Shown here: positions 1 to 64,000 of the stretch, one piece after another
Layout: every line of letters starts with the position of its first letter
Position numbering within the stretch: position 1 is the stretch's first letter
DNA from: Candidatus Avispirillum faecium
Lineage (GTDB): Bacteria > Bacillota > Clostridia > Oscillospirales > CAG-272
Length of the DNA stretch: 64,000 nt
Assembly (NCBI GenBank): GCA_904396155.1
Contig: CAJFOI010000012.1
Location: 1-64,000 of the forward strand
Direction: 5' to 3'
Notes under the pieces: generated by a model
Seen by the model: only the letters and a program-made list of their open reading frames with translations
Told to the model about the DNA's origin: nothing
The model's database searches: none
Translations under genes and position numbers: made by a program

Positions 1-85
1 CGTCCGCTGCGGAGGAATAAAGCGCCGGCGTGATGCACGTCACAAGCAGTGCTGCCATTAATAGGATAGAAAACAGCTTTTTCAT
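1..85 (-). CDS. Secreted protein, N-terminal fragment (runs off the window)
   Basis: Only the first 28 codons are present. They encode a classic signal peptide: MKK start, a hydrophobic core (LFSILLMAALLVT) and a small-residue region ending near SSAAD that could be a signal peptidase I site. The ATG at 85 has a GAGG-type ribosome binding site about 8 bases upstream; an ATG at 90 is followed at once by a stop and is excluded. No promoter facing this gene is visible between it and the invertible segment at 146-423. It is therefore the likely target of that switch. The mature protein is outside the window, so its function cannot be told. Confidence 0.75.
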   Translation of the reverse strand, partial: MKKLFSILLMAALLVTCITPALYSSAAD

Positions 86-145
86 GTCATTTAACCTCAT
101 TTTTGCTTATTGTTTTTATAAGTCTGCAGATTTGGGCAAGCGCAA

Positions 146-161
146 CATAATCGGTATTATG
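146..161 (+). repeat. Left inverted repeat of the invertible segment
   Basis: CATAATCGGTATTATG. It is the exact reverse complement of 408-423. It is itself built as 6-bp arms (CATAAT/ATTATG) around an asymmetric 4-base core (CGGT), as expected for a tyrosine-recombinase core site with two recombinase-binding arms. Confidence 0.85.
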
Positions 162-248
162 TAATAAATACAGACTGAAATTTGCTGTTTGGAACTACCG
201 AATTTACACGAGCCGCAAGACTAAACTTAAAAACGAACGCAAAAAGTC

Positions 249-280
249 AAGCCTTTTCAAAATTTCTATTGAAAAGGCTT
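249..280 (-). terminator. Hairpin inside the invertible segment, likely one-way terminator
   Basis: Perfect 12-bp stem (AAGCCTTTTCAA / TTGAAAAGGCTT) with an 8-base loop. On the minus strand it is followed by GACTTTTTG, a short U run; on the plus strand only ATTCGTG follows. In the present orientation it should therefore stop minus-strand read-through from the recombinase gene towards the secreted-protein gene. After inversion this polarity would reverse. Confidence 0.6.
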
Positions 281-341
281 ATTCGTGCTGCTTGTTTTTG
301 ACATTATCCCGTAAAAATTATACTTTTCTTTGCTGAATTGC

Positions 342-370
342 TTGTAATTTCCCGCAAGCTATGATATAAT
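342..370 (+). promoter_or_regulatory. Sigma-A promoter inside the invertible segment
   Basis: -35 TTGTAA at 342-347, 17-bp spacer, -10 TATAAT at 365-370 with an extended TG at 362-363. Transcription would start near 377 and run rightwards, away from the secreted-protein gene, into the terminator at 431-452. A weaker second candidate begins with TTGACA at 298-303 but has a poor -10 (TACTTT) at 17 bp. Confidence 0.8.
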
Positions 371-407
371 TATATTCATAAAATAAGTTTGGTATCTCCA
401 TTTGCAA

Positions 408-423
408 CATAATACCGATTATG
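408..423 (-). repeat. Right inverted repeat of the invertible segment
   Basis: CATAATACCGATTATG, the exact reverse complement of 146-161. Same 6-bp arms with the core reversed (ACCG). Both copies are preceded by GCAA and followed by TA on the plus strand, so 142-163 and 404-425 differ only by inversion of the core. Confidence 0.85.
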
Positions 424-430
424 TATTTAG

Positions 431-452
431 CCGCCGACCCAGGCGGTTTTTT
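431..452 (+). terminator. Intrinsic terminator just outside the right repeat
   Basis: Stem CCGCC/GGCGG with a GACCCA loop, then six T. It lies 8 bases beyond the right inverted repeat and faces the promoter at 342-370. In the present orientation it should end that transcript before it runs antisense into the recombinase gene. On the other strand there is no U run, so it is one-way. Confidence 0.8.
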
Positions 453-481
453 CAATAAGACGAAGCCGTCAATCAGCAAAG

Positions 482-1327
482 CTATATAATTAGCCGCATA
501 TGCTCCATTTTCCTGCGATGCTCCGCACCGGTAGAAATAATATAGATGCGAGTGGTATCGATACTGCTGTGGCCGAGAATATCGGCAAGCTTGGCCATAT
601 CCTTTTCGATGTCGTAGAAAACTCGGGCGAATAAGTGTCGCAAATTGTGAGGAAAAACCTTCTCCGGACGGACATTTGCCTGGGTGCATAGGCTCTTCAT
701 TTCCCGCCAGATGTTGGTGCGGCTTACTGGATTGCCACTTCGGGTGATAAATATGGGGCCCGACGAAATTTTTTGCTCTGCTGCATAGCGGAGCAATTTC
801 TTTTGCAGCGCGGGCACAATAAAAACGGACCTTGTTTTTCCCTTACAGAATACATCTGCTTTTCCGCGTTTTGCCGCTTCCGCTGTGATAAACTGCAGCT
901 CGCTCACGCGAATACCTGTACCGCAGATTGCCTGCAAAAGGAGGCCGAGCCGTTCTTTGCCTTTTTGTTTCGAGGTATGCACCAGCCGCATATACTCCTC
1001 CTTTGTCAGTTCTCTGTCTTTGGAACAGTAGATTTGCCGCTGAATTTTGACGGATTTTATTTTGCAATCCGTCCAACCCAAAAAAGAAAACAGACTGTTG
1101 AGAGGTGCCAGCATGGAATGGATACTGGCGACTGCATACGCTTTTTCAAACAATGTCCTTTTGTATTGCATCACGATTTTTTTGGAAATATTTCTATGAT
1201 TTGTAAAAGATACAAACATTCGTATGTCATGGATGTACTTTTCAATAGTAGCTTTGCTTTTTTCTTCTTCTCGCAGGTATTCTTCAAATTTTTTCATTGT
1301 TCTGTCTGTCAGCCTTCGTCTTTTCAT
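482..1327 (-). CDS. Tyrosine recombinase (XerC/D-like DNA invertase)
   Basis: A 281-residue integrase of the tyrosine family. An N-terminal SAM-like arm-binding domain (about residues 10-90) precedes the catalytic domain. Catalytic residues are visible: Arg140 in GTGIRVSEL, Lys at 162 or 164 in CKGKTR, His227 and Arg230 in HNLRH, His253 in GHSS, and the nucleophile Tyr262 in TRIYI. The ATG at 1327 is chosen because GGAGGG precedes it by 8 bases; an upstream in-frame TTG at 1342 lacks a site. The gene ends 58 bases from the right inverted repeat. Enzymes of this size beside inverted-repeat-flanked promoters commonly invert them, which is the role I infer. A chromosomal XerC/D role is unlikely given the small divergent protein and its location. 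Confidence 0.9.
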   Translation of the reverse strand: MKRRRLTDRTMKKFEEYLREEEKSKATIEKYIHDIRMFVSFTNHRNISKKIVMQYKRTLFEKAYAVASIHSMLAPLNSLFSFLGWTDCKIKSVKIQRQIYCSKDRELTKEEYMRLVHTSKQKGKERLGLLLQAICGTGIRVSELQFITAEAAKRGKADVFCKGKTRSVFIVPALQKKLLRYAAEQKISSGPIFITRSGNPVSRTNIWREMKSLCTQANVRPEKVFPHNLRHLFARVFYDIEKDMAKLADILGHSSIDTTRIYIISTGAEHRRKMEHMRLII

Positions 1328-1432
1328 TGATATTCCCTCCAAATATCTTTTTGTGTATTCTAACAGAAAATAAAATTTGTATTTTTATTCTGAACTACAG
1401 GAGAAATTCCTGTGTGCTTTTTTACAAATAGG

Positions 1433-1441
1433 TGGTATAAT
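1433..1441 (+). promoter_or_regulatory. Extended -10 promoter for the HAD gene
   Basis: TGGTATAAT: TG at 1433-1434 and TATAAT at 1436-1441, 40 bases before the chosen ATG. No good -35 is seen at 17 bp, which is usual for extended -10 promoters. Confidence 0.5.
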
Positions 1442-1481
1442 AAAAAAGGATATTCAAAAATGGAAGCAGAGGGAAGATGCC

Positions 1482-2126
1482 ATGTCTTATCAATGTATCA
1501 TATGGGATTTTAACGGCACCATCGCGGACGATGTTGCGGTCAGCATCGAGGCCATTGACCAGGTGCTTGCAAAGCGCGGGCTTTCACCTATTAAAAGCAC
1601 GGAAGCGTACAGACAGGTATTTGGATTTCCGGTTCGGGAATACTATGCACGTCTGGGATTTGATTTTACAAAGGAACCTTATGAGATCCCCGCCCGAGAA
1701 TGGGTGGATGCATACACGGCCCGCATCGGCAAAGTTTCTCTGGTCCCCGGCGTGAAGCAGGTCCTTGCAGAAATGGAAAAGGCCGGACTGCGGCAGGTTA
1801 TTCTTTCCGCCTGCGAAAAAAACATGCTGTTGCAAATGCTGGAAAATTTGAAAATTCAGTCCTGTTTTCATAAGATATTTAGTTCTCAAAACATATATGG
1901 TACAGGCAAAAGTGCTGCGGCAGAACAATTTTTGAAAGAGTGGAAACTGCCCGCTGCTTCTCTGCTCCTTGTAGGCGATACGGATCACGATGCAGAGACT
2001 GCCCGGTCGCTGGGCTGCGATTGCCTTTTATACAGCGGCGGACACATGGCAAAAGACAAGCTTCTCACCTGCGGCTTTCCAGTGATCGATCAAATCAGTG
2101 AAGTATTACATATTGTATTTTCATAA
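1482..2126 (+). CDS. HAD-superfamily hydrolase (phosphoglycolate phosphatase-like)
   Basis: A 214-residue Rossmann-fold phosphatase with a helical cap, likely acting on a small cytoplasmic phosphate ester. Motif I is DFNGT with nucleophile Asp9; motif II is the Ser in VILSAC; motif IV is GDTDHDAE near residue 166. The second aspartate of motif I (normally DxD, the general acid/base) is asparagine here, a variant that could slow catalysis. The ATG at 1482 follows GAGGGAAG at good spacing and gives the family's usual N terminus; the frame stays open upstream without one. The gene stands alone, followed by a DUF378 gene on the same strand. The substrate cannot be predicted. Confidence 0.85.
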   Translation: MSYQCIIWDFNGTIADDVAVSIEAIDQVLAKRGLSPIKSTEAYRQVFGFPVREYYARLGFDFTKEPYEIPAREWVDAYTARIGKVSLVPGVKQVLAEMEKAGLRQVILSACEKNMLLQMLENLKIQSCFHKIFSSQNIYGTGKSAAAEQFLKEWKLPAASLLLVGDTDHDAETARSLGCDCLLYSGGHMAKDKLLTCGFPVIDQISEVLHIVFS

Positions 2127-2214
2127 TTTCTTAATAATTTTTCCGGATAGGGGCATCATAATAGCGAGTACGCTTATGCGTCATCAAATAATTCCGAAAG
2201 GTATGGTGATATTC

Positions 2215-2427
2215 ATGGTGCTTGACAGAATTGCCTTGATCTTTGTGATTATCGGCGCTCTGAACTGGGGCAGCATCGGTCTTTTCCAGTTTGACATCGT
2301 GGCGTGGATCTGCGGCGGCCCCGCGGCAGTAGTCAGCAGAATTGTATATACGCTGGTTGCCCTCTGCGGCCTTTGGTGCATATCTCTTCTTTTCAGAAGC
2401 AGAGAGCCTGAATACAACGCGCGCTAA
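2215..2427 (+). CDS. DUF378 small membrane protein
   Basis: Seventy residues with two hydrophobic segments: residues about 4-24, containing the family-typical IIGALNWGSIGLF, and about 43-63 (VYTLVALCGLWCISLLF). DUF378 proteins (such as YuzA of Bacillus) are small two-helix membrane proteins of unknown function. The ATG at 2215 is preferred to the one at 2203, because GGTGAT sits 5 bases before it. A strong bidirectional terminator follows at 2441-2486. Confidence 0.8.
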   Translation: MVLDRIALIFVIIGALNWGSIGLFQFDIVAWICGGPAAVVSRIVYTLVALCGLWCISLLFRSREPEYNAR

Positions 2428-2440
2428 CTTTTCTTGCGTA

Positions 2441-2486
2441 AAGCAGAAGCCCGCCAGTCAAATGACTGGCGGGCTTCTGCTTTTTT
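2441..2486. terminator. Bidirectional intrinsic terminator
   Basis: A 20-bp perfect stem (2441-2460 with 2463-2482) rich in GC, followed by six T on the plus strand. It separates the plus-strand DUF378 gene from the converging minus-strand PAP2 gene, whose stop codon it touches. Confidence 0.9.
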
Positions 2487-3067
2487 CACATTACTCTGTT
2501 TTTCAGTTCTTTTTCCACACGTTTCCATATAGCGTTTACGATCCACACTCCCAGGCATCCAAACAGAACACCCAGCAGTGCGCCCGCCAGCACATCAGAT
2601 GGAAAATGGACATACAGGTAAAGGCGGGAAAAGGCGATCAAAAATGCGAGAACCAAGGCCGGGATTCCAAATCGCCTGTCCCGGATCATCAACACGGTGG
2701 CTGCCTCAAAGGAAGCGAGCGTGTGTCCGGAGGGAAAGGACCAGTCCGAAGGTTTTTCGATCAACGGCGTTTGCACCAGCGCGTCCTCTAAATCATACGG
2801 ACGCACGCGCTGAAAGAGATTTTTCAAAATACCGTTTCCGAATATTAGGCCAAGAATCAATGCAGCGCCGATCATCAGCCCCGTCTTTCTGGTTTTTTTG
2901 AAAAACAGCATACCCACCGCAAGCAGAATCCAAAAAATTCCGCCGTCGCCAAAATGGGTAATAAAGGAGAAAAGTCCATCGCAAAAGGGTGTGACTAAAT
3001 GGGTTTGTATCCACTCCAAAATGGAAAGGTCAGCCGATTGAATACATTCCGGAAAATATGGTACCAT
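2486..3067 (-). CDS. PAP2-family membrane phosphatase
   Basis: A 193-residue integral membrane phosphatase related to undecaprenyl-diphosphate and phosphatidic-acid phosphatases. The three active-site motifs are present: KNLFQRVRP (KxxxxxxRP), FPSGH, and SRLYLYVHFPSD (SRxxxxxHxxxD). Five to six hydrophobic helices surround them, so the catalytic face is probably extracytoplasmic. The ATG at 3067 has GGAGG 6 bases upstream; an in-frame extension to 3136 lacks support. It is the last gene of a four-gene envelope operon that starts at 6868. Lipid carrier recycling fits, but the substrate is inferred. Confidence 0.87.
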   Translation of the reverse strand: MVPYFPECIQSADLSILEWIQTHLVTPFCDGLFSFITHFGDGGIFWILLAVGMLFFKKTRKTGLMIGAALILGLIFGNGILKNLFQRVRPYDLEDALVQTPLIEKPSDWSFPSGHTLASFEAATVLMIRDRRFGIPALVLAFLIAFSRLYLYVHFPSDVLAGALLGVLFGCLGVWIVNAIWKRVEKELKNRVM

Positions 3068-3083
3068 TTTGCCTCCATGGGAT

Positions 3084-4202
3084 TTAGTTACTGTCCATAT
3101 CGTAGATGAGGACCTGATCGCCGCTCCGGCGAGCATAAAACGTGATGTCCGGATGATCTACATAGTCGTCCATTCCCCGCCGGTACAGAATATGTGTCAG
3201 CGTCACCCTGCAGGAGAATGTGTTGTCGTCGTAGCGAATAAAATCAAAAGCTTTTTCGTCTTTGATCTCATATCGCTCATATTCGATGACGAATCCGTTT
3301 TCCACTGTACGGATATCCTCATACAGCTTGGAATCCGGATCAAAATACGGCGCTACACTGCTGAACTGCATGGCGGCGACCCGGGAATCGTACTGCATGT
3401 AAATCGCATATTTTGTGGCCGCCTCAATGAACCAGTCACTGTATTGATCGGCAAGCTGCTGATCAGATACCACGGCGGCCGTGTAAACACCGGGCTCTGC
3501 TTCTGTAACAGCAGCCGCTTCCCCGGCGGGACTGCGAACCTCCACAGCCGGTGGCTCGATAAAGCCGGGGACCTGGTATTGCACCAGGGTGATTCCCTGT
3601 ACTCCCTCCGGCATGTGCTCACAGGAAGGGGTCGGTATGTTTTCCTCCCTGATGTATTCTCCGGTTACTTCTACACCGTTCAAATATAAAGTATACCCCG
3701 TTGGAACCGTTGCATCCACTTTTGTTTTTGCGTCTGTATACAGCGCAAAGCTGCCCGGCTTGTAATGGGTAAACCTGCTGCTATTTTCCGTATCCTTTAC
3801 CAAAGTGAAAGAGGCAAATTTCGTATCCCCTGCCCGGACCACATATTGCAGTGTATCCTGCATACCGGTGGATACACTGTGATATGTAATTTCAGCATTT
3901 CCCGTAAGTGTGTCCAAATATGCAGTCAGGTTTTCTTTTGTTTCATATTTTGCGGAATCGTCGCTGCAAAGCGCCAGATATTCCTCCGGAGAGAAATTCG
4001 CAAAATATGTGTTGAAAATTTCTTCTGCCACATGGACAGGCTGCGCCGCTTCATAATCCTTCAGAAATCCGTAGAACCAAAACAATGCACCGTGAATGAG
4101 CAACAGGACTCCTACTACAACGGAAATAAAAATTTTCCAAAAAAGGGGAACGCTTTTTCTCTTTTTCAAAACTGTTTCGCTTCGTGTCATCGCCGCCCCC
4201 AT
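3084..4202 (-). CDS. Membrane-anchored extracytoplasmic protein, unknown function
   Basis: A 372-residue protein with a basic N terminus, one transmembrane helix at about residues 20-46 and a large extracytoplasmic part. I do not recognise a named family with confidence. The region after the helix (VAEEIFNTYFANFSPEEYLALC) resembles the helical start of NTF2-like or TcaA-type extracellular modules, and two similar alpha/beta stretches may be repeats. Its ATG overlaps the stop of the phosphodiester glycosidase gene (TGATG at 4200-4204), so the two are translationally coupled and may act in one envelope complex. An internal ATG (residue 5) is an alternative start. Confidence 0.8.
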   Translation of the reverse strand: MGAAMTRSETVLKKRKSVPLFWKIFISVVVGVLLLIHGALFWFYGFLKDYEAAQPVHVAEEIFNTYFANFSPEEYLALCSDDSAKYETKENLTAYLDTLTGNAEITYHSVSTGMQDTLQYVVRAGDTKFASFTLVKDTENSSRFTHYKPGSFALYTDAKTKVDATVPTGYTLYLNGVEVTGEYIREENIPTPSCEHMPEGVQGITLVQYQVPGFIEPPAVEVRSPAGEAAAVTEAEPGVYTAAVVSDQQLADQYSDWFIEAATKYAIYMQYDSRVAAMQFSSVAPYFDPDSKLYEDIRTVENGFVIEYERYEIKDEKAFDFIRYDDNTFSCRVTLTHILYRRGMDDYVDHPDITFYARRSGDQVLIYDMDSN

Positions 4203-5638
4203 CAGGATTCTCCAGATACCAGGAAAAATGTGGGCATCCGTCTGGGTGTAGTAAAAGCTTTGTACTTGTTGACAAGTCCCTGCAGCTGATATTTGTCCAG
4301 GCGGCTGGTATCCGTTTCATATTTGTTGTAATAATCTCTGTAATACATCATAGAGGAAGAGCCGCCGTCCAGCATGCCCGCTGAAACCGCCCCGTAGGAT
4401 ACCATCATATCGATCATATCGTTGTGGGTGGCGCCCAGACTGCTGGCAGTGCGTCCATCGGTGCAGATGAGAATCACTGTGCCGTCGGCGCGCTGTCCAA
4501 TAGCTGTTCGCTGTGCAGTACCCGTATTGCCCTCCGCATAATAAAGGACCACGTTTTCCCCGTCTTTTTCGATCAACGTGTTTCCTGTCTGAAAGGATAC
4601 GGCATCCCGTATCCCCAGCGCATCTGCTTCTGCTTTTGTCATAGATTCCCGGACAATCAACTGGTTTTCCCTGTTAAATCCGATAAATGTGCGCTTTGCG
4701 CCGTCGTTCCAGACGCATTCTCCTCTGGAATATGTCAGACCGATGGGGGCGTATCCGGTGCCTACACCGCCGGCATCCGCAAATTCGCCTGCATTGATTC
4801 CGGCGACAGCCCCGTATTTTTCTGCCGCTTTGAAGATATTGATGCCCGCAGTGGCATTTGCATAGTTCTCCGATGAGGTGCCAACAAAAACCCGGGCAGG
4901 ATCCTTTACCAAAAGCACATACGCCTTATAGGTAGATCCGCTGACCGTTTCATAGAGCATTCCGTCGATGGCGCCTGCCCATGGGTCCGCCGCCGTATCC
5001 GTTCCAGTGGGTTCCTCCTCAGTTATGTAGTCATCCATGGATACCACATCCTGAATGACAGCGTCTTCTGCCGCCTGGATCGCGTCGATGGTCTCCTGAT
5101 CCAAAAACAGTCCCGGTACCCATTTGGTAGCACTGGCCTGGAGAGCGGACTGAACTGCCAGGTTTCTCGCAGCTTCGCTGGGTCCCCGGGCAATCACAAA
5201 ACACAGAGCAAAAACGGCGTAGACCACCAAAAGAATGGCAGTAAAAAACACTGCGGCACCTCTGGCGATATACTTGCCAGCGGAGGATTTTTTCCGCCTG
5301 GAGCCAATTCGCACAGGGATGGTCTCAAAACCCCGCTCGTCCGCCGGCACCCGCGGAGGGACCGGCTGCGGGAAAGGAACTTCCCGCACAGGCGTGCGTA
5401 CAGGCCCCTGCGCGCCTCTCTGCACCGCCTGCGGGGAGCGCGTCCTTTGTGGGGTCGGACGCTGTGTCATCTGCCGCAAAGGAGGGCGGGCACTTGTCGT
5501 CTTCTGCGGAGGCATCCGGTTGGGCGGCGGAGCAGATCTGGGCTTGATATCCAAATCCAGTCTCGCCAGCTTCGCCTGCCTTTGGGCTTCGCGCTCTCTT
5601 TCTTTTTGTAAATATTCCTGCTTCCAATCTTGTGGCAT
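4202..5638 (-). CDS. Membrane-anchored phosphodiester glycosidase (NAGPA domain)
   Basis: A 478-residue protein in three parts. Residues 1-120 are a cytoplasmic tail very rich in Arg, Pro and Gln. Residues about 126-150 form one transmembrane helix. From about residue 225 to the end is a phosphodiester glycosidase domain (NAGPA, PF09992), with typical stretches GINAGEF and AGMLDGGSSS. In the family this domain cleaves sugar-1-phosphodiester bonds, and bacterial members are usually extracellular and linked to cell-wall polymers. The gene lies 15 bases after capA and overlaps the next gene by one base. The long disordered basic tail is unusual. Confidence 0.85.
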   Translation of the reverse strand: MPQDWKQEYLQKEREREAQRQAKLARLDLDIKPRSAPPPNRMPPQKTTSARPPLRQMTQRPTPQRTRSPQAVQRGAQGPVRTPVREVPFPQPVPPRVPADERGFETIPVRIGSRRKKSSAGKYIARGAAVFFTAILLVVYAVFALCFVIARGPSEAARNLAVQSALQASATKWVPGLFLDQETIDAIQAAEDAVIQDVVSMDDYITEEEPTGTDTAADPWAGAIDGMLYETVSGSTYKAYVLLVKDPARVFVGTSSENYANATAGINIFKAAEKYGAVAGINAGEFADAGGVGTGYAPIGLTYSRGECVWNDGAKRTFIGFNRENQLIVRESMTKAEADALGIRDAVSFQTGNTLIEKDGENVVLYYAEGNTGTAQRTAIGQRADGTVILICTDGRTASSLGATHNDMIDMMVSYGAVSAGMLDGGSSSMMYYRDYYNKYETDTSRLDKYQLQGLVNKYKAFTTPRRMPTFFLVSGES

Positions 5639-5653
5639 ATCTTCGTCGTTCCT

Positions 5654-6868
5654 TTACTGCAAATACGCTGTCAGGTATTTGCTGTCGATTGTATTTGTAA
5701 CAAGCTCCTGCAATGCGGAAAGAGAGATGGAGTTGTTATAATAGGTGCGCACCGCATGCTGGTTTGCCAGGGTTTCTGTATAATCTTTCAATAGATATAC
5801 TTTGTTTCCGTAAAAATTTCCAGGATAATGACACACCGTAGGCGTAAACTGCACATTGCTCCATGTGGCACGCTCGTCATTTGTTTTTGTAATATCGAAG
5901 GTAATCATGCCGCCGACGACATTGATGTACTGGGCCTGCTCGTGGACAAAGTTCCCCAGAGAATATACACACAGGGTAGTTCCCCCGTCCTGGCGCTGGA
6001 TCTCTTCTATGGGCTGCAGCACATGGGGATGATGGCCCAAAATCACATCTGCACCCCAGTCTGCCATCTTCTGTGCGTAGCTTTGCTGCTCCGCATTGGG
6101 GGTGAGGCTTCCCTCCTGCCCCCAGTGTACGCTGACAATCACAAAATCCGCGTTTTCTCTGGCCTCTGTGATTTCCCCTTCCAGGTCTGCATATTTGAGG
6201 TAAGAAGCGTACAGACCATATTCGGCAGGATCGCTGTTAAGGTTCGTGCCGTATGTGTAGGAAAGGAAGGCGATACGGATACCGTTTTTCTCATAATAAG
6301 TTATATATTTTCCGCTTTCCTGTTCTTCATAACAACCGATGACCGTCGCGCCTCTGGCCTTCCAGTTTTCATAGGATTCCTTCAGCCCCAGGGCGCCTTT
6401 GTCCAGCATATGGTTGTTGGCGAGATTGATGATGTCAAACCCTGCATCCATCACGTCGTAGGTGAGATCTACCGGGCTGTTGAAATCCGGATAAGAATTC
6501 GGCGGATAGCTTTGGGAGACGGAGGTTTCCTGATTGATAAAAGCGATATCTGCGGCGGAAATTATGTCCCGCACATTTTCGTAGATCGGCGCAAAGTTGT
6601 AGGTGCGTCCGCCCGGTATCGCCTGGCTTGCCGCATCCCGATAGGTACCGTAATAAATGATATTGTCACCACAACCCAAAAAAGACAGCGTACGGACAAC
6701 GTCCTCCCGGGGAGCCGTCGTCTCCTCCGCCGCTGTCGTTTCCATCTCCTGCGGTTCTTCTGTAGTTTGCGCCGCGGCGGTATTTTTCGTGTCGTCTGAC
6801 GGACGAATAGCACATGAGGCAAGAAAGCATACCATCAAAAGAGCAGTTCCCCATATTCTGATCCGCAT
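5654..6868 (-). CDS. CapA-family lipoprotein (PGA_cap metallophosphatase fold)
   Basis: A 404-residue lipoprotein. The signal peptide ends in the lipobox LASC, so the mature N-terminal Cys is lipidated. After a Thr/Glu-rich linker (about residues 25-55) comes the calcineurin-like PGA_cap domain: GDNIIYYGTY, NQETSVSQ, NLANNHMLDKG, VSVHWGQEG and LGHHPHVLQP carry the usual metal-binding Asp/Asn/His residues. CapA was first described in poly-gamma-glutamate capsule export, but most homologues have no proven substrate and no capsule genes are nearby. The ATG at 6868 follows GAGAGG; an in-frame TTG five codons earlier is rejected. First gene of the envelope operon. Confidence 0.88.
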   Translation of the reverse strand: MRIRIWGTALLMVCFLASCAIRPSDDTKNTAAAQTTEEPQEMETTAAEETTAPREDVVRTLSFLGCGDNIIYYGTYRDAASQAIPGGRTYNFAPIYENVRDIISAADIAFINQETSVSQSYPPNSYPDFNSPVDLTYDVMDAGFDIINLANNHMLDKGALGLKESYENWKARGATVIGCYEEQESGKYITYYEKNGIRIAFLSYTYGTNLNSDPAEYGLYASYLKYADLEGEITEARENADFVIVSVHWGQEGSLTPNAEQQSYAQKMADWGADVILGHHPHVLQPIEEIQRQDGGTTLCVYSLGNFVHEQAQYINVVGGMITFDITKTNDERATWSNVQFTPTVCHYPGNFYGNKVYLLKDYTETLANQHAVRTYYNNSISLSALQELVTNTIDSKYLTAYLQ

Positions 6869-6899
6869 AATTGATCCTCTCAATTTCCTGTTTGTATTT

Positions 6900-6928
6900 A
6901 TCCTATCATAAACACTGTTTTAATGCAA
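6900..6928 (-). promoter_or_regulatory. Promoter of the capA-NAGPA-PAP2 operon
   Basis: On the minus strand: -35 TTGCAT (6923-6928), 17-bp spacer, -10 TAGGAT (6900-6905) with an extended TG. It lies about 30 bases before the capA start codon. Confidence 0.55.
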
Positions 6929-6970
6929 TAGAGAAAAGGCTTTTTCGTCTACGGAAAGAAAACTTTCTCG

Positions 6971-6997
6971 AAAAAGGGAGTGCCCTGCACTCCCTTT
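6971..6997 (-). terminator. Terminator after rpmA
   Basis: Stem AAAGGGAGTG/CACTCCCTTT with a 5-base loop, continuing into TTTTTC on the minus strand, 18 bases after the rpmA stop. Confidence 0.8.
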
Positions 6998-7014
6998 CCT
7001 GCTGATTTCTGTCT

Positions 7015-7296
7015 TTACTCCGCAACATAGACGCTGACGCGCTTTCTGCCGCCCTTCATATGCTCGAATTTTACTCTGCCATCGATCAATGCAAACAGCG
7101 TGTCGTCTGTTCCGCGGCCGACATTGTTACCCGGGTGAATGTGTGTGCCCCGCTGCCGGATGATGATATTACCCGCGGTTACTGCCTGTCCGTCGGATTT
7201 CTTGACACCAAGGCGCTTGGACTCGCTGTCTCTGCCGTTTTTGGTAGAACCTACCCCTTTTTTATGTGCAAAAAACTGCAAACTGATTCTAAGCAT
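7015..7296 (-). CDS. rpmA: 50S ribosomal protein L27
   Basis: Ninety-three residues, the full L27 domain. The N terminus reads [14 protein letters not shown]. This is the Firmicutes-type extension that must be removed after the FF pair by the protease Prp before L27 can function near the peptidyl-transferase centre. The prp gene is immediately upstream, as in other Firmicutes. The ATG at 7296 has GGAGGG 9 bases before it; an in-frame ATG pair upstream lies in the rpmA leader and is rejected. Third gene of rplU-prp-rpmA. Confidence 0.97.
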
Positions 7297-7327
7297 AAAT
7301 CTATCCCTCCGTATCATCATGCGACGA

Positions 7328-7678
7328 TTACTCGTCGACTTCCTCGACCTCTAAAAAATCGTAATACTCTTCCACGAGGTCGTTGAGCTGGAAGAAGTAT
7401 CCCTGAAACAGACCGGAAATGGCATACTGCTTTTTTTCATCCTCCGAATATTCCGGCAGTGCAGCCATAGCTTTAACGGATATGGTTGTAGCACCTTCGT
7501 TGACGTGATATTCCACATCTGCCGCATAGGAGATTTCGATGGTGTTGATAATCAACATCGTCATTGCGGAGAGCGCAGCGCAGAGCACGTCGTCTCCGGA
7601 TTCCCCAAAACCGGTGTGGCCTGTTTCCTCAAAGCCGTAATAAAACCCGTTTCTTCGAAAGAATTTGATATGGGTCAT
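7328..7678 (-). CDS. prp: Ribosomal-processing cysteine protease Prp
   Basis: A 116-residue member of the Prp (formerly DUF464/YsxB) family. The catalytic His lies in the GHTGF motif and the Cys in [10 protein letters not shown], in the usual order. The enzyme trims the N-terminal extension of L27, which is encoded 31 bases downstream with its cleavage motif intact. The ATG at 7678 lies 7 bases after the rplU stop codon and has only a weak binding site, so translation is probably coupled to rplU. The C terminus is acidic. Confidence 0.95.
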
Positions 7679-7685
7679 GGATCAC

Positions 7686-7997
7686 TTATGCTTCGATCTT
7701 TACGATCTCAACCTTGGTGTACGGCTGCCTGTGCCCCATTTTTCTCTTTTCATTCTTCTTGGGCTTATAGGTGAAAACGGTGATTTTTTTGCCCTTGCCG
7801 TTTTTTACGACTTTTCCCGTTACCTTTGCACCGTCCAGCATGGGAGCACCCACCTGCACCTTGCTGCCGTCTCCGCACGCCAGAACCTTGTCAAATGCTA
7901 CGTCAGAGCCCTCCTCTGCCGCCAGTTTTTCAACGAAGATCACATCACCTTCGCTGACCTTGTACTGCTTTCCGCCTGTTTCAATCACTGCGTACAC
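7686..7997 (-). CDS. rplU: 50S ribosomal protein L21
   Basis: One hundred and three residues, the full family length, from [13 protein letters not shown] to the conserved [14 protein letters not shown] end. L21 binds 23S rRNA and L20. The start is GTG at 7997, preceded by GAGAGGTG at 7 bases; the in-frame ATG 8 codons upstream would add a non-conserved extension and is rejected. It leads the rplU-prp-rpmA operon from the promoter at 8084-8113. Confidence 0.97.
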
Positions 7998-8034
7998 GAA
8001 AAGCACCTCTCTTTCATACATGTCTCGCTGGATT

Positions 8035-8064
8035 GGGTTAGTCTCTTTGGACTATTGCATACCC
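8035..8064 (-). ncRNA. Possible L21 leader structure in the rplU 5' UTR
   Basis: The rplU leader (about 8075 to 7998) contains nested complementary pieces on the minus strand: GGGT (8061-8064) with ACCC (8035-8038), enclosing TAGTC (8050-8054) with GACTA (8039-8043) around a CAAAGA loop. Firmicutes rplU mRNAs often carry a structured autoregulatory leader. The position fits, but I recognise only the stem and cannot confirm the family. Confidence 0.35.
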
Positions 8065-8083
8065 ATACCACGCGGCATTTTAT

Positions 8084-8113
8084 ATAATAGCATATTTCCA
8101 CAGAAAATGTCAA
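8084..8113 (-). promoter_or_regulatory. Promoter of rplU-prp-rpmA
   Basis: -35 TTGACA (8108-8113), 18-bp spacer, -10 TATTAT (8084-8089) on the minus strand. It overlaps the folD stop codon, so the ribosomal genes are separately promoted from the folD run. Confidence 0.75.
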
Positions 8114-8982
8114 GGATTTTTGCAGTTTTTTTCCACTGCTTTTTTTGCAGCCGTGAGGGTATTTTCCAGCAGCATCGTAATGGTCATGGGCCCCACACCG
8201 CCGGGGACCGGCGTAATGGCGCCTGCTACTGTACTGCAGGATGCAAAGTCCACATCTCCGCAAAGCTTGCCGCCTGCGGGCCGGTTCATGCCTACATCGA
8301 TTACCACTGCTCCGGGCCTGATCATATCCCCGGTGATGTAATTGGCTTTTCCGATGGCAACCACAAGAATATCCGCTCTGCGGGTAATTTCCGCCAGATT
8401 CTTTGTTCTGGAATGACATATGGTGACAGTTCCGTTTGCATGGAGAAGCAGCATAGCCTGAGGTTTGCCCACAATATTGCTTCTGCCCACTACAACGCAT
8501 TCCTTCCCGGAGATCTCGACTCCCTCGTGCTCCAAAAGTTTCATTACGCCGGCAGGGGTACAGGGAAGAAAATCATAGTTGCCGATCATGATCTTGCCGG
8601 TATTGATGGGATGGAACGCATCCACATCCTTTTCCGGAGGGATGGCCGCGATGACCGCTTCCTCGTCCAGGTGTGCAGGCAGGGGAAGCTGTACCAGGAT
8701 TCCGTGAATCCTGTCGTTCTCTTTCAGCGTCTCAATCTGCTCCATCAGTGCCTCTTGGGTAGTGTCTTCCGGCATCTCGATCACAACAGAATACATACCC
8801 GCTTCCTCGCAGGCCTTTTTCTTGTTGCGCACATATACCTGAGAAGCCGGATCGTTTCCAACTATAATTACAGCAAGTCCCGGTGCCACACCGCTTTCTT
8901 CCTTCAGCTGTGCCACTCTGGAGGCGATGTCCGCCCGCGTAAGGGACGCGATCTTTTTTCCGTCAATGATCTTCGCTGCCAT
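8110..8982 (-). CDS. folD: FolD methylenetetrahydrofolate dehydrogenase/cyclohydrolase
   Basis: A 290-residue bifunctional cytoplasmic enzyme. It interconverts 5,10-methylene- and 10-formyl-tetrahydrofolate for one-carbon metabolism. Visible signatures are [13 protein letters not shown] with the catalytic Lys, [11 protein letters not shown] (NADP-binding) and [10 protein letters not shown] near the C terminus. The ATG at 8982 follows GGGAGG. The first 20 bases overlap the end of lgt, implying coupled translation. Confidence 0.97.
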
Positions 8983-9967
8983 CTTTTATTCCTCCCTGCT
9001 TTGCATCGGTTTTTATATCATCCTCGAGATTCTCCCCGGCTCTTTCCTGTGCCGGCAGCATATCAGCCGTCTCTGCATCCGGCTTTGGTACTGCCTCTCC
9101 AACTGCACCATCCGCGCACTTTTTTCTGTTTTTATATCGCATGAAGTTTACCGTCATCAGGACGATGCCAGCCACACATACCAGGGCAGCCAGAACCTGA
9201 GAGACCCGAAGGTTTGCAATATACAGGCTGTCGGTCCGCAGCCCTTCGATTACCGCGCGTCCAAGGCCGTACCAAATCATGTAAAAATAGAAAATCTGTC
9301 CGTTAAATTTCTTTTTCTTATAAAATATTGCAATAAGGAGAAATCCGATCAAATTCCACAAAGACTCGTAAAGAAATGTCGGATGTGCCACAACGGAAGG
9401 CCCGTAGGAACCGTTTGCATATACATCCCGAATTTCCATACGCCAGGGGAGCGCGGTTTCTCTGCCATAGGCTTCCCCGTTCATGAAATTTCCCCAGCGG
9501 CCGATGATCTGGCCGATCATCACAGAGGGAGCGAGAATATCCAAAAGAACGGGAAAATGGATTTTTTTGATCCGCGCTACGACCAATGCCGTAAGGAAGC
9601 CGGCAAGGATCCCACCGAAAATTGCAAGCCCGCCTTCCCATATGGACACTACGTTGACAATGGTATCCCAGACATTCTCCCAAAAGGTGCCACCTGTGGC
9701 AATATAGCTGGTTGGAGCAAAAACAACGTAATAAAGTCTGGCGCCTATAATTCCAAATAAAATGACAAAAAAGCCCAGATCCAGCAAATCGTCCGTTTTG
9801 ATGCCTTCAAATTTAGCCCGAGTGCTGGCATACAAATAGGCGAGAATCATTCCAATGCAAATTAGAATTCCATACCACTGGATCTCCCTGCCGAACAGGG
9901 TAAAAGCGACGCTGTCGATCGTGAACGGACCGATGCCGAGACCGGGAAAAGATATTTCATGCACCAT
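8963..9967 (-). CDS. lgt: Prolipoprotein diacylglyceryl transferase
   Basis: Lgt transfers diacylglycerol from phosphatidylglycerol to the lipobox Cys of prolipoproteins in the membrane. The 334-residue protein has about seven hydrophobic helices and the signature [13 protein letters not shown]. The C terminus beyond about residue 285 is a charged cytoplasmic tail, longer than in many Lgts. The ATG at 9967 follows AGGAGTG by 9 bases; an in-frame upstream extension is rejected. Lipoproteins in this window (5654, 28693) would be substrates. Confidence 0.96.
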
Positions 9968-9993
9968 AGCCAAACACTCCTTTTCTGTGATGT

Positions 9994-10722
9994 TCAGTCG
10001 CAATTCTCCCAGTTGTGATACACGTTTTGTACGTCGTCGTTGTCCTCCAGATGCTCCAGCAGAAGATTCATATTCTTGATGTCCTCCTCCGCCGTCAGTG
10101 TAATATAATTCTGGGGGACTTTGTCCGCCTCGGCGGAAAGAATTGCATATCCGGCCTGTGCCAGCGCGTCCCGAACATCGGAAAGATCGGAGACTTCCGT
10201 ATAAATTTCATATACATCGCCGTCTGCCGCAAAATCTTCAGCACCTGCCTCCAGCGCCGTCTCCATCAATGCGTCTTCATCGATATCTGCATCCTTTTCG
10301 ATGACGATCACCCCCTTGTCGTCAAACAGAAAGGACACGCAGCCGCTCTGTCCCAAATTTCCGCCGTATTTATCGAAAAAGTGGCGCACTTCTCCGCCTG
10401 TGCGGTTTCGGTTGTCGGTGGCAGTCGTGACAATCACCGCAACGCCGGAGGGACCGTACCCTTCGTAGGTGATTTCCTCGTAGCTCACTGCATCGGCGCC
10501 GGAAGCTTTCTTGATAGCCCGCTCGATGTTGTCGTTGGGTACATTGTTGGCCTTTGCCTTTGCGATCGCATCCCGCAGTTTGTTGTTGGATGCGGGATCC
10601 GGCCCCCCCGCGCGCACGGCGATGGCGATCTCCTTGCCGATTTTGGTAAAGATCTTTCCCCGCTGTGCGTCGGTTTTTTCCTTTTTGTTCTTAATATTGC
10701 TCCATTTGCTGTGTCCAGACAT
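9994..10722 (-). CDS. YebC/PmpR-family protein
   Basis: A 242-residue member of the YebC/TACO1 family, starting [14 protein letters not shown]. The three-domain family was long annotated as a transcription regulator. More recent work links family members to translation of difficult (for example proline-rich) stretches on the ribosome. Its location between argS and lgt fits a translation role. Full length, no anomalies. Confidence 0.95.
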
Positions 10723-10750
10723 AAAACGCTCCTGTTATTCACTATTAAAT

Positions 10751-12463
10751 TTAGATTTTCTCCGGGGTACGCAGGCAGATCAGGCCCAGTGCGGTTTTGA
10801 TCACGGTGCCGCTGGCCCGGGTAATCCGCAGGCGGGTGGCGCGCACGGACACGTCCGCTGCGGAGAGGATCGGGCAATTGTGATAAAACCGATTGAACGC
10901 AGTACACAGATCGATAATGTATCGCGTGATCACAGACGGCTCATATTCTGCAAGTGCCGTCTGTACCTTCTCCGGGAACCGTGACAGAACCTTCAGCACT
11001 TCTGCTTCCTCCGGCGCGGTGATTTTTTCCTCTGCTTCTGGGACCGCCCCCGCCTTTTCCAGCACACTGCAGGTGCGCGCATAGGTATACTGGGCATACG
11101 GACCTGTATTTCCTTCAAAGCTGAGGGCGTCTTCCATAACAAAATTAATGTCCTTGATTCGGCTGTTGTAGAGGTAATGGAACACCACTGCGCCCACGCC
11201 TACTGCCTCAGCCACTGCATCCTTGTCTGCAAGTCCGGGATTTTTTTCTTCGATGCGCCCACGCACTTTATCGATGGCCTGGGCAAACAGATCTTTCAGC
11301 AGTACTACGTTACCGGTACGGGTGGCCAGTTTTTCTCCGCCGATGCTTACAGTGCCATAGGGCACATGAATTAGACGGTCATACCAGTCGTATCCCATCA
11401 ATTCTATCACTTTGAACAACTGAGCGAAATACAGACTTTGCCCTGCGGAAGTGACATAGATACACTTATCAAAATCGTAAGTGCGTTTTCTGTATACCGC
11501 CGCAGCAATATCCCTGGTGGGATACAGCGTGCTGCCGTCGCTTTTTAAAATTAGACAGGGAGGCATGTTATAAGCGGAAAGGTCTACCAGAGAAGCGCCG
11601 TTGTCAACTGTCAAAAGATTTTTCTCCCGCAGCTTTTCCACCTGCTCCGGCATTTTGTCAATATAAAAGCTTTCTCCCGCGTAACTATCAAAGGTGATTC
11701 CCAATTGACGGAACGTTATCTCATATTCCCGATTGGAGAGGTCAATAAACCACTTCCAAAGGGCGGTGTTGTCCGGATCTCCATCCTCCAGCTTTTTGAA
11801 TTCATCCCTGGCTGCCTGATTCAGGCTATCGTCTTTTTCGGCTTCTGCATGAAATTTCACATACAATTCGACAAGTGCATCGATTTCGCCGGATTCAATT
11901 TTCTCCCGGCTTCCCCACTTACGGTATGCCACAATCAGCTTGCCAAATTGGGTGCCCCAGTCGCCCAAATGATTGATTCCCACACATTTATATCCTGCAA
12001 ACTGGTGAAGCAGCTTCAAAGAATGCCCAATCACTGTTGTCCCCAAATGGCCGATGTGAAAGGGTTTTGCAATATTGGGAGAAGCGTAATCCAGAACAAC
12101 GGTTTTCCCTTCTCCTTCCCTGCTGGAGCCGTACATTTCCCCGTCATTTTCAATTTTTGCAAGAACAGACTGAATTAAATATGCCGGGGAGATGCGGATA
12201 TTTAAATATCCGCCCTGGACTTCTGCGCTGCAGAGATTCTCATGGCCGGCAAAAGCGCCGTACAGAGATTGCGCAATTTTGGGCGGCGCTGTTTTCAATA
12301 CTTTGCTCAGCTTAAAGCAAGGGAGCGCCAGATCCCCCATTGTGCCGTCCGGGGGATATTCCAGCATGGAGCAAATGTCCCCTGCCGTAAGGATTGCCGA
12401 TCCAAACTGATCGGCAATCGTATGTGCAAGAATTTCAGATATGTTTTTTTTGAAAGTGAGCAT
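10751..12463 (-). CDS. argS: Arginyl-tRNA synthetase
   Basis: A 570-residue class I synthetase charging tRNA-Arg. An N-terminal Add-1 domain precedes the HIGH motif (KPFHIGHLG). The KMSKS loop is the variant EKLATRTGN. The C-terminal DALR anticodon domain ends RATRLRITRASGTVIKTALG. It starts 25 bases after prs and is followed by yebC 28 bases downstream. No T-box leader is seen, consistent with transcription from the prs promoter. Confidence 0.97.
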   Translation of the reverse strand: MLTFKKNISEILAHTIADQFGSAILTAGDICSMLEYPPDGTMGDLALPCFKLSKVLKTAPPKIAQSLYGAFAGHENLCSAEVQGGYLNIRISPAYLIQSVLAKIENDGEMYGSSREGEGKTVVLDYASPNIAKPFHIGHLGTTVIGHSLKLLHQFAGYKCVGINHLGDWGTQFGKLIVAYRKWGSREKIESGEIDALVELYVKFHAEAEKDDSLNQAARDEFKKLEDGDPDNTALWKWFIDLSNREYEITFRQLGITFDSYAGESFYIDKMPEQVEKLREKNLLTVDNGASLVDLSAYNMPPCLILKSDGSTLYPTRDIAAAVYRKRTYDFDKCIYVTSAGQSLYFAQLFKVIELMGYDWYDRLIHVPYGTVSIGGEKLATRTGNVVLLKDLFAQAIDKVRGRIEEKNPGLADKDAVAEAVGVGAVVFHYLYNSRIKDINFVMEDALSFEGNTGPYAQYTYARTCSVLEKAGAVPEAEEKITAPEEAEVLKVLSRFPEKVQTALAEYEPSVITRYIIDLCTAFNRFYHNCPILSAADVSVRATRLRITRASGTVIKTALGLICLRTPEKI

Positions 12464-12487
12464 CCGTTGCTTATCCTTTCTTGGGTT

Positions 12488-13627
12488 TTATTTTTCAGAA
12501 ATACTCAGCTGCTGTGTAGCCTGTGCTGCCTGCTTATCCATGATCTTATGTATCCGGGTGACAGGGTCCAGCAGTGAGGATATAGACTGGTTGTGGTTGA
12601 GTGTGTCGATAATATAAGCCACATATTTGCACATATTGACACTCTCATACCACTCCCGGGAAGTGATCTCCGGACTGGTATAAATCAGGTTCGTGGTGAA
12701 CACCTTGTTGAAAATCCCTTTTTCATATGCCTTGTCGAACACCTCCGGTCCGGAAACAAAAAGACCAAATGTTGTAAACAGAAATACTCTGCGGGCCCCT
12801 TTGTCCTTGAGCTGCTCGGACACGTCCAAAATGGAGTCTCCGGAAGAAATCATGTCATCCACCACGATGACATCCTTTCCTTCCACACTTTTGCCCAGGT
12901 ATTCATGTGCCTCAATGGGGTTTTTTCCATCGATAATGATCGAATAATTCCGCCGCTTGTAAAACATTCCCATTTCCACGCCCATGACGGAGGAATAGTA
13001 CATGCTTCGAGACATGGCGCCTTCGTCCGGGGAAATAAACATGATGTCGTCCTTGGAGAGGGAAATATCCGGGTAAACCCGCACAAGCGCTTTCAACATC
13101 TGGTAAGAAGGACGGATATTGTCAAACCCGTGAAGGGGGATGGCATTTTGCACACGGGGATCGTGGGCATCAAAAGTGACGATGTTGGAAACACCCATGT
13201 TTACCAGATCCTGCAGCGCCAGCGCACAATCCAGAGACTCTCGGGAGGCCTTGCGGTGCTGGCGTCCCTCGTACAGCATGGGCATGATCACAGACACGCG
13301 GGTTGCCTTCCCGGCGATGGCGGCGATCACGCGCTTGAGATCTGCAAAGTGATCGTCCGGACTCATGGGCACCATCATGCCGTGCATCTTGTACTTTTCG
13401 GAGTAGTTGAAGCAATCGGAAATAATATACACGTCGTGTCCACGGGCGGATTCGTGAAGAAGCGCCTTCGCCTCTCCGGAACCGAAGCGGGGGCAGTCAG
13501 CACGCATGATGAATTCCTGATCGCTGTCGTGACGTCTCCATTCCCGCAGATAAGCGTCCACCTGGGAAACGAAGTTCTCACAACCCCGCATTCCGATCAC
13601 ACCCAGTTCACCGTATAAGCTTTCCAT
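12488..13627 (-). CDS. prs: Ribose-phosphate pyrophosphokinase
   Basis: A 379-residue PRPP synthetase, making phosphoribosyl pyrophosphate from ribose-5-phosphate and ATP for nucleotide, His and Trp synthesis. The PRPP-binding signature VIVVDDMISSGDSI and the FDAHDPRVQ metal/ATP region are clear. It is about 60 residues longer than classical Prs, with extra sequence mainly at the N terminus and the C-terminal tail; such long forms occur in Clostridia. First gene of prs-argS-yebC-lgt-folD. Confidence 0.93.
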   Translation of the reverse strand: MESLYGELGVIGMRGCENFVSQVDAYLREWRRHDSDQEFIMRADCPRFGSGEAKALLHESARGHDVYIISDCFNYSEKYKMHGMMVPMSPDDHFADLKRVIAAIAGKATRVSVIMPMLYEGRQHRKASRESLDCALALQDLVNMGVSNIVTFDAHDPRVQNAIPLHGFDNIRPSYQMLKALVRVYPDISLSKDDIMFISPDEGAMSRSMYYSSVMGVEMGMFYKRRNYSIIIDGKNPIEAHEYLGKSVEGKDVIVVDDMISSGDSILDVSEQLKDKGARRVFLFTTFGLFVSGPEVFDKAYEKGIFNKVFTTNLIYTSPEITSREWYESVNMCKYVAYIIDTLNHNQSISSLLDPVTRIHKIMDKQAAQATQQLSISEK

Positions 13628-13690
13628 TTTACACCGTCCTTTATTTTATTTTATAAAAATTTTACCAATCATCAATCGAAAGATAAAAAT

Positions 13691-13719
13691 AGTATAGCAT
13701 AAAGCGGGGAAAATGAAAA
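13691..13719 (-). promoter_or_regulatory. Promoter of the prs operon
   Basis: On the minus strand: -10 TATACT (13691-13696) with an extended TG, 17-bp spacer, weak -35 TTTTCA (13714-13719). It lies about 65 bases before the prs ATG in an AT-rich leader. Confidence 0.55.
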
Positions 13720-13825
13720 CAGATTTCCGCGTTTTTCGAGACAGTTTTCGCTATGGAATGTAAATTTCTACAGCTTGCACAAGAGCATCCTCTCTCTGCG
13801 CCGGACTTTTCGGCAGAAATATGGA

Positions 13826-15301
13826 CTACGTACGATCAGCCAATTTGCAAAAGCGCGTATATGCGTCGTCCCACGCCGTCCGCACCGCCACATCGGGCAT
13901 ATAAACCTTTACATCAAAGGAATTGCGTACCGTCCGGCGGATCTCCTCACAGGAACCTACTTCTCCTGCTGCATACGCCTGCATCATGATATTGCCGATG
14001 GCGGTGGCCTCTACCGGGCCGGCATGAACCGTTCTGCCAGTGCCGTCTGCGGTAAACTGGCACAGGAGGCTATCCTTGGTGCCGCCGCCCACAATATTAA
14101 TAACGCCGTATTTCTTTCCGGAAAGTTCTTCCAGCCTTTCGGCAGTCCAGCGGTATCGCAGCGCAAGACTTTCAAAGATACAGCGGGCGACGGCGCCCAT
14201 ATCCTCCGGCACAGGCTGCCCTGTCTTGTGACAGTATTCCCGGATCCGTCCGGGCATATCTCCGGCAGGAGAAAACACAGGGTCATCCGGATCGATCAGG
14301 GAACGAAAAGGGGCAGCAGCAAGCGCCGCGGCGGAAATCTCGTCAAAGGTGTATTCCTTTCCTTCCCGTTTCCACTGTCTGCGGGATTCCTGGATGAGCC
14401 ACAAGCCCATGATATTTTTCATTACGTTAATTTTTCCAAAGGCACCCCCTTCGTTGGTAAAGCTGTATCTTTGCGAGAGAGACGTAATTAGAGGATGATC
14501 GGATTCGATTCCCATCAGAGACCAGGTCCCGCTGGATATGTAGAGAAAGTCCTCTTTTTCTGCAGGGACCGCCAGCACTGCGCTGGCAGTGTCGTGGCTG
14601 CACACATTGATTACTGCGGCACCGGTTTTTCCCGTATCTGCGTCGATTTTTTCATGAAGTCTGCCGAGAACATTCCCCGGATGGACTACCGGCGGAAACA
14701 AATTCTCTCGGATACCCAGTGTACGCAACACTTCCCCGTCATATTTTTTTGCGGCGGCATTCAGCAGCGCGGTGGTAGAGGCTATCGTATATTCCGCAGC
14801 CATATTGCCCGTAAGAAAATATCCCAAAAGATCCGGGGTGAGCAACAGCTTGTCTGCCGTATCCAGCAGCCATGGGCGATTTGCCAGATCTGCCTGCAGC
14901 TGAAAGATTGTATTAAAGGACATGGACTCGATCCCGGTGATCTTGTACAGCGTATCGTAGGGAATTTTTTCATATACCTGATCCATCATGGGAATGGTAC
15001 GCTGGTCCCTGTATTGATAAGAGGGAGACAGCATCACGCCGGCAGAATCAATATATGCATAATCCACTCCCCAAGTATCGATTCCAATAGAATTCAGCCC
15101 ACCCTGGGCGGCACATTTTGCAATAGCGGTCTTGATCTCAAAAAGCAGGCGCAGGGTATCCCAGAAAAAACCGGCAGAAGTTTCCACCGGATCATTGGAA
15201 AAGCGGTGTTGCTCTTTTAGGATCAGCCTGTCATCTTCGATCTTTCCAAGAATGCCTCGCCCGCTGGAAGCGCCGAGATCTATGGCAAGATATTTTTTCA
15301 T
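13826..15301 (-). CDS. rhaB: Rhamnulokinase-like FGGY carbohydrate kinase
   Basis: A 491-residue FGGY kinase most like RhaB, which phosphorylates L-rhamnulose. The N-terminal ATP/sugar fold starts YLAIDLGASSGRG, and GIDTWGVDYAYID, SHDTASAVLAVP, YISSGTWSLMG and NIVGGGTKDSLLCQ are RhaB-type stretches. The ATG at 15301 follows GGGG at 8 bases. No rhaA, rhaD, transporter or regulator adjoins it, so the pathway must be completed elsewhere; the sugar assignment rests on sequence resemblance alone. Confidence 0.83.
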   Translation of the reverse strand: MKKYLAIDLGASSGRGILGKIEDDRLILKEQHRFSNDPVETSAGFFWDTLRLLFEIKTAIAKCAAQGGLNSIGIDTWGVDYAYIDSAGVMLSPSYQYRDQRTIPMMDQVYEKIPYDTLYKITGIESMSFNTIFQLQADLANRPWLLDTADKLLLTPDLLGYFLTGNMAAEYTIASTTALLNAAAKKYDGEVLRTLGIRENLFPPVVHPGNVLGRLHEKIDADTGKTGAAVINVCSHDTASAVLAVPAEKEDFLYISSGTWSLMGIESDHPLITSLSQRYSFTNEGGAFGKINVMKNIMGLWLIQESRRQWKREGKEYTFDEISAAALAAAPFRSLIDPDDPVFSPAGDMPGRIREYCHKTGQPVPEDMGAVARCIFESLALRYRWTAERLEELSGKKYGVINIVGGGTKDSLLCQFTADGTGRTVHAGPVEATAIGNIMMQAYAAGEVGSCEEIRRTVRNSFDVKVYMPDVAVRTAWDDAYTRFCKLADRT

Positions 15302-15441
15302 GGGTTTTTCCCCTTTCACAGATATCTTTTATATCAGTATACCATAAATACATATATTTTCCAAGAAAAAATTCAAAAGAAAAGGCTCTGCTGTTGCGGA
15401 GCCAAAGACAAAAGGAGGTGCCAGCGCCTCCTTATTATATT

Positions 15442-15491
15442 AACCCCTCCGGCAGCTACGCTGCCACCTCCCCTTCGTAAAGAAGGGGAGG
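15442..15491 (-). repeat. Palindromic repeat unit, copy A
   Basis: Read on the minus strand it has two hairpins in order: CCTCCCCTTC with GAAGGGGAGG, then GGCAGC/GCTGCC, then GGAGGGGTT. Copy B at 15642-15687 has the same layout in opposite orientation. Small repeats of this build are scattered between genes in many gut Clostridia. Confidence 0.65.
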
Positions 15492-15641
15492 CTATGAAAG
15501 AAGGAGGCTAAAAGTTCACTAAAGATCCCCTCCCGGAGAGGTGCTGTGCCTTTCCGGGAGCATATCGGTATTCGGTAGAAGGCTCCTTTGCGTGGAGGTG
15601 CTTTGGTCTCTCTGAGGGTATTCAATATTAGGAAATATAAA

Positions 15642-15687
15642 AGGCCCCCTTGTGTAAAGGGGGCCCCCGCAGAGCGGGTGGGGGATT
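15642..15687 (+). repeat. Palindromic repeat unit, copy B
   Basis: Hairpin GGCCCCCTT with AAGGGGGCC, then CCCGC/GCGGG, then TGGGGGATT. Homologous in design to copy A but inverted, so the pair could be the ends of a small non-autonomous element about 246 bp long. Confidence 0.6.
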
Positions 15688-15709
15688 GTACTTCCACACC
15701 CCCTTCGTC

Positions 15710-16549
15710 TCACATACTATGGAGCATTTTAATCCACTCCGGATCAAAGTGATCGACAATTTCGCTGTGACCAATGTCCATCCCACGAATTTTTTCCATA
15801 TCCTCTTCTGAAAGCGTAAAATCAAATACTTCAAAATTCTGCCGCATTCTGTCCTCATGGACCGTTTTGGGGATTACCACCACACCGCGCTGCAGATCCC
15901 ATCGAAGGGCAACCTGGGCGGCCGTTTTGTGATATTTCTCCCCGATTTCTGTGAGAATCGGGTCGTGGAAGAAATTGCGTTTTCCTTCGTTAAAAGGCGC
16001 CCAGGCTTCGGGGGTGACGTCGTATTTTTTCATGGTTTCCAGGTTTTTTTCCTGCTGGAAAAAGGGGTGCATTTCCACTTGATTGAGCATGGGCTTTATT
16101 TCAAAAGTTTCACACAGATCGGCAAGCACATGGGGATAGCAGTTTGCCATGCCGATTGCTTTGACCGTTCCTTCTTTGTAAAGTTTTTCCAGCCCTCGCC
16201 ATGCGCCGATGTAATCCCCCATGGGCTGGTGCAGCAGCATCAGATCTATAAAATCCGTTCCCAGCCGTTCAAGAGAACGCCTGGTTGCATCCTGTGCTCT
16301 CTCGAAGGAAAAGTCTGAAATCCAAATTTTGCTGGTAATAAAAATCTCTTCCCTGGGAATCCCGCTTTCTCGAATTGCGTCTCCCACTGCCTGTTCATTT
16401 CCATACGCCTGCGCAGTATCAATTAGACGATACCCCACCTTCAGAGCGGAAAGTACAGCCTTCTTTGCCTTTGTATACTCCGGAATTTGAAAAACTCCAA
16501 AACCGAGCTGCGGGATCTTTACGCCGTTGTACAGTGTCAGATATTCCAT
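15710..16549 (-). CDS. Aldo/keto reductase (full-length)
   Basis: A 279-residue NADPH-dependent oxidoreductase with the (beta/alpha)8 fold. The catalytic tetrad is complete: Asp44 and Tyr49 (IDTAQAYG), Lys74 (TSKIW) and His107 (LLHQP). It is closest to the YvgN/YtbE-type reductases of Firmicutes, which reduce small aldehydes such as methylglyoxal; the substrate here is unknown. The ATG at 16549 follows GAGGAG. It lies 12 bases after a shorter paralogue and belongs to the TetR-led operon. Confidence 0.9.
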   Translation of the reverse strand: MEYLTLYNGVKIPQLGFGVFQIPEYTKAKKAVLSALKVGYRLIDTAQAYGNEQAVGDAIRESGIPREEIFITSKIWISDFSFERAQDATRRSLERLGTDFIDLMLLHQPMGDYIGAWRGLEKLYKEGTVKAIGMANCYPHVLADLCETFEIKPMLNQVEMHPFFQQEKNLETMKKYDVTPEAWAPFNEGKRNFFHDPILTEIGEKYHKTAAQVALRWDLQRGVVVIPKTVHEDRMRQNFEVFDFTLSEEDMEKIRGMDIGHSEIVDHFDPEWIKMLHSM

Positions 16550-16561
16550 AGTATTTTCTCC

Positions 16562-17320
16562 TCAATCGTGTACCTTGTAATTTGCAAGCAGCATTTCACC
16601 TACGCCTTCGGCGTTGGGATCATGCGTACCTTTTCCGGTATCCAGTGCGCGCAGTTTATCCATTTCTTCCTCTGCAAGGGCAAAGTCAAAAATTGCAAGG
16701 TTGCTCCGGATTCTTTCGGGGTTTGTGGACTTGGGCAGGACGATCATGCCCTCCTGTACCTCAAAGCGCAGAATGATCTGACCTGCAGACTTATTGTACT
16801 TTTCCGCCAGCTCTGTGATCAGCGGATCAGACAAAAGTTTTTTGTTCCCCTGTCCCAGCGGCCCCCAGGCCTCCAGTTTTACATCGCTTTCATCCAAAAT
16901 TTTCCGCAGTCTTCTCTGTTGAAAATAAGGATTGCACTCCACCTGATTGACAGCGGGCACTGTTTCAAAAGAAGGAACAAAACGATTCCAGATTTCCGGT
17001 GTCATATTGCTTACGCCGATGGAATGGATCATTCCCTCCGATTTTGCATCCTCCAGCGCCTTCCTGGCAGCCGCGTAACCGTGATCCTGAAGCCAGAGCT
17101 TGCTTGTGATAAAAATCTCCTCTCTGGCGATGCCGCTGTCCTTTACGGCTTTGCCAACTTCCGCTTCGTTGAAGTAAGCGGCAGCCGTGTCGATGTGTCT
17201 GTACCCAACTTCCAGCGCGCTGCGTACAGCCTTATAGGTGGAACCGTCGGCAGGGATCATAAACACACCAAATCCCACTGCGGGAATTTCGTTTCCGTCA
17301 CGAAGCAAAAACTTTTCCAT
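16562..17320 (-). CDS. Aldo/keto reductase with internal deletion (catalytic His lost)
   Basis: A 252-residue paralogue of the downstream reductase. Asp44, Tyr49 and Lys74 are conserved, but the text jumps from YAAARKA to LEDAKSEGMIHSIGVSN. Compared with the neighbour, about 31 residues are absent, including the strand that ends LLHQP with the catalytic His. The reading frame is intact before and after, so this is an in-frame deletion near 17045-17065, not a frameshift. One barrel strand and helix would be lost. It may be a decayed enzyme or a protein with altered function. The ATG at 17320 lies 5 bases after the tetR stop. Confidence 0.85.
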   Translation of the reverse strand: MEKFLLRDGNEIPAVGFGVFMIPADGSTYKAVRSALEVGYRHIDTAAAYFNEAEVGKAVKDSGIAREEIFITSKLWLQDHGYAAARKALEDAKSEGMIHSIGVSNMTPEIWNRFVPSFETVPAVNQVECNPYFQQRRLRKILDESDVKLEAWGPLGQGNKKLLSDPLITELAEKYNKSAGQIILRFEVQEGMIVLPKSTNPERIRSNLAIFDFALAEEEMDKLRALDTGKGTHDPNAEGVGEMLLANYKVHD

Positions 17321-17325
17321 AAATA

Positions 17326-17937
17326 TCACATCCCTTTCAAAATCATATATGGTTTTATAAGCTTGGAAAGATATGTTTCACAGAATTCCTGCGTGCGCTC
17401 CCGCAAACTGTAAGCGCCGTCGCTGATACACCAGCACAGGAGCTCGCCGTACAGCAAATCTACAATTGTGTGTGACAGTATTTTGACAGGAACATCAGAC
17501 CGCAGTTCCTTATTCTCTACGCCAAGAGAAACAAGACGTTCCACTGCTTCCAAGTCCATCTGCAATTTGCTTTTTTCATCAGAACCCTTCGCAAATTCCG
17601 GCTGGACAACATTTCGGATCCAATCCTGTGCCAGCTTGACACTGTTTTTCTCAATATACTCCGAAAAACATACCATGTAATTTGCAAGCTTCTCTAAAAA
17701 GCTGCCTTCAAATACCTTTGCGTTCTCAAGGATTTCCGAAAATACTTCACTGCTCAGTTCAAAAACAATATCCTCTTTTCGTTTGAAATAGGTATAGAAC
17801 GTCCCCTTGGAAACGCCGCAGGCCTCTGTGATTTCGTCAATCGAAGTATTGGCAAGCCCCCTTTCGCAAATAATCTTCTTCCCGGCCGCTATCAGTTTTT
17901 TTCTTGTCTCCATTGCTGCAAGCTGCCTGTTTGTCAC
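17326..17937 (-). CDS. TetR-family transcriptional regulator
   Basis: A 203-residue repressor. The N-terminal helix-turn-helix covers about residues 28-52 (TSIDEITEACGVSKGTFYTYF); the rest is the helical ligand-binding domain, typical of the family. The start is GTG at 17937, with GGAGG 10 bases upstream. It is the first gene of an operon with the two aldo/keto reductases. It probably represses its own promoter through the palindrome at 17984-18000, released by an unknown, perhaps aldehyde-type, ligand. Confidence 0.92.
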   Translation of the reverse strand: MTNRQLAAMETRKKLIAAGKKIICERGLANTSIDEITEACGVSKGTFYTYFKRKEDIVFELSSEVFSEILENAKVFEGSFLEKLANYMVCFSEYIEKNSVKLAQDWIRNVVQPEFAKGSDEKSKLQMDLEAVERLVSLGVENKELRSDVPVKILSHTIVDLLYGELLCWCISDGAYSLRERTQEFCETYLSKLIKPYMILKGM

Positions 17938-17969
17938 CCCTTCAACACCTCCTCCCTGTTTGCAAATTC

Positions 17970-17999
17970 ATTATATCGCAGTCATTGACTTAAAGTCAA
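17970..17999 (-). promoter_or_regulatory. Promoter of the tetR-reductase operon
   Basis: -35 TTGACT (17994-17999), 18-bp spacer, -10 TATAAT (17970-17975) on the minus strand, 33 bases before the GTG start. Confidence 0.75.
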
Positions 18000-18000
18000 T
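17984..18000. promoter_or_regulatory. Probable TetR operator
   Basis: A perfect palindrome with 8-bp arms and one central base (ATTGACTT A AAGTCAAT on the plus strand). It covers the -35 box of the tetR promoter, which is the usual place for an autorepressor to bind. Confidence 0.7.
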
Positions 18001-18021
18001 ATATTTTGCAAATTTCTCCCC

Positions 18022-18058
18022 AAAAAAATAAAGCACAGGTATAACCCCATGCTTTATT
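18022..18058 (-). terminator. Terminator after the GerA-type gene
   Basis: Minus-strand stem AATAAAGCA/TGCTTTATT with a 14-base loop, followed by a run of T (18022-18028 on the other strand), 6 bases after the stop at 18064. Confidence 0.7.
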
Positions 18059-18063
18059 TGTAT

Positions 18064-19491
18064 TCAGTCTCTTTTTCTCAGGCGGAATACCAGCCGCGCC
18101 AACGCTCTTCCGTCAAAGGGAATGAAGGGATAGAGGTAGCTGCGCTTTCCGTTGACAGTCTTGTTTGTGGCGATGAGCAGAATTACAAGAAGTACGCCGG
18201 CTACAAATCCCCAGGTGCCGAGCAGTGCTGTAAGGAGAAGAAGAAGCATCCGCATAAACTTAAACGCATATCCCAGCTCATAGGAGGACTGGGTAAAGTT
18301 TGCAATAGATACGAAAGCCATATACAAAATCACGTCTGAACACAGCCAGCCTACTTCTACGGCAAATTCGCCGAGCATAAGCCCCCCCACTACGGATAGG
18401 GAGTTTGACAGAACACTTGGCGTATTCATGGACGCCAGTTTTAGTCCGTCAATCATAAATTCTGTCAGATACAGCTGCAAAATAATGGGCAAGTCCCCCG
18501 AATCCGCCGGCACGATAAACTGCATCCATTCCGGAAGAATTGCAGCGTGCATCAAAAGGAGATACCACAAGGGTGTAACGAACATGGTAGACCAAAAAAC
18601 AAGTTGCCGGACGATGCGCAGGTAGGTCCCGGTGAGCGGCGGGAAATAATAGTCGTCCGTTTCCTGTAAAAAATCAAAAATGCAGGTGGGAAAGATCATC
18701 GCTTCCGGACTGTTGTCACAAAGCAGGATGACATCTCCCTCTAATACAGACGCGGCTGCAGCATCCGGACGTTCCGTAGTGCGGATTTTGGGGAACGGGT
18801 TATACCATCGCTTTCGTATCAGTGTTTCTGCGATGCTCTCATGTCCTAAAGTCAAAGAGTCGGCATCCATATTTTCCAGTTTGTCTTTTAACAGCTGCAC
18901 GTAATCGGTATCTGCTTTGTCCTTCATATAGCACAAAGCCACATCCGTCCTGGAAGATCGTCCGCAGTTGACGTACTGTACTGTCATGCGGGGATCTCGA
19001 ATTCTGCGGCGCAGCATGGCAGTATTAAAAATGAGCGTTTCCACAAACCCATCTCTGGAGCCCCGCATCACCCGGTCGTTTTCCGGCTCTGTCGCCTGGC
19101 GCGCCGGATATGTCCTGGCATCGATGATGATGCACTCCGCGCCGAAGCCTTCACAAAACAGTGCTGTGCAGCCGGAAAGTACCATCGTAATAATGGAATC
19201 CACACTGTCAGTCACATCTACCTCAGCACTTGGAACACTTCCTTCGGCAAAACGCCGCGCGGCACCTGCACTGCCATCTCCAAAATCTTTCAGCGTGACA
19301 AAGTACAGCATGAGCCGCTGGATTTCTTCCCCTTTTACAAAGCCGTCAATATAATACATCACCAGCCGTGTACCGTTGATGTGCATTGTCCGTCGGATCA
19401 AATCGAAGCTGTCCCCGTAATGAAGAAGCCTGTCCATCAATGCGATATTTTTGTCTAAATTGGAACTTAATTTCTCAGTAAAGACTTCCAC
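18064..19491 (-). CDS. GerA/SpoVAF-family spore germination protein
   Basis: A 475-residue protein of the GerA family. The first 270 or so residues form the soluble N-terminal domain (including YVNCGRSSRTDVALCYMKD and EGDVILLCDNSPEAMIFP). The C-terminal part has about four to five transmembrane helices. Length and sequence fit SpoVAF or a GerA A-subunit, found in the inner spore membrane and acting in germination and calcium-dipicolinate release. No GerB/GerC subunit or spoVA gene adjoins it. The GTG at 19491 is chosen because GGGAGG lies 6 bases upstream; an in-frame TTG at 19521 would translate through that site. Confidence 0.88.
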   Translation of the reverse strand: MEVFTEKLSSNLDKNIALMDRLLHYGDSFDLIRRTMHINGTRLVMYYIDGFVKGEEIQRLMLYFVTLKDFGDGSAGAARRFAEGSVPSAEVDVTDSVDSIITMVLSGCTALFCEGFGAECIIIDARTYPARQATEPENDRVMRGSRDGFVETLIFNTAMLRRRIRDPRMTVQYVNCGRSSRTDVALCYMKDKADTDYVQLLKDKLENMDADSLTLGHESIAETLIRKRWYNPFPKIRTTERPDAAAASVLEGDVILLCDNSPEAMIFPTCIFDFLQETDDYYFPPLTGTYLRIVRQLVFWSTMFVTPLWYLLLMHAAILPEWMQFIVPADSGDLPIILQLYLTEFMIDGLKLASMNTPSVLSNSLSVVGGLMLGEFAVEVGWLCSDVILYMAFVSIANFTQSSYELGYAFKFMRMLLLLLTALLGTWGFVAGVLLVILLIATNKTVNGKRSYLYPFIPFDGRALARLVFRLRKRD

Positions 19492-19562
19492 AGCTTTCCT
19501 CCCAAACAGAAATTCTGTCAAAATAGTATCTGTGAAAGTCTTTCATTTTATACATAGCACTG

Positions 19563-19592
19563 AAAAACAGCCGCCCGGTTTCCGGACGGCTG
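19563..19592 (-). terminator. Terminator after the APH-like gene
   Basis: Minus-strand stem CAGCCGTCCGG/CCGGGCGGCTG with an AAA loop, followed by five T, starting 7 bases after the stop at 19600. Confidence 0.85.
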
Positions 19593-19599
19593 CAGGGTT

Positions 19600-20349
19600 T
19601 TATTCGTAATCCACCACATCTACCCAGGAAAGAAGGAAATCCCGTTCTTCTTTCTTTCCCTTGACAGACTGCGATGCTGCTACAATAGGGAGCCATTTTT
19701 GAATGTACTGCTTCGCGGTGTCGCTCTTCTTGCAGAAAAGATCCATATATTTGTCCGCAAGCACTTGATCACCCGCAAGGCGGAACAAAAGATATGTTCT
19801 TGCCACATCCGCGGAAGCATTGCCCTGGGTGGCATGAGACCAGTCCAGGATATACGCTTCCCCGTTGTCCTTGATGATAATATTGGAAGGGTTGAAATCT
19901 CCGTGACATACCTTGTTGTGTTTGGGCATCCCCTCCAGCCGTGTGTGCAGATCATAGCGCGTCGTCGCATCCAGTTGCGCCTGACTGATCTTCCGATTCA
20001 TTTTGTCCTTGAGCTTATTCAACAGAGGCGCCTTTTTGCTGTGTACTTCAATTTGCAGATCTACAAACAGATTGAGATATTCATCCATGCGGTCCGGATT
20101 TTCCTCCATCAGCTGGGCCAGCGTTTTTCCTTCGATATATTCTGAAACGATCGCCCATTTTCCATCAATCATGGTGACTTCCAGAATTTTGGGAATACGG
20201 AGCCCGGTTTCCTCGATACGGGCTTGATTCAACGCTTCGTTGAGAATATCTGCCTTGGAAAATCCCTCTTCAAAAACTTTAACTGTCCGGTCTCCGTCGC
20301 GATAGATCTTCTTCCCGGGCCGAACTGCAATAACATTGTCCAATTTCAT
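19600..20349 (-). CDS. APH/choline-kinase-like phosphotransferase
   Basis: About 249 residues with a protein-kinase-like fold. The catalytic loop is CHGDFNPSNIII (Brenner HGD-x4-N) and the metal-binding motif is ILDWSHAT. The N-terminal ATP-binding lobe includes IVSEYIEGKTLAQL. The family covers aminoglycoside, choline, homoserine and spore-coat (CotS) kinases; nothing indicates an antibiotic substrate. The start is uncertain: ATG 20349 is preferred; ATG 20361 has GAAAGG almost touching it. A strong terminator follows, so it is probably monocistronic. Confidence 0.8.
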   Translation of the reverse strand: MKLDNVIAVRPGKKIYRDGDRTVKVFEEGFSKADILNEALNQARIEETGLRIPKILEVTMIDGKWAIVSEYIEGKTLAQLMEENPDRMDEYLNLFVDLQIEVHSKKAPLLNKLKDKMNRKISQAQLDATTRYDLHTRLEGMPKHNKVCHGDFNPSNIIIKDNGEAYILDWSHATQGNASADVARTYLLFRLAGDQVLADKYMDLFCKKSDTAKQYIQKWLPIVAASQSVKGKKEERDFLLSWVDVVDYE

Positions 20350-20420
20350 ATGAACGACCATACCTTTCTTTCATTTATCCAACAGATTGGAGCGCATTGA
20401 TACGTACAGGGCATTTTAAA

Positions 20421-23036
20421 TCAGACATCCTTGTGTGTGCCGTAATATGCATTGAGATACATCTGTTTGATCTCAGACATGAGGGGATATCTGGGATTGG
20501 CGCCGGTGCACTGGTCGTCGAAAGCCTGCTCCGTCATAGCGTCCAGACGTGCCAGGAAATCCTCCTCATCCGGCACGTAATCCCGGATGGTCTTCTTGAT
20601 TCCTACCCGTTCCTTGAGCGCATCGATGGCGGCAATCAATCCTTCCAGCTTTTCTTCGTTGGTCTTCCCCTTAATTCCCAGTGCATCCGCGATCTGTGCG
20701 TACCGCTCCAGGGTGTGCGGGTGGTCGTACTGAGGGAAGGTACCCATTTTTGTAGGCGTCTCCGATGCGTTGAACCGGAGTACTTCGTCAATCATCAGCG
20801 CGTTTGCCACACCATGAGGCAAATGATGGAATGCGCCCAGCTTGTGGGCCATGGAATGGCATACGCCAAGGAAAGCATTTGCAAACGCCATACCTGCCAT
20901 TGTGGCCGCATTCGCCATTTTCTCTCTGGCCACTGCGTCTGTCTGCCCATTGTCATAGGCTCTGGGAAGATATTCAAAAATCACCTTCAATGCCTGAATG
21001 GCAAGGCCGTCCGTGTAGTCTGTGGCCAGCATCGCCGCATACGCCTCCAGAGCATGGGTCACTGCATCAATTCCGGATGCAGCGGTAAGGCCCTTGGGCG
21101 CTGTCATATGCAGGTCTGCATCCACAATCGCCATATCGGGCATGAGCTCATAATCGGCAAGAGGATATTTCACGCCAGTCTTCTCATCGGTAATGACGGC
21201 AAAAGGCGTCACCTCGGAGCCCGTACCTGCAGAAGTAGGGATGGCGATAAAGTACGCCTTTTCTCCCATCTTTGGGAAGGTGTAGACACGCTTGCGGATA
21301 TCGATGAACCGCATGGCCATGTCCATAAAGTCCGCTTCGGGATGCTCATACAGCACCCACATGATCTTTCCTGCGTCCATGGCGGAACCGCCACCCAGGG
21401 CGATGATCGTATCTGGCTGGAATGCAGCCATCTGCGCTGCACCCCGCTTTGCACAGTCCAGCGTCGGATCCGGTTCTACGTCGAAGAAGGTAGTGTGCTG
21501 GATACCCATTTCATCCAACTTGTCCGTAATGGCCTTTGTATATCCGTTCTTATACAGGAAGTTGTCCGTTACAATAAAGGCCTTTTTCTTGCCCATGACA
21601 TTTTTCAGCTCATCCAGAGCCACCGGCAGACAGCCCTTCTTCAAATATACCTTTTCAGGCGCCCGGAACCACAGCATGTTTTCCCTTCTTTCTGCAACAG
21701 TCTTGATATTCAAAAGGTGCTTGACCCCTACATTTTCCGATACGGAGTTACCGCCCCAGGAGCCGCAGCCCAAAGTGAGAGACGGGGAAAGCTTGAAATT
21801 GTACAAGTCTCCGATGCCTCCGTGGGAAGAAGGCGTGTTCACCAAAATACGGCATGTCTTCATCAGGGAAGCGAATTTGTCCAGCTTTTCCTGTTCTGTG
21901 GCAACATTCAAATAGATGGAGGAAGTGTGGCCGTAGCCGCCGTCCGCGATCAGCTGCTGCGCCTTCGCAAAAGCGTCGTCAATGTTCTTTGCTTTGTACA
22001 TTGCCAGCACGGGAGACAGCTTTTCGTGGGCAAATTCCTCGGAAATGTCTACGCTCTCTACTTCTCCGATCAGAATCTTCGTGCTTTCCGGTACCTTCAC
22101 CCCTGCAAGCTCCGCAATGGTATGGGCTTTCTGCCCCACGATCTTTGCATTCAGTGCGCCGTTGATGATGATGGTCTTGCGGACTTTTTCCGTCTCTTCA
22201 GGTGTGAGGAAATAACAGCCTCTATCTGCAAATTCCTTCTTTACCGCTTTATATACCTTATCCAGCACGATCACAGACTGCTCAGAAGCACAGATCATAC
22301 CGTTGTCAAAAGTTTTGGAATGGATGATGGAGTTGACGGCCAGGAGAATATCCGCCGTATCATCGATGATCGCCGGTGTATTGCCCGCGCCCACACCTAC
22401 TGCCGGCTTTCCGCTGGAGTAGGCCGCTTTGACCATTCCGGGGCCGCCTGTGGCAAGAATGATATCTGCTTCCTTCATGATCAGGTTGGTCATATCCAGA
22501 CTGGGTACGTCGATCCAACTAATGATGTCCTCAGGCGCTCCCGCAGCCACTGCCGCTTCCAATACCACCTGCGCTGCGGCAGCAGTGCATTTCTTCGCCC
22601 GGGGGTGCGGGCTGATGATGATCCCGTTGCGGGTCTTCAGCGCCAGCAAGCACTTGAAGATCGCCGTAGAAGTGGGGTTCGTGGTAGGGATAACCGCCGC
22701 AATCACACCTACAGGCTCTGCGATCTTTTGGATCCCATATGCTTTGTCTTCCTCGATCACACCGCATGTCTTTGTATTTTTGTATGCGTTGTAAATGTAT
22801 TCCGATGCGTAGTGGTTTTTGATTACCTTGTCTTCCACTACGCCCATGCTGGTTTCCTCTACCGCCATCTTAGCCAGAGGAATCCGTTCTTTATTTGCCG
22901 CTGACGCCGCTGCCAGAAAAATCTTGTCTACCTGCTCCTGGGTATACGTCGCAAACTTTGCCTGTGCCGCACGCACCCGCGCCAGCGTCGCTTCCAAACT
23001 CTCCACATTGTCTACAATTGGTCTTTCCTGCTTCAT
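20421..23036 (-). CDS. adhE: Bifunctional acetaldehyde-CoA/alcohol dehydrogenase
   Basis: An 871-residue fusion. The N-terminal aldehyde dehydrogenase half (catalytic Cys in FDNGMICASEQS, about residue 244) reduces acetyl-CoA to acetaldehyde. The C-terminal Fe-dependent alcohol dehydrogenase half (GGGSAMDAGKIMW, metal His in MAHKLGAFHHLPHG) reduces that to ethanol. It regenerates NAD+ in fermentation and commonly forms spirosomes. It lies 24 bases after rex, the NADH-sensing repressor that typically controls adhE, so the two probably form an operon. Confidence 0.97.
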   Translation of the reverse strand: MKQERPIVDNVESLEATLARVRAAQAKFATYTQEQVDKIFLAAASAANKERIPLAKMAVEETSMGVVEDKVIKNHYASEYIYNAYKNTKTCGVIEEDKAYGIQKIAEPVGVIAAVIPTTNPTSTAIFKCLLALKTRNGIIISPHPRAKKCTAAAAQVVLEAAVAAGAPEDIISWIDVPSLDMTNLIMKEADIILATGGPGMVKAAYSSGKPAVGVGAGNTPAIIDDTADILLAVNSIIHSKTFDNGMICASEQSVIVLDKVYKAVKKEFADRGCYFLTPEETEKVRKTIIINGALNAKIVGQKAHTIAELAGVKVPESTKILIGEVESVDISEEFAHEKLSPVLAMYKAKNIDDAFAKAQQLIADGGYGHTSSIYLNVATEQEKLDKFASLMKTCRILVNTPSSHGGIGDLYNFKLSPSLTLGCGSWGGNSVSENVGVKHLLNIKTVAERRENMLWFRAPEKVYLKKGCLPVALDELKNVMGKKKAFIVTDNFLYKNGYTKAITDKLDEMGIQHTTFFDVEPDPTLDCAKRGAAQMAAFQPDTIIALGGGSAMDAGKIMWVLYEHPEADFMDMAMRFIDIRKRVYTFPKMGEKAYFIAIPTSAGTGSEVTPFAVITDEKTGVKYPLADYELMPDMAIVDADLHMTAPKGLTAASGIDAVTHALEAYAAMLATDYTDGLAIQALKVIFEYLPRAYDNGQTDAVAREKMANAATMAGMAFANAFLGVCHSMAHKLGAFHHLPHGVANALMIDEVLRFNASETPTKMGTFPQYDHPHTLERYAQIADALGIKGKTNEEKLEGLIAAIDALKERVGIKKTIRDYVPDEEDFLARLDAMTEQAFDDQCTGANPRYPLMSEIKQMYLNAYYGTHKDV

Positions 23037-23060
23037 AATCTGCTCCTTTTCACGCCCATG

Positions 23061-23684
23061 TTAAATTTCTGCTGCGCTTTTGCATAGCTGCGCAAGAGAT
23101 GTGGCAATGTTTTCGTTTCTAACGGTCACACCCGGCGGGGACAGCAAATGGGTCGGCGCAAAATTCATAATCGCACGGATCCCACAGGCAGCCATTTTGC
23201 TGCAAATGTCCTGCGCCGCGCTTGCAGGCACCGCAATAATGCCTACATGCACATTGTTTTCCCTGCAAAAGACGGGCAAATTTTCCACGTCTAATATTGG
23301 CTTTCCGCTCTCTGTTTTACCCCAAAGAGCGGGATCGTTGTCAAAGGCTGCTGCAAGAGAGATCCCATATGCACGAAATCCTTCATAGTCCAGCAGCGCC
23401 CGGCCTAACTTTCCCGCGCCTGCAATGATCGCCGTATCTGTTCGGTCATATCCGAGAAAGGCTTCGATGATCTCTGCAAGCTCACTGACGGAGTAACCCA
23501 CTTTGGGACGGCCAATATCACAAATTGCGGACAGGTCCTTGCGGACGGAAACCTCGCCCATTGCAAGAGCTTTTGCAATCCCGGTCGCTGAAATGTACCG
23601 CGTACCTGGCGGCAATGTTTTTAAGTAGGCCAGATATGTAGGCAGTCTATCCAGGACAGCCGGAGAAATGGTTTTCTTCCCCAC
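23061..23684 (-). CDS. rex: Redox-sensing transcriptional repressor Rex
   Basis: A 207-residue repressor that senses the NADH/NAD+ ratio. The N-terminal winged helix (residues 1-75, including SATGIAKALAMGEVSVRKDLS) is followed by a Rossmann domain with the dinucleotide motif AGAGKLGRAL. The ATG follows GGAGG. Its cotranscription with adhE suggests autogenous control of ethanol fermentation: derepression when NADH is high. A convincing Rex operator could not be found in the upstream region. Confidence 0.95.
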   Translation of the reverse strand: MGKKTISPAVLDRLPTYLAYLKTLPPGTRYISATGIAKALAMGEVSVRKDLSAICDIGRPKVGYSVSELAEIIEAFLGYDRTDTAIIAGAGKLGRALLDYEGFRAYGISLAAAFDNDPALWGKTESGKPILDVENLPVFCRENNVHVGIIAVPASAAQDICSKMAACGIRAIMNFAPTHLLSPPGVTVRNENIATSLAQLCKSAAEI

Positions 23685-23736
23685 CTAAATCCTCCTTTCC
23701 GCATCTGAAAAAGCGCATGTTCGCTTTTCTGGAATC

Positions 23737-23745
23737 AGTATAGCA
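23737..23745 (-). promoter_or_regulatory. Extended -10 promoter of rex-adhE
   Basis: TGCTATACT on the minus strand (-10 TATACT at 23737-23742, TG at 23744-23745), about 50 bases before the rex ATG. The -35 region is poor. Confidence 0.5.
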
Positions 23746-23766
23746 TATCAGACACAGATTGAGAAG

Positions 23767-23795
23767 TATAAAAAAAGCATATTCAATATGCTTTT
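23767..23795 (-). terminator. Second terminator between the methyltransferase gene and rex
   Basis: Palindromic stem AAAAGCATAT/ATATGCTTTT with a 3-base loop, ending in TTTTTTTAT on the minus strand. It lies in tandem with 23817-23842 and insulates rex-adhE. Confidence 0.65.
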
Positions 23796-23816
23796 ATCGA
23801 TATATGTGAATCGATA

Positions 23817-23842
23817 ACAAAACACGCATAAAAATGCGTGTT
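23817..23842 (-). terminator. Terminator after the THUMP methyltransferase gene
   Basis: Stem AACACGCAT/ATGCGTGTT with a 4-base loop followed by TTGTTAT on the minus strand, 4 bases after the stop at 23847. Confidence 0.7.
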
Positions 23843-23846
23843 TGTG

Positions 23847-24998
23847 TTATGCAAATTTACCCATTTTTTGGGGATTCTTAAAAAATTGATACAAATGACA
23901 GGGGATCATGCCGTTGTACAATTTGCGGACCTTGTCCGGACGCCGTCCGTACAGCCGCGGAAACGCCTCATGAGAAGTAAGCACGTAAATCTGCCAGCAT
24001 TTCAGATTTTCTCTCCAGCTCTTTCCAATTTCCCGGTACAGCTGTTCTGCTTCTTGCAAAGACAGAAGACGTTCTCCGTAGGGAGGATTTGTAGCGATCG
24101 TTCCCCGCACCCCCTCGGAGCGGAGTGTGCGCGCATCCTGACAGCAGAAGCGGATTTTATCAAAGACGCCGGCACGTCTGGCACATTCTCCGGCGATCTC
24201 CACAGCCGCAGGATCGATATCGGAAGCTCTGGCAGAAAAGTCTGTTTTCGTCTCACACATTCTTTCTCTCGCCGCTTCTCTGGCCGCATCCCACAGCGCC
24301 CTCGGAAACTGAGGAAAGGCTTCCGCAGCAAAAGTGCGGAAAAGGCCCGGCGCAATGTTTTGCATCTGCATGACAGCTTCGATCACGATGGTGCCGGACC
24401 CGCAAAAGGGATCACAAAACAGCACATTCTCCCGAGGACGGGCCAGCTTTGCCACTGCGGCTGCCAGTGTCTCCCGCAGCGGCGCCTGTACCGTACCGGG
24501 ACGGTATCCCCGCTTGTGCAAGGGGGTGCCGGACAGATCGATCATAATGCTGGCCGTGTCCTTGAAAAGGAAAAAGTCCAGTTGGTACTTGCGTCCTGTT
24601 TCCGGCAGCCGGGATATCCCATAGATCTCTTCCAATCTGGTCGCGGCAGCCTTTTTTATGATCCGCTGACAATCCGGCACGGAAAACAGCGCGCTTTTGA
24701 TCGCATGCCCCCGCACGGGGAACGCATCGTTTTTCCCGATCCATTCTTCCAGGGAAAGCGCCCGCGTTCCCTGGAAAAGTTCTTCAAAGGTTGCAGCGTG
24801 AAACTGCCCCAGCTGCAAGTAAAGACGTTCGGCAAAACGCAAATGAATGTTGCAGACAGCCGCTGCCGCTGCATCCCCTTGAAAGGTGATTCTGCCGTCC
24901 ATAGTCTGCAGGCGGCGGTATCCAAGGGCATCGATTTCAGCGCCGAGAAGTCCCTCCAGACCAAAGAGACAAGTGGCAGTATATGTGAACATGTTCAT
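23847..24998 (-). CDS. THUMP-domain class I RNA methyltransferase (YpsC/RlmL type)
   Basis: A 383-residue S-adenosylmethionine-dependent enzyme. It has an N-terminal THUMP RNA-binding domain (about residues 40-155) and a Rossmann methyltransferase domain with CDPFCGSGTIVIEA (SAM binding) and TNPPYGERL (the NPPY catalytic motif for N2-guanine or N6-adenine). This matches the rRNA guanine-N2 methyltransferases of the RlmL N-terminal/YpsC group. The ATG at 24998 overlaps the histidine kinase stop by 4 bases (ATGA). The frame stays open far upstream but that part encodes the kinase in another frame. Confidence 0.9.
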   Translation of the reverse strand: MNMFTYTATCLFGLEGLLGAEIDALGYRRLQTMDGRITFQGDAAAAAVCNIHLRFAERLYLQLGQFHAATFEELFQGTRALSLEEWIGKNDAFPVRGHAIKSALFSVPDCQRIIKKAAATRLEEIYGISRLPETGRKYQLDFFLFKDTASIMIDLSGTPLHKRGYRPGTVQAPLRETLAAAVAKLARPRENVLFCDPFCGSGTIVIEAVMQMQNIAPGLFRTFAAEAFPQFPRALWDAAREAARERMCETKTDFSARASDIDPAAVEIAGECARRAGVFDKIRFCCQDARTLRSEGVRGTIATNPPYGERLLSLQEAEQLYREIGKSWRENLKCWQIYVLTSHEAFPRLYGRRPDKVRKLYNGMIPCHLYQFFKNPQKMGKFA

Positions 24999-26512
24999 GA
25001 ATTCCTTTCTCCTTTGCGATCCCCCCTGGGCAGTGGTTTTTGCTTTTCCGGCCGACCCACAGCGAGCGTGAAGGTAAACCTGCACCATTTTCCCTCTTCG
25101 CTTTCCACCCAGATCCGTTGCCCCTGGGCTTCGATGATGGTGCGTGCAATGTACATTCCCAGACCCACGCCGGTTTTGTCCATTCCTCTGCTCTTGTCGC
25201 TTTTGTAAAAGCGTTCGAAGATAAACGGCAGATCTTCCTTGGATATTCCCTGTCCCTCGTTGTATACACTCACATAGATCTGCCTGTCCTTTTGCTTGAT
25301 GGAAATTTCGTACCGCCCGCCTTCCACAGAAAATTTGATGGCGTTGTCGCAAATATTGTAAAAAATCTGATGAATGGCATCCTTGTCCGCCCAGACGTAC
25401 ATATTCTCCGCATCGCAGACAAACTGCACGTCCAGTTTTTTCTCCTCCAGCCGCTGGATATTGCTGATGACGATCTCTCGGCCCTGCTCGCAGATGTCGT
25501 AGTTTTGGGGATGAAACTGCCGTTCCCCTGCCTCCAGCCGGGAGATATCCAAAAGCTGCGAGACCAGACGGGAAAGGCGGCGCACCTCGGCCGCTATGAT
25601 GTTCAAATAATAGGCATGCTGCTCCGGAGGAATGGCACCGTCCAGGATGCCGTCGATAAACCCGGATATGGTCGTCATAGGTGTGCGCAGATCGTGGGAC
25701 ACGTTTGCCAGGAAGGATCGGCGCATATCCTCCATATGCTGCAGGGAGGAAGCCATACTGTTGAACGCGGAAGCCAGCTCTGCAACTTCATCATTGCCCG
25801 TCACAGTGACCCGTGCGTCAAAGCTTCCCTTGGCAAAGGCCCTGGCCGCGCGGCTGGTCTCCTTGATAGGAGAAATCAAGCGATCTGTGATGAAATACAC
25901 TGCAATAATCGACGCGATCATGATCCAGAGAATGGACATAATCAGGGTTTTATGCATCGTTGTGATCAATGCGCTGGTACCGGTATTGCTGGAAGTGGCA
26001 AACACCGCTCCGATATAGCTTCCTTCCTCGTACAGGGGAATTGCATAATACACATGCGGCGTGCGAAAGAAACCATTCATGTTGTCCATAGAAGAAACAT
26101 TTTCGCCGGACAAAAGCTGACTGGTCACCGCATCGGGTACAAAATACCGCCCGGTACCGTTGGATATAGCTGCCGTGGCAATGGGAACGCCGCCGAAATG
26201 GATAACTTGTCCGGTATTGTCTACGATGAAAATCGTCATCGAATCGTCGTTCACTACCAATAGCTCTAAAATTTTTTTAAGACTTTTATTCTGATCCATC
26301 AGATAACTGCGAAAATCCACATCAGCCGAAGTGTAATCTGACTGAATAAATGCAGAAACGGAATTGGCGGCACTGGCCAGAGACCCGGATTTTAACTCGC
26401 TGCCGTAGGAATCGATGATAGCAGAGATGGTAGAGGACAATATAAAAAAACTGATAATATTGATCAGAAGAAAGGCACCCATGTATTTGATAAACACACT
26501 TTTGATCTTCAA
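24995..26512 (-). CDS. Membrane sensor histidine kinase
   Basis: A 505-residue kinase. Helix 1 is at about residues 10-32, an extracytoplasmic sensor domain spans 33-185, and helix 2 covers about 188-208. A HAMP domain (about 210-262) leads to the dimerisation/phosphoacceptor helix with His273 in NVSHDLRTP. The ATPase domain has N (FYNICDNAIKF), G1 (GQGISKEDL) and G2 (GVGLGMYIA) boxes. The start is TTG at 26512 after GGAG; no closer ATG keeps helix 1 complete. It pairs with the response regulator upstream. The stimulus is unknown. Confidence 0.92.
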   Translation of the reverse strand: MKIKSVFIKYMGAFLLINIISFFILSSTISAIIDSYGSELKSGSLASAANSVSAFIQSDYTSADVDFRSYLMDQNKSLKKILELLVVNDDSMTIFIVDNTGQVIHFGGVPIATAAISNGTGRYFVPDAVTSQLLSGENVSSMDNMNGFFRTPHVYYAIPLYEEGSYIGAVFATSSNTGTSALITTMHKTLIMSILWIMIASIIAVYFITDRLISPIKETSRAARAFAKGSFDARVTVTGNDEVAELASAFNSMASSLQHMEDMRRSFLANVSHDLRTPMTTISGFIDGILDGAIPPEQHAYYLNIIAAEVRRLSRLVSQLLDISRLEAGERQFHPQNYDICEQGREIVISNIQRLEEKKLDVQFVCDAENMYVWADKDAIHQIFYNICDNAIKFSVEGGRYEISIKQKDRQIYVSVYNEGQGISKEDLPFIFERFYKSDKSRGMDKTGVGLGMYIARTIIEAQGQRIWVESEEGKWCRFTFTLAVGRPEKQKPLPRGDRKGERNS

Positions 26513-26552
26513 CTTGAAATTCTGCTCCTTTCTGCCTCACAAAAATAAAAAT

Positions 26553-26583
26553 GGAAAAGGGGCAGCTGCACTGCCCCTTTTCC
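26553..26583 (-). terminator. Intercistronic hairpin between response regulator and kinase
   Basis: Perfect 13-bp stem (GGAAAAGGGGCAG/CTGCCCCTTTTCC) with a 5-base loop, followed on the minus strand by ATTTTTATTTTTG. It starts 2 bases after the regulator stop and should end much of the transcription before the kinase gene. Confidence 0.75.
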
Positions 26584-26585
26584 TG

Positions 26586-27275
26586 TTATTGCAGCAGTTC
26601 AAATTTATAGCCTACACCCCACACCGTTTTCAGAGTCCATTTATCGGAAACACCTTCCAGCTTTTCCCGCAGCCGCTTCACATGAACATCCACCGTTCTG
26701 GAGTCTCCCAAATAGTCAAATCCCCACACTTTGTCCAGCAGCTGATCTCTGGTGAAAACGCGGTTGAAATTGGAAGCGAGAAAATAAAGAAGCTCTAACT
26801 CCTTGGGCGGAATATCCACCGGTTTGCCACGAAGTTTCAACTCATATTTCTGCAAGCTGATTTCAATGTTGTCAAATTTGATTACTTCGTCTTCCATCTG
26901 ATTGTCGTGTGCATTGTATCTGCGGAGCACCGCTTTAATTCTGGCGGAAACTTCCTTCATGTCAAAGGGCTTGACGATAAAATCATCCGCACCCAATTCC
27001 AGGCCCAGTACCTTGTCAAAAACGTCTCCCTTTGCCGTCACCATAATAACCGGTTTGGAAGAAATTTCACGAATTTCCCTGCACACCTGCCAGCCGTCCT
27101 TTTTGGGCAGCATAATGTCCAAAAGAACCAGATCCGGCTCGTACATCTTAAAGTAGCTGACGCCCTCCGCTCCGTCAGATGCAGTTTTTACCTCGTACCC
27201 CTCATTTTCAAAATAAAGCCGCAATAGCTCGCAGATGTTCGGATCATCGTCTACAATCAAAATTTTTGTGCTCAT
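26586..27275 (-). CDS. OmpR/PhoB-family response regulator
   Basis: A 229-residue regulator. The receiver domain (residues 1-120) has the acidic pair at 10-11, phosphoacceptor Asp53 in VLLDIMLP, Thr in VMVTAKG and Lys in IVKPFD. The C-terminal winged helix (about 130-228, ending RTVDVHVKRLREKL and WTLKTVWGVGYKF) binds DNA. The ATG at 27275 gives the standard family N terminus and follows GGGAG. Cognate kinase is the next gene, beyond a strong hairpin. Confidence 0.95.
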   Translation of the reverse strand: MSTKILIVDDDPNICELLRLYFENEGYEVKTASDGAEGVSYFKMYEPDLVLLDIMLPKKDGWQVCREIREISSKPVIMVTAKGDVFDKVLGLELGADDFIVKPFDMKEVSARIKAVLRRYNAHDNQMEDEVIKFDNIEISLQKYELKLRGKPVDIPPKELELLYFLASNFNRVFTRDQLLDKVWGFDYLGDSRTVDVHVKRLREKLEGVSDKWTLKTVWGVGYKFELLQ

Positions 27276-27575
27276 ATAATTTATACTCCCTTCATTCAGG
27301 TGTTGCATAGCAATTCAGAAACAATCAATAATATGATAACATAAAATACCAAGTTTGTATACAGATTTTTCTCAACATTTTAGATTTTTGTCCAAATATT
27401 TTCGTACTATTCCATTTATTGGTGTTATTTTAACGGGCGAAAGTGATCGTTATGTGAAAATAAGGTGATTTATTGAAAAAATATTGGTGAATTTGGCAAT
27501 TCCCGAAATAAACCTTGCAGCAGAGGGAATTTTTCTGTATAATAGCAGATAGATCAGAAAAAGGAACGATAGAAC
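27276..27575. other. Divergent intergenic region
   Basis: Three hundred AT-rich bases between the divergently transcribed response regulator and ychF. The right end carries the ychF promoter. The left half is the regulator leader, where I see only weak promoter-like boxes around 27330-27385. No small gene or structured RNA is evident. Confidence 0.6.
27515..27543 (+). promoter_or_regulatory. Promoter of ychF
   Basis: -35 TTGCAG (27515-27520), 17-bp spacer, -10 TATAAT (27538-27543), 32 bases before the start codon. Confidence 0.75.
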
Positions 27576-28670
27576 ATGAAGCTTGGAATTATCGGACTGC
27601 CCAATGTGGGCAAGAGCACACTTTTCAATGCAATTACCGGTGCGGGCGCACAATCTGCCAACTACCCCTTTTGCACCATCGATCCCAATGTGGGCGTGGT
27701 AGCTGTGCCGGATTCCCGTCTGGACGCACTGGCGCAGATGTACAATCCGCAAAAGTACACACCCGCCGTAATCGAATTTGTAGATATCGCGGGATTGGTG
27801 CGGGGCGCATCGAAGGGAGAAGGTCTGGGAAACAAATTTCTTTCCCATATTCGGGATGTAGATGCAGTCGTCCATGTGGTGCGTTGTTTTGACAACGGCG
27901 ACATTGTTCATGTGGACGGCAGCGTAGATCCTGCACGGGATATTGAAACCATCAACCTGGAGCTGATCCTGTCCGATATGGAGACACTGGAGCGGCGGAT
28001 CGAGAAAACAAAAAAAGCAGCCAAAAGCGATAAAAGTCTTACTGCTTCCCTGGAGGCATACGAAAAGGCGCTGGCACTGCTGTCCCAGGGAAAAACCGTC
28101 CGCAGCGGCGAATATACAGAGGAAGAACAGGCCATTTTGGAAGAAGCCGGTCTTTTGACTGCCAAACCGGTGATTTATGCAGCCAATGTAAGTGAGGAAG
28201 AGGCTGCCGGTGTGTCGAAGGACAACGCTTATTTTCAGGCGGTTGTCCAGGCGGCTGCGGCAGAAGGAGCCCAGGTGATTCCCGTGAGCGCGGAGATTGA
28301 AGCGGAGATCGCCGAGCTGGATCCGGAGGAAAAGGCCGCATTTCTCGCCGATATAGGGATCATAGAACCCGGGCTGGACAAACTCATCAAAGCGGGCTAT
28401 TCCCTGCTGGGGCTGATCAGCTTTCTCACCGGCGGCCCCAAGGAAGTACGGGCCTGGACGATCCGCAAAGGCACCAAGGCACCTCAGGCGGCCGGGAAGA
28501 TCCATTCCGATTTCGAGCGCGGATTTATTCGGGCGGAAGTTGTGGCATTCGATGATTTGATGGAATGCGGTTCTCTGGCGGCCGCGAAAGCCAGGGGACT
28601 GCTGCGCAGCGAAGGCAAAGACTACGTCATGTGCGACGGCGACGTCGTAGAATTTTTGTTCAATGTCTGA
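27576..28670 (+). CDS. ychF: Obg-like ATPase YchF
   Basis: A 364-residue P-loop ATPase of the Obg/TRAFAC class, binding ribosomes and prefering ATP. G1 is GLPNVGKS, G3 is [20 protein letters not shown], a coiled-coil insertion lies at about residues 125-185, and the C-terminal TGS domain ends [17 protein letters not shown]. Full length and typical. The start is the first ATG after AAAGGAACG. A small lipoprotein gene follows 22 bases downstream. Confidence 0.97.
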
Positions 28671-28692
28671 CACGCAACGGAGGAAAAATGCC

Positions 28693-29085
28693 ATGAAAAA
28701 AAAGCTCTCCTTTCTTTTCTGCCTGATCCTGCTTGTTTCCATGTCCCTGTGTGCATGTAGAAAGACTTCCGGCGGTCCGGGTGCCTCGGAAGACATCGTA
28801 GGCACATGGGCACTGATAAACAATGAAGAATATAAAGACCTTTTGGGAGGGTATATCTCCGATGATATTTTCTTCAGCGTTTACTACATTTTCAATGAAG
28901 ACGGAACCGGCAGCACCCATCTGAACGACGACGAGGATCTTTTTAATTTCTCGTATACGTACGACGGAAGTACTTTGCACCTTACCTATGAAAATGGAGA
29001 TCCTGAAAGCATTCCCTGCACCATCAACGGAGATGAAATGCATTTGTCCGATAACGGAGAAGAAGTCATTTTCTATAAACAGTAA
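28693..29085 (+). CDS. Small lipoprotein, unknown function
   Basis: A 130-residue protein with a signal peptide and a lipobox-like MSLCAC, so a lipid anchor at the Cys is likely. The mature part reads EDIVGTWAL early and DGTGSTHL later, a pattern of small lipocalin-like or DUF-type beta-barrel proteins of Clostridia (G-x-W motif at the first strand). I cannot name the family firmly. The ATG at 28693 follows GGAGG by 9 bases. It is probably cotranscribed with ychF and ends at the terminator 29095-29124. Confidence 0.8.
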   Translation: MKKKLSFLFCLILLVSMSLCACRKTSGGPGASEDIVGTWALINNEEYKDLLGGYISDDIFFSVYYIFNEDGTGSTHLNDDEDLFNFSYTYDGSTLHLTYENGDPESIPCTINGDEMHLSDNGEEVIFYKQ

Positions 29086-29094
29086 AAAGCAAAT

Positions 29095-29124
29095 AAAAAA
29101 GGCTGACAATTGTCAGCCTTTTTT
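29095..29124. terminator. Bidirectional terminator
   Basis: Perfect stem GGCTGACAA/TTGTCAGCC flanked by six A and six T, between the converging lipoprotein gene and the small zinc-protein gene. Confidence 0.85.
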
Positions 29125-29321
29125 CAGTAAAACAAAGCGCAGTTTTTGCTCAAATATTTTGCTTTTTCACGAAAGATCTCCTCCGGGATTTTGAATTTTT
29201 CCGCCAGACAGTGCAAACAGAGAAACTCCTCTGCCGTCCTGGACACAAATTTTCGGTACATGCCCCGATCCCATGCACCTGTTTCTCTTTTACACTGTAC
29301 ACATAAAAATCGAGGCGTCAT
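29124..29321 (-). CDS. Small CxxC-CxxC zinc-binding protein
   Basis: Sixty-five residues with CVQC near the start and CLHC about 26 residues later, then a short charged helical tail ending NCALFY. Four such cysteines probably bind one zinc as a ribbon. I do not recognise a named family. Its ATG overlaps the stop of the alpha-galactosidase gene by 4 bases (ATGA), so it is translated only as part of that operon. A regulatory or structural role is possible, but nothing in the sequence shows which. Confidence 0.75.
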   Translation of the reverse strand: MTPRFLCVQCKRETGAWDRGMYRKFVSRTAEEFLCLHCLAEKFKIPEEIFREKAKYLSKNCALFY

Positions 29322-30457
29322 CTTTGCACAATCTCGGCTTTGTAGACCTTACAGGTCATCGGAGGCAGTCTTGGTGTATAAAAATCAAACTTGGTAAAGG
29401 TCTCACCTGTAAAAATATCGGTAAGCTTCAAGCCAATGCCCCTTCCGGATGGGATCCCGAAATCATCGAAGTATGCCAGCACTTCCAGCTCCTCGTCGTC
29501 CCAATAATTGAAAAGTCCCAAGACCAATTCTCCTTTATCCAGCATTTTCATACATGCGAGGCGTGCATGAGTCGCGTGATACCGCTGCCGCTCGTCGCAA
29601 TAAGGTGGCCGGCACGCAGGATCCTGATTGATGCGAATCAGCTCCCGATTGGTAAGCAGGTCCCGGTAATATGTATCAAGATTGCGAATATCTGCTCCGA
29701 TCATCAGCGGAGCGCCCCAAAGGCACCACAATACGAAGTGCATTTTATAAGCGTCTCTGGTGCATCCGCCGGGCCGGGCTACATTTCCGTTTCCTCCCAG
29801 TCCCACCACCAGCATATCCATATCGTTGAAGCAGCCGGGAGCACTGGTATGGAATTTGTCATACTGGCTTGTAAAGATACTTCGAAAGGATTCGCTGCTG
29901 TCACAAATGTCGCCGGTGGAACGATACAGATGGGCACCGGCACTCCGCGCCCAGCTGTGGGGATCGTTTTCTCCCACGATGCACAGGGAATGCATGATCG
30001 GCCTGCCGGTAGAGCGCAGCGCCATCGACATGGTCACATATGCATTTTTCGGATCGGAAGAGCCCGCGAAATGGCACTTGTCGTACTTCAGATAATCCAC
30101 GCCCCAGGAAGCAAACAATCTGGCATCTTCGTATTCGTGTCCGTAAGAACCCGGAAATCCGGCACAGGTACGCACACCTGCAGCAGAATAAATCCCAAAT
30201 TTAAGCCCTTTGGAATGCACGTAGTCTGCCACATATTTGATCCCTCTGGGGAATTTTTCAGGATCGGCCAAAAGCTCGCCCCTGTCTCCCCGTTCCCGCA
30301 GCTGCCAGCCGTCATCGATCACAACATACTCATATCCCGCATCCTTGTAGCCCTTTTCCACCATCGCATCCGCAATTTCCAAAATCAGCGTTTCCTGGAT
30401 ATCTGTTCCGAAGGTGTTCCAGGAATTCCAGCCCATGGGCGGCGTTTGTCCCAGCAT
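29318..30457 (-). CDS. GH27 family alpha-galactosidase
   Basis: A 379-residue glycoside hydrolase of family 27. It starts at the family hallmark PPMGWNSWNTFG. The nucleophile Asp lies in YLKYDKC and the acid/base Asp in RSTGDI; GIYSAAGVRTCAG and APGCFNDMDMLVVG are also typical. No signal peptide, so it acts in the cytoplasm on imported galactosides (or related alpha-linked sugars; some members use N-acetylgalactosaminides). It lies 25 bases after nadE. No transporter adjoins it. Confidence 0.9.
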   Translation of the reverse strand: MLGQTPPMGWNSWNTFGTDIQETLILEIADAMVEKGYKDAGYEYVVIDDGWQLRERGDRGELLADPEKFPRGIKYVADYVHSKGLKFGIYSAAGVRTCAGFPGSYGHEYEDARLFASWGVDYLKYDKCHFAGSSDPKNAYVTMSMALRSTGRPIMHSLCIVGENDPHSWARSAGAHLYRSTGDICDSSESFRSIFTSQYDKFHTSAPGCFNDMDMLVVGLGGNGNVARPGGCTRDAYKMHFVLWCLWGAPLMIGADIRNLDTYYRDLLTNRELIRINQDPACRPPYCDERQRYHATHARLACMKMLDKGELVLGLFNYWDDEELEVLAYFDDFGIPSGRGIGLKLTDIFTGETFTKFDFYTPRLPPMTCKVYKAEIVQR

Positions 30458-30482
30458 GATTTGTCTCCTCCATTACATGCAA

Positions 30483-32432
30483 TCAACTTTCTAAATTGTC
30501 CACTTCTTCCAGCCACTGCGCCGCTGCCGCATCACTGGGCATCCGCCAGTCCCCTCTGGGAGACAGCGCGACACTGCCGATTTTTATGCCGTCCGGCTGG
30601 CAGCTGCGTTTATACTGCTGGGTAAAGAATCTTTTGTAAAAGACCCGCATCCATTTTTGCAGCACCTTCTCGTCAAATTCTCCCGCAAAGGCCCGCTTTG
30701 CCAGACAAAAAATCTTTTTCGGCGAAAATCCGTAGCGCAGCGCATAATACAGAAAGAAATCATGGAGCGCATAGGGACCCACGATATCCTCCGTCTGCTG
30801 GGCGATCCCTCCGTTTTCATCCGGCGGCAGCAGCTCCGGACTGATGGGCGTATCCAAAATGTCCTGCAAAATCTCCCGGCATCCCGGAAAAATATCATCC
30901 TTCGCCATCGAATCGATCATCCAGCGCATAAGTGTCTTGGGAATTCCCGCATTTACGCCGTACATACTCATATGATCCGCATTGTAGGTACACCACCCCA
31001 GCGCAAGCTCGCTCAAATCTCCAGTCCCTACCACAAGACCGCCGATTTTGCTCGCATAGTCCATGAGTACCTGGGTGCGCTCCCTGGCCTGTATATTTTC
31101 AAAGGTGACGTCTATCTGTTCCACCGGATGCCCAATATCCCTGCAATGCTGAACACACGCATCCCGTATGGGGATCTCCAGAGCGGTGACACCCAGCTGT
31201 TTCATAAGACGAACCGCGTTGTCATATGTGCGGCTGGTCGTACCAAAGCACGGCATGGTAATGGCGCAGACGAAAGATGCTGTATGCCCCAGCCGCTGCA
31301 CCGCCGCACAGGAAACAAGAAGTGCCAGTGTGGAATCCAGCCCCCCCGATACTCCCACGACTGGACGTGCTCCCACAGTCTGCAGCCGTTTGTACAGTCC
31401 TGCAACCTGCATTTCAAATATGCTGCGGCAGCGCTTGGTACGGTCTTCCGTGTCGGCGGGAACAAAGGGATACGCGCTGACCGGATACAGCGCGCCGTCG
31501 CTTTCGGCCCGCTGTGTCAGGGATACCGTCCGGCAGGGCGCGCCATACAGCGCCGCTGCATTCCCAAAGGTCTTCTGCCGCATGCGCTCACTGCGCAAAA
31601 GGCCCAGATCCATATCCGCCACCTGGACATGCGCCGGTGCAATCACTTCTTCATTTTCTCCGAGGATCCGACCGTTCTCACACAGCAGAGTATTGCCGGA
31701 AAAAACTACATCTGTGGTAGATTCTCCCGGACCGGCGGACACAAATATATAACCGCAAAAAAGGCGGGCACTCTGGTTTTGGACCAACTCCCTTCTGTAC
31801 CGGCGTTTCCCCAAGATCTCGTTGCTCGCAGAAAGATTGAAAATAAGCTGCGCACCACCCATAGCCAGAAATGTACTGGGAGGAAGCGGTGCCCACAGAT
31901 CCTCGCAGATCTCGATTCCAAAGGAGGTTCCGTCTGAGAAACGGTATATCAGATCCCTACCTACGGGAATAGCATAGTCCTGCTCAAAGTCCAGTCCGAT
32001 CTGCCGTGCGCGTATTTCTCCGACAGGCAGATCTGCCGCGGAGGAAAACCAACGCTTTTCGTAAAACTCTCCGTAATTGGAAAGAAAGGTTTTTGCAGAT
32101 ATTCCGGCGATCTTTCCCTGAGAGATGACTACAGCACAGTTGTAGAGCTGTCCTTCTATGGGAAGCGGTGCACCTACGATCAGTGTAAAACGCTCTCCAA
32201 GGGTGCGGTCCGCAAGCTGAGACAATCCATCGGCAACGCCGCGGTGCAAAGTACTCTGAAAAAACAAATCTCCACAGGTATACCCGGTGAGCGCAAGTTC
32301 CGGAAAAACAATAATCTCACTCCCCAGGGACAGCGCTTCATCGGTTTCCTTGAGGATTTCCCGTACATTTGCGGTTGTATTTCCCACCTGCACCGTGGGC
32401 ACTGCCGCTGCCACTCTAATATAATCCAACAT
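30483..32432 (-). CDS. nadE: Glutamine-dependent NAD+ synthetase
   Basis: A 649-residue two-domain enzyme. The N-terminal nitrilase domain (about residues 1-275) hydrolyses glutamine, with Glu in FPELALTGY, Lys in AKTFLSNYGEFYE and Cys in GIEICEDLW. The C-terminal ammonia-dependent synthetase has the P-loop GVSGGLDSTLAL and makes NAD+ from deamido-NAD. The ATG follows AGGAG. It is in a minus-strand run with mgtE (12 bases upstream) and the GH27 gene. Confidence 0.96.
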   Translation of the reverse strand: MLDYIRVAAAVPTVQVGNTTANVREILKETDEALSLGSEIIVFPELALTGYTCGDLFFQSTLHRGVADGLSQLADRTLGERFTLIVGAPLPIEGQLYNCAVVISQGKIAGISAKTFLSNYGEFYEKRWFSSAADLPVGEIRARQIGLDFEQDYAIPVGRDLIYRFSDGTSFGIEICEDLWAPLPPSTFLAMGGAQLIFNLSASNEILGKRRYRRELVQNQSARLFCGYIFVSAGPGESTTDVVFSGNTLLCENGRILGENEEVIAPAHVQVADMDLGLLRSERMRQKTFGNAAALYGAPCRTVSLTQRAESDGALYPVSAYPFVPADTEDRTKRCRSIFEMQVAGLYKRLQTVGARPVVGVSGGLDSTLALLVSCAAVQRLGHTASFVCAITMPCFGTTSRTYDNAVRLMKQLGVTALEIPIRDACVQHCRDIGHPVEQIDVTFENIQARERTQVLMDYASKIGGLVVGTGDLSELALGWCTYNADHMSMYGVNAGIPKTLMRWMIDSMAKDDIFPGCREILQDILDTPISPELLPPDENGGIAQQTEDIVGPYALHDFFLYYALRYGFSPKKIFCLAKRAFAGEFDEKVLQKWMRVFYKRFFTQQYKRSCQPDGIKIGSVALSPRGDWRMPSDAAAAQWLEEVDNLES

Positions 32433-32444
32433 TTTATACTCCTC

Positions 32445-33821
32445 TCAGATCACCGCTCCAACAGAATCCAGCAACACCGCAGCAATGCCGAAATAAATCA
32501 GCAAGCTGAGAATATCCACGATCGTGGTTATAAACGGGCTCGCCATCACCGCCGGATCCAAACCGAGGCGCTTTGCCAGCATCGGCAGCATACAGCCTAC
32601 GATTTTTGCAATCACTACTGTACACGCTATGGTGGCACATACCACAAAGCTGATCATCAAAGACTGACCCAGACCAAAACGATCCCGGCTTACGTCATTG
32701 AAAAGAAACATCTTAACAAAGTTTACCGCCCCCAACGTGACTGCACACAAAAAGGAGACCCGCAGTTCCTTCCATAAGACTCGCAGCGTATCCTTCAGCC
32801 GAATATCTCCCAGAGACAGCCCGCGGATCACGGTGACAGAAGTTTGGGAACCTGCATTTCCACCGGTATCCATAAGCTGCGGCACAAAGGCCATCAAAAT
32901 GGGAAGTGAGTTCAGCGCATTTTCAAAATGTGTCAGGACCTTGCTGGTGAAGGTGGCGGAAATCATGAGCAGCAAAAGCCAGGGAATCCGCTTTTTCCAT
33001 GTTTCAAATATACCCACGCGGAAATACGGCTTGTCTGTAGGGGTGATCGCCGCCATGATCTCCATATCTTCCGTGTCCTCTTCCTGCAGGACATCCATGG
33101 CGTCATCTACCGTAACAATGCCCACCAGCCGTCCTTCCCGGTCGACCACCGGCATTGCCAGATAGTCATATTTGGTGATCGCTTTCATGACGTCTTCCTT
33201 GTCGTCATCGGTATATACAAAAATGGGATCCTTCTCCATGATCGTACCGATTACCGCGTCGTCTCCGGCCAGGATCATGTCCTTAACTGTCACCACACCG
33301 ATGAGGACGCGTTTTGCATCCATCACATAACAGGTATATACCGTCTCCTTTTCCAGCCCCGTCTTTCGAATAAACGCAAAGGCCTGGGCGCAGGTCATAT
33401 CCTCCTTGAGATCCACAAACTCCGTCGTCATAATCGTCCCGGCGGAATCGGGACGGTACTGGAGCAGATGATTGATCTCTGCCCGCTTTTCCGGAGTAGT
33501 GTGGCGAAGGATACGTTTTACTACATTGGCAGGCATCTCTTCAATAATGTCCACCGTATCATCCATAAAAAGATCATCGAATACCTCAAACAGTTCCTTG
33601 TCTGTAAATGCCTCAATCAGGGCTTTCTGCAGCTCCGTGTCCATTTCTACAAATACTTCTGTGGCAAAGTCTTTCTGCAGAATGCGAAACATCAGCGGCA
33701 GCTCCTCTTTGGGAAACTGCTCGAACAGCTGTGCAATGTCTGCGGGTTCTTTGGAACACAACAGGTCCCGCAGCTGCGCGTACTTTTTTTCATCCAGCAG
33801 CTGCCTCACTTCACGGATCAT
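32445..33821 (-). CDS. mgtE: MgtE-family magnesium transporter
   Basis: A 458-residue Mg2+ channel. An N-terminal superhelical domain (about residues 1-130) is followed by two CBS domains (about 135-255) that sense cytoplasmic Mg2+. Five transmembrane helices follow, with the signature PQLMDTGGNAGSQ. The ATG at 33821 follows GGGGG; an N-terminal extension in frame overlaps rpe and is rejected. No M-box is seen in front because the gene is downstream of rpe in the same unit. Confidence 0.95.
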   Translation of the reverse strand: MIREVRQLLDEKKYAQLRDLLCSKEPADIAQLFEQFPKEELPLMFRILQKDFATEVFVEMDTELQKALIEAFTDKELFEVFDDLFMDDTVDIIEEMPANVVKRILRHTTPEKRAEINHLLQYRPDSAGTIMTTEFVDLKEDMTCAQAFAFIRKTGLEKETVYTCYVMDAKRVLIGVVTVKDMILAGDDAVIGTIMEKDPIFVYTDDDKEDVMKAITKYDYLAMPVVDREGRLVGIVTVDDAMDVLQEEDTEDMEIMAAITPTDKPYFRVGIFETWKKRIPWLLLLMISATFTSKVLTHFENALNSLPILMAFVPQLMDTGGNAGSQTSVTVIRGLSLGDIRLKDTLRVLWKELRVSFLCAVTLGAVNFVKMFLFNDVSRDRFGLGQSLMISFVVCATIACTVVIAKIVGCMLPMLAKRLGLDPAVMASPFITTIVDILSLLIYFGIAAVLLDSVGAVI

Positions 33822-33841
33822 ACAAACACCCCCTTTGAAAA

Positions 33842-34510
33842 TTATCCTTGATACGCCCGCTGCGCCGCCGCACGGATATCCCCCAGCACGGCCTGCATGG
33901 AAGGTGCGCCAAAGGCAGCGCTGCCCACCACAAACAGGTTGGCGCCGGCAGCCGCACACATCTCGGCAGTCTTGGGCGTAATTCCCCCATCTACGGCAAT
34001 GGTGACAGCTTCTTTCCCGATCTGCTGTTTTATCTTTTGAATCTTTTCTGTCATATCCATAAAAGCCTGTCCGCTGAAGCCGGGCTCTACGGTCATCACC
34101 AGAACCATGTCCGCAAGATCCAAAAACGGAAAAACTTCCTGCGCTGGCACTCCCGGTTTTAAGGCTACAGCGGCCATCATGCCGTAGGAATGAATGTCCG
34201 TAAGCATAAACCGTACTTTTTCTGTGTCTGCTATATCGCTGTGTACAGTGACAATATCCGCACCGTACTCCGCCAGCCGTTCAAAATATTTCTCCGGGCA
34301 AACGGTCATCATGTGCGCATCGATGGGCAGGTCCGTACAGGAACGGACCGCCTTCAAAACATCGAATCCAATACTGATGTTGGGAACGTACACCCCATCC
34401 ATAATATCAAAATGCAAAATATCCGCACCGCTGTCGCAGGCACGCTTCACCTGCGCGCCAATTTCCAGCAGATTCGCAGCAAAAAGACTTGGGGCAGTTA
34501 AAATCTTCAT
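33842..34510 (-). CDS. rpe: Ribulose-phosphate 3-epimerase
   Basis: A 222-residue TIM-barrel enzyme of the pentose phosphate pathway. Signatures: APSLFAAN, HFDIMDGVYVPNISIG (catalytic Asp and metal His/Asp), IDAHMM, VEPGFSGQAFM and the second Asp in VDGGI. The ATG at 34510 follows AAGGA. It is followed at 20 bases by mgtE. Confidence 0.96.
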   Translation of the reverse strand: MKILTAPSLFAANLLEIGAQVKRACDSGADILHFDIMDGVYVPNISIGFDVLKAVRSCTDLPIDAHMMTVCPEKYFERLAEYGADIVTVHSDIADTEKVRFMLTDIHSYGMMAAVALKPGVPAQEVFPFLDLADMVLVMTVEPGFSGQAFMDMTEKIQKIKQQIGKEAVTIAVDGGITPKTAEMCAAAGANLFVVGSAAFGAPSMQAVLGDIRAAAQRAYQG

Positions 34511-34907
34511 AGGGATGTCCTTCCGTTTGTCCAAAAATTTTCTTTTTTCCAAATTGCGGCACATTTTGACCGTACAGCTTTTCCCTCCCAACACTTTGGA
34601 AGAAAGACACAGAAATCCGCCGCATTCTCTCAATGCCGGCAGCATTCGTCTCAGTATCACCGCTGACATCTGATCCATATGATACTAATGACAGCGAACG
34701 CTGTCGCAAACAGTATTCACGGGGTCATGGGGCAACAGACGTTAAAAGAGCAGGAAGTGTGCCACACACCCCATAACTGCCGTTTTATCATAAATCCCGC
34801 ATTCGCCGTGCCGGCCCAGCCGCCAGGAGTATAAAAAAACGTCACAAAAATCAGGATGCATCTTCTGCATAAGAACTGCGACGGCCGGCCGGCGGGAGCG
34901 GCAGTAC
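34511..34907. other. Long intergenic stretch before rpe
   Basis: About 400 bases between ispF and rpe, both minus-strand. No conserved protein or recognisable RNA is seen. A GACAGCG/CGCTGTC hairpin is enclosed by ATACT/AGTAT around 34682-34714. Short open frames (for example 34742-34864 and 34511-34678 on the minus strand) lack binding sites. The stretch probably holds the rpe promoter and leader and perhaps the remnant of a lost gene. Confidence 0.45.
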
Positions 34908-35387
34908 TTACCCTTTTTCGCGCAGCAGACAAACTGCGTGGGCGGCAATGCCCTCGCCCCGTCCGGTAAAACCCAATCCTTCTTCCGTGGTAGCTTTTAT
35001 ATTGCATCGCTCCACCGATATTTCCAATTCCCGCGCAAGCGTGCTGCGGATTTCTTCCACATATGGAGAGAGTTTAGGCCTTTGCGCAATGAGCGTAGCA
35101 TCCAGATACTCCACCTCCAGCCCACCGCTGCGGACGCGGCGCATCACTTCCCGAAGCAGCACCACGCTGGAAACGTCCCGGTATTTTTCATCCGTGTCCG
35201 GGAACAAGCTGCCGATATCCCGCAGCCCTGCCGCACCCAAGAGCGCATCCGCCACAGCGTGGAGAAGCACATCCCCGTCGGAATGGGCTAAAAGTCCAAA
35301 TGCGCAGGGAATCTTCACCCCGCCTAAAATCACATAATTTTTTGCCGGGTCCACTTTATGCACATCATAGCCATGTCCGATTCTCAT
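34908..35387 (-). CDS. ispF: 2-C-methyl-D-erythritol 2,4-cyclodiphosphate synthase
   Basis: A 159-residue trimeric enzyme of the MEP isoprenoid pathway. Zinc ligands are in the GHGYDVHK region (Asp8, His10) and the later His of LAHSDGDVLLHA; TTEEGLGFTGRGEGIAA is the conserved C-terminal part. The ATG at 35387 overlaps the ispD stop by 4 bases (ATGA), as in many bacteria where IspD and IspF are adjacent or fused. Confidence 0.97.
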   Translation of the reverse strand: MRIGHGYDVHKVDPAKNYVILGGVKIPCAFGLLAHSDGDVLLHAVADALLGAAGLRDIGSLFPDTDEKYRDVSSVVLLREVMRRVRSGGLEVEYLDATLIAQRPKLSPYVEEIRSTLARELEISVERCNIKATTEEGLGFTGRGEGIAAHAVCLLREKG

Positions 35388-36088
35388 ATACTCTCTTCCT
35401 CTTTGCGCTTGCGCATCTCCAAAATGGCCGCCGCCCTTTGCAGATCCTCCGGATGGGTCAATTTTATATTTTCCGGCCCGCATTCGATCAGCTTGACACG
35501 AAATCCCAAACGCTCGCAAAGCATACTGTCGTCCGTTGCGACGACCTTTTCTTTTTTCGCCATATATGCCGCCACCCGGTATATATCGCATTGAAAAACC
35601 TGCGGTGTTTTCATAAGCCAGATGTACTCCCGGTCCAGCGTTTCCTGGACAAATCCCTCCGCATCTGCCCGTTTTACCGTATCCACCACCTTTTCCGCGG
35701 CAGCTGCGGCGCGGTACTGATAGGCAGCACGCACAGTATTTTCTATCATCTCATCGGTGACAAGGCAGCGGGCGGCGTCATGGATGGCGACATACTTTGC
35801 TTTGGAAGAGATGGCGTCAAAGCCACGCAGGGCAGATTCCTGGCGGGTTTTCCCCCCTGCCGTCACCGCGGCAAGTTTATCAAAAGAATACGGGGTAAGG
35901 ACCTCCCGCATCTCTTCCATATCCCCCACCAAAATCATCTCATCGATCAGAGGACAGGCATCAAAAATCTGCAGGCAGCGTACTATGGCAGGTATGCCGC
36001 CCACCGAGACATACTGCTTTTTTACGTCACTTGCAAACCGCGCGCCATGCCCGGCCGCCAGGATTACAGCAGACGTGAATTTATGCAA
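35384..36088 (-). CDS. ispD: 2-C-methyl-D-erythritol 4-phosphate cytidylyltransferase
   Basis: A 234-residue nucleotidyltransferase of the MEP pathway, joining CTP to methylerythritol 4-phosphate. The CTP-binding N terminus is SAVILAAGHGARF, followed by Lys in VKKQYV, and VAIHDAARCLV and TDDSMLCERLG. The start is TTG at 36088, preceded by a strong GGAGGGAGG; no ATG fits. An open extension to 36172 overlaps the promoter and terminator region and is rejected. Confidence 0.95.
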   Translation of the reverse strand: MHKFTSAVILAAGHGARFASDVKKQYVSVGGIPAIVRCLQIFDACPLIDEMILVGDMEEMREVLTPYSFDKLAAVTAGGKTRQESALRGFDAISSKAKYVAIHDAARCLVTDEMIENTVRAAYQYRAAAAAEKVVDTVKRADAEGFVQETLDREYIWLMKTPQVFQCDIYRVAAYMAKKEKVVATDDSMLCERLGFRVKLIECGPENIKLTHPEDLQRAAAILEMRKRKEEESI

Positions 36089-36115
36089 AACGCCTCCCTC
36101 CTTTCCTGCTGTAAC

Positions 36116-36124
36116 AGTATACCA
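36116..36124 (-). promoter_or_regulatory. Extended -10 promoter of ispD-ispF
   Basis: TGGTATACT on the minus strand, about 28 bases before the TTG start. Confidence 0.5.
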
Positions 36125-36154
36125 CAATTTGGCTTCATATGTAAATAGATAAAT

Positions 36155-36190
36155 AGCATAAAATGGCGGCACTTGCCGCCATTTTATGCT
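36155..36190. terminator. Strong hairpin after glgA
   Basis: Perfect 16-bp stem (AGCATAAAATGGCGGC/GCCGCCATTTTATGCT) with a 4-base loop, 12 bases after the glgA stop. The T-rich half of the lower stem can serve as the U tract. Confidence 0.75.
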
Positions 36191-36201
36191 GTAACAAAAG
36201 T

Positions 36202-37629
36202 CTACAATGCCGCAAAAAGCCGCGCATATTCTCTCGCGGAGGCTTCCCAGGAAAAATCTTTCCTCATTGCCCGCCCCTGCAGATCGAACCAGGCCTGCGG
36301 ATTTTTGTAAACAGATGCCGCATAGCGGATGGTGTGCAGCATATCATGGGCATTGTAGTGACAGAAAGAAAAGCCTGTACCGGTATTCTCGTATTGATTG
36401 TACGGCTCCACTGTATCCGCAAGACCGCCTGTTTCCCGCACAATGGGCAGCGTTCCATAACGCATGGCAATCATTTGGGCAAGGCCGCAGGCTTCTGTGG
36501 CGGAGGGCATCAAAAACAGATCCGCGCCGGCATAAATCTGCCGAGACAGCGTTGTATTGAAATCGATAAAAATCCCTGTTTTGCTCTTGAAATCCTCTGC
36601 CACCTGCCGAAAAAATCGTTCGTACTCTCCCTGTCCTGTTCCCAAAAGGACAAACTGTACATCATCACAGGACAAGAGCTCATACAAAGTCCTCTGCACC
36701 AGATCGATCCCCTTGTCCTTTGCCAGGCGTGTCACCATGGCGATCAAGGGAACGTCCCACCGGGAAATTCCGCATAAATCCTGGAGCTGCGCTTTGCAGT
36801 TCTTCTTTCCGGAGCGGGCTTTCAAAGAATAATTTTCTGCAAGCGCGCTGTCTGTTTCAGGATCGAACAAGGAAGTGTCAATGCCGTTGAGAATTCCCGA
36901 CAGCTTCCAGGCACAGCTGCGCAAAATATGCTGCAGACCCCGTCCGTAAGAATCGGTCAGAATTTCTCCCGCATAGTGCGGGCTCACCGTAACGACACGA
37001 TCGGCCAGCACAATGGCCGCCTTCATGTAATTTACGTCTCCGTCACAGTCTAAAACGGATCGACAGTGCTGGGGAAGCCCCAGTACCGTGTCGAACACCG
37101 ACTGTCCATACCGCCCCTGATAAGCGATGTTGTGAATAACAAATACTGTTTTTATGTTTCCGTAAAAGGGATACCGCCTGTACTGCAGCTGCAGATATAC
37201 CACGGCCATCGCCGCCTGCCAGTCGTTGGCCGCCAGCACATCCGGAAAAAAGCCCACGGCTCCCATGAGCTCCAAAACTGCCAGTCCAAAAAAGGCAAAA
37301 CGTTCCCCGTCATCGTAAGACCCATAAGGCGAGGGACGGTGAAAATAATATTCATTGTCGATAAAATAATAGCGGACGCCTTCCTTTTCCGTCTCCCAAA
37401 TCCCACAGTACAAGCTTCGCCAGGAAAGATGTACACATGTTTTTGTAACATATTTCACAGCGGGGGCAAACCGCTCGCGAATTCCCGAATACATGGGAAG
37501 GACTACCCGTACATCCCAGTCTGCCTTTCCTTTTTGCAGTGCGGGCGGCAGCGCCCCCATCACATCTCCCAAACCGCCGGTTTGAACAAAGGGCGCTGCT
37601 TCCGACGCCGCAAACAGGATTTTCTTCAC
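36202..37629 (-). CDS. glgA: Glycogen synthase (ADP-glucose type)
   Basis: A 475-residue GT5 glycosyltransferase that extends alpha-1,4-glucan from ADP-glucose. Two Rossmann domains: the N-terminal one with GGLGDVMGALP and HNIAYQGRYG, the C-terminal one with MVTRLAKDKGIDL and PSATEACGLAQMIAMRYGTLP. The ADP-glucose motif usually reads KTGGL or KSGGL; here it is QTGGL (Gln16 for Lys). No other glycogen genes adjoin it. Length is normal. Confidence 0.93.
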   Translation of the reverse strand: MKKILFAASEAAPFVQTGGLGDVMGALPPALQKGKADWDVRVVLPMYSGIRERFAPAVKYVTKTCVHLSWRSLYCGIWETEKEGVRYYFIDNEYYFHRPSPYGSYDDGERFAFFGLAVLELMGAVGFFPDVLAANDWQAAMAVVYLQLQYRRYPFYGNIKTVFVIHNIAYQGRYGQSVFDTVLGLPQHCRSVLDCDGDVNYMKAAIVLADRVVTVSPHYAGEILTDSYGRGLQHILRSCAWKLSGILNGIDTSLFDPETDSALAENYSLKARSGKKNCKAQLQDLCGISRWDVPLIAMVTRLAKDKGIDLVQRTLYELLSCDDVQFVLLGTGQGEYERFFRQVAEDFKSKTGIFIDFNTTLSRQIYAGADLFLMPSATEACGLAQMIAMRYGTLPIVRETGGLADTVEPYNQYENTGTGFSFCHYNAHDMLHTIRYAASVYKNPQAWFDLQGRAMRKDFSWEASAREYARLFAAL

Positions 37630-37701
37630 ACGCTACCCTGCCTTTGATCCGAATTTCTGCAGTTAGTATATGCGAAAAAAAGCGCGCCCATGCCAGAACC
37701 T

Positions 37702-39447
37702 TCAAAGACGCAGCGACTGCGCGAGTGCGCGGTCCGCCACAACAGAAGCCGACCAATTGGTGTGATATATGACAAATCCCGGCCTGGCGCCTGCCGGCTT
37801 TTTCACCTGCCGGACCGGCGTATAATCCACCTGCACCATCGCGCCTTCGCCCGCTTTGGAGTAGACCGCAGCAATGACAGCAGCTTCGGTGAAGTCCTGT
37901 GCCGGTGGCTCCGGCATACCGGTACATTCCAATATCACATGAGAGCCCGGCATATTTTTCGCATGAAACCACCAGTCTCCCTTTTGTGCATGATGAAAAG
38001 TGAGAAAATCGTTGGCGGTGTTGTTTTTGCCGCACAAAACAGAGTATCCCCCGCTGGTCTTGAATCGGATATAGGAGGGAGTGCTCTGCTTTTTCTCCGT
38101 GTAATGCTTCATCTTGGACGCATAGCCGCTGTGATAAAGCTCCCGTCGGATCTCCTCCAGTTCCTTTTCCGTCTCCGCCCTGGAAAGCGCATCCTGCACG
38201 GATTGAATATATACCTGTTCGCTGCGCGCCGCTTTCAGCTGCTCCGTAAGATGCGTGCCCGCAGATTTGGATTTCGCATATTTTTTGTAATATTTCTGTG
38301 CATTCTGCGCCGGCGTCAGCCGGCTGTCCAGCGGGATCTCCACCATTGTCCCGTCCAGATAATTCTCCAGGCAGACACGAGAGGCACCCCGCTGCATGCG
38401 ATAGATGTTTGCAGTGATCAAATCTCCAAAAAGGCGAAATTTTTCCCCCTCCTGCACCCGCTCCAGTTCTTCCGTTTGCAGCGCAATTTTTTTTGCAATC
38501 CGCGCGGCAGCTTGGGAGACGATTCGCAAGAGATCCGATGCCCGCTGCCGAAGCTTTTCATTTTTGCTTTTTTCACTGTAGAACCTGTCAAGCAGCTCCC
38601 CAAAGCTTTTACAGATATGCAGCCGCACGTCCCCGCCATACTGGGTCAAGGAAAGGAAACTGTATTCCACCGGGTCTCCCTTTTCGTCTTTTGCAAGAAC
38701 AGGCTTTCCGTCTCCTCGACGGATGCATTCCATCACCGTACAAAAGGTCTCCGCCAGCTTTTCCGCGCACGCCTCCATGGTTGCATCCGCCGCACCTGCG
38801 CAGCGATAGGCAATCTCTCTTGCCACGAGCGGAGAAATTCCTGCAAAGGTCGTCATGATAAAACGCTGCGCCGGACGTTGCGGATCACAGGCTGCAGTCA
38901 GAGCAGAAAAAGTCTCCCGATCTACCTCCAGAGGATTTATGCGGTCCTTTTGCAGGGGCGGAATGTACCGCATGCCTGCAAACAGCTGCCTGGAAAGATT
39001 CTGAGAAAAATCCACCTGCCGCAAAAGACTGAGAATTTTGTCCGAACCGTCTGTCACAATGATATTTGCGTACTTTCCCATGATCTCCACAATGAGGTTT
39101 TTTTCCGCCATAAACCCCATTTCATCCGTGCCCTCAAAGCGAAGTCGGGCGATTCGGTCAAATCCAATCTGTTCTACGGAAGAAAACCGTGCCCCTTGAA
39201 AATGCTTGCGCAGCAGCATACAAAACATGGGAGCTTTTGCCGGATTTTCACTTTTTATCTCCGTGATACCCAGCCGAGGGCATGCGCTCCCCGCATTGAT
39301 CAAAAGCCGGAAGGTTTCACCTTCCCGACGAATCACAAAAATAATCTCATCCTTTGCCGGCTGATAAATTTTCTCTACTCTCCCGCCGCACAACTGCTCC
39401 CGAACCTCCTGTAAAAGAAAAGAAAGCATTCCCGCATCCAGTGCCAA
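37702..39447 (-). CDS. rqcH: NFACT-family ribosome quality-control protein RqcH
   Basis: A 581-residue homologue of Rqc2/NEMF (older name FbpA, fibronectin-binding protein). It binds stalled 50S subunits and directs alanine-tail addition. The order is NFACT-N (about residues 1-190), HhH and coiled-coil regions (about 190-440), and NFACT-R with TFHHAQKGDWWFHAKNMPGSH. The TTG at 39447 gives M-ALDAGML, matching family N termini, and has GGGGTG 6 bases upstream; GTG at 39456 is the alternative. Confidence 0.93.
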   Translation of the reverse strand: MALDAGMLSFLLQEVREQLCGGRVEKIYQPAKDEIIFVIRREGETFRLLINAGSACPRLGITEIKSENPAKAPMFCMLLRKHFQGARFSSVEQIGFDRIARLRFEGTDEMGFMAEKNLIVEIMGKYANIIVTDGSDKILSLLRQVDFSQNLSRQLFAGMRYIPPLQKDRINPLEVDRETFSALTAACDPQRPAQRFIMTTFAGISPLVAREIAYRCAGAADATMEACAEKLAETFCTVMECIRRGDGKPVLAKDEKGDPVEYSFLSLTQYGGDVRLHICKSFGELLDRFYSEKSKNEKLRQRASDLLRIVSQAAARIAKKIALQTEELERVQEGEKFRLFGDLITANIYRMQRGASRVCLENYLDGTMVEIPLDSRLTPAQNAQKYYKKYAKSKSAGTHLTEQLKAARSEQVYIQSVQDALSRAETEKELEEIRRELYHSGYASKMKHYTEKKQSTPSYIRFKTSGGYSVLCGKNNTANDFLTFHHAQKGDWWFHAKNMPGSHVILECTGMPEPPAQDFTEAAVIAAVYSKAGEGAMVQVDYTPVRQVKKPAGARPGFVIYHTNWSASVVADRALAQSLRL

Positions 39448-39488
39448 TTTATACACCCCACTTTACGTCATTTGTAATTTTCACATTT

Positions 39489-40184
39489 TTATACATCTGC
39501 ATAACACACAAAGGAAGCACGCCGCCCGGTACGTTCCAGCCCGCATGCGCAAGCAATTGCTGCAGATGCAGAATTGGTTGCATAGCATTTATACAGCACG
39601 TCCAATCCACGCCGCTGCAGGTGAGAGATCAAGGATGCAGCGCAACATTTCCCGTATCCACGTCCACGATACGCTGGTGCCGTCTCCACATAAACCTCCA
39701 CTGCGCCGTTTGTATAAAACGAATCATTTGTGCATGCGCAGGAAACGATGCGCCCATTTTCCACAACCGCAAATGCCGGCTCTGCCTTGTCGTCTGAAAA
39801 ATCCGGTTCGGCGCCTGTCTCATTTTCATAGGAAAGCCAGGTGTATTGATCCTGAATCTGTATTGCCTCTGTGTTCTGCAATTGCAAAACACCGTTTTTC
39901 GGTGCAGCGTACTCCAAAATAACTTCAGAAGCTTCTGCGTTGTATTTGTATCCGCGAGGCGCCATAAACGCGGCGATGCGGCTGCCCAGCCAGGCAAGCG
40001 CATCGCTGCAAAAGGGGTCTGCACTATACAGAGACAAAAAGTGCCTTGCAATTGTCTCGCAGGCTGCATAGGCCGTGACCTGCAACGATCCCGCCGCGTT
40101 TTGATATACCTCTGCGGGAATGGCAATGTATGCTTCGCCTGCCAAAGCAGCGCGTTCCACTGCCGCGTCCTCAAATTTTAGCAT
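39489..40184 (-). CDS. GNAT-family N-acetyltransferase
   Basis: A 231-residue protein. Its C-terminal half is a GNAT domain: VVENGRIVSCAC, VEVYVETAPAYRGRGYGKCCAASL (the acetyl-CoA motif A, R/Q-x-x-G-x-G/A) and YATNSASAAIACACGLERTG. The N-terminal 110 residues are a helical extension without recognised domain. The ATG at 40184 follows GGGG. It is 41 bases upstream of rqcH and probably cotranscribed. Substrate unknown. An open extension to 41360 is antisense to lon and is rejected. Confidence 0.87.
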   Translation of the reverse strand: MLKFEDAAVERAALAGEAYIAIPAEVYQNAAGSLQVTAYAACETIARHFLSLYSADPFCSDALAWLGSRIAAFMAPRGYKYNAEASEVILEYAAPKNGVLQLQNTEAIQIQDQYTWLSYENETGAEPDFSDDKAEPAFAVVENGRIVSCACTNDSFYTNGAVEVYVETAPAYRGRGYGKCCAASLISHLQRRGLDVLYKCYATNSASAAIACACGLERTGRRASFVCYADV

Positions 40185-40206
40185 TTCTTTCCCCACTTTC
40201 TCTTTT

Positions 40207-40235
40207 AGAATAACAAATCCTTTGTTTTTTTGCAA
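40207..40235 (-). promoter_or_regulatory. Promoter of the GNAT-rqcH unit
   Basis: -35 TTGCAA (40230-40235), 17-bp spacer, -10 TATTCT (40207-40212) on the minus strand, 23 bases before the ATG. Confidence 0.6.
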
Positions 40236-40285
40236 GGGATCGCTACACAAACCTTTGAATTCTTTATAAAATATTGAAATATTAC

Positions 40286-40314
40286 TGGATTTTTGCAGGA
40301 TACTATGATACAAT
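40286..40314 (+). promoter_or_regulatory. Promoter of lon
   Basis: -10 TACAAT (40309-40314) with extended TG, 17-bp spacer, weak -35 TGGATT. No CIRCE element is seen. Confidence 0.45.
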
Positions 40315-40379
40315 AAATGAGATAATTTGCTTTCTTTGCTTTGAAAAGCATACGCATGATGATTTTGAGAGGTTTTCTT

Positions 40380-42824
40380 ATGCCACGATATATAGAGAAA
40401 ATCGAAAAAATGACACTGCCGGTAATACCTACGCGGGGTTTGGTAGCATTTCCTTCCCTGCCGCTGAATTTTGAACTGGAACGAGAAGTTTCCATCCGCG
40501 CACTGGAAGCTGCCACCGAAGGAGATATGTACGTGTTGCTCCTTTGTCAGCGGGACATGAGCTGCGCAGCTCCCACACCCTCCGATCTGTATGAGGTCGG
40601 CACCGTATGCCAAATTAAACAGACACTGAAATCTTCCGACGGAATTGTACGCGTACTGGCTGAAGGTGTCTGCCGCGGGATCGCTCTGTCCTTTACCGGG
40701 CGGAGTGGTTGCATGTATGCAGATGTAATGACCAAAACGGTAACGCTGGAAAGAGGCGCCGCAGATGTACGTACAGAAGCGCTTTTGCGTGAGACTTTCA
40801 GCGCACTGGAAGATTTTATGGCATTTCTGCCAGCTGAATCCGGAGAAATCCTGCTTTCTGCCCGCAGCATCAAAAATCCCGGGCAGGCAGCCGACTTTAT
40901 TGCTGCCAGTACATTTGTAAAATTTGAAGACAAACAGCGGGTGCTGAATGTTTTCGAGCCCTTGCCGCGCCTGGAAACGGTAGCCGTCATCCTGGAAGAA
41001 GAAGCAAAACTGCTTTCTTTGGAACTGTCGATCCACAGAAAGGTGCGTCAGGCAATCGACGACAACCAAAAGGAGTACTACCTTCGGGAACAGATGAAGG
41101 TCATTCAGGCAGAGCTTGGAGAAGACGGGGGAGACGAAGCGGAAACATACTACGAAAAAATCGCTGCTTCCGGATTTCCGGAAGAGATCCGGGAAAAGCT
41201 GAGCAAAGAAGTTGGTCGGCTTTTGAAAACCGCCTACGGCAGCCCGGAGGCAGCTGTGCTGCGCAACTACCTGGACATTTGCCTGGAAATCCCTTTTGGG
41301 AAGTTTACAAAAGACCGGCTGGATATCAACCGGGCGAAAAAAATACTGGATGCGGATCACGACGGTTTGGAAAAACCAAAAAACAGAATTTTAGAGTACC
41401 TTGCCGTCAAACAGCTAAACCCGCAGCTGCGTCATCAAATCATCTGTTTTGTGGGCCCTCCAGGCGTGGGAAAAACTTCCCTGGGTCAATCGATAGCCAG
41501 AGCTATGAACCGGAAATTTGTCCGCGTGTCCCTGGGCGGGATACGGGATGAAGCGGAAATCCGCGGACACCGCAAAACCTATGTGGCGGCTATGCCCGGC
41601 CGGATCATCAACGGTTTATGTCAGGCCGGATCCATGAATCCGGTGATGCTGCTGGACGAAATCGACAAGCTTTGTTCCGATATGCGGGGAGATCCCGCCT
41701 CTGCTCTGTTGGAGGTACTGGACAGCGAACAAAACAAGAGTTTTCGTGACCACTTTGTAGAAATGCCCTGTGATTTGTCCAACGTGCTGTTCCTCGCTAC
41801 AGCAAATACACTGGATTCGATCCCCCGCCCTCTGTTGGATCGCATGGAAGTAATTGAACTGTACACCTACACAAAGCCGGAGAAGATCGCAATTGCCAAA
41901 AATCACCTTCTTCCCAAACAGTTAAAGCGCCATGGCCTTTCCAGGCGAACGCTGCGCCTCTCTGAAGACGCGATATCAGAAATCATAGACGGATACACGC
42001 GGGAGTCCGGCGTGCGCGGCCTGGAACGGGAAATCGCCGCACTATGCCGTCGTGCTGCACGCAAAATGCTGGAAGAGAACAAAAAAAGCATAACGGTTTC
42101 GAGGGAAACGCTCTCACGATATCTTGGGCCGCGCAAGTTTTTGGATGAAGACAAAACATCACAAAACGAAGTCGGCGTGGTCAATGGTCTTGCTTATACT
42201 GCCTGCGGGGGAGATCTTTTGAAAATTGAAACTACAGTCATGCCCGGCAGTGGAAAAATCGAGCTTACCGGAACGCTGGGAGATGTAATGAAGGAATCGG
42301 CCCGCATCGCCGTCAGTTATATTCGGGCGCACAGCGATGTGTTGGGAATTTCCCAGGATTTTTATAAAACAAAAGATATTCATATCCATGTGCCGGACGG
42401 CGCCACCCCCAAAGACGGTCCATCCGCAGGCGTCACCATGCTCACCTCTCTGGTGAGCACGCTCACTGGCACGCCGGTACGCTGCGATACCGCTATGACG
42501 GGAGAAATCACTCTCACCGGACGTGTACTTCCCATCGGCGGGCTGCGGGAAAAGAGCACCGCCGCATGGAACGCTGGAATAAAACGGGTCCTTATCCCTG
42601 CAGACAATCTCCCGGATCTGGAAGAACTGGATCCGGTGGTGCGCGCCGCTCTTCTGTTTATCCCCGTGCGCAGTGGCACAGAGGTCCTGCAGGAAGCGCT
42701 TGTGCGAAAGGATCCGCCCGCGCAAAAGGAACCGGCGCGTCCCGCCGCGGCAGTATCGGGACAAAGCCTTCCCCTGCAGGAAAGCATTCACCCGCCCATC
42801 ACAGCACAGCGGGCGGATACATAA
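40380..42824 (+). CDS. lon: ATP-dependent protease Lon
   Basis: An 814-residue LonA protease. The N-terminal substrate-binding domain (about 10-200) leads through a helical region to an AAA+ ATPase with Walker A GPPGVGKT and Walker B VMLLDEIDK. The C-terminal peptidase has the catalytic Ser in PKDGPSAGV and Lys in LREKSTAAW. The ATG at 40380 follows GAGAGG at 8 bases. A Pro/Ala-rich tail of about 35 residues follows the peptidase. It heads a long operon; engB follows 28 bases downstream, an order common in Firmicutes. Confidence 0.97.
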   Translation: MPRYIEKIEKMTLPVIPTRGLVAFPSLPLNFELEREVSIRALEAATEGDMYVLLLCQRDMSCAAPTPSDLYEVGTVCQIKQTLKSSDGIVRVLAEGVCRGIALSFTGRSGCMYADVMTKTVTLERGAADVRTEALLRETFSALEDFMAFLPAESGEILLSARSIKNPGQAADFIAASTFVKFEDKQRVLNVFEPLPRLETVAVILEEEAKLLSLELSIHRKVRQAIDDNQKEYYLREQMKVIQAELGEDGGDEAETYYEKIAASGFPEEIREKLSKEVGRLLKTAYGSPEAAVLRNYLDICLEIPFGKFTKDRLDINRAKKILDADHDGLEKPKNRILEYLAVKQLNPQLRHQIICFVGPPGVGKTSLGQSIARAMNRKFVRVSLGGIRDEAEIRGHRKTYVAAMPGRIINGLCQAGSMNPVMLLDEIDKLCSDMRGDPASALLEVLDSEQNKSFRDHFVEMPCDLSNVLFLATANTLDSIPRPLLDRMEVIELYTYTKPEKIAIAKNHLLPKQLKRHGLSRRTLRLSEDAISEIIDGYTRESGVRGLEREIAALCRRAARKMLEENKKSITVSRETLSRYLGPRKFLDEDKTSQNEVGVVNGLAYTACGGDLLKIETTVMPGSGKIELTGTLGDVMKESARIAVSYIRAHSDVLGISQDFYKTKDIHIHVPDGATPKDGPSAGVTMLTSLVSTLTGTPVRCDTAMTGEITLTGRVLPIGGLREKSTAAWNAGIKRVLIPADNLPDLEELDPVVRAALLFIPVRSGTEVLQEALVRKDPPAQKEPARPAAAVSGQSLPLQESIHPPITAQRADT

Positions 42825-42852
42825 AGCAAAACCGGTACAAAAAAGGAGCAAT

Positions 42853-43461
42853 ATGAAGCTGAATATTCACAATGTATCTCTGCTGATTTCTGCGGGAACT
42901 CCTCAGCAGTTTCCCACGGTCTCCCTCCCCCAAATCGCATTTTCGGGCCGCTCCAATGTGGGAAAAAGTTCGCTGATCAATGCTTTGCTCCAGAGAAAAA
43001 AGCTGGCGCGTGTGAGCAGCACTCCGGGGAAGACCATCACCATAAACTTTTATAATGTGGACAACAAATTGATGCTGGTAGACCTTCCGGGATATGGATA
43101 TGCGAAACGTACATTTGCGCAGCAGGAAAAATGGTCTGCACTCACCGATGGATATTTTACCAAAAATCCTTCCAAGAATTTGCTTTGTGCTACGGTGCAG
43201 CTGATTGATTCCCGCATTGGCCCCACGGAGGACGACTGGCAGATGCTGCGGTTTTTGCACGCGACAAATGCACCCCACATATTGGTATATACCAAGGTGG
43301 ATAAGCTCAATCGCACCCAGCGCAGTACGCTGGAAACGCAGCTGAAAGAAAATCACCCGGCACCGGACGCGCTGACAACAATATTTTTCTCCTCGGAAAC
43401 CAAAGAAGGCAGAGAGGCCCTGTGGGAAGAAATATCCCAAGTCTGCGGCATCACGCCTTGA
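42853..43461 (+). CDS. engB: Ribosome biogenesis GTPase EngB (YsxC/YihA)
   Basis: A 202-residue GTPase needed for 50S subunit assembly. G1 GRSNVGKSS, G3 DLPGYGYAKR, G4 TKVDKLN and G5 FFSSE are present. The ATG at 42853 follows AAAGGAG at 5 bases. The lon-engB pair is conserved in Bacillus and Clostridia. Confidence 0.96.
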   Translation: MKLNIHNVSLLISAGTPQQFPTVSLPQIAFSGRSNVGKSSLINALLQRKKLARVSSTPGKTITINFYNVDNKLMLVDLPGYGYAKRTFAQQEKWSALTDGYFTKNPSKNLLCATVQLIDSRIGPTEDDWQMLRFLHATNAPHILVYTKVDKLNRTQRSTLETQLKENHPAPDALTTIFFSSETKEGREALWEEISQVCGITP

Positions 43462-43504
43462 AAAGCCATAAAGTACCGCCATCACGCGGCAAAATGGAGT
43501 TTAT

Positions 43505-44224
43505 ATGATACTGGATTTATTTTACAGTCTACGCAGCGGTGCGTCCCTTCGGGACATACTGCCGGAAATTTTGCTGATTATCCTATGTGTACTGATTGCG
43601 CTGACTTTTCACGAATGCGCTCATGGATTTGCTGCTTACAAGCTGGGGGACCACACCGCCCGCAATCTTGGTCGGTTGTCGCTGGACCCGAGAAAGCATT
43701 TGGATCCCATTGGTACCATATGTATGTTACTGTTTGGATTTGGATGGGCAAAGCCCGTCCCGGTCAATTCCCGCTACTTCAAAAAGCCCCGCAGGGATAT
43801 GGCGATTACCGCAGTAGCCGGACCGATAGCAAATCTGCTGCTTTCTTTTGTGGCGATGCTTTTCTATCAGATATTTTTTCATATATATGTCAACTCATTC
43901 TCAGGCGCTGTTCTTCAAGGCGGCGGGTCTTTCGGTGCAAACATTCTGCTGTTTACCACTATGTTTTTTATGTATCTTCACACGCTGAATTTGTACCTGG
44001 CGATCTTTAACCTTATTCCCATCCCTCCCCTGGACGGTTCCCGCCTGCTCTTTTTGTTCCTTCCGGACAGATATTACTTTGCTCTCATGAAATATGAGCG
44101 GTTTATTATGCTGGCAATGCTGGTGCTTTTGTGGACAGGAATCATCACCCTTCCGATCTCTACCGTCTGTGGCTGGATCAGCGATGGAATGGCAGCGGTA
44201 ATCGGATTGATTCCGGGGCTGTAA
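43505..44224 (+). CDS. M50-family site-2 metalloprotease
   Basis: A 239-residue intramembrane zinc protease. The zinc motif HECAH is in the first hydrophobic helix region (about residue 37) and the second motif, PIPPLDGSR, supplies the third ligand Asp (about residue 180). Five to six membrane helices. This is the minimal YwhC-type form without a PDZ domain, widespread in Clostridia next to scpA. Substrate unknown; family members cut membrane anti-sigma factors or remnant signal peptides. Confidence 0.9.
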   Translation: MILDLFYSLRSGASLRDILPEILLIILCVLIALTFHECAHGFAAYKLGDHTARNLGRLSLDPRKHLDPIGTICMLLFGFGWAKPVPVNSRYFKKPRRDMAITAVAGPIANLLLSFVAMLFYQIFFHIYVNSFSGAVLQGGGSFGANILLFTTMFFMYLHTLNLYLAIFNLIPIPPLDGSRLLFLFLPDRYYFALMKYERFIMLAMLVLLWTGIITLPISTVCGWISDGMAAVIGLIPGL

Positions 44225-44225
44225 T

Positions 44226-45011
44226 ATGACCGTACTCAACTATAAGCTGGAAAAATTTGAGGGACCGCTGGATCTTTGCCTGAATCTCATTCAAAAAAAC
44301 AAAATGAAAATTGAAGACATTCAAATTTCCGTTTTGTGCGATCAATACATGGAATATCTCAACACCGCACAGGAAATGGATATTGAACTGTCCAGCGATT
44401 TTCTCCTCACTGCCAGCGAGCTGATGCTCATCAAAAGCAAAATGCTTCTTCCGAGGAATGAAGAAGAAGAGGAAGATCCCCGGGCAGCACTGGCTGCAGC
44501 GGTATTGGAATATCAACGTGCAAAAGCGGCCGCAGGATTTTTGCAGGAAATGTATCAGAAATACGGACTTCGAATGGGCAAAGATACAGATGAGATTTCC
44601 GTAGACAAGACATATGTTGCCCAGCACGATGCCGCTTTGCTTTCCGCTGCGCTGATTCGCATCATGAGCACAGTGCATGTAAGCGACGAAGAAGCAAAAA
44701 AACGCTTTACGCCTCTTATAAAGAAAAAAAATGTCTCTGTGGCAGCAGTCGTCGGAAATCTGGCTACTCGACTTGCAGGAGGCAAGAAGGTCCATCTTCA
44801 TGGATTTTTCCAAAGTGCCGCTTCACGGACGGAAATCGTCACCATGTTTCTCGCTCTGCTGGAGCTTCTCAAATCGGGAATCCTTCTCCTGTTGGATGAA
44901 AGTGAATCAGAAAGCAGGGACGGCGTTATCGACGCCGCCGGGAAAGTATACGTAGAATTGATGCCAGGCGCCGATATCTGGCAGTTGACCCAAACCATAC
45001 AAAGTGAATAA
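44226..45011 (+). CDS. scpA: Segregation and condensation protein A
   Basis: A 261-residue kleisin that bridges the SMC heads in chromosome condensation. The N-terminal helical domain starts YKLEKFEGPLDLCLNLIQK and continues TASELMLIKSKMLLP; the C-terminal winged helix covers about the last 70 residues. It starts one base after the protease gene stop and precedes scpB by 21 bases. Confidence 0.95.
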   Translation: MTVLNYKLEKFEGPLDLCLNLIQKNKMKIEDIQISVLCDQYMEYLNTAQEMDIELSSDFLLTASELMLIKSKMLLPRNEEEEEDPRAALAAAVLEYQRAKAAAGFLQEMYQKYGLRMGKDTDEISVDKTYVAQHDAALLSAALIRIMSTVHVSDEEAKKRFTPLIKKKNVSVAAVVGNLATRLAGGKKVHLHGFFQSAASRTEIVTMFLALLELLKSGILLLLDESESESRDGVIDAAGKVYVELMPGADIWQLTQTIQSE

Positions 45012-45032
45012 CTATATTGTGCAGGTACAACA

Positions 45033-45683
45033 ATGCATACAGAAACAAACGCACAGGAAACTGCATCTAAAACTCCGCCGGAGGAAGACCGCATTCCGCA
45101 ATATGAAAGAATCATCGAAGCTGTACTCTTTGCCGCCGGGCATCCTGTATCCTATCAAAAGCTGGGAGATGTTTTGTCCCTACCCCCCGGTGCAGTAAGA
45201 AATATCGTCTGTTCTTACATGGAACGGTATAACGCAGAAGACAGTCCCCTGCCCCGAGGGGTCATGTTGGTGATGTTCGACGATGCCTGTCAGCTTTGCA
45301 CACGGGAACAGTACGGATCCTATATTCGAGAGGCACTGGGGATCAAGCGCGGCGGAAATCTGTCCCAGTCTTCCATTGAAACGCTTGCAGTCATTGCATA
45401 CAATGAACCGGTGACACGGGCTTTTGTGGATACGGTGCGGGGCGTAGACTCCAGCTACAGTGTCTCCAGTCTTGCGGACAAGCAATTGATCGAGCCCTGC
45501 GGGCGTCTGGACGAGCCTGGCAGACCGATCCTCTACCGAACAACAGATCACTTTTTGCGTGTATTCGGGCTATCTTCCCTGCGGGATCTTCCCAAGGTCA
45601 ATGTTCCCCATGCAGCTACAATGCTGCAGGAAAAGCTGGGCGATGGAACTGCAGAGGGGGAAGAAAACATCTCGCAGGAGTGA
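45033..45683 (+). CDS. scpB: Segregation and condensation protein B
   Basis: A 216-residue partner of ScpA with two winged-helix domains. The core includes ILFAAGHP-like VLFAAGHPVSYQKL, SQSSIETLAVIAYNEPVTRA and DKQLIEPCGRLDEPGRPILYRTTDHFLRVFGL, all typical. It has an extended, charged N terminus of about 20 residues. The next gene starts 26 bases downstream. Confidence 0.95.
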   Translation: MHTETNAQETASKTPPEEDRIPQYERIIEAVLFAAGHPVSYQKLGDVLSLPPGAVRNIVCSYMERYNAEDSPLPRGVMLVMFDDACQLCTREQYGSYIREALGIKRGGNLSQSSIETLAVIAYNEPVTRAFVDTVRGVDSSYSVSSLADKQLIEPCGRLDEPGRPILYRTTDHFLRVFGLSSLRDLPKVNVPHAATMLQEKLGDGTAEGEENISQE

Positions 45684-45708
45684 GCTCTCAAAGAAAGGCA
45701 AGTCACTT

Positions 45709-46350
45709 ATGCTGCTGCTTCTTTCTGTACTTCTGGGAATCTTTATTTTGATTCTGCTGCTTTTGCTCGCGCATCTGCGCATCACGCTTCTCTATAAGGA
45801 CGGAATTCCTTCCCTGTACATTCAGGTGGGTCCCATTCGCTACGCGTTTCCGTTGGATAAAAAGCCCCGCTACCGTTCCCTTGCAAAGCGATTGCGTAAA
45901 AAAAAGCTGGCAGATATGCAAAAAAAGCAAAAACCAATGAAAAAGAAAACCCCCGGCGTATTGGATGAACTTCGAGGAAACTTGTCCGTGCCGGAGTTTC
46001 TCGGCAAGATAAGAGATATTCTTCATCATCTGGCAGGACGCTATGCAAAAAAGCTTCGCGTCACCGCTGCGCAGCTGCACATCACTGTGGGAACGGGGGA
46101 TCCTGCATCTACCGGCATTGCTTATGGTATCACCGCGCAAAGCGTCGCTTATCTGTTGGAATTTTTGGACAATACTGTCACATTGACTCCCATAAAGAAG
46201 GACGCAGTCCAGGTCCAGGCAGACTTTGCAGGCTCCTGGAAGGCAGATATCGAGGTAACAGCAGGGATTCGAACCCTTCATCTGCTGCAAGCGATCCTGT
46301 CTGCATTTTTTCTCCTGAAGGACACACCGCAAGCAAATGCAAGATCTTAA
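45709..46350 (+). CDS. DUF2953 membrane-anchored protein
   Basis: A 213-residue protein with one N-terminal transmembrane helix (LLLLSVLLGIFILILLLLLAH) followed by a basic Lys-rich stretch and an alpha/beta domain. The placement between scpB and gerW is typical for DUF2953 proteins of Clostridia, which are suspected sporulation-associated proteins of unknown function. The ATG at 45709 puts the helix at the very N terminus; the binding site (AAAGG, 10 bases) is only fair. Upstream in-frame sequence overlaps scpB. Confidence 0.8.
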   Translation: MLLLLSVLLGIFILILLLLLAHLRITLLYKDGIPSLYIQVGPIRYAFPLDKKPRYRSLAKRLRKKKLADMQKKQKPMKKKTPGVLDELRGNLSVPEFLGKIRDILHHLAGRYAKKLRVTAAQLHITVGTGDPASTGIAYGITAQSVAYLLEFLDNTVTLTPIKKDAVQVQADFAGSWKADIEVTAGIRTLHLLQAILSAFFLLKDTPQANARS

Positions 46351-46384
46351 ATCGTTTATTACTGTGTAGAAAGGAACGGCAATT

Positions 46385-46786
46385 ATGAGCGATAACAAAA
46401 TGAGTGAGATCATCCGCGCTTCTGTGGAAGGACTCAAGTCTTCCTTTGATGCCAACACCATTATCGGAGAAGCAATTACCACTGCAAATGGTACGGTTGT
46501 CATTCCCGTATCTAAACTTACAGTGGGTTTTGCCTCCGGCGGCATCGATTATCTGGGCAAAAAAGCAGCCCCCGCAGGTGCAAACAATTTCGGCGGTGGC
46601 GGCGGATCGGGGCTTACCGTGACCCCCGTTGCGTTTTTAGTGGTTTCTCCTGCCGGGAATGTGGAGCTGCTCAATGTCAACGACGCAAAAGAGCCGGCAG
46701 ATCCCGTCTCCCAGATCATCAATGCCATTGAACGCTCCCCGGAGCTCATCGAAAAATTCAAAGAAGTTTTCTCCAAAAATAAATAA
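46385..46786 (+). CDS. gerW: GerW/YtfJ-family spore protein
   Basis: A 133-residue protein with the YtfJ domain: ANTIIGEAITTANGTVVIPVSKLTVGF-type strand pairs, a glycine-rich loop (NNFGGGGGSGLTVTPVAFLVV), and a C-terminal amphipathic helix (about 110-133). In Bacillus it is made under sigma-F in the forespore and is needed for normal germination. It follows DUF2953 in the scpAB run, the conserved order in sporulating Clostridia. Confidence 0.93.
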   Translation: MSDNKMSEIIRASVEGLKSSFDANTIIGEAITTANGTVVIPVSKLTVGFASGGIDYLGKKAAPAGANNFGGGGGSGLTVTPVAFLVVSPAGNVELLNVNDAKEPADPVSQIINAIERSPELIEKFKEVFSKNK

Positions 46787-46872
46787 ATTCCCTTCGGGCA
46801 CCATAATTTTGCCAGGATAGTATGCCCCTCTTTTTCTCATCCTATCTTTGAAGAAATTGAGGAGCTTGTAAT

Positions 46873-47985
46873 ATGAAACGTTGGATTCTTGTTTGTATCT
46901 CTGTCCTGATTTGTATCGGGACCCTTATGGCATCTGCGTCTGCTACGACGATCCCCACTGTAGGTGCCCAGGGGGCAGTGCTGATGGAAGCCGAATCCGG
47001 AGAGATACTCCTGGATCAAAACGGCGATGCGCAGCTGCCCATGGCCAGTACAACGAAGATCATGACAGCACTGGTCGCCCTTGAGCACACAAAAAAGCTG
47101 GACCAAAAAGTAAAGGTCTCAGAAGAAGCCGCCGGCATCGAAGGATCGTCGATTTATTTGTCTGCTGGAGAGCAGCTCACCATGGAGCAATTGCTGTACG
47201 CCCTGTTGCTGGAAAGTGCCAATGATGCCGCTGCGGCCATTGCCTGTGAAGTAGCCGGCAGCGTGGAGTCTTTTGCCGCGTTGATGAACGAGAAAGCAAA
47301 GGAACTTGGGCTTACAAACACACATTTCACCAATCCCCATGGTTTGGACAATGAAGCGCACTATACTTGTGCAAGAGACCTGGCAACGCTGACCTGTGCG
47401 GCACTGCAAAATGATACTTTTCGAGAGATTGTCTCCACTTATAAACACACAATTCCCTTAAACGGTTCAGAAGGCACCCGTGTACTTGTAAATCACAATC
47501 GGCTTTTACAGAGCTACGATGGCGCAATTGGTGTAAAAACGGGATTTACCAAGCGCAGCGGACGGTGTCTGGTATCCGCCGCGCAGCGAGAGGGTGTCAC
47601 CCTGGTGGCAGTAACGCTCAACGATCCCAATGACTGGAAAGACCATCAAGCGATGCTGGATTATGGTTTTTCTGCGTATCAGAATTATGTGCTCGCAGAA
47701 GAAGGTTCTCTGACCTTTCATTTTCCCTGCACCGGCGGGCAAAAGGAATATATCACCGCAACCAATAAAGATGCGCTTTCCCTGTCCCTGCCCAAATCCG
47801 GCGGTCCGATTACCACCGTTCTGGAAGCAGATCCGTTTTTGTATGCTCCTGTGAAGCGAGGGGATCTGGTGGGTTACGCTGTTTTTCAGCGGGACGGAAA
47901 AGAGATTGGGCGCGTAGCGCTGTATGCAGACAGCGCATGCCCCACCGTAAAGCTGCAAAAAGGGATCTTCCATTTTTTCAAATAA
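46873..47985 (+). CDS. dacF: D-alanyl-D-alanine carboxypeptidase (DacF-type, S11)
   Basis: A 370-residue low-molecular-weight penicillin-binding protein. After a signal peptide (about residues 1-24) the serine peptidase domain has STTK (SxxK), SAN and KTG motifs in the right order. The C-terminal beta domain (about 275-360) ends in an amphipathic helix. It trims peptidoglycan pentapeptides. Next to gerW it probably corresponds to the DacF/DacB enzymes that adjust spore cortex cross-linking; the exact subtype is inferred. Confidence 0.93.
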   Translation: MKRWILVCISVLICIGTLMASASATTIPTVGAQGAVLMEAESGEILLDQNGDAQLPMASTTKIMTALVALEHTKKLDQKVKVSEEAAGIEGSSIYLSAGEQLTMEQLLYALLLESANDAAAAIACEVAGSVESFAALMNEKAKELGLTNTHFTNPHGLDNEAHYTCARDLATLTCAALQNDTFREIVSTYKHTIPLNGSEGTRVLVNHNRLLQSYDGAIGVKTGFTKRSGRCLVSAAQREGVTLVAVTLNDPNDWKDHQAMLDYGFSAYQNYVLAEEGSLTFHFPCTGGQKEYITATNKDALSLSLPKSGGPITTVLEADPFLYAPVKRGDLVGYAVFQRDGKEIGRVALYADSACPTVKLQKGIFHFFK

Positions 47986-47998
47986 GAGCGAACAAGTG

Positions 47999-48736
47999 AT
48001 GGAAAAAATCAGACTCCAAAAATATTTTACCATGTGCGGGGTCCTTTCCCGGCGGGCGGCGGAGGCGGAAATCGCCGCCGGCGCCGTTACGGTAAACGGG
48101 ACCCCCGCATCTATAGGGGACAAAATTGATCCGGAAGCCGACGTGGTTTGCTGGCGGGGTGTCCCAGTGGAGAATCACACCCAAAATGGGCATACATATA
48201 TTATGCTTCACAAGCCCGCAGGGTACGTCACTACCATGTCAGATGAAGGGGGACGGCCCTGCGTTGCCGATCTTTTGCAGGACATTCCCATACGGATCTA
48301 TCCTGTGGGGCGACTGGATATGTATTCAGAGGGGCTCCTTCTCTGTACCGACGACGGTACCCTTACCAACAAGCTTACCCACCCTTCTCATTCCGTTCCC
48401 AAAAAATACATGGTAAAAATAAAAGGTACCCTCACCCACCAGGACATAAGGCGCCTCACTGCTCCAATGCGACTCGACGGGTACACGCTGCGCCCCGTCC
48501 GAGCAAAGCTGTGCAAATCCGGGATCGTCGACCGGGGCGGCGTTGTGTATTCCACAGTGCAAATCACTTTGTTTGAAGGACGTAACCGGCAGATTCGGCG
48601 CATGTGCGACGCGGTGGGGCTCACCATTCTCCGGCTGCGGCGCACTGCCATCGGGAATCTTTCTCTGGGAGATTTGAAAGCCGGCAGCTGGCGCCGGCTT
48701 ACCGAAGACGAAATTCACTATCTGCAAAACTTATAG
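47999..48736 (+). CDS. rluB: Pseudouridine synthase, RluB/RsuA family
   Basis: A 245-residue enzyme. An N-terminal S4 RNA-binding domain (IRLQKYFTMCGVLSRRAAEAEI) precedes the catalytic domain with the nucleophile Asp in GRLDMYSEGLLL and the conserved EGRNRQIRRMCDAVG. It converts uridine to pseudouridine in rRNA (23S U2605-type site inferred). The start is ATG 47999 or GTG 47996; the binding site is weak. Confidence 0.92.
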   Translation: MEKIRLQKYFTMCGVLSRRAAEAEIAAGAVTVNGTPASIGDKIDPEADVVCWRGVPVENHTQNGHTYIMLHKPAGYVTTMSDEGGRPCVADLLQDIPIRIYPVGRLDMYSEGLLLCTDDGTLTNKLTHPSHSVPKKYMVKIKGTLTHQDIRRLTAPMRLDGYTLRPVRAKLCKSGIVDRGGVVYSTVQITLFEGRNRQIRRMCDAVGLTILRLRRTAIGNLSLGDLKAGSWRRLTEDEIHYLQNL

Positions 48737-48744
48737 GAGATTCC

Positions 48745-49158
48745 ATGTTTGTTGTAAGACCTCTCGAAGACAAAAAAATGCAAAAAGATATATGTACATC
48801 CCTGTCTGTGTCCTACGAACCGGCGGCGCTTGCCTACTATGCCGCCAATCTTGCCCCGGATAAAAAAACGATCGCAGAGATCATCGGAATCTGTCAATTC
48901 CTTCCGAAAGAGCCGGCGCAGATCCTCACCCTTGCCTGTCCTCCTGCCTTTACAAAAGACGAAGCAATGATCGTCCTTTTGCGAGCCGTGATGTACTTTT
49001 TACACCGGTTGGGAATACACAAGGCGGAGATGATGCCGGACGCAGGGTCTGAAGAGATCCTCTCCCGAAGCGGGTTTCTTTTTTACAACGGTATATACCA
49101 ATTGGACCTGGATGTTTTCTACCAGGCGCCCTGCAAATATGAAAGCGGCAAGGAATAA
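48745..49158 (+). CDS. GNAT-like protein, small
   Basis: A 137-residue protein. It opens MFVVRPLEDKKM, and the C-terminal half (AMIVLLRAVMYFLHRLGIHKAEM, then EEILSRSGF) resembles the end of a GNAT acetyltransferase, but the acetyl-CoA motif R/Q-x-x-G-x-G is not visible. It may be a degenerate or divergent member. The ATG at 48745 follows AGGAGA by 6 bases, 8 bases after rluB, so it is the last gene of the lon operon as seen. Confidence 0.7.
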   Translation: MFVVRPLEDKKMQKDICTSLSVSYEPAALAYYAANLAPDKKTIAEIIGICQFLPKEPAQILTLACPPAFTKDEAMIVLLRAVMYFLHRLGIHKAEMMPDAGSEEILSRSGFLFYNGIYQLDLDVFYQAPCKYESGKE

Positions 49159-49206
49159 AATGCGTCCCGCAGCATATAAATTATTCAGATATATTTTTGC
49201 TTTATA

Positions 49207-49235
49207 TTGACAAATTGTGTCGGGTAAAGTATAAT
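49207..49235 (+). promoter_or_regulatory. Near-consensus sigma-A promoter
   Basis: -35 TTGACA (49207-49212), 17-bp spacer, -10 TATAAT (49230-49235): a perfect match in both boxes, 33 bases before the start of the zinc-ribbon membrane protein. Confidence 0.9.
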
Positions 49236-49268
49236 TATATTAACAAATCACGAAAGGGGTTTCATTCC

Positions 49269-49811
49269 ATGCCTGTAGAGATCGCGTATATTATCGGCGG
49301 TATTTTAGCTTTAGCCGCAACCATTTTAGCCTGCATTTTTATCCTGCCGGAAAAGAAGCGTCCCAGCCTCAACAAATTTTTCCGATTCGTTGCAGATATT
49401 TTCAACTTCAAAACACTCTTTATCGAGAAAATTTTGAAGTTTCTCTACATCTTTGCAACTCTTTACTGCATAGCAGCCGGATTTTTCATGCTTTTCTCTG
49501 GTACGTATACTCCTTCCTCCTTCTGGGGCAGCGGATCCACCTTCCACAGTACGGCACTCGTTGGCCTGCTTACGATGATCCTCGGCCCGATCAGTGTACG
49601 TATCTTCTATGAGCTTCTTATGCTGATCATTATTATAGCGCAGAACGTGATCTCCATCAATAAGAAGATCCCTGGAAATGCAGAGGCAAAGCCGCAGGAG
49701 CCTGCGGCATCTCAAGAAACTCCCGCACCGAAAATGGTGTACTGCACCCATTGCGGAACACAGTATGACGCAAACAAGGGCGGTTGTCCCAACGGCTGTC
49801 AGGATGAATAA
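49269..49811 (+). CDS. Membrane protein with C-terminal zinc ribbon
   Basis: A 180-residue protein with helices at about residues 5-26, 53-75, and 92-127, a proline/alanine-rich linker, and a C-terminal zinc ribbon (CTHCGTQYD then CPNGC). The central region resembles DUF4282-like small membrane proteins, but I do not recognise the family with certainty. The ATG at 49269 follows AAAGGGG. It has the strongest promoter in the window and its own terminator, so it is probably abundant and monocistronic. Confidence 0.82.
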   Translation: MPVEIAYIIGGILALAATILACIFILPEKKRPSLNKFFRFVADIFNFKTLFIEKILKFLYIFATLYCIAAGFFMLFSGTYTPSSFWGSGSTFHSTALVGLLTMILGPISVRIFYELLMLIIIIAQNVISINKKIPGNAEAKPQEPAASQETPAPKMVYCTHCGTQYDANKGGCPNGCQDE

Positions 49812-49834
49812 AAAAGAAATAGAAAATATACTGT

Positions 49835-49866
49835 AAAAAAGACGCTGAATCATCAGCGTCTTTTTT
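49835..49866. terminator. Bidirectional terminator
   Basis: Stem GACGCTGA/TCAGCGTC with an ATCA loop, flanked by six A and six T, between converging genes ending at 49811 and 49873. Confidence 0.85.
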
Positions 49867-49872
49867 ATGCGT

Positions 49873-50862
49873 TCAGTGCAGGAAAAGCCAGAGACGGTCC
49901 ATCCAGTACAGGGTGCGGACCCATCCCTTTCGCATACATGTATAAAAGAGTTGATCCTTCTTTCCAAGGGCCATTCCCTCCATGTCTGCAAGCGCCTCTA
50001 CCGTCAGGGGATCGCAGCAAATGTTTTGCAGTGCTTCCCTTTTGCTTTTCTTTTTTCCCCCGGACTGAACGATACCCAGTGTGGAAAGCTGCAAATTCTT
50101 AAAATGGAAATAGGAAAGTTTTCCTGTTTCAAACGGGCTGCAAAACATACCCAAATAGTCCAGGCACCCTTTGTAAAGCCGATTTGCAATCACGTACATG
50201 TGTCCACGCAGTTTTTTGCTCAAACTGCCCGACAAATTTCTTCTGTAGCAATACAGTGCCTGATCCAAATAGGTGACAGATGAAGCGGCACGAAAATATG
50301 CAAGATTGAACAGCAAATCCTCTCCGATATCAACAGAAGTATCAAAACCGTCTTGAATGAGCGCTTTTTTATAAAGCTTGTTACAAGGAGAATTCATAAC
50401 CGTAGGAGCATATTCCCGTGCAAAAAAGGAAGCTGCATCCTCTTTGCTTTGCAAAGCAGCATGAGGAGGCACAATCTCCTCCGTTATATTCTCGGCGGAA
50501 GTGGTAAACAATCCGATGCCGCAGACAACAAAATCCGTTTGGTCCTGTTCCATGGCTGTCATCATCTTTTCTATCATATCCTTTTTTAGAATATCATCAC
50601 TGTCCACAAACAGAATATATTCGCCTCTTGCCTGAGCAAGACCGCGGTTGCGGGCCCGGGAAACACCGGCATTCTCCTGCCGCACATACACCACCCGAGA
50701 ATCTTCTTCTGCAAAGGCACGGCCAATTGCAGCAGATCCGTCCCCAGATCCATCGTCGATCAGGATGCATTCAAGATCCTGATAGGTCTGCTGAAGAATA
50801 CTCTTCACACATGCGGACAAATATTTTTCCACATTGTATACCGGAACAATCACACTGACCAA
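49873..50862 (-). CDS. Family 2 glycosyltransferase
   Basis: A 329-residue GT-A fold transferase. The N-terminal domain has VSVIVPVYNVEKYL, LIDDGSGDGSA, NAGVSRARNRGL and the DxD motif VDSDD that binds the nucleotide-sugar metal. The C-terminal 110 residues are helical and without membrane segments. It probably adds a sugar to a surface polysaccharide or glycolipid; donor and acceptor unknown. The start is TTG at 50862 after GGGGGAAG. It lies 18 bases after a pseudo-receiver regulator in the same unit. Confidence 0.88.
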   Translation of the reverse strand: MVSVIVPVYNVEKYLSACVKSILQQTYQDLECILIDDGSGDGSAAIGRAFAEEDSRVVYVRQENAGVSRARNRGLAQARGEYILFVDSDDILKKDMIEKMMTAMEQDQTDFVVCGIGLFTTSAENITEEIVPPHAALQSKEDAASFFAREYAPTVMNSPCNKLYKKALIQDGFDTSVDIGEDLLFNLAYFRAASSVTYLDQALYCYRRNLSGSLSKKLRGHMYVIANRLYKGCLDYLGMFCSPFETGKLSYFHFKNLQLSTLGIVQSGGKKKSKREALQNICCDPLTVEALADMEGMALGKKDQLFYTCMRKGWVRTLYWMDRLWLFLH

Positions 50863-50880
50863 ATTATATCTTCCCCCTTC

Positions 50881-51471
50881 TTAAAAAACATGCAGCCGGT
50901 ATCCCATATACCGTTTGCACTCCACAATATCAAAGCCGGTGGCCTTGTTTGCTTTGCTGTTCATGTGAGATATATGTACTGTTACAGCGCCCATGGCATC
51001 CAGACCATCTATCATGCAAAACGCTGCAATCTGTTCTTTGCTGTAATAAATTCTCTCATTTGTATCCGGATCAATGGGCGCATATTTCAGCATACTCAAA
51101 ATGCGCTTTTCACAATCGGTAAGATACAAGATTCTGCCACAAAACAAAGTCTCACCACCACGCGTCAGCACCCTGGAAATTTTGGTTGTACCGAAAAAAT
51201 CCCCATATCGTTCAGAAAAAGCGTCTATCGCATAGTCGTATAGGTCCCGCAAATCCTCATGCACACAAATTGGGCAGTTACTACGATGAACACCTGCAAT
51301 ATAAGACACCTCGTCCAACAGATATTGCTCTGTAACTACTATAAGTGCAGCAGGCATATACGCATCGCACTGACTTGTCTCCGTCATAAAACATGGAACA
51401 TTTCGCAAAAGGAATATGTTGCGGACATCCGCACGAAATTTTCTCTGAGTATTGTCAATTATCAAAATCAT
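50881..51471 (-). CDS. Response-regulator-like protein with pseudo-receiver
   Basis: A 196-residue protein. The first 75 residues resemble a receiver domain (MILIIDNTQRKF, then AALIVVTEQYL), but the phosphoacceptor position reads VVT instead of an Asp and the acidic pair is incomplete. The C-terminal half is an OmpR-like winged helix (LTDCEKRILSMLKY, YYSKEQIAAFCMID, TVHISHMNSKANKATG, YMGYRLHVF). It probably binds DNA without phosphorylation. It is cotranscribed with a glycosyltransferase and diverges from a DUF4830 gene. The ATG at 51471 has only a distant binding site. Confidence 0.75.
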   Translation of the reverse strand: MILIIDNTQRKFRADVRNIFLLRNVPCFMTETSQCDAYMPAALIVVTEQYLLDEVSYIAGVHRSNCPICVHEDLRDLYDYAIDAFSERYGDFFGTTKISRVLTRGGETLFCGRILYLTDCEKRILSMLKYAPIDPDTNERIYYSKEQIAAFCMIDGLDAMGAVTVHISHMNSKANKATGFDIVECKRYMGYRLHVF

Positions 51472-51472
51472 G

Positions 51473-51501
51473 GTTCATATTTCACTCCCGGCAGCATATA
51501 A
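51473..51501 (+). promoter_or_regulatory. Candidate promoter of the DUF4830 gene
   Basis: -10 TATAAT in GCATATAATTGG near 51497-51502, with a TTCATA -35 at about 17 bp. It lies in the short divergent gap shared with the pseudo-receiver gene. Confidence 0.5.
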
Positions 51502-51536
51502 TTGGATAGCTGTATGAAAAGAAAGGCGGAATACAT

Positions 51537-52034
51537 ATGTTCGTATATTCCTTAAAAGCAAGCTCCCTGAAATTCGCAGGCGTGATCGGCGTAGCAGTGA
51601 TCGCATTGGTCGCTTTGCTGATTCTCATGCCCACAACCAAAGAGGTAGCGGCTGGTTCCATTTTGGAAGACAACGGTACCATCAGTTATGAAAAAATCAA
51701 AACCAATGAAAACCGGTTGGAATTCCTCTCGCAATTCGGCTGGGACGCAGGAAAAGAAGCAGTGGAAGAAGTAGAAGTGCGCATCCCCACAGATTTCGAC
51801 AAAGTGATGAACGCATACAACGAAATGCAAAAAGCGCAGGGGCTGGATCTTTCCAAATACAAAGGAAAGACCGCGACACGCTATACCTATGAAATTAAAA
51901 ATTACCCGGACTATGAAGGCACAGTTTTTGCCAACATCATTGTCTATAAAAATCGAGTCATCGGCGGAGACATTTGCTCTTCTGACGTATCCGGGTTCAT
52001 CCATGGGTTCGCACTGCCCACACAGACAAAATAG
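51537..52034 (+). CDS. DUF4830 protein, membrane-anchored
   Basis: A 165-residue protein. One N-terminal transmembrane helix (about residues 13-31) is followed by an extracytoplasmic domain with the DUF4830 pattern RIPTDFDKVMNAYNEMQ, YKGKTATRYTYEI and YKNRVIGGDICSS. The family is common in Clostridia and has no known function. The ATG at 51537 follows GGCGGA by 8 bases. It ends 2 bases from the converging mutS2 stop, with no terminator in between. Confidence 0.83.
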   Translation: MFVYSLKASSLKFAGVIGVAVIALVALLILMPTTKEVAAGSILEDNGTISYEKIKTNENRLEFLSQFGWDAGKEAVEEVEVRIPTDFDKVMNAYNEMQKAQGLDLSKYKGKTATRYTYEIKNYPDYEGTVFANIIVYKNRVIGGDICSSDVSGFIHGFALPTQTK

Positions 52035-52036
52035 TC

Positions 52037-54409
52037 TCACTTATGCCGCAATTCAATGACAGTCACTCCATAATCTCCTTCTCCGTACTGGCCCACCCGA
52101 TAGGACTCCACACGGCTGTCCCGCTTCAAATAATTCCAAATTGCCTGACGAAGCGCGCCGGTCCCTTTACCGTGGATCACTGTAACACTGTAAATTCCCG
52201 CTACCAACGCATCGTCTAAATAACGATCCAGCATAAAGCAGGCATCGTCGCCAATCATGCCCCGCACGTCCAGCTCCGGCTTGAAGGACCTGGCTGCGGC
52301 AGCCCTGTAGGCAGAGCGAGATGTCTGCTTTCCCTTTTCACCCACTGCTCCTTCGTCTTCCAAAAGACGCAGCTGGGATACATTCATTTTGGTTTTCAAA
52401 ATTCCCATTTGGAGCAGGACATTTCCTTTTTTGTCCGGATCCTCCAGCAGCGTCCCCTTGGTACCCAGACTGCGGTGTATTACAGCATCGCCCTTTTTCA
52501 AAGGCCGGGGCAGCACATAGTCGTCTTCTTTTTCCTCCGGAGTGTTTTTTTCATAAAAATCCTTGACCGCCGCTTTTATATTCTTTTTCGCCTTTGAAAT
52601 CTTGTCTCCAAAGTCTTCCTTTTCCTTTGCCTGCTTTGCCTCCTCCAGCTGTTTCAAAATAAAGTCGCTGGAAGCCCGGGCACTGTCCAGTGTCTGGCGC
52701 GCCTTTTCCAAAATGCGGTCCGCTTCCTTCTGTGCCGCCCCCAGCTTTTTTTCCAGGGCTGCCTGGGCATCCCGCTTGAAGGCTTCATATTCCATCCGAA
52801 GTGTGCGCGCCCGTTCCTTTTCCGCTTCCAATTCGGAACGCTGGATTTCCATTTTTTCGATCACAGCCTCAAAGCTGCGGCTGCCGCGGTCCACATACCC
52901 CCGCGCCCGGTCTACAATACGCCCGGGCAGGCCCAAGCGCTCTGAAATCGCAAAGGCATTGGATTTTCCCGGTGTGCCGATCATCAGGCGATAAGTAGGG
53001 CGCAGGGTTTCCACGTCAAATTCACAGCTGGCATTGCACACTCCCGCACGTTCGACGGCAAAAGCCTTAAGCTCTGCATAATGAGTCGTCGCAGCGCAAA
53101 GCGCACCTGCCGAGAGCACTTCCTCCAAAATTGCGGTGGCAAGCGCGGCGCCCTCTACCGGATCGGTGCCCGAACCAAGCTCATCAAACAAAACAAGAGA
53201 CCGCGCTGTCATCTGCTCCAAAATCGACACGATCCCTACCATATGCGAGGAAAAGGTAGACAGAGATTGTTCGATGGACTGCTCATCTCCGATATCTGCG
53301 AAAACAGCATCAAACACACACGTACAAGCGCGCTCACAGGGAACCTGCAGGCCCGCCTGAGACATCAGGGAGAAAAGTCCCAGCGTCTTGAGCGCTACCG
53401 TTTTTCCTCCGGTATTGGGACCGGTAATCACCAGCATACTGTAATCTCCGCCGATTCGGATATCTACTGGCACCGCTTTTTCGATCAAAGGATGGCGGCA
53501 GCGGACAAAATCCACACACCGCTCCTCCGAAATGGTCGGCGCGCAGGCGTTCATACGATATGCCAGCTCCGCACAGGCATAAATAAAGGCAAGCTCCGTG
53601 ATGTTTTCATAGTCACACACGATTGTAAACGCTTTTTCCGCTACAAGACCGGAAAGCTCCCAGAGGATCCGCTCGATTTCATGCTCCCGCTCGCTCTCCA
53701 GCTGCCGCAGTTCATTGTTTGCTTCCACCACACGCATCGGCTCGATGAACAATGTGGCTCCCGAGGCGGAGGTGTCGTGGACAAGCCCCTTGATCTCATT
53801 TTTGTATTCACTCTTGACCGGGATCACAAAACGACCGCCTCGGGTCGTCACAATATTCTCCTGGAGATATTTCGCATATGCGCTGCCCTGGGTATACTGC
53901 TGCATCAAATCCGCGATCCGTGCACTCGTTTTGCGAATCTTTTGACTAATCTCCAAAAGAGCGGGGCTGGCGTCATCCGCCATCATTTCCTCGGAAATAA
54001 TGGCCCGGCTGATTCTCTCCTCCAGAGATTTCTCCGTCTCCAGCCTTGCAAAAATTTCATCCAACACCGTTTCAAATGTGCGATCGCTTTTGCTGTACTC
54101 CAAAAGAGACCGGGCAGTCCGCAGGACATTGGCACAGTCCAGCAGTTCCCGCATGGAGAGAGCGGCTCCTTTTTCCGCCCGCTCGCAGGCAGGGTGGATA
54201 TCCCGTACGGATCCGAAAGAGGGCGTCCCTTTCTGCCCCAGGAGTCGTTTGGCATCCTCTGTGCACTGCTGCCGCCGGCGGACAACATCCATATCAAAGG
54301 ATGGAACAAGCTCCAGCGCGCGCTTCCGTGCGCCTTCCGTCAGCGCCGCATCTGCCAGAAGCTGTCGAATTTTATCAAATTCCAATATGGAAAAAACTTT
54401 TTCGTTCAT
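52037..54409 (-). CDS. mutS2: Endonuclease MutS2
   Basis: A 790-residue ATPase-nuclease. Helical core and clamp regions (about 1-320) precede the ABC-type ATPase with Walker A GPNTGGKT and Walker B LVLFDELGSGTDP. A long coiled coil follows (about 510-610), then a KOW-like stretch and the C-terminal Smr nuclease domain with LDVRGM and HGKGTGALR. MutS2 limits recombination and, in Firmicutes, splits collided ribosomes. The latter fits with rqcH in this genome. The ATG at 54409 follows GAGGAAC. Confidence 0.95.
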   Translation of the reverse strand: MNEKVFSILEFDKIRQLLADAALTEGARKRALELVPSFDMDVVRRRQQCTEDAKRLLGQKGTPSFGSVRDIHPACERAEKGAALSMRELLDCANVLRTARSLLEYSKSDRTFETVLDEIFARLETEKSLEERISRAIISEEMMADDASPALLEISQKIRKTSARIADLMQQYTQGSAYAKYLQENIVTTRGGRFVIPVKSEYKNEIKGLVHDTSASGATLFIEPMRVVEANNELRQLESEREHEIERILWELSGLVAEKAFTIVCDYENITELAFIYACAELAYRMNACAPTISEERCVDFVRCRHPLIEKAVPVDIRIGGDYSMLVITGPNTGGKTVALKTLGLFSLMSQAGLQVPCERACTCVFDAVFADIGDEQSIEQSLSTFSSHMVGIVSILEQMTARSLVLFDELGSGTDPVEGAALATAILEEVLSAGALCAATTHYAELKAFAVERAGVCNASCEFDVETLRPTYRLMIGTPGKSNAFAISERLGLPGRIVDRARGYVDRGSRSFEAVIEKMEIQRSELEAEKERARTLRMEYEAFKRDAQAALEKKLGAAQKEADRILEKARQTLDSARASSDFILKQLEEAKQAKEKEDFGDKISKAKKNIKAAVKDFYEKNTPEEKEDDYVLPRPLKKGDAVIHRSLGTKGTLLEDPDKKGNVLLQMGILKTKMNVSQLRLLEDEGAVGEKGKQTSRSAYRAAAARSFKPELDVRGMIGDDACFMLDRYLDDALVAGIYSVTVIHGKGTGALRQAIWNYLKRDSRVESYRVGQYGEGDYGVTVIELRHK

Positions 54410-54444
54410 GTTCCTCTTTCTATCCAGGCACACCGTGCCCTCTA

Positions 54445-55242
54445 TCAAAACAATATGGATTTGTAAAAGCCGAGGGTGGAAAAGGAATGTTCGATATGGT
54501 GCAAAAGGTACTTTTCGCACACCTGTGCAAACAAATGCAGATCCTCCTTCTCCAATGTAAAAGACAAAAACCGATTGACCGGCGCCGCTTCCAGATACCG
54601 TATAGCAGACAAAACACCTGCGGTGAGCGGCAGATAATACTGCGCCGTCCCGTCGCTGTCCGGCGGAGCACTCTCCGCCTCTCGCCGGGCTCTGTCCCTG
54701 CAGGTGCGGCACAAGAGCCGTCCGTTCATAATATCCAAATAGATTTTCTCTGCCGTCTCACACCCGCACATGCCGCAGGCTTCCAATTGCGGCTGAAACC
54801 CCATTTCACAGGCGAACTTAAATTCAAAAGCGGCTTTCAGCTGCTGCAGGGAAAGATCCTTTTTTTCGCTGAGGGCATACAGTGCGTTCAGCGTCAGCCG
54901 CAAAAGTACGGGATCGGCTGTCCCCTCCACAGAGCCATCTGCGCATACGTCGCATATATATGCAGCCAGAGCCATTTTGTCCAAATCAGTGCGTAAGCCG
55001 TAAAAGCACTGGGACAGCTCGCTTTCTACAATGTAATAATACTGCCCGGACCGGCGAAGCGTAAAAGTGCTGTAACAAAAGGGCTGGCAGGCAGCCATGT
55101 TCTTGCTTTTCAGGCTTTTGACCCCCTTGCCCATAATGGACATACGCCCCTGTTCCATCGTGACCAGTGTGATAATCTTGTCGGCCTCCCCGACCTCCGT
55201 TTCCCTTACGGTAAGGCCATGCACCGTCAGCTTTTCCATCAC
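54445..55242 (-). CDS. recO: DNA repair protein RecO
   Basis: A 265-residue recombination mediator loading RecA with RecFR. An N-terminal OB fold (residues 1-80, TVHGLTVRETEVGEADKIIT) is followed by a helical domain carrying the zinc cysteines CGMCGC and CRTC. The start is GTG 55242 (GGAG at 9 bases) or the ATG next to it at 55239. It begins 6 bases after era. Confidence 0.94.
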   Translation of the reverse strand: MMEKLTVHGLTVRETEVGEADKIITLVTMEQGRMSIMGKGVKSLKSKNMAACQPFCYSTFTLRRSGQYYYIVESELSQCFYGLRTDLDKMALAAYICDVCADGSVEGTADPVLLRLTLNALYALSEKKDLSLQQLKAAFEFKFACEMGFQPQLEACGMCGCETAEKIYLDIMNGRLLCRTCRDRARREAESAPPDSDGTAQYYLPLTAGVLSAIRYLEAAPVNRFLSFTLEKEDLHLFAQVCEKYLLHHIEHSFSTLGFYKSILF

Positions 55243-55248
55243 GCGGCA

Positions 55249-56142
55249 TCACTCCAAATTCTTGGGATTGTATCCGAAATCGTGGAGATAAAAATCGCTG
55301 TCCCGCCAGTTTTCCTTTACTTTGACCCAAAGGTTCAAATACACCTTCGTTCCAAAAAAATTCTCCAAATCTTCTCTGGCACGGGAACCGATCAGCTTCA
55401 GCGTCTGCCCGTTTTTGCCGATAATGATGCCTTTGTGAGATTCCCGCTCACAGAAAATCTCCGCGCGAATGGAAATCAGTCCCTCTGTCTCCTTGAACTC
55501 CTCGATCACCACAGCCACGCCGTGGGGGATCTCCTCAGACAGGGTCCGCAGCAGCTTTTCCCGGATAAATTCCGCGGCGACCTGCCGTTCCGGCTGATCG
55601 GTAAGCATGTCCGCCTCGAACATCCAATCGGATGCATAGAGAAATTTCTCCGCCTCAGAAAGGACAACATCCACATTTTTCCCCTTCAGAGCGCTCACCG
55701 GAACAAAGGCGGCAAAGTCATACAGGGCGGCGTATTCTGCAATGGTTTTTGCCAGCTGCTCCCGCTGATACAGATCCACCTTGTTTAAAACCAGCATTGC
55801 CGGAAGACCGGATTCCTCGATTTGCCGCATCACATTCCGCTCCACCGTGCCGGGAGAGTGCCCCGCATCGGCAAGCAAAATCACCGCATCGGCACTGCCC
55901 ATGGACGTACGCACGCTTTTCATCATATAGCTTCCCAGCTTTGTCCTGGGCTTGTGAATCCCAGGCGTATCCAAAAAGACAAACTGATTCTCTCCTTTGG
56001 TGAGAACGCCCATGATCCGATTCCTGGTCGTCTGGGGCTTGCTGGATACAATCACCACTTTCTCCCCCAGCAGCGCATTCATCAGCGTGGACTTTCCCAC
56101 ATTGGGCCTGCCCACAATGGCTATAAAAGCAGTTTTTCTCAT
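55249..56142 (-). CDS. era: GTPase Era
   Basis: A 297-residue GTPase for 16S rRNA and 30S maturation. G1 GRPNVGKST, G3 DTPGIHKPR, G4 NKVDLY and G5 SALKGKNVD, then a C-terminal KH domain (IIIGKNGQTLKLIGSRAREDLE). ATG 56142 matches family N termini; a GTG at 56157 overlapping the ybeY stop (GTGA) is a real alternative. Confidence 0.96.
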   Translation of the reverse strand: MRKTAFIAIVGRPNVGKSTLMNALLGEKVVIVSSKPQTTRNRIMGVLTKGENQFVFLDTPGIHKPRTKLGSYMMKSVRTSMGSADAVILLADAGHSPGTVERNVMRQIEESGLPAMLVLNKVDLYQREQLAKTIAEYAALYDFAAFVPVSALKGKNVDVVLSEAEKFLYASDWMFEADMLTDQPERQVAAEFIREKLLRTLSEEIPHGVAVVIEEFKETEGLISIRAEIFCERESHKGIIIGKNGQTLKLIGSRAREDLENFFGTKVYLNLWVKVKENWRDSDFYLHDFGYNPKNLE

Positions 56143-56153
56143 TCTTGTTTTTC

Positions 56154-56648
56154 TCACTCTCCGTTTTTCAGCGCTTCCCGCCGAATATGCATACGCTCCA
56201 GAATCTCACGCTGCCTTGCGCGCATATCTTCATCCTCTGCAGAAGAGCGTTCGTGATCATATCCCAGTAGATGGAGCGTGGAATGAACCGTCAGGAAAGC
56301 CACCTCCCGCCGAAAACTGTGCCCGTATTCCTCCGCTTGCTCTCCGGCGCGTTCCAGGGAAAGCACAATGTCCCCCAAAGGCAAAGCCATCTCTTCTGCC
56401 GGGATCTCTTCCTGTGCAAAATCAAACATGGGAAAAGACAGCACGTCCGTAGGTACGTCTTTTTGTCTGTATTCCCGATTCAAAGCACAGATTCCTTCAT
56501 TGTCTGTAAAGGTGACAGACACTTCGCAGTCGTGTGAAAAACCCTCAAATTGCAGTGTGGCCAAAACTGCACTGCGCACCAGGCTGCGCAAGGCCCCATC
56601 CACAGGTACCTTTTTCTGGGCATTGTCAAAATACACCTTCAGCTTCAT
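56154..56648 (-). CDS. ybeY: Endoribonuclease YbeY
   Basis: A 164-residue zinc-dependent RNase in rRNA maturation and quality control. The metal motif is HSTLHLLGYDH (HxxxHxxxxxH). TDVLSFPMFD and PLGDIVLS are typical. It overlaps phoH upstream by 4 bases (ATGA) and era lies immediately downstream, the conserved ybeY-era order. Confidence 0.96.
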   Translation of the reverse strand: MKLKVYFDNAQKKVPVDGALRSLVRSAVLATLQFEGFSHDCEVSVTFTDNEGICALNREYRQKDVPTDVLSFPMFDFAQEEIPAEEMALPLGDIVLSLERAGEQAEEYGHSFRREVAFLTVHSTLHLLGYDHERSSAEDEDMRARQREILERMHIRREALKNGE

Positions 56649-57682
56649 GGATTTCCCTTCTGTCCGCCGCTTTTTCGATGGATTTTATAGGCTTGCGCAG
56701 CCTTTGTCCGTTTTTCCCGATCATTTTTCTCATAGGCTAAAATGATTTTCTGCACCAAGCGATGACGCACCACATCCCGCTCTGAAAACTCGTATATGCC
56801 AATATCCTCGATGTTTTTCAAAATCTTCACCGCCTGCGCAAGACCGCTGCGCTGACCGAGGGGAAGGTCTGTCTGTGTAAGGTCTCCGGTAACTACTGCC
56901 TTGGAACCGTTTCCAAGCCGGGTTAAAAACATTTTCATCTGTTCCGGCGTAGTGTTCTGCGCTTCGTCCAGGATAATAAAGGAGTCGTCCAGTGTGCGCC
57001 CCCGCATATATGCAAGAGGTGCAATCTCGATGATCATTTTTTCCATAAGCCGGCTGCAGTTTTCCATCCCCAACATATCGTACAGAGCATCATACAAGGG
57101 ACGGAGATAAGGATCGATTTTGCTTTGCAGATCTCCCGGCAAAAAACCCAGCCGCTCTCCCGCCTCTACGGCGGGACGCGTGAGGATGATACGCGTCACC
57201 TCATGCGCCCGCAATGCCTTTACCGCCATGGCCACAGCGAGGTAGGTTTTTCCTGTTCCCGCAGGTCCCACACCCATCACGATGGTGTTCTTTTTTATGG
57301 CCTCCACATATTTGCGCTGTCCCACCGTTTTTGCTTTCACCGGACGCCCCTTCGCAGTAATGCAGACGCAGTCATCGGACATTTTAGAAAGCTCCTGTCC
57401 TTGTCCGTCGGAAATCATGCCGATCACATAGTCCACCGTCTGCTCCGGTATATCTTCATTGAGAATCGCTACTTTTTTCAAATAATCCACAACAGAAGCT
57501 GCCCGCTGTGCCTGCGTCTCCTCGCCTTCAATGATGATAGAGTCGCCCTCGGACTCCTCGCTGGCGCGATTATAAATCCGCACATCGAAAGCATCCTGTA
57601 CCCGGCGGATGTTTTTGTCATAGCTGCCGAAAATCCGCAGAGTCACCTCACTGTCCGGTATTTTAATGATCTTTTGTGCCAT
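56645..57682 (-). CDS. phoH: PhoH-family ATPase
   Basis: A 345-residue protein with an N-terminal KH-like region and a PhoH ATPase domain: Walker A GPAGTGKTYLA, LTRPAVEAGERLGFLPGD and Walker B FIILDEAQN. RNA-related function is suggested by the KH part and its invariable pairing with ybeY. The ATG at 57682 lies inside the last codons of yqfD (20-base overlap); an in-frame ATG at 57706 would deepen the overlap. Confidence 0.95.
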   Translation of the reverse strand: MAQKIIKIPDSEVTLRIFGSYDKNIRRVQDAFDVRIYNRASEESEGDSIIIEGEETQAQRAASVVDYLKKVAILNEDIPEQTVDYVIGMISDGQGQELSKMSDDCVCITAKGRPVKAKTVGQRKYVEAIKKNTIVMGVGPAGTGKTYLAVAMAVKALRAHEVTRIILTRPAVEAGERLGFLPGDLQSKIDPYLRPLYDALYDMLGMENCSRLMEKMIIEIAPLAYMRGRTLDDSFIILDEAQNTTPEQMKMFLTRLGNGSKAVVTGDLTQTDLPLGQRSGLAQAVKILKNIEDIGIYEFSERDVVRHRLVQKIILAYEKNDREKRTKAAQAYKIHRKSGGQKGNP

Positions 57683-58895
57683 CTTCTTCCGCTCTCTTAT
57701 TTTCATTTGGATTTTCCTGAATGGTTAGAGGTTGCTGCACTGCTATATTCGCAAGGCAATACAATCGGCAGTGAATACGATACACCCCATCGTCCTTCAA
57801 AGAAGCGTCCGTTGTCTTTTCCAGCAGTTGGGCATCTGCCAACGTCTCACTCAGCTGCTCCCTGTATTTTTGATAAGCAAGTACCTTTGCTTCTTCCTCC
57901 GTCAAGGTAACTTGCTGCATCTCATATTCCTGATATGTCACTGTCTGCACCCACAGGGGCAATGCAATGCTGTCAAAGAGATAAATCTGCCTTTTTGCAT
58001 ATATTGTATCATAAAAGTCATAGGGAATTCTACTATTTAGAAAAAGATTTGTCTGAAATTGAAAAAAAGTGAGAGACTTTTTTTCAATTTCGTGCCCGGT
58101 AAGCACCTTTTGTTCCGTTTGTAAAGGAACCTCTACCGTAAAGTCCCGTATTACTTTTGCGTAAACTTCTCCCGCAGCGCTTTCATACCGCAGCCCTGTC
58201 TCCCCATAACTGATCACACCGCTGAGAAGCAGTTCTCCCTGTCGCACCGTATCGCCGATGGCCACCTGCGGTTTTCCTTCATACGCCGCGATCTGCTCGA
58301 TCTGTCCGTCTTCCGCCGCCACTACGTTGTAATGCTGACGCTCCTCCTCATCGCTTCGCTCTGCAAGGGTTTCCCGCACCTCCACATGAGCATGGGTCCC
58401 GTCCATATTTACAGAAATCCAGGCAATGTCCGGACAGCGCAGAAGAAAAGTGTTGTGCAGCTTTGCAAAATCGATGTCCCGAAAGGAATCTCCCACTCCG
58501 CAACCCAGTTCCTGCAAAAGCTCGATGATCTCGCTCTCTTCTACCCGACTGTTGCCGCTGACCTCCACACACCAGATCCGCCCGCCGGAAATCACCAAAA
58601 GGACCACAAAAATCAGCGCGCCCACACCGATCCCCCAGCGCTTCCGGTATCGATAAAAAAGCCTTGGAAGTCCCTGCAAAGCTCCCAGCTCCCAGGAAAT
58701 CCCATGGGCGGCAAATGCCCTTTCCAAAAGTTTTCTTTTATAAGCGGGAACCGTAAAGTGAAGATCACCCTCTGGATCTTTCTCCATATGTTCATATGGA
58801 ATATCCAAACATGCCAGCAAATTGATTGCTCCAACACTCCAAGCTTTTCGTACCAAAAAAGCCCGGCTTCCCAAAAGAAAAGATATGAGTCTCAC
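57663..58895 (-). CDS. yqfD: Sporulation protein YqfD (SpoIV-like)
   Basis: A 410-residue protein with an N-terminal soluble region, one transmembrane helix at about residues 88-105 (GIGVGALIFVVLLVISG) and a large second domain with VEVSGNSRVEESEI and HVEVRET, typical of YqfD. It is made in the mother cell and is required for efficient sporulation in related bacteria. It overlaps yqfC by 4 bases (GTGA) and starts with GTG. Confidence 0.92.
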   Translation of the reverse strand: MRLISFLLGSRAFLVRKAWSVGAINLLACLDIPYEHMEKDPEGDLHFTVPAYKRKLLERAFAAHGISWELGALQGLPRLFYRYRKRWGIGVGALIFVVLLVISGGRIWCVEVSGNSRVEESEIIELLQELGCGVGDSFRDIDFAKLHNTFLLRCPDIAWISVNMDGTHAHVEVRETLAERSDEEERQHYNVVAAEDGQIEQIAAYEGKPQVAIGDTVRQGELLLSGVISYGETGLRYESAAGEVYAKVIRDFTVEVPLQTEQKVLTGHEIEKKSLTFFQFQTNLFLNSRIPYDFYDTIYAKRQIYLFDSIALPLWVQTVTYQEYEMQQVTLTEEEAKVLAYQKYREQLSETLADAQLLEKTTDASLKDDGVYRIHCRLYCLANIAVQQPLTIQENPNENKRAEEDGTKDH

Positions 58896-59173
58896 GTTTC
58901 ACCACCGCCAAACTGGATTTGTGTAATATGTCCCTCGATGCTTAAAATATCGCCGCGAAATACAGACAGGCAAAGATTCTGCCCATGGATCATCACTGAC
59001 CCGGAAATTGTATTCACTACGATTTTTTCGCTGTCATAATCTACGATCCCGCGGCATCCGGAAAGCAGCAATTCCCTGTTCCCGTGGACCTCTAACATAG
59101 CGCAATGGCCCACAGCAGTCTCCAGCTTTGACCAAAATTGCCGTTCTTCATGATACTTTTTTTTCGTTTTCAC
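58892..59173 (-). CDS. yqfC: YqfC/YabP-family sporulation protein
   Basis: A 93-residue protein of the YabP/YqfC family, with the core ELLLSGCRGIVDYDSEKIVVNTISG followed by LCLSVFRGDILSIEG in shortened form here. Members act in spore coat and envelope formation under sigma-E. The start is GTG at 59173, with GGGAGG 5 bases upstream. It leads the block yqfC-yqfD-phoH-ybeY-era-recO-mutS2. No clear sigma-E promoter was found. Confidence 0.92.
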   Translation of the reverse strand: MKTKKKYHEERQFWSKLETAVGHCAMLEVHGNRELLLSGCRGIVDYDSEKIVVNTISGSVMIHGQNLCLSVFRGDILSIEGHITQIQFGGGET

Positions 59174-59322
59174 AATACCTCCCGAAAAATTCCCCGCCCT
59201 TCGGCATATGCTTTAACAGAACTGTGTTGGTTTTGCATTCTATTTCATTCAATAAAAGATATGCCGACGTTTTCTGTTCCATGCAGAAGGTGCCGAGTTC
59301 AAATCCTTGGTGAGGGCAATTC

Positions 59323-60378
59323 ATGAAAAAGACAAAATTGCAGCTTCTGGCAGCAGGCCTCCTTCTTGGAGGGATCCTGCTCATCGTTTTTTCAGATAGG
59401 GCCGGTACATACACGCTGGACGGTCTTCTCCTGTGCGCGACAAAAATCATCCCTTCTCTGTTTCCCTATATGGTGATTTCCTCCTTATTGGTATATTCGG
59501 GCCTTGCTGAACGACTCGGCCGCATAATCCCGGTTGCATCGGCCTTCAACCTTCCAAGAGAGGCGGGCGCTCCTTTGATCCTGGGGGCCGTCTGCGGATT
59601 CCCCGTAGGTGCAAAAACAGCTGTAGACTTGTTCAAAAACGGCTGCATCAGCAAGACCCAATCGGAAGTATTGATCAGCATATCCAACAATACAGGTCCC
59701 TCCTTTGTGGTAGGGGTCGTCGGCGCTCTTTTTTGGGGCAGCCCGGGATTTGGATGGGCTCTGTATTTCTTTCAGCTTCTTGCCGCTGCTGCCGCAGGAG
59801 GAATCGTCAATCGTCTTCTGTTTCCTTTTCGCAATTCCGGTTTGTCAGGCAAGGTGTCACGTCCTGCCCGTCCTTTTTCCCTGCTGTTTTCCACTGCTGT
59901 GTCGGAAGCTGCCGCTTCCTGTCTGTCCATCTGTGGATTTGTCGCCTTTTTTTATGTGGTCATCCGATTTATTACCGATGCACTGACAGTTGTAAGCGCC
60001 GGGCCCCTTCCATCCGCACTCATCGCTGCATGTCTGGAATTTTCCACCGGCACTGCCTTGAGCGCAGATTTGGGTGGCTGGGCAGGCGCTTTCCTATGCG
60101 GATTTTCCGTAGGATGGGCAGGACTCTCTGTCTTTTTCCAAGCTGGAGCGTTCGCTCTGCCGGCAGGATTGTCCTTAAAGCGTACCGTGGCTGTGAAATC
60201 TCTCCAAGGGATATTCACAGGCGCGCTGAGTGCCGTATATGTATCCGTTTTTCCCGTTGCGCCTGCGCGCCTCTCCGTAGATGCCATTTCCATAGCAGAA
60301 TCGGCAGGCGGTGCTGTACTTCTATTCTGTGTTCTCCTTTTGCTTGCAGTTTTTGCAAAACCAAAGAGGAAATCATAG
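59323..60378 (+). CDS. YlbJ-type sporulation integral membrane protein
   Basis: A 351-residue protein with about eight hydrophobic helices. The paired nucleoside-recognition (Gate) motifs are GAVCGFPVGAKTAVDLF with ISNNTGPSF, and FSVGWAGLSVFFQ. This matches the YlbJ family, needed for spore cortex formation, although it is about 50 residues shorter than the Bacillus protein. The ATG follows GGTGAGGG. It diverges from yqfC. An uptake role for a nucleoside-like solute has been suggested for related Gate proteins but is not shown. Confidence 0.87.
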   Translation: MKKTKLQLLAAGLLLGGILLIVFSDRAGTYTLDGLLLCATKIIPSLFPYMVISSLLVYSGLAERLGRIIPVASAFNLPREAGAPLILGAVCGFPVGAKTAVDLFKNGCISKTQSEVLISISNNTGPSFVVGVVGALFWGSPGFGWALYFFQLLAAAAAGGIVNRLLFPFRNSGLSGKVSRPARPFSLLFSTAVSEAAASCLSICGFVAFFYVVIRFITDALTVVSAGPLPSALIAACLEFSTGTALSADLGGWAGAFLCGFSVGWAGLSVFFQAGAFALPAGLSLKRTVAVKSLQGIFTGALSAVYVSVFPVAPARLSVDAISIAESAGGAVLLFCVLLLLAVFAKPKRKS

Positions 60379-60394
60379 AAAATTTGAAAACTCC

Positions 60395-60423
60395 TTGATT
60401 TCATCCTGATTTTTTCGTATAAT
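60395..60423 (+). promoter_or_regulatory. Promoter of the small Cys protein-prfB unit
   Basis: -35 TTGATT (60395-60400), 17-bp spacer, -10 TATAAT (60418-60423), 30 bases before the ATG at 60453. Confidence 0.75.
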
Positions 60424-60452
60424 AAAGGTAAATATGCAGGGAGATGAGAACG

Positions 60453-60650
60453 ATGTCAGATGAAAAAATATGTGCCTTTTGTGAATTTGCCTGTCCCATT
60501 TATGATGCGGACGCAATGCTTTGCAAAAAACGTGGTGTGGTTTCCAAAGCATATACCTGCAAAAAGTTCTCCTTTGATCCCCTGAAGCACAAACCTCCTC
60601 GTATCAACACCGCCCCGAAACTGGAATACGTGGATATCGACACTTTATAA
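60453..60650 (+). CDS. Small cysteine-rich protein
   Basis: Sixty-five residues with four cysteines: CAFC, then single Cys about 8, 19 and 30 residues further (CPIYD, LCKKRG, TCKKF), and the C-terminal SFDPLKHKPP. The spacing CxxC-x7-C suggests a small metal site. Similar short proteins occur in Clostridia, but I know no function. The ATG at 60453 follows GGGAG; the one at 60444 is too close. prfB follows 14 bases downstream, so they share a promoter. Confidence 0.8.
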   Translation: MSDEKICAFCEFACPIYDADAMLCKKRGVVSKAYTCKKFSFDPLKHKPPRINTAPKLEYVDIDTL

Positions 60651-60664
60651 CACCGGAGGAACCG

Positions 60665-61777
60665 ATGATCATTGAAATTGAAGAAACAAAACACAAACTC
60701 ATAAATTTCCGCAGCGACATTCAGGAGTTGGGCAGCGCCCTGCGTATCGATGCTCTGCGGGAAGAAGCGGCACAGCTGGAGGAAAAAACTTCTGCGCCGG
60801 ATTTTTGGAACGATCAGGAGAATTCCGGAAAGATCCTGCGTCAGGTAAAGCAGCTAAAGGACAAGATCGAAAGATTCGATGCGCTGGCCGCCAAGTTGGA
60901 GGATGCCATCACCCTTTGTGAACTGGCCATCGAGGAAGGCGACGAGGGCATGAAGGAAGAAATTCTCTTGGAAGCTGCTCAAATAGAAGACCAGGAAGAA
61001 AAAATGCGCATCGAGGTACTGCTTTCCGGGGAATACGACCACAACAATGCCATCGTCAGCTTTCATCCCGGTGCCGGCGGCACAGAGGCTCAGGACTGGG
61101 CGCAGATGCTCTACCGCATGTATACCCGCTGGGGAGAATCACACGGATATAACGTCAAACTGGTGGACTGGCTGGATGGGGATGAAGCCGGGATCAAATC
61201 TGCCACGATTATGATTGAGGGGCTCAACGCCTACGGATATCTGAAAAGCGAAAACGGTGTCCATCGTTTGGTGCGCGTGTCTCCCTTCGACGGTTCCGGC
61301 CGCAGGCACACATCCTTTGCTTCGGTAGAGGTTCTCCCGGAATTTGAAGACGACAACAGCATCGAACTCAACGATGAAGATCTGGAAATTACCGCACACC
61401 GTTCCAGCGGCGCCGGCGGTCAGCACATCAACAAGACAGACTCGGCCATTCGCATCGTACACATTCCCACAGGGATTGTCGTGGGATGTCAGACGGAGCG
61501 CAGCCAGCTGCAAAACAAGGAAACTGCCCTGAAAATGCTGAAATCCAAGCTGATGGAAATCAAGGAACGGGAAAAACTGGAGCGCATTGAAGATATCCAG
61601 GGAAACAAAACCAATATCGAATGGGGCAACCAGATCCGTTCCTATGTGTTTATGCCCTACACGCTGGTAAAAGACACCCGGACCGGGTACGAGGACGGAA
61701 ACATCCAAAGTGTAATGGACGGCAACATCGACGGCTTTATCAACGCCTATTTGAAAATGAACGCTGCAAAGCAGTAA
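60665..61777 (+). CDS. prfB: Peptide chain release factor 2
   Basis: A 370-residue release factor reading UAA and UGA. The stop-recognition tripeptide is SPF (VRVSPFDGSGRRH) and the peptidyl-hydrolysis loop GGQ (GAGGQHINKTD). The N-terminal region runs in one frame through the place where most bacterial prfB genes carry an internal UGA and programmed +1 frameshift (near codon 25), so that autoregulation is absent here. The ATG follows GGAGG. Confidence 0.96.
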   Translation: MIIEIEETKHKLINFRSDIQELGSALRIDALREEAAQLEEKTSAPDFWNDQENSGKILRQVKQLKDKIERFDALAAKLEDAITLCELAIEEGDEGMKEEILLEAAQIEDQEEKMRIEVLLSGEYDHNNAIVSFHPGAGGTEAQDWAQMLYRMYTRWGESHGYNVKLVDWLDGDEAGIKSATIMIEGLNAYGYLKSENGVHRLVRVSPFDGSGRRHTSFASVEVLPEFEDDNSIELNDEDLEITAHRSSGAGGQHINKTDSAIRIVHIPTGIVVGCQTERSQLQNKETALKMLKSKLMEIKEREKLERIEDIQGNKTNIEWGNQIRSYVFMPYTLVKDTRTGYEDGNIQSVMDGNIDGFINAYLKMNAAKQ

Positions 61778-61795
61778 ACACACAAAAAAACAGAA

Positions 61796-61827
61796 AAACC
61801 AGTTTCATAAGAAACTGGTTTCTTTTT
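61796..61827 (+). terminator. Terminator after prfB
   Basis: Stem AAACCAGTTTC/GAAACTGGTTT with an ATAA loop, followed by CTTTTTAT, 18 bases after the stop. Confidence 0.8.
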
Positions 61828-61929
61828 ATATTTCTATCGAATTTTCCCATCTATAAAGCACTCTCTACGCGCAGATACTATCATTGAAAACAAAGGCCAA
61901 AAGCCTCTTTTTAGAAGGGAGAACAAAAA

Positions 61930-62127
61930 ATGTCTAAACCGGATACTAAGAAAATGGATGCAGCCAAATATGTAGTTTGCGGAATGGTGATCGGCAGTGC
62001 CGTGGGCACTGCGGTGTCTGTGATGATGAAGAGCAAACACAAACCCCAGGGATTTCGGGAAAAAGCTGCCGCTGCTATGGATACTGTCGGCGTGATTATG
62101 CAAAACATGGCAGACTTCACAAGGTAA
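61930..62127 (+). CDS. Small membrane-associated protein
   Basis: Sixty-five residues. A charged N terminus (MSKPDTKKMD) precedes one hydrophobic stretch (YVVCGMVIGSAVGTAVSVMM, about residues 14-33) with glycine-zipper-like spacing, then a basic patch and a short helix. It resembles YtxH-type small proteins but lacks clear signature. The ATG follows AAGGGAG at 8 bases, and terminators stand on both sides, so it is an independent gene. Confidence 0.72.
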   Translation: MSKPDTKKMDAAKYVVCGMVIGSAVGTAVSVMMKSKHKPQGFREKAAAAMDTVGVIMQNMADFTR

Positions 62128-62153
62128 AAAAGAGGGCAATTGCCCTCTTTTTT
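62126..62153. terminator. Bidirectional terminator
   Basis: Perfect stem GAGGGCAAT/TGCCCTC within A6 and T6 runs, between the converging small gene and the phosphofructokinase gene. Confidence 0.85.
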
Positions 62154-63402
62154 ATTCGATAATGAAGTGCGCGGGAAGACCGTCTATATATTCCTGGATA
62201 CATTCTCCCTGGATCAGCGGGAAGATATACTCCAAACATGCTTTCGTGACGTTGTTTTTTTCCGGCACAATCATTTCCACCGGGACACTGCGTACGGCGT
62301 TGGCAATGTGAGAGATCTCTTTTGGAACAAAGGAAATCCTGTACTCTCCCGCGGCCCGCTCCATGGCCATCATACACCCGGTTTTTCCGGATACGGCGGC
62401 CTGCACGGCATGTATTCCCACATCCACCGATTCCCGTATATCCGTAGCAGATTGAATATGCGCTCCGCATCGCTGACTGATATTCAGCTCTACACTGCGC
62501 ACCTTGCAGCCGATCTTTTCCTTTACCGCCATCTCCAGTGCCTTGCCGGTACCGGACAGATACCGGTGCCCAAAAACATCCGCAGCTCCACTTTGGGTGC
62601 CTTCCCCCGCATAACGACCCTGCGCATCCCGCACTCCCTCAGAAACAGCCACCACCACATTGGGATGGCGGGCAAGAGCGCACTGTACGTCCTCCAAAAA
62701 AGCATCCATGGAAAACGGGACCTCCGGCAGATAGATATAATCGGGTGCCGGGCGGTCCATGAGCGCCGGCAGTCCCGCGCTGGCAGCAAGCCATCCCGCA
62801 TCCCGGCCCATAATTTCCACAATGGTCACAGCCGGAACTGTATAGACCGCACAATCCCGGATAATCTCCGATACTGTAGTGGCGATATATTTTGCCGCAG
62901 AACCAAATCCCGGCGTGTGATCCGTACCGGCAAGATCGTTGTCAATGGTCTTGGGCACACCCATCACACGCATTTCATAATCTGTCGTCTGCAAATATGC
63001 AGTGAGCTTTGCCACAGTGTCCATGGAATCGTTCCCGCCGATATAGAAAAAGTATCGGATATCATATTTTTGAAAAAGCTCCAGCAGCCTTTCGTAAAAC
63101 GCAGGATCTGCACCGGGGTCCGGCAGTTTTTTTCGGCAAGAGCCCAATGCGGCCGCCGGAGTCTGACACAGAAGATCCAGCTTGTCCCTACACACCTCCC
63201 CTTCCGTATTCTCAAAAAGGCCGTACAGATCCACCATTTTTTCCTCTAAGAATCCCTCAATCCCGTTGCGCATCCCATACAGTTTTGTAATGGCTGCCCT
63301 GTTTTCCAATGCGCCCAGAATCACGCCGGAAAGCGTTGCGTTGATAGCCGCGGTAGGCCCTCCGGATTGTCCTACCAAAGCGGCACCGTGCAATTTTTTC
63401 AT
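62152..63402 (-). CDS. 6-phosphofructokinase, pyrophosphate-dependent type
   Basis: A 416-residue phosphofructokinase. GQSGGPTAAINATL is the N-terminal nucleotide/PPi loop. The diagnostic positions read YIGGNDSMDT (Asp where ATP enzymes have Gly) and PKTIDNDL (Lys where ATP enzymes have Gly). Both point to PPi as phosphoryl donor, making the step reversible. MGRDAGWLAA is the fructose-6-phosphate part. Flanked by a terminator and a divergent spoIIA operon; monocistronic. Confidence 0.92.
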   Translation of the reverse strand: MKKLHGAALVGQSGGPTAAINATLSGVILGALENRAAITKLYGMRNGIEGFLEEKMVDLYGLFENTEGEVCRDKLDLLCQTPAAALGSCRKKLPDPGADPAFYERLLELFQKYDIRYFFYIGGNDSMDTVAKLTAYLQTTDYEMRVMGVPKTIDNDLAGTDHTPGFGSAAKYIATTVSEIIRDCAVYTVPAVTIVEIMGRDAGWLAASAGLPALMDRPAPDYIYLPEVPFSMDAFLEDVQCALARHPNVVVAVSEGVRDAQGRYAGEGTQSGAADVFGHRYLSGTGKALEMAVKEKIGCKVRSVELNISQRCGAHIQSATDIRESVDVGIHAVQAAVSGKTGCMMAMERAAGEYRISFVPKEISHIANAVRSVPVEMIVPEKNNVTKACLEYIFPLIQGECIQEYIDGLPAHFIIE

Positions 63403-63546
63403 AGTCTGCTCCCACTCAACTTATATTCTGCAAGTATTCTACCATGCTCTGCCGGATTCGTCAACATCTATCTTTTATCCCCAAAGGCATTCGACAGCAT
63501 CCACGCCCATATCATAGTACAATGAAAACGAAATGGAGGGATCATT

Positions 63547-63882
63547 TTGGATACAAAAAATGCTGCTGTAACACTGGAATCCGAAAACAACGTGCTGCGG
63601 GCCGCAATCGTCGGTGAAATTGACCACCACTGCGCCAAAAACATACGGCAGGAGATCGATTCTGCGCTTTTGTCCGCGGCTCCGGACAAGCTGATCATAG
63701 ATATGGGCGGCGTCACGTTTATGGACAGTTCCGGACTTGGTCTGATCCTCGGGCGATATACCAAGGCAGAAGAGGCAGGCACGCAATTTGCCGTACAAGG
63801 TGCACACGGGAGAGTACGTCAGATGTTTGACATGGCAGGGCTGGACCGAATCATCACTTTTGAAGGAGATACAAAAAAATGA
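63547..63882 (+). CDS. spoIIAA: Anti-sigma F factor antagonist SpoIIAA
   Basis: A 111-residue STAS-domain protein. The phosphorylatable Ser is in FMDSSGLGLILGRY (Ser62 by alignment with Bacillus Ser58). Unphosphorylated SpoIIAA captures SpoIIAB and frees sigma-F in the forespore. The start is TTG at 63547 with GGAGGG 7 bases upstream. It overlaps spoIIAB by 4 bases, preserving the spoIIA operon order. Confidence 0.94.
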   Translation: MDTKNAAVTLESENNVLRAAIVGEIDHHCAKNIRQEIDSALLSAAPDKLIIDMGGVTFMDSSGLGLILGRYTKAEEAGTQFAVQGAHGRVRQMFDMAGLDRIITFEGDTKK

Positions 63883-64000
63883 AAAAATCGGAAAACACAC
63901 TGAAAATGCAGTTCGATTCCCTGTCACAAAACGAATCTCTGGCGCGCGCACTGGCGGCCGCCTTTGTCATGCAACTGAACCCCACAGTAGCAGAACTGGC
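63879..64000 (+). CDS. spoIIAB: Anti-sigma F factor SpoIIAB (N-terminal part)
   Basis: The window ends after about 40 codons. The visible part (MQFDSLSQNESLARALAAAF, then MQLNPTVAELA) matches the start of the GHKL kinase SpoIIAB, which phosphorylates SpoIIAA and holds sigma-F inactive. ATG at 63879 overlaps the spoIIAA stop (ATGA) and follows AGGAG. sigF is expected next, beyond the window. Confidence 0.92.
   Translation, partial: MKKSENTLKMQFDSLSQNESLARALAAAFVMQLNPTVAEL

Follow-up and report, generated by a model that had tools for sequence, protein, structure and literature searches.

Does the beginning of the window, i.e., the whole stretch of 64,000 nucleotides that was analysed, carry a promoter that is turned over by the recombinase encoded beside it, and which gene would such a promoter command? 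That invertible promoters can be associated with tyrosine recombinases is established knowledge. Much work on phase variation has been devoted to Bacteroides and C. difficile, and little to the gut Clostridia, which are mostly uncultured and form a large share of the microbiome. A preliminary description had proposed for this locus a recombinase-linked invertible promoter, i.e., a probable phase-variation switch. The proposal is upheld: sites, promoter and recombinase are present and relatives show both orientations. The locus is very probably a self-contained ON/OFF phase-variation cassette, inverted by the adjacent recombinase.

Sites, recombinase and promoter of the window

The 18-bp sequence ACATAATCGGTATTATGT is found at 145-162 (left site, plus strand) and its reverse complement at 407-424 (right site, minus strand). 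These sites form a perfect inverted repeat and fit the consensus of 144 relatives. When the 64-kb window was scanned for perfect inverted repeats of at least 16 bp with a spacing of 60-500 bp, this pair was the sole match; 20 shuffled windows gave none. The pair had been described as perfect repeats of 16 bp with a 4-base core: it is indeed perfect, its length is 18 bp, and the 4-base core has to be abandoned, the variable centre being 6 bp in the 144 relatives. Among the latter, the arms are ACATAA and TTATGT, with a weaker inner extension (tGtAAa) and six variable central bases; the left site of the window thus reads ACATAA-TCGGTA-TTATGT. Judged from these sequences, the layout is Xer-like (arm-6-arm). 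The motif of the cassette family can be written as ACATAAnnnnnnTTATGT. The two sites enclose an invertible segment of 244 bp (163-406; family median, 243), homologous to segments present in both orientations.

The right site adjoins the 3' end of a gene encoding an Xer-like tyrosine recombinase, the presumed inverter of the segment (482-1342, minus strand; 286 aa from a TTG codon, 281 aa from the ATG at 1327). The gene had been claimed to be complete, and this holds: the reading frame is intact, the Phage_integrase domain is recognised (Pfam PF00589, 7.7e-22) and the stretches of the catalytic motifs are present (GTGIRVSEL, CKGKT, HNLRH, LGHSS and TRIYI). The protein thus has the catalytic R-K-H-R-H-Y set and the domain that define the tyrosine recombinase family. 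It was aligned over most of its length with XerC-like, XerD and XerA structures (PDB 4a8e, 1a0p, 5hxy). Its scores against the NCBIfam equivalogs XerA, XerD and XerC (125.6, 104.4 and 103.3 bits) lie below the respective cut-offs (220, 329.6 and 335 bits), as do those against the Fim-type DNA invertases PRK09870 and PRK09871 of NCBIfam (29.7 vs. 221 and 25.2 vs. 222 bits).

A strong sigma-A promoter with an extended -10 had been announced between the repeats and is found there by consensus: TTGTAA-17-TATAAT with TG (342-370, plus strand), aimed at the 3' end of the recombinase gene, i.e., in the OFF direction. Promoters are recognised here by their match to the consensus, and the match at 342-370 taken alone is weak evidence, since four promoter-like matches (this one among them) were obtained and shuffled sequences give 3.3. 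Its position is conserved in relatives: whichever the orientation, about 45 bp separate the -10 from the near site. Because this distance is kept in both states, a leader of about 100 bases is predicted for the window in the ON state. On the far side of the left site, the leader of the regulated gene (86-144, minus strand) has a Shine-Dalgarno sequence GAGGT at 94-98, and the promoter scan found no promoter of its own. The promoter direction and the homology to relatives both back the earlier reading that the state shown is OFF.

A terminator-like hairpin with a T-run was located inside the segment by the hairpin scan (248-281, minus strand), between the promoter and the gene when OFF. Two relatives, L062 and L221, have the same hairpin (AAGCCTTTTC...GAAAAGGCTT) or one very similar to it. 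It was considered as a directional insulator and not retained: the terminators of relatives face both ways (36 the same, 54 the opposite), which leaves a weak case only. A second hairpin, the guard terminator, lies just past the right site and faces the recombinase (429-448, plus strand), at the same place and in the same direction as in relatives. Among the 91 loci with room between the recombinase stop codon and the near site, a terminator faces the recombinase in 60 and the gene in 3 (shuffled sequences: 0). The guard terminator should, as predicted from its position, end the transcript of the OFF promoter and shield the recombinase from antisense transcription.

The cassette family and its inversion among relatives

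Homologues were obtained from relatives (66 of 195 genomes), from GTDB contigs (80 loci) and from the class (61 of 391 genomes). A centre-matched inverted pair of sites is present just past the 3' end of the recombinase in 144 of the 161 distinct homologous genes for which 450 bp or more of downstream sequence exist. The median values are 26 bp from the stop codon and 243 bp between the sites. The same search upstream of the recombinase gave no pair (0/176), and none was found in shuffled sequence. A few relatives have one recognisable site only, or none. On the basis of these counts the cassette is widespread in Clostridia.

The association was also found within the 1.95-Mb genome of the window. 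The pattern ACATAATnnnnATTATGT, with at most one mismatch, occurs at six places, i.e., three inverted pairs, on contigs C12 (that of the window), C22 and C48; the reversed control pattern has no match in the same genome. The three best matches to the recombinase in this genome sit exactly beside the pairs (C12 itself; C22, 58% identical; C48, 47%). The layout is common to the three: recombinase, site, 223-244 bp, inverted site, then a gene in the direction of the recombinase. The preliminary description had named, as an outcome that would refute it, repeats that prove to be a common dispersed sequence unrelated to the recombinase; this is contradicted, every copy of the site in the genome belonging to a pair that adjoins a recombinase of this family.

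The second of these switches (C22:20264-23935; L011 8264-11935) is predicted to be OFF and is paralogous to that of the window. It precedes a small ORF, agrB, an agrD-like ORF, a LytTR regulator and a histidine kinase (GHKL); phase-variable quorum sensing via a complete agr-like operon is possible. If this were true, cell-to-cell signalling would itself be stochastic. The third switch (C48:64155-70850; L012 7155-13850) precedes a surface protein of 1858 aa with SpaA and weak PA14 domains; its state is uncertain because its promoter is weak by consensus.

Homologous segments are met with in either orientation relative to the recombinase, about 104 being OFF and 36 ON; OFF is thus about three times commoner than ON. 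Orientation was called by segment homology together with the promoter, as the promoter scan alone proved noisy; promoter direction and homology-based orientation agree in 134 of 140 cases. In the largest component of the segment homology (37 segments, 334 edges) there are no conflicting edges and the orientations are mixed. The segment of the window aligns on the opposite strand to those of two ON loci, L062 and L055.

One comparison concerns two species of the window's genus (G003 and G002), which have an orthologous switch, paralogous to that of the window. Their flanks are collinear (88% on the recombinase side and 85% on the target side) while the segment with its sites (93%) aligns to the opposite strand, the breakpoints falling at the sites. 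The same inversion pattern is seen on the recombinase side for two other pairs (L062/L044 and L123/L129). The comparison of related genomes recommended at the outset has thus yielded both orientations, including a pair with collinear flanks, and the locus has these traits of an inverton: repeats bounding a promoter, and inverted forms in relatives.

When the orientations were placed on a tree of 137 recombinases, 30 changes were needed, against 30.7 ± 1.9 with shuffled labels. Since these counts are equal, orientation (read from assemblies, i.e., the majority form) is apparently not inherited over such distances, which is expected under frequent flipping. The exact search of viral contigs for the inverted junction of the window gave no match and is uninformative. 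In one genome (G091), two paralogous switches (L018 and L141) have segments that are 97% identical and in opposite orientation; this suggests, from the sequences, a recent duplication or conversion and a flip.

Proposed mechanism, presumed output gene and alternative explanations

In the mechanism proposed, the recombinase encoded at 482-1342 would bind both 18-bp sites, exchange strands in the 6-bp centres and invert the 244-bp segment. In the OFF state, the promoter would fire toward the 3' end of the recombinase gene and the guard terminator (429-448) would end the transcript after at most about 80 bases; neither a transcript of the secreted-protein gene nor an antisense RNA to the recombinase would be made. 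In the ON state, transcription from the inverted promoter would proceed leftward, cross 145-162 and enter the secreted-protein gene, whose start is at 85. We infer that the adjacent recombinase is the actor, that flipping occurs in the present strain and that the promoter and the terminator are active.

The presumed output gene is represented by its 5' end (1-85, minus strand; ATG at 85-83), which encodes the beginning of a secreted protein, MKKLFSILLMAALLVTCITPALYSSAAD..., and is truncated: window base 1 is also the first base of the contig, so that only 28 codons are visible. Bases 1-87 are identical at the end of C12, the end of C5 and the start of C1 (window 1-87; L219 11602-11688; L220 1-87). 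On C1 they form the start of a secreted protein of 727 aa with cohesin and dockerin domains. On C5, the same 87 bases are reached from an ordinary promoter, behind a related gene of 362 aa. The overlap looks like an assembly branch, with two upstream contexts and one downstream contig. The output is probably a member of the cohesin/dockerin family, as far as the overlap indicates, and its partner copy is uncertain because the 87-base start also follows the ordinary promoter on C5. In the family, the output is taken as the first ORF past the distal site, and at 125 of 136 loci this ORF has the sense orientation. It must be noticed that the cohesin/dockerin-family genes at the assembly branch have identical signal peptides, perhaps through gene conversion between copies.

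The earlier designation of the gene starting at 85 as the output is therefore retained in part: a start codon and a Shine-Dalgarno sequence are there, but the gene is cut off at the assembly branch. That the switch is real and its true output another gene or copy deserves some weight, though it is rather unlikely. The 87 bases common to the three contig ends speak for it, a branch of about that k-mer size being concerned; on the other hand, the start codon and the Shine-Dalgarno sequence are contiguous with the switch, and the targets at three other loci, i.e., L197 (same genus), L200 and L203, match the same C1 protein.

It is improbable that the switch is real but flipped by another recombinase (either paralogue or XerC/D), the adjacent gene being incidental. 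The three switches of the genome share arm sequences, cross-recognition is possible, and RecV of C. difficile acts on unlinked sites (PMC5903667). Nevertheless, across Clostridia nearly all pairs have a recombinase of the family next to them, in the same position, and, in many genomes, the adjacent recombinase is the only copy found. Slightly more improbable is a fixed or dead relic that once recombined and is now locked OFF, with a silent gene. It would suit the OFF state of the window and the excess of OFF among relatives, but both sites and the recombinase frame are intact, the catalytic motifs are present and the 6-bp centre is kept perfectly matched.

Hardly any credit can be given to repeats that are a regulatory palindrome (operator) or the integration sites of a mobile element, with no inverting switch: each site is nearly palindromic and resembles the Xer/dif core, and one relative sits on a mobile element, but relatives differ by the inversion of homologous segments, whose breakpoints fall at the sites, and paired inverted sites with matched centres exist at 144 loci.

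Targets, known systems and copies within genomes

A self-contained cassette inverted by its own recombinase might be set before different genes. For 71 pairs of loci whose segments strongly resemble each other, the downstream proteins are without detectable similarity in 56 and related in 15; in this count the ORFs were chosen automatically, the window target was taken as the C1 protein and some pairs may be wrong. The targets of 120 loci comprise SPFH/Band 7 proteins (15), SipW signal peptidase matches (11) and collagen-like adhesins (6), as well as leucine-rich adhesins, pilin-like proteins, sugar transferases and restriction enzymes. The relative Merdimmobilis hominis An559 (L049) has a cassette predicted to be OFF, whose target is an SPFH protein. 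On a contig of the viral collection (L221 4001-8842), which also carries ParB-like and serine recombinase genes, an ON cassette precedes a restriction-modification operon (Eco57I-type methylase and restriction helicase) on a mobile element.

The cassette looks portable because similar cassettes precede unrelated genes. We lean, with some reserve, toward a portable phase-switch unit of Clostridia (recombinase, guard terminator, two sites and invertible promoter) in which each recombinase serves its own pair. Such a unit could be placed in front of nearly any target, e.g., adhesins, pilins, SipW/SPFH operons, restriction-modification genes of mobile elements and a complete agr operon. The cassette would be a compact flip switch with its own recombinase and insulation, and its fixed layout would make switch, state and target gene predictable from sequence alone in hundreds of genomes.

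The preliminary description knew of no account of this particular switch. This needs restriction, since the hCom2 survey of 2025 includes, according to its text, an inverton group (139; 32 of 33 from Clostridia) which probably contains relatives (PMC11892184). As reported there, the strongest link of group 139 is to an adjacent group of tyrosine recombinases (invertase group 35), and an example from Clostridium sp. D5 changed orientation over passages in culture (PMC11892184). The present family is probably group 139/35, the likeness to the text of the survey being one of taxon, size and adjacency and not of motif: Clostridia, a short inverton, an adjacent tyrosine-type recombinase and, for Clostridium sp. 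D5, repeats and spacing of comparable length (PMC11892184). By contrast, the main text of the survey is without a guard terminator or an analysis of portability (PMC11892184). The statement holds for the guard terminator, the portability of the cassette and the agr target, which were not found described in the literature searched; nothing relevant was found there on inversion-driven phase-variable agr or phase-variable cellulosome genes.

The RecV switches of C. difficile (flagellar, cwpV and others) are similar in that a tyrosine recombinase inverts 150-230 bp between short inverted repeats (PMC5903667, PMC5386303, PMC2784873), in a host that also belongs to Clostridia. However, several switches depend on RecV, whose gene lies apart from them, and Cdi7 is the only one with a neighbouring recombinase (PMC5903667), whereas in the present family each switch is accompanied by a recombinase of its own at a constant distance. 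The fim switch of E. coli (FimB/FimE) also has an invertible promoter, of about 300 bp, and nearby tyrosine recombinase genes (PMC5903667). It differs by its sites, its two recombinases and its accessory factors, and belongs to another branch of recombinases, the DNA invertase models scoring only 25-30 bits on the window protein. XerC/XerD-dif and the archaeal XerA are the closest solved and curated relatives of the protein and have a similar arm-6-arm site, but the window protein is far below the curated cut-offs, and its sites are paired and inverted beside the gene, in contrast to the single dif site.

In genomes with several copies of the cassette, the centres differ in most. Private centres as a protection against cross-talk were considered and rejected, as different centres are no commoner than between genomes and nine copies of one genome share TTGATA. 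This genome (G151) has about 15 recombinase copies (L124, L130, L136, L140, L142, L144, L146, L148 and L175-L181), and the centre TTGATA is common to nine of its resolved switches; since it is shared, distant switches could recombine with each other and rearrange the chromosome.
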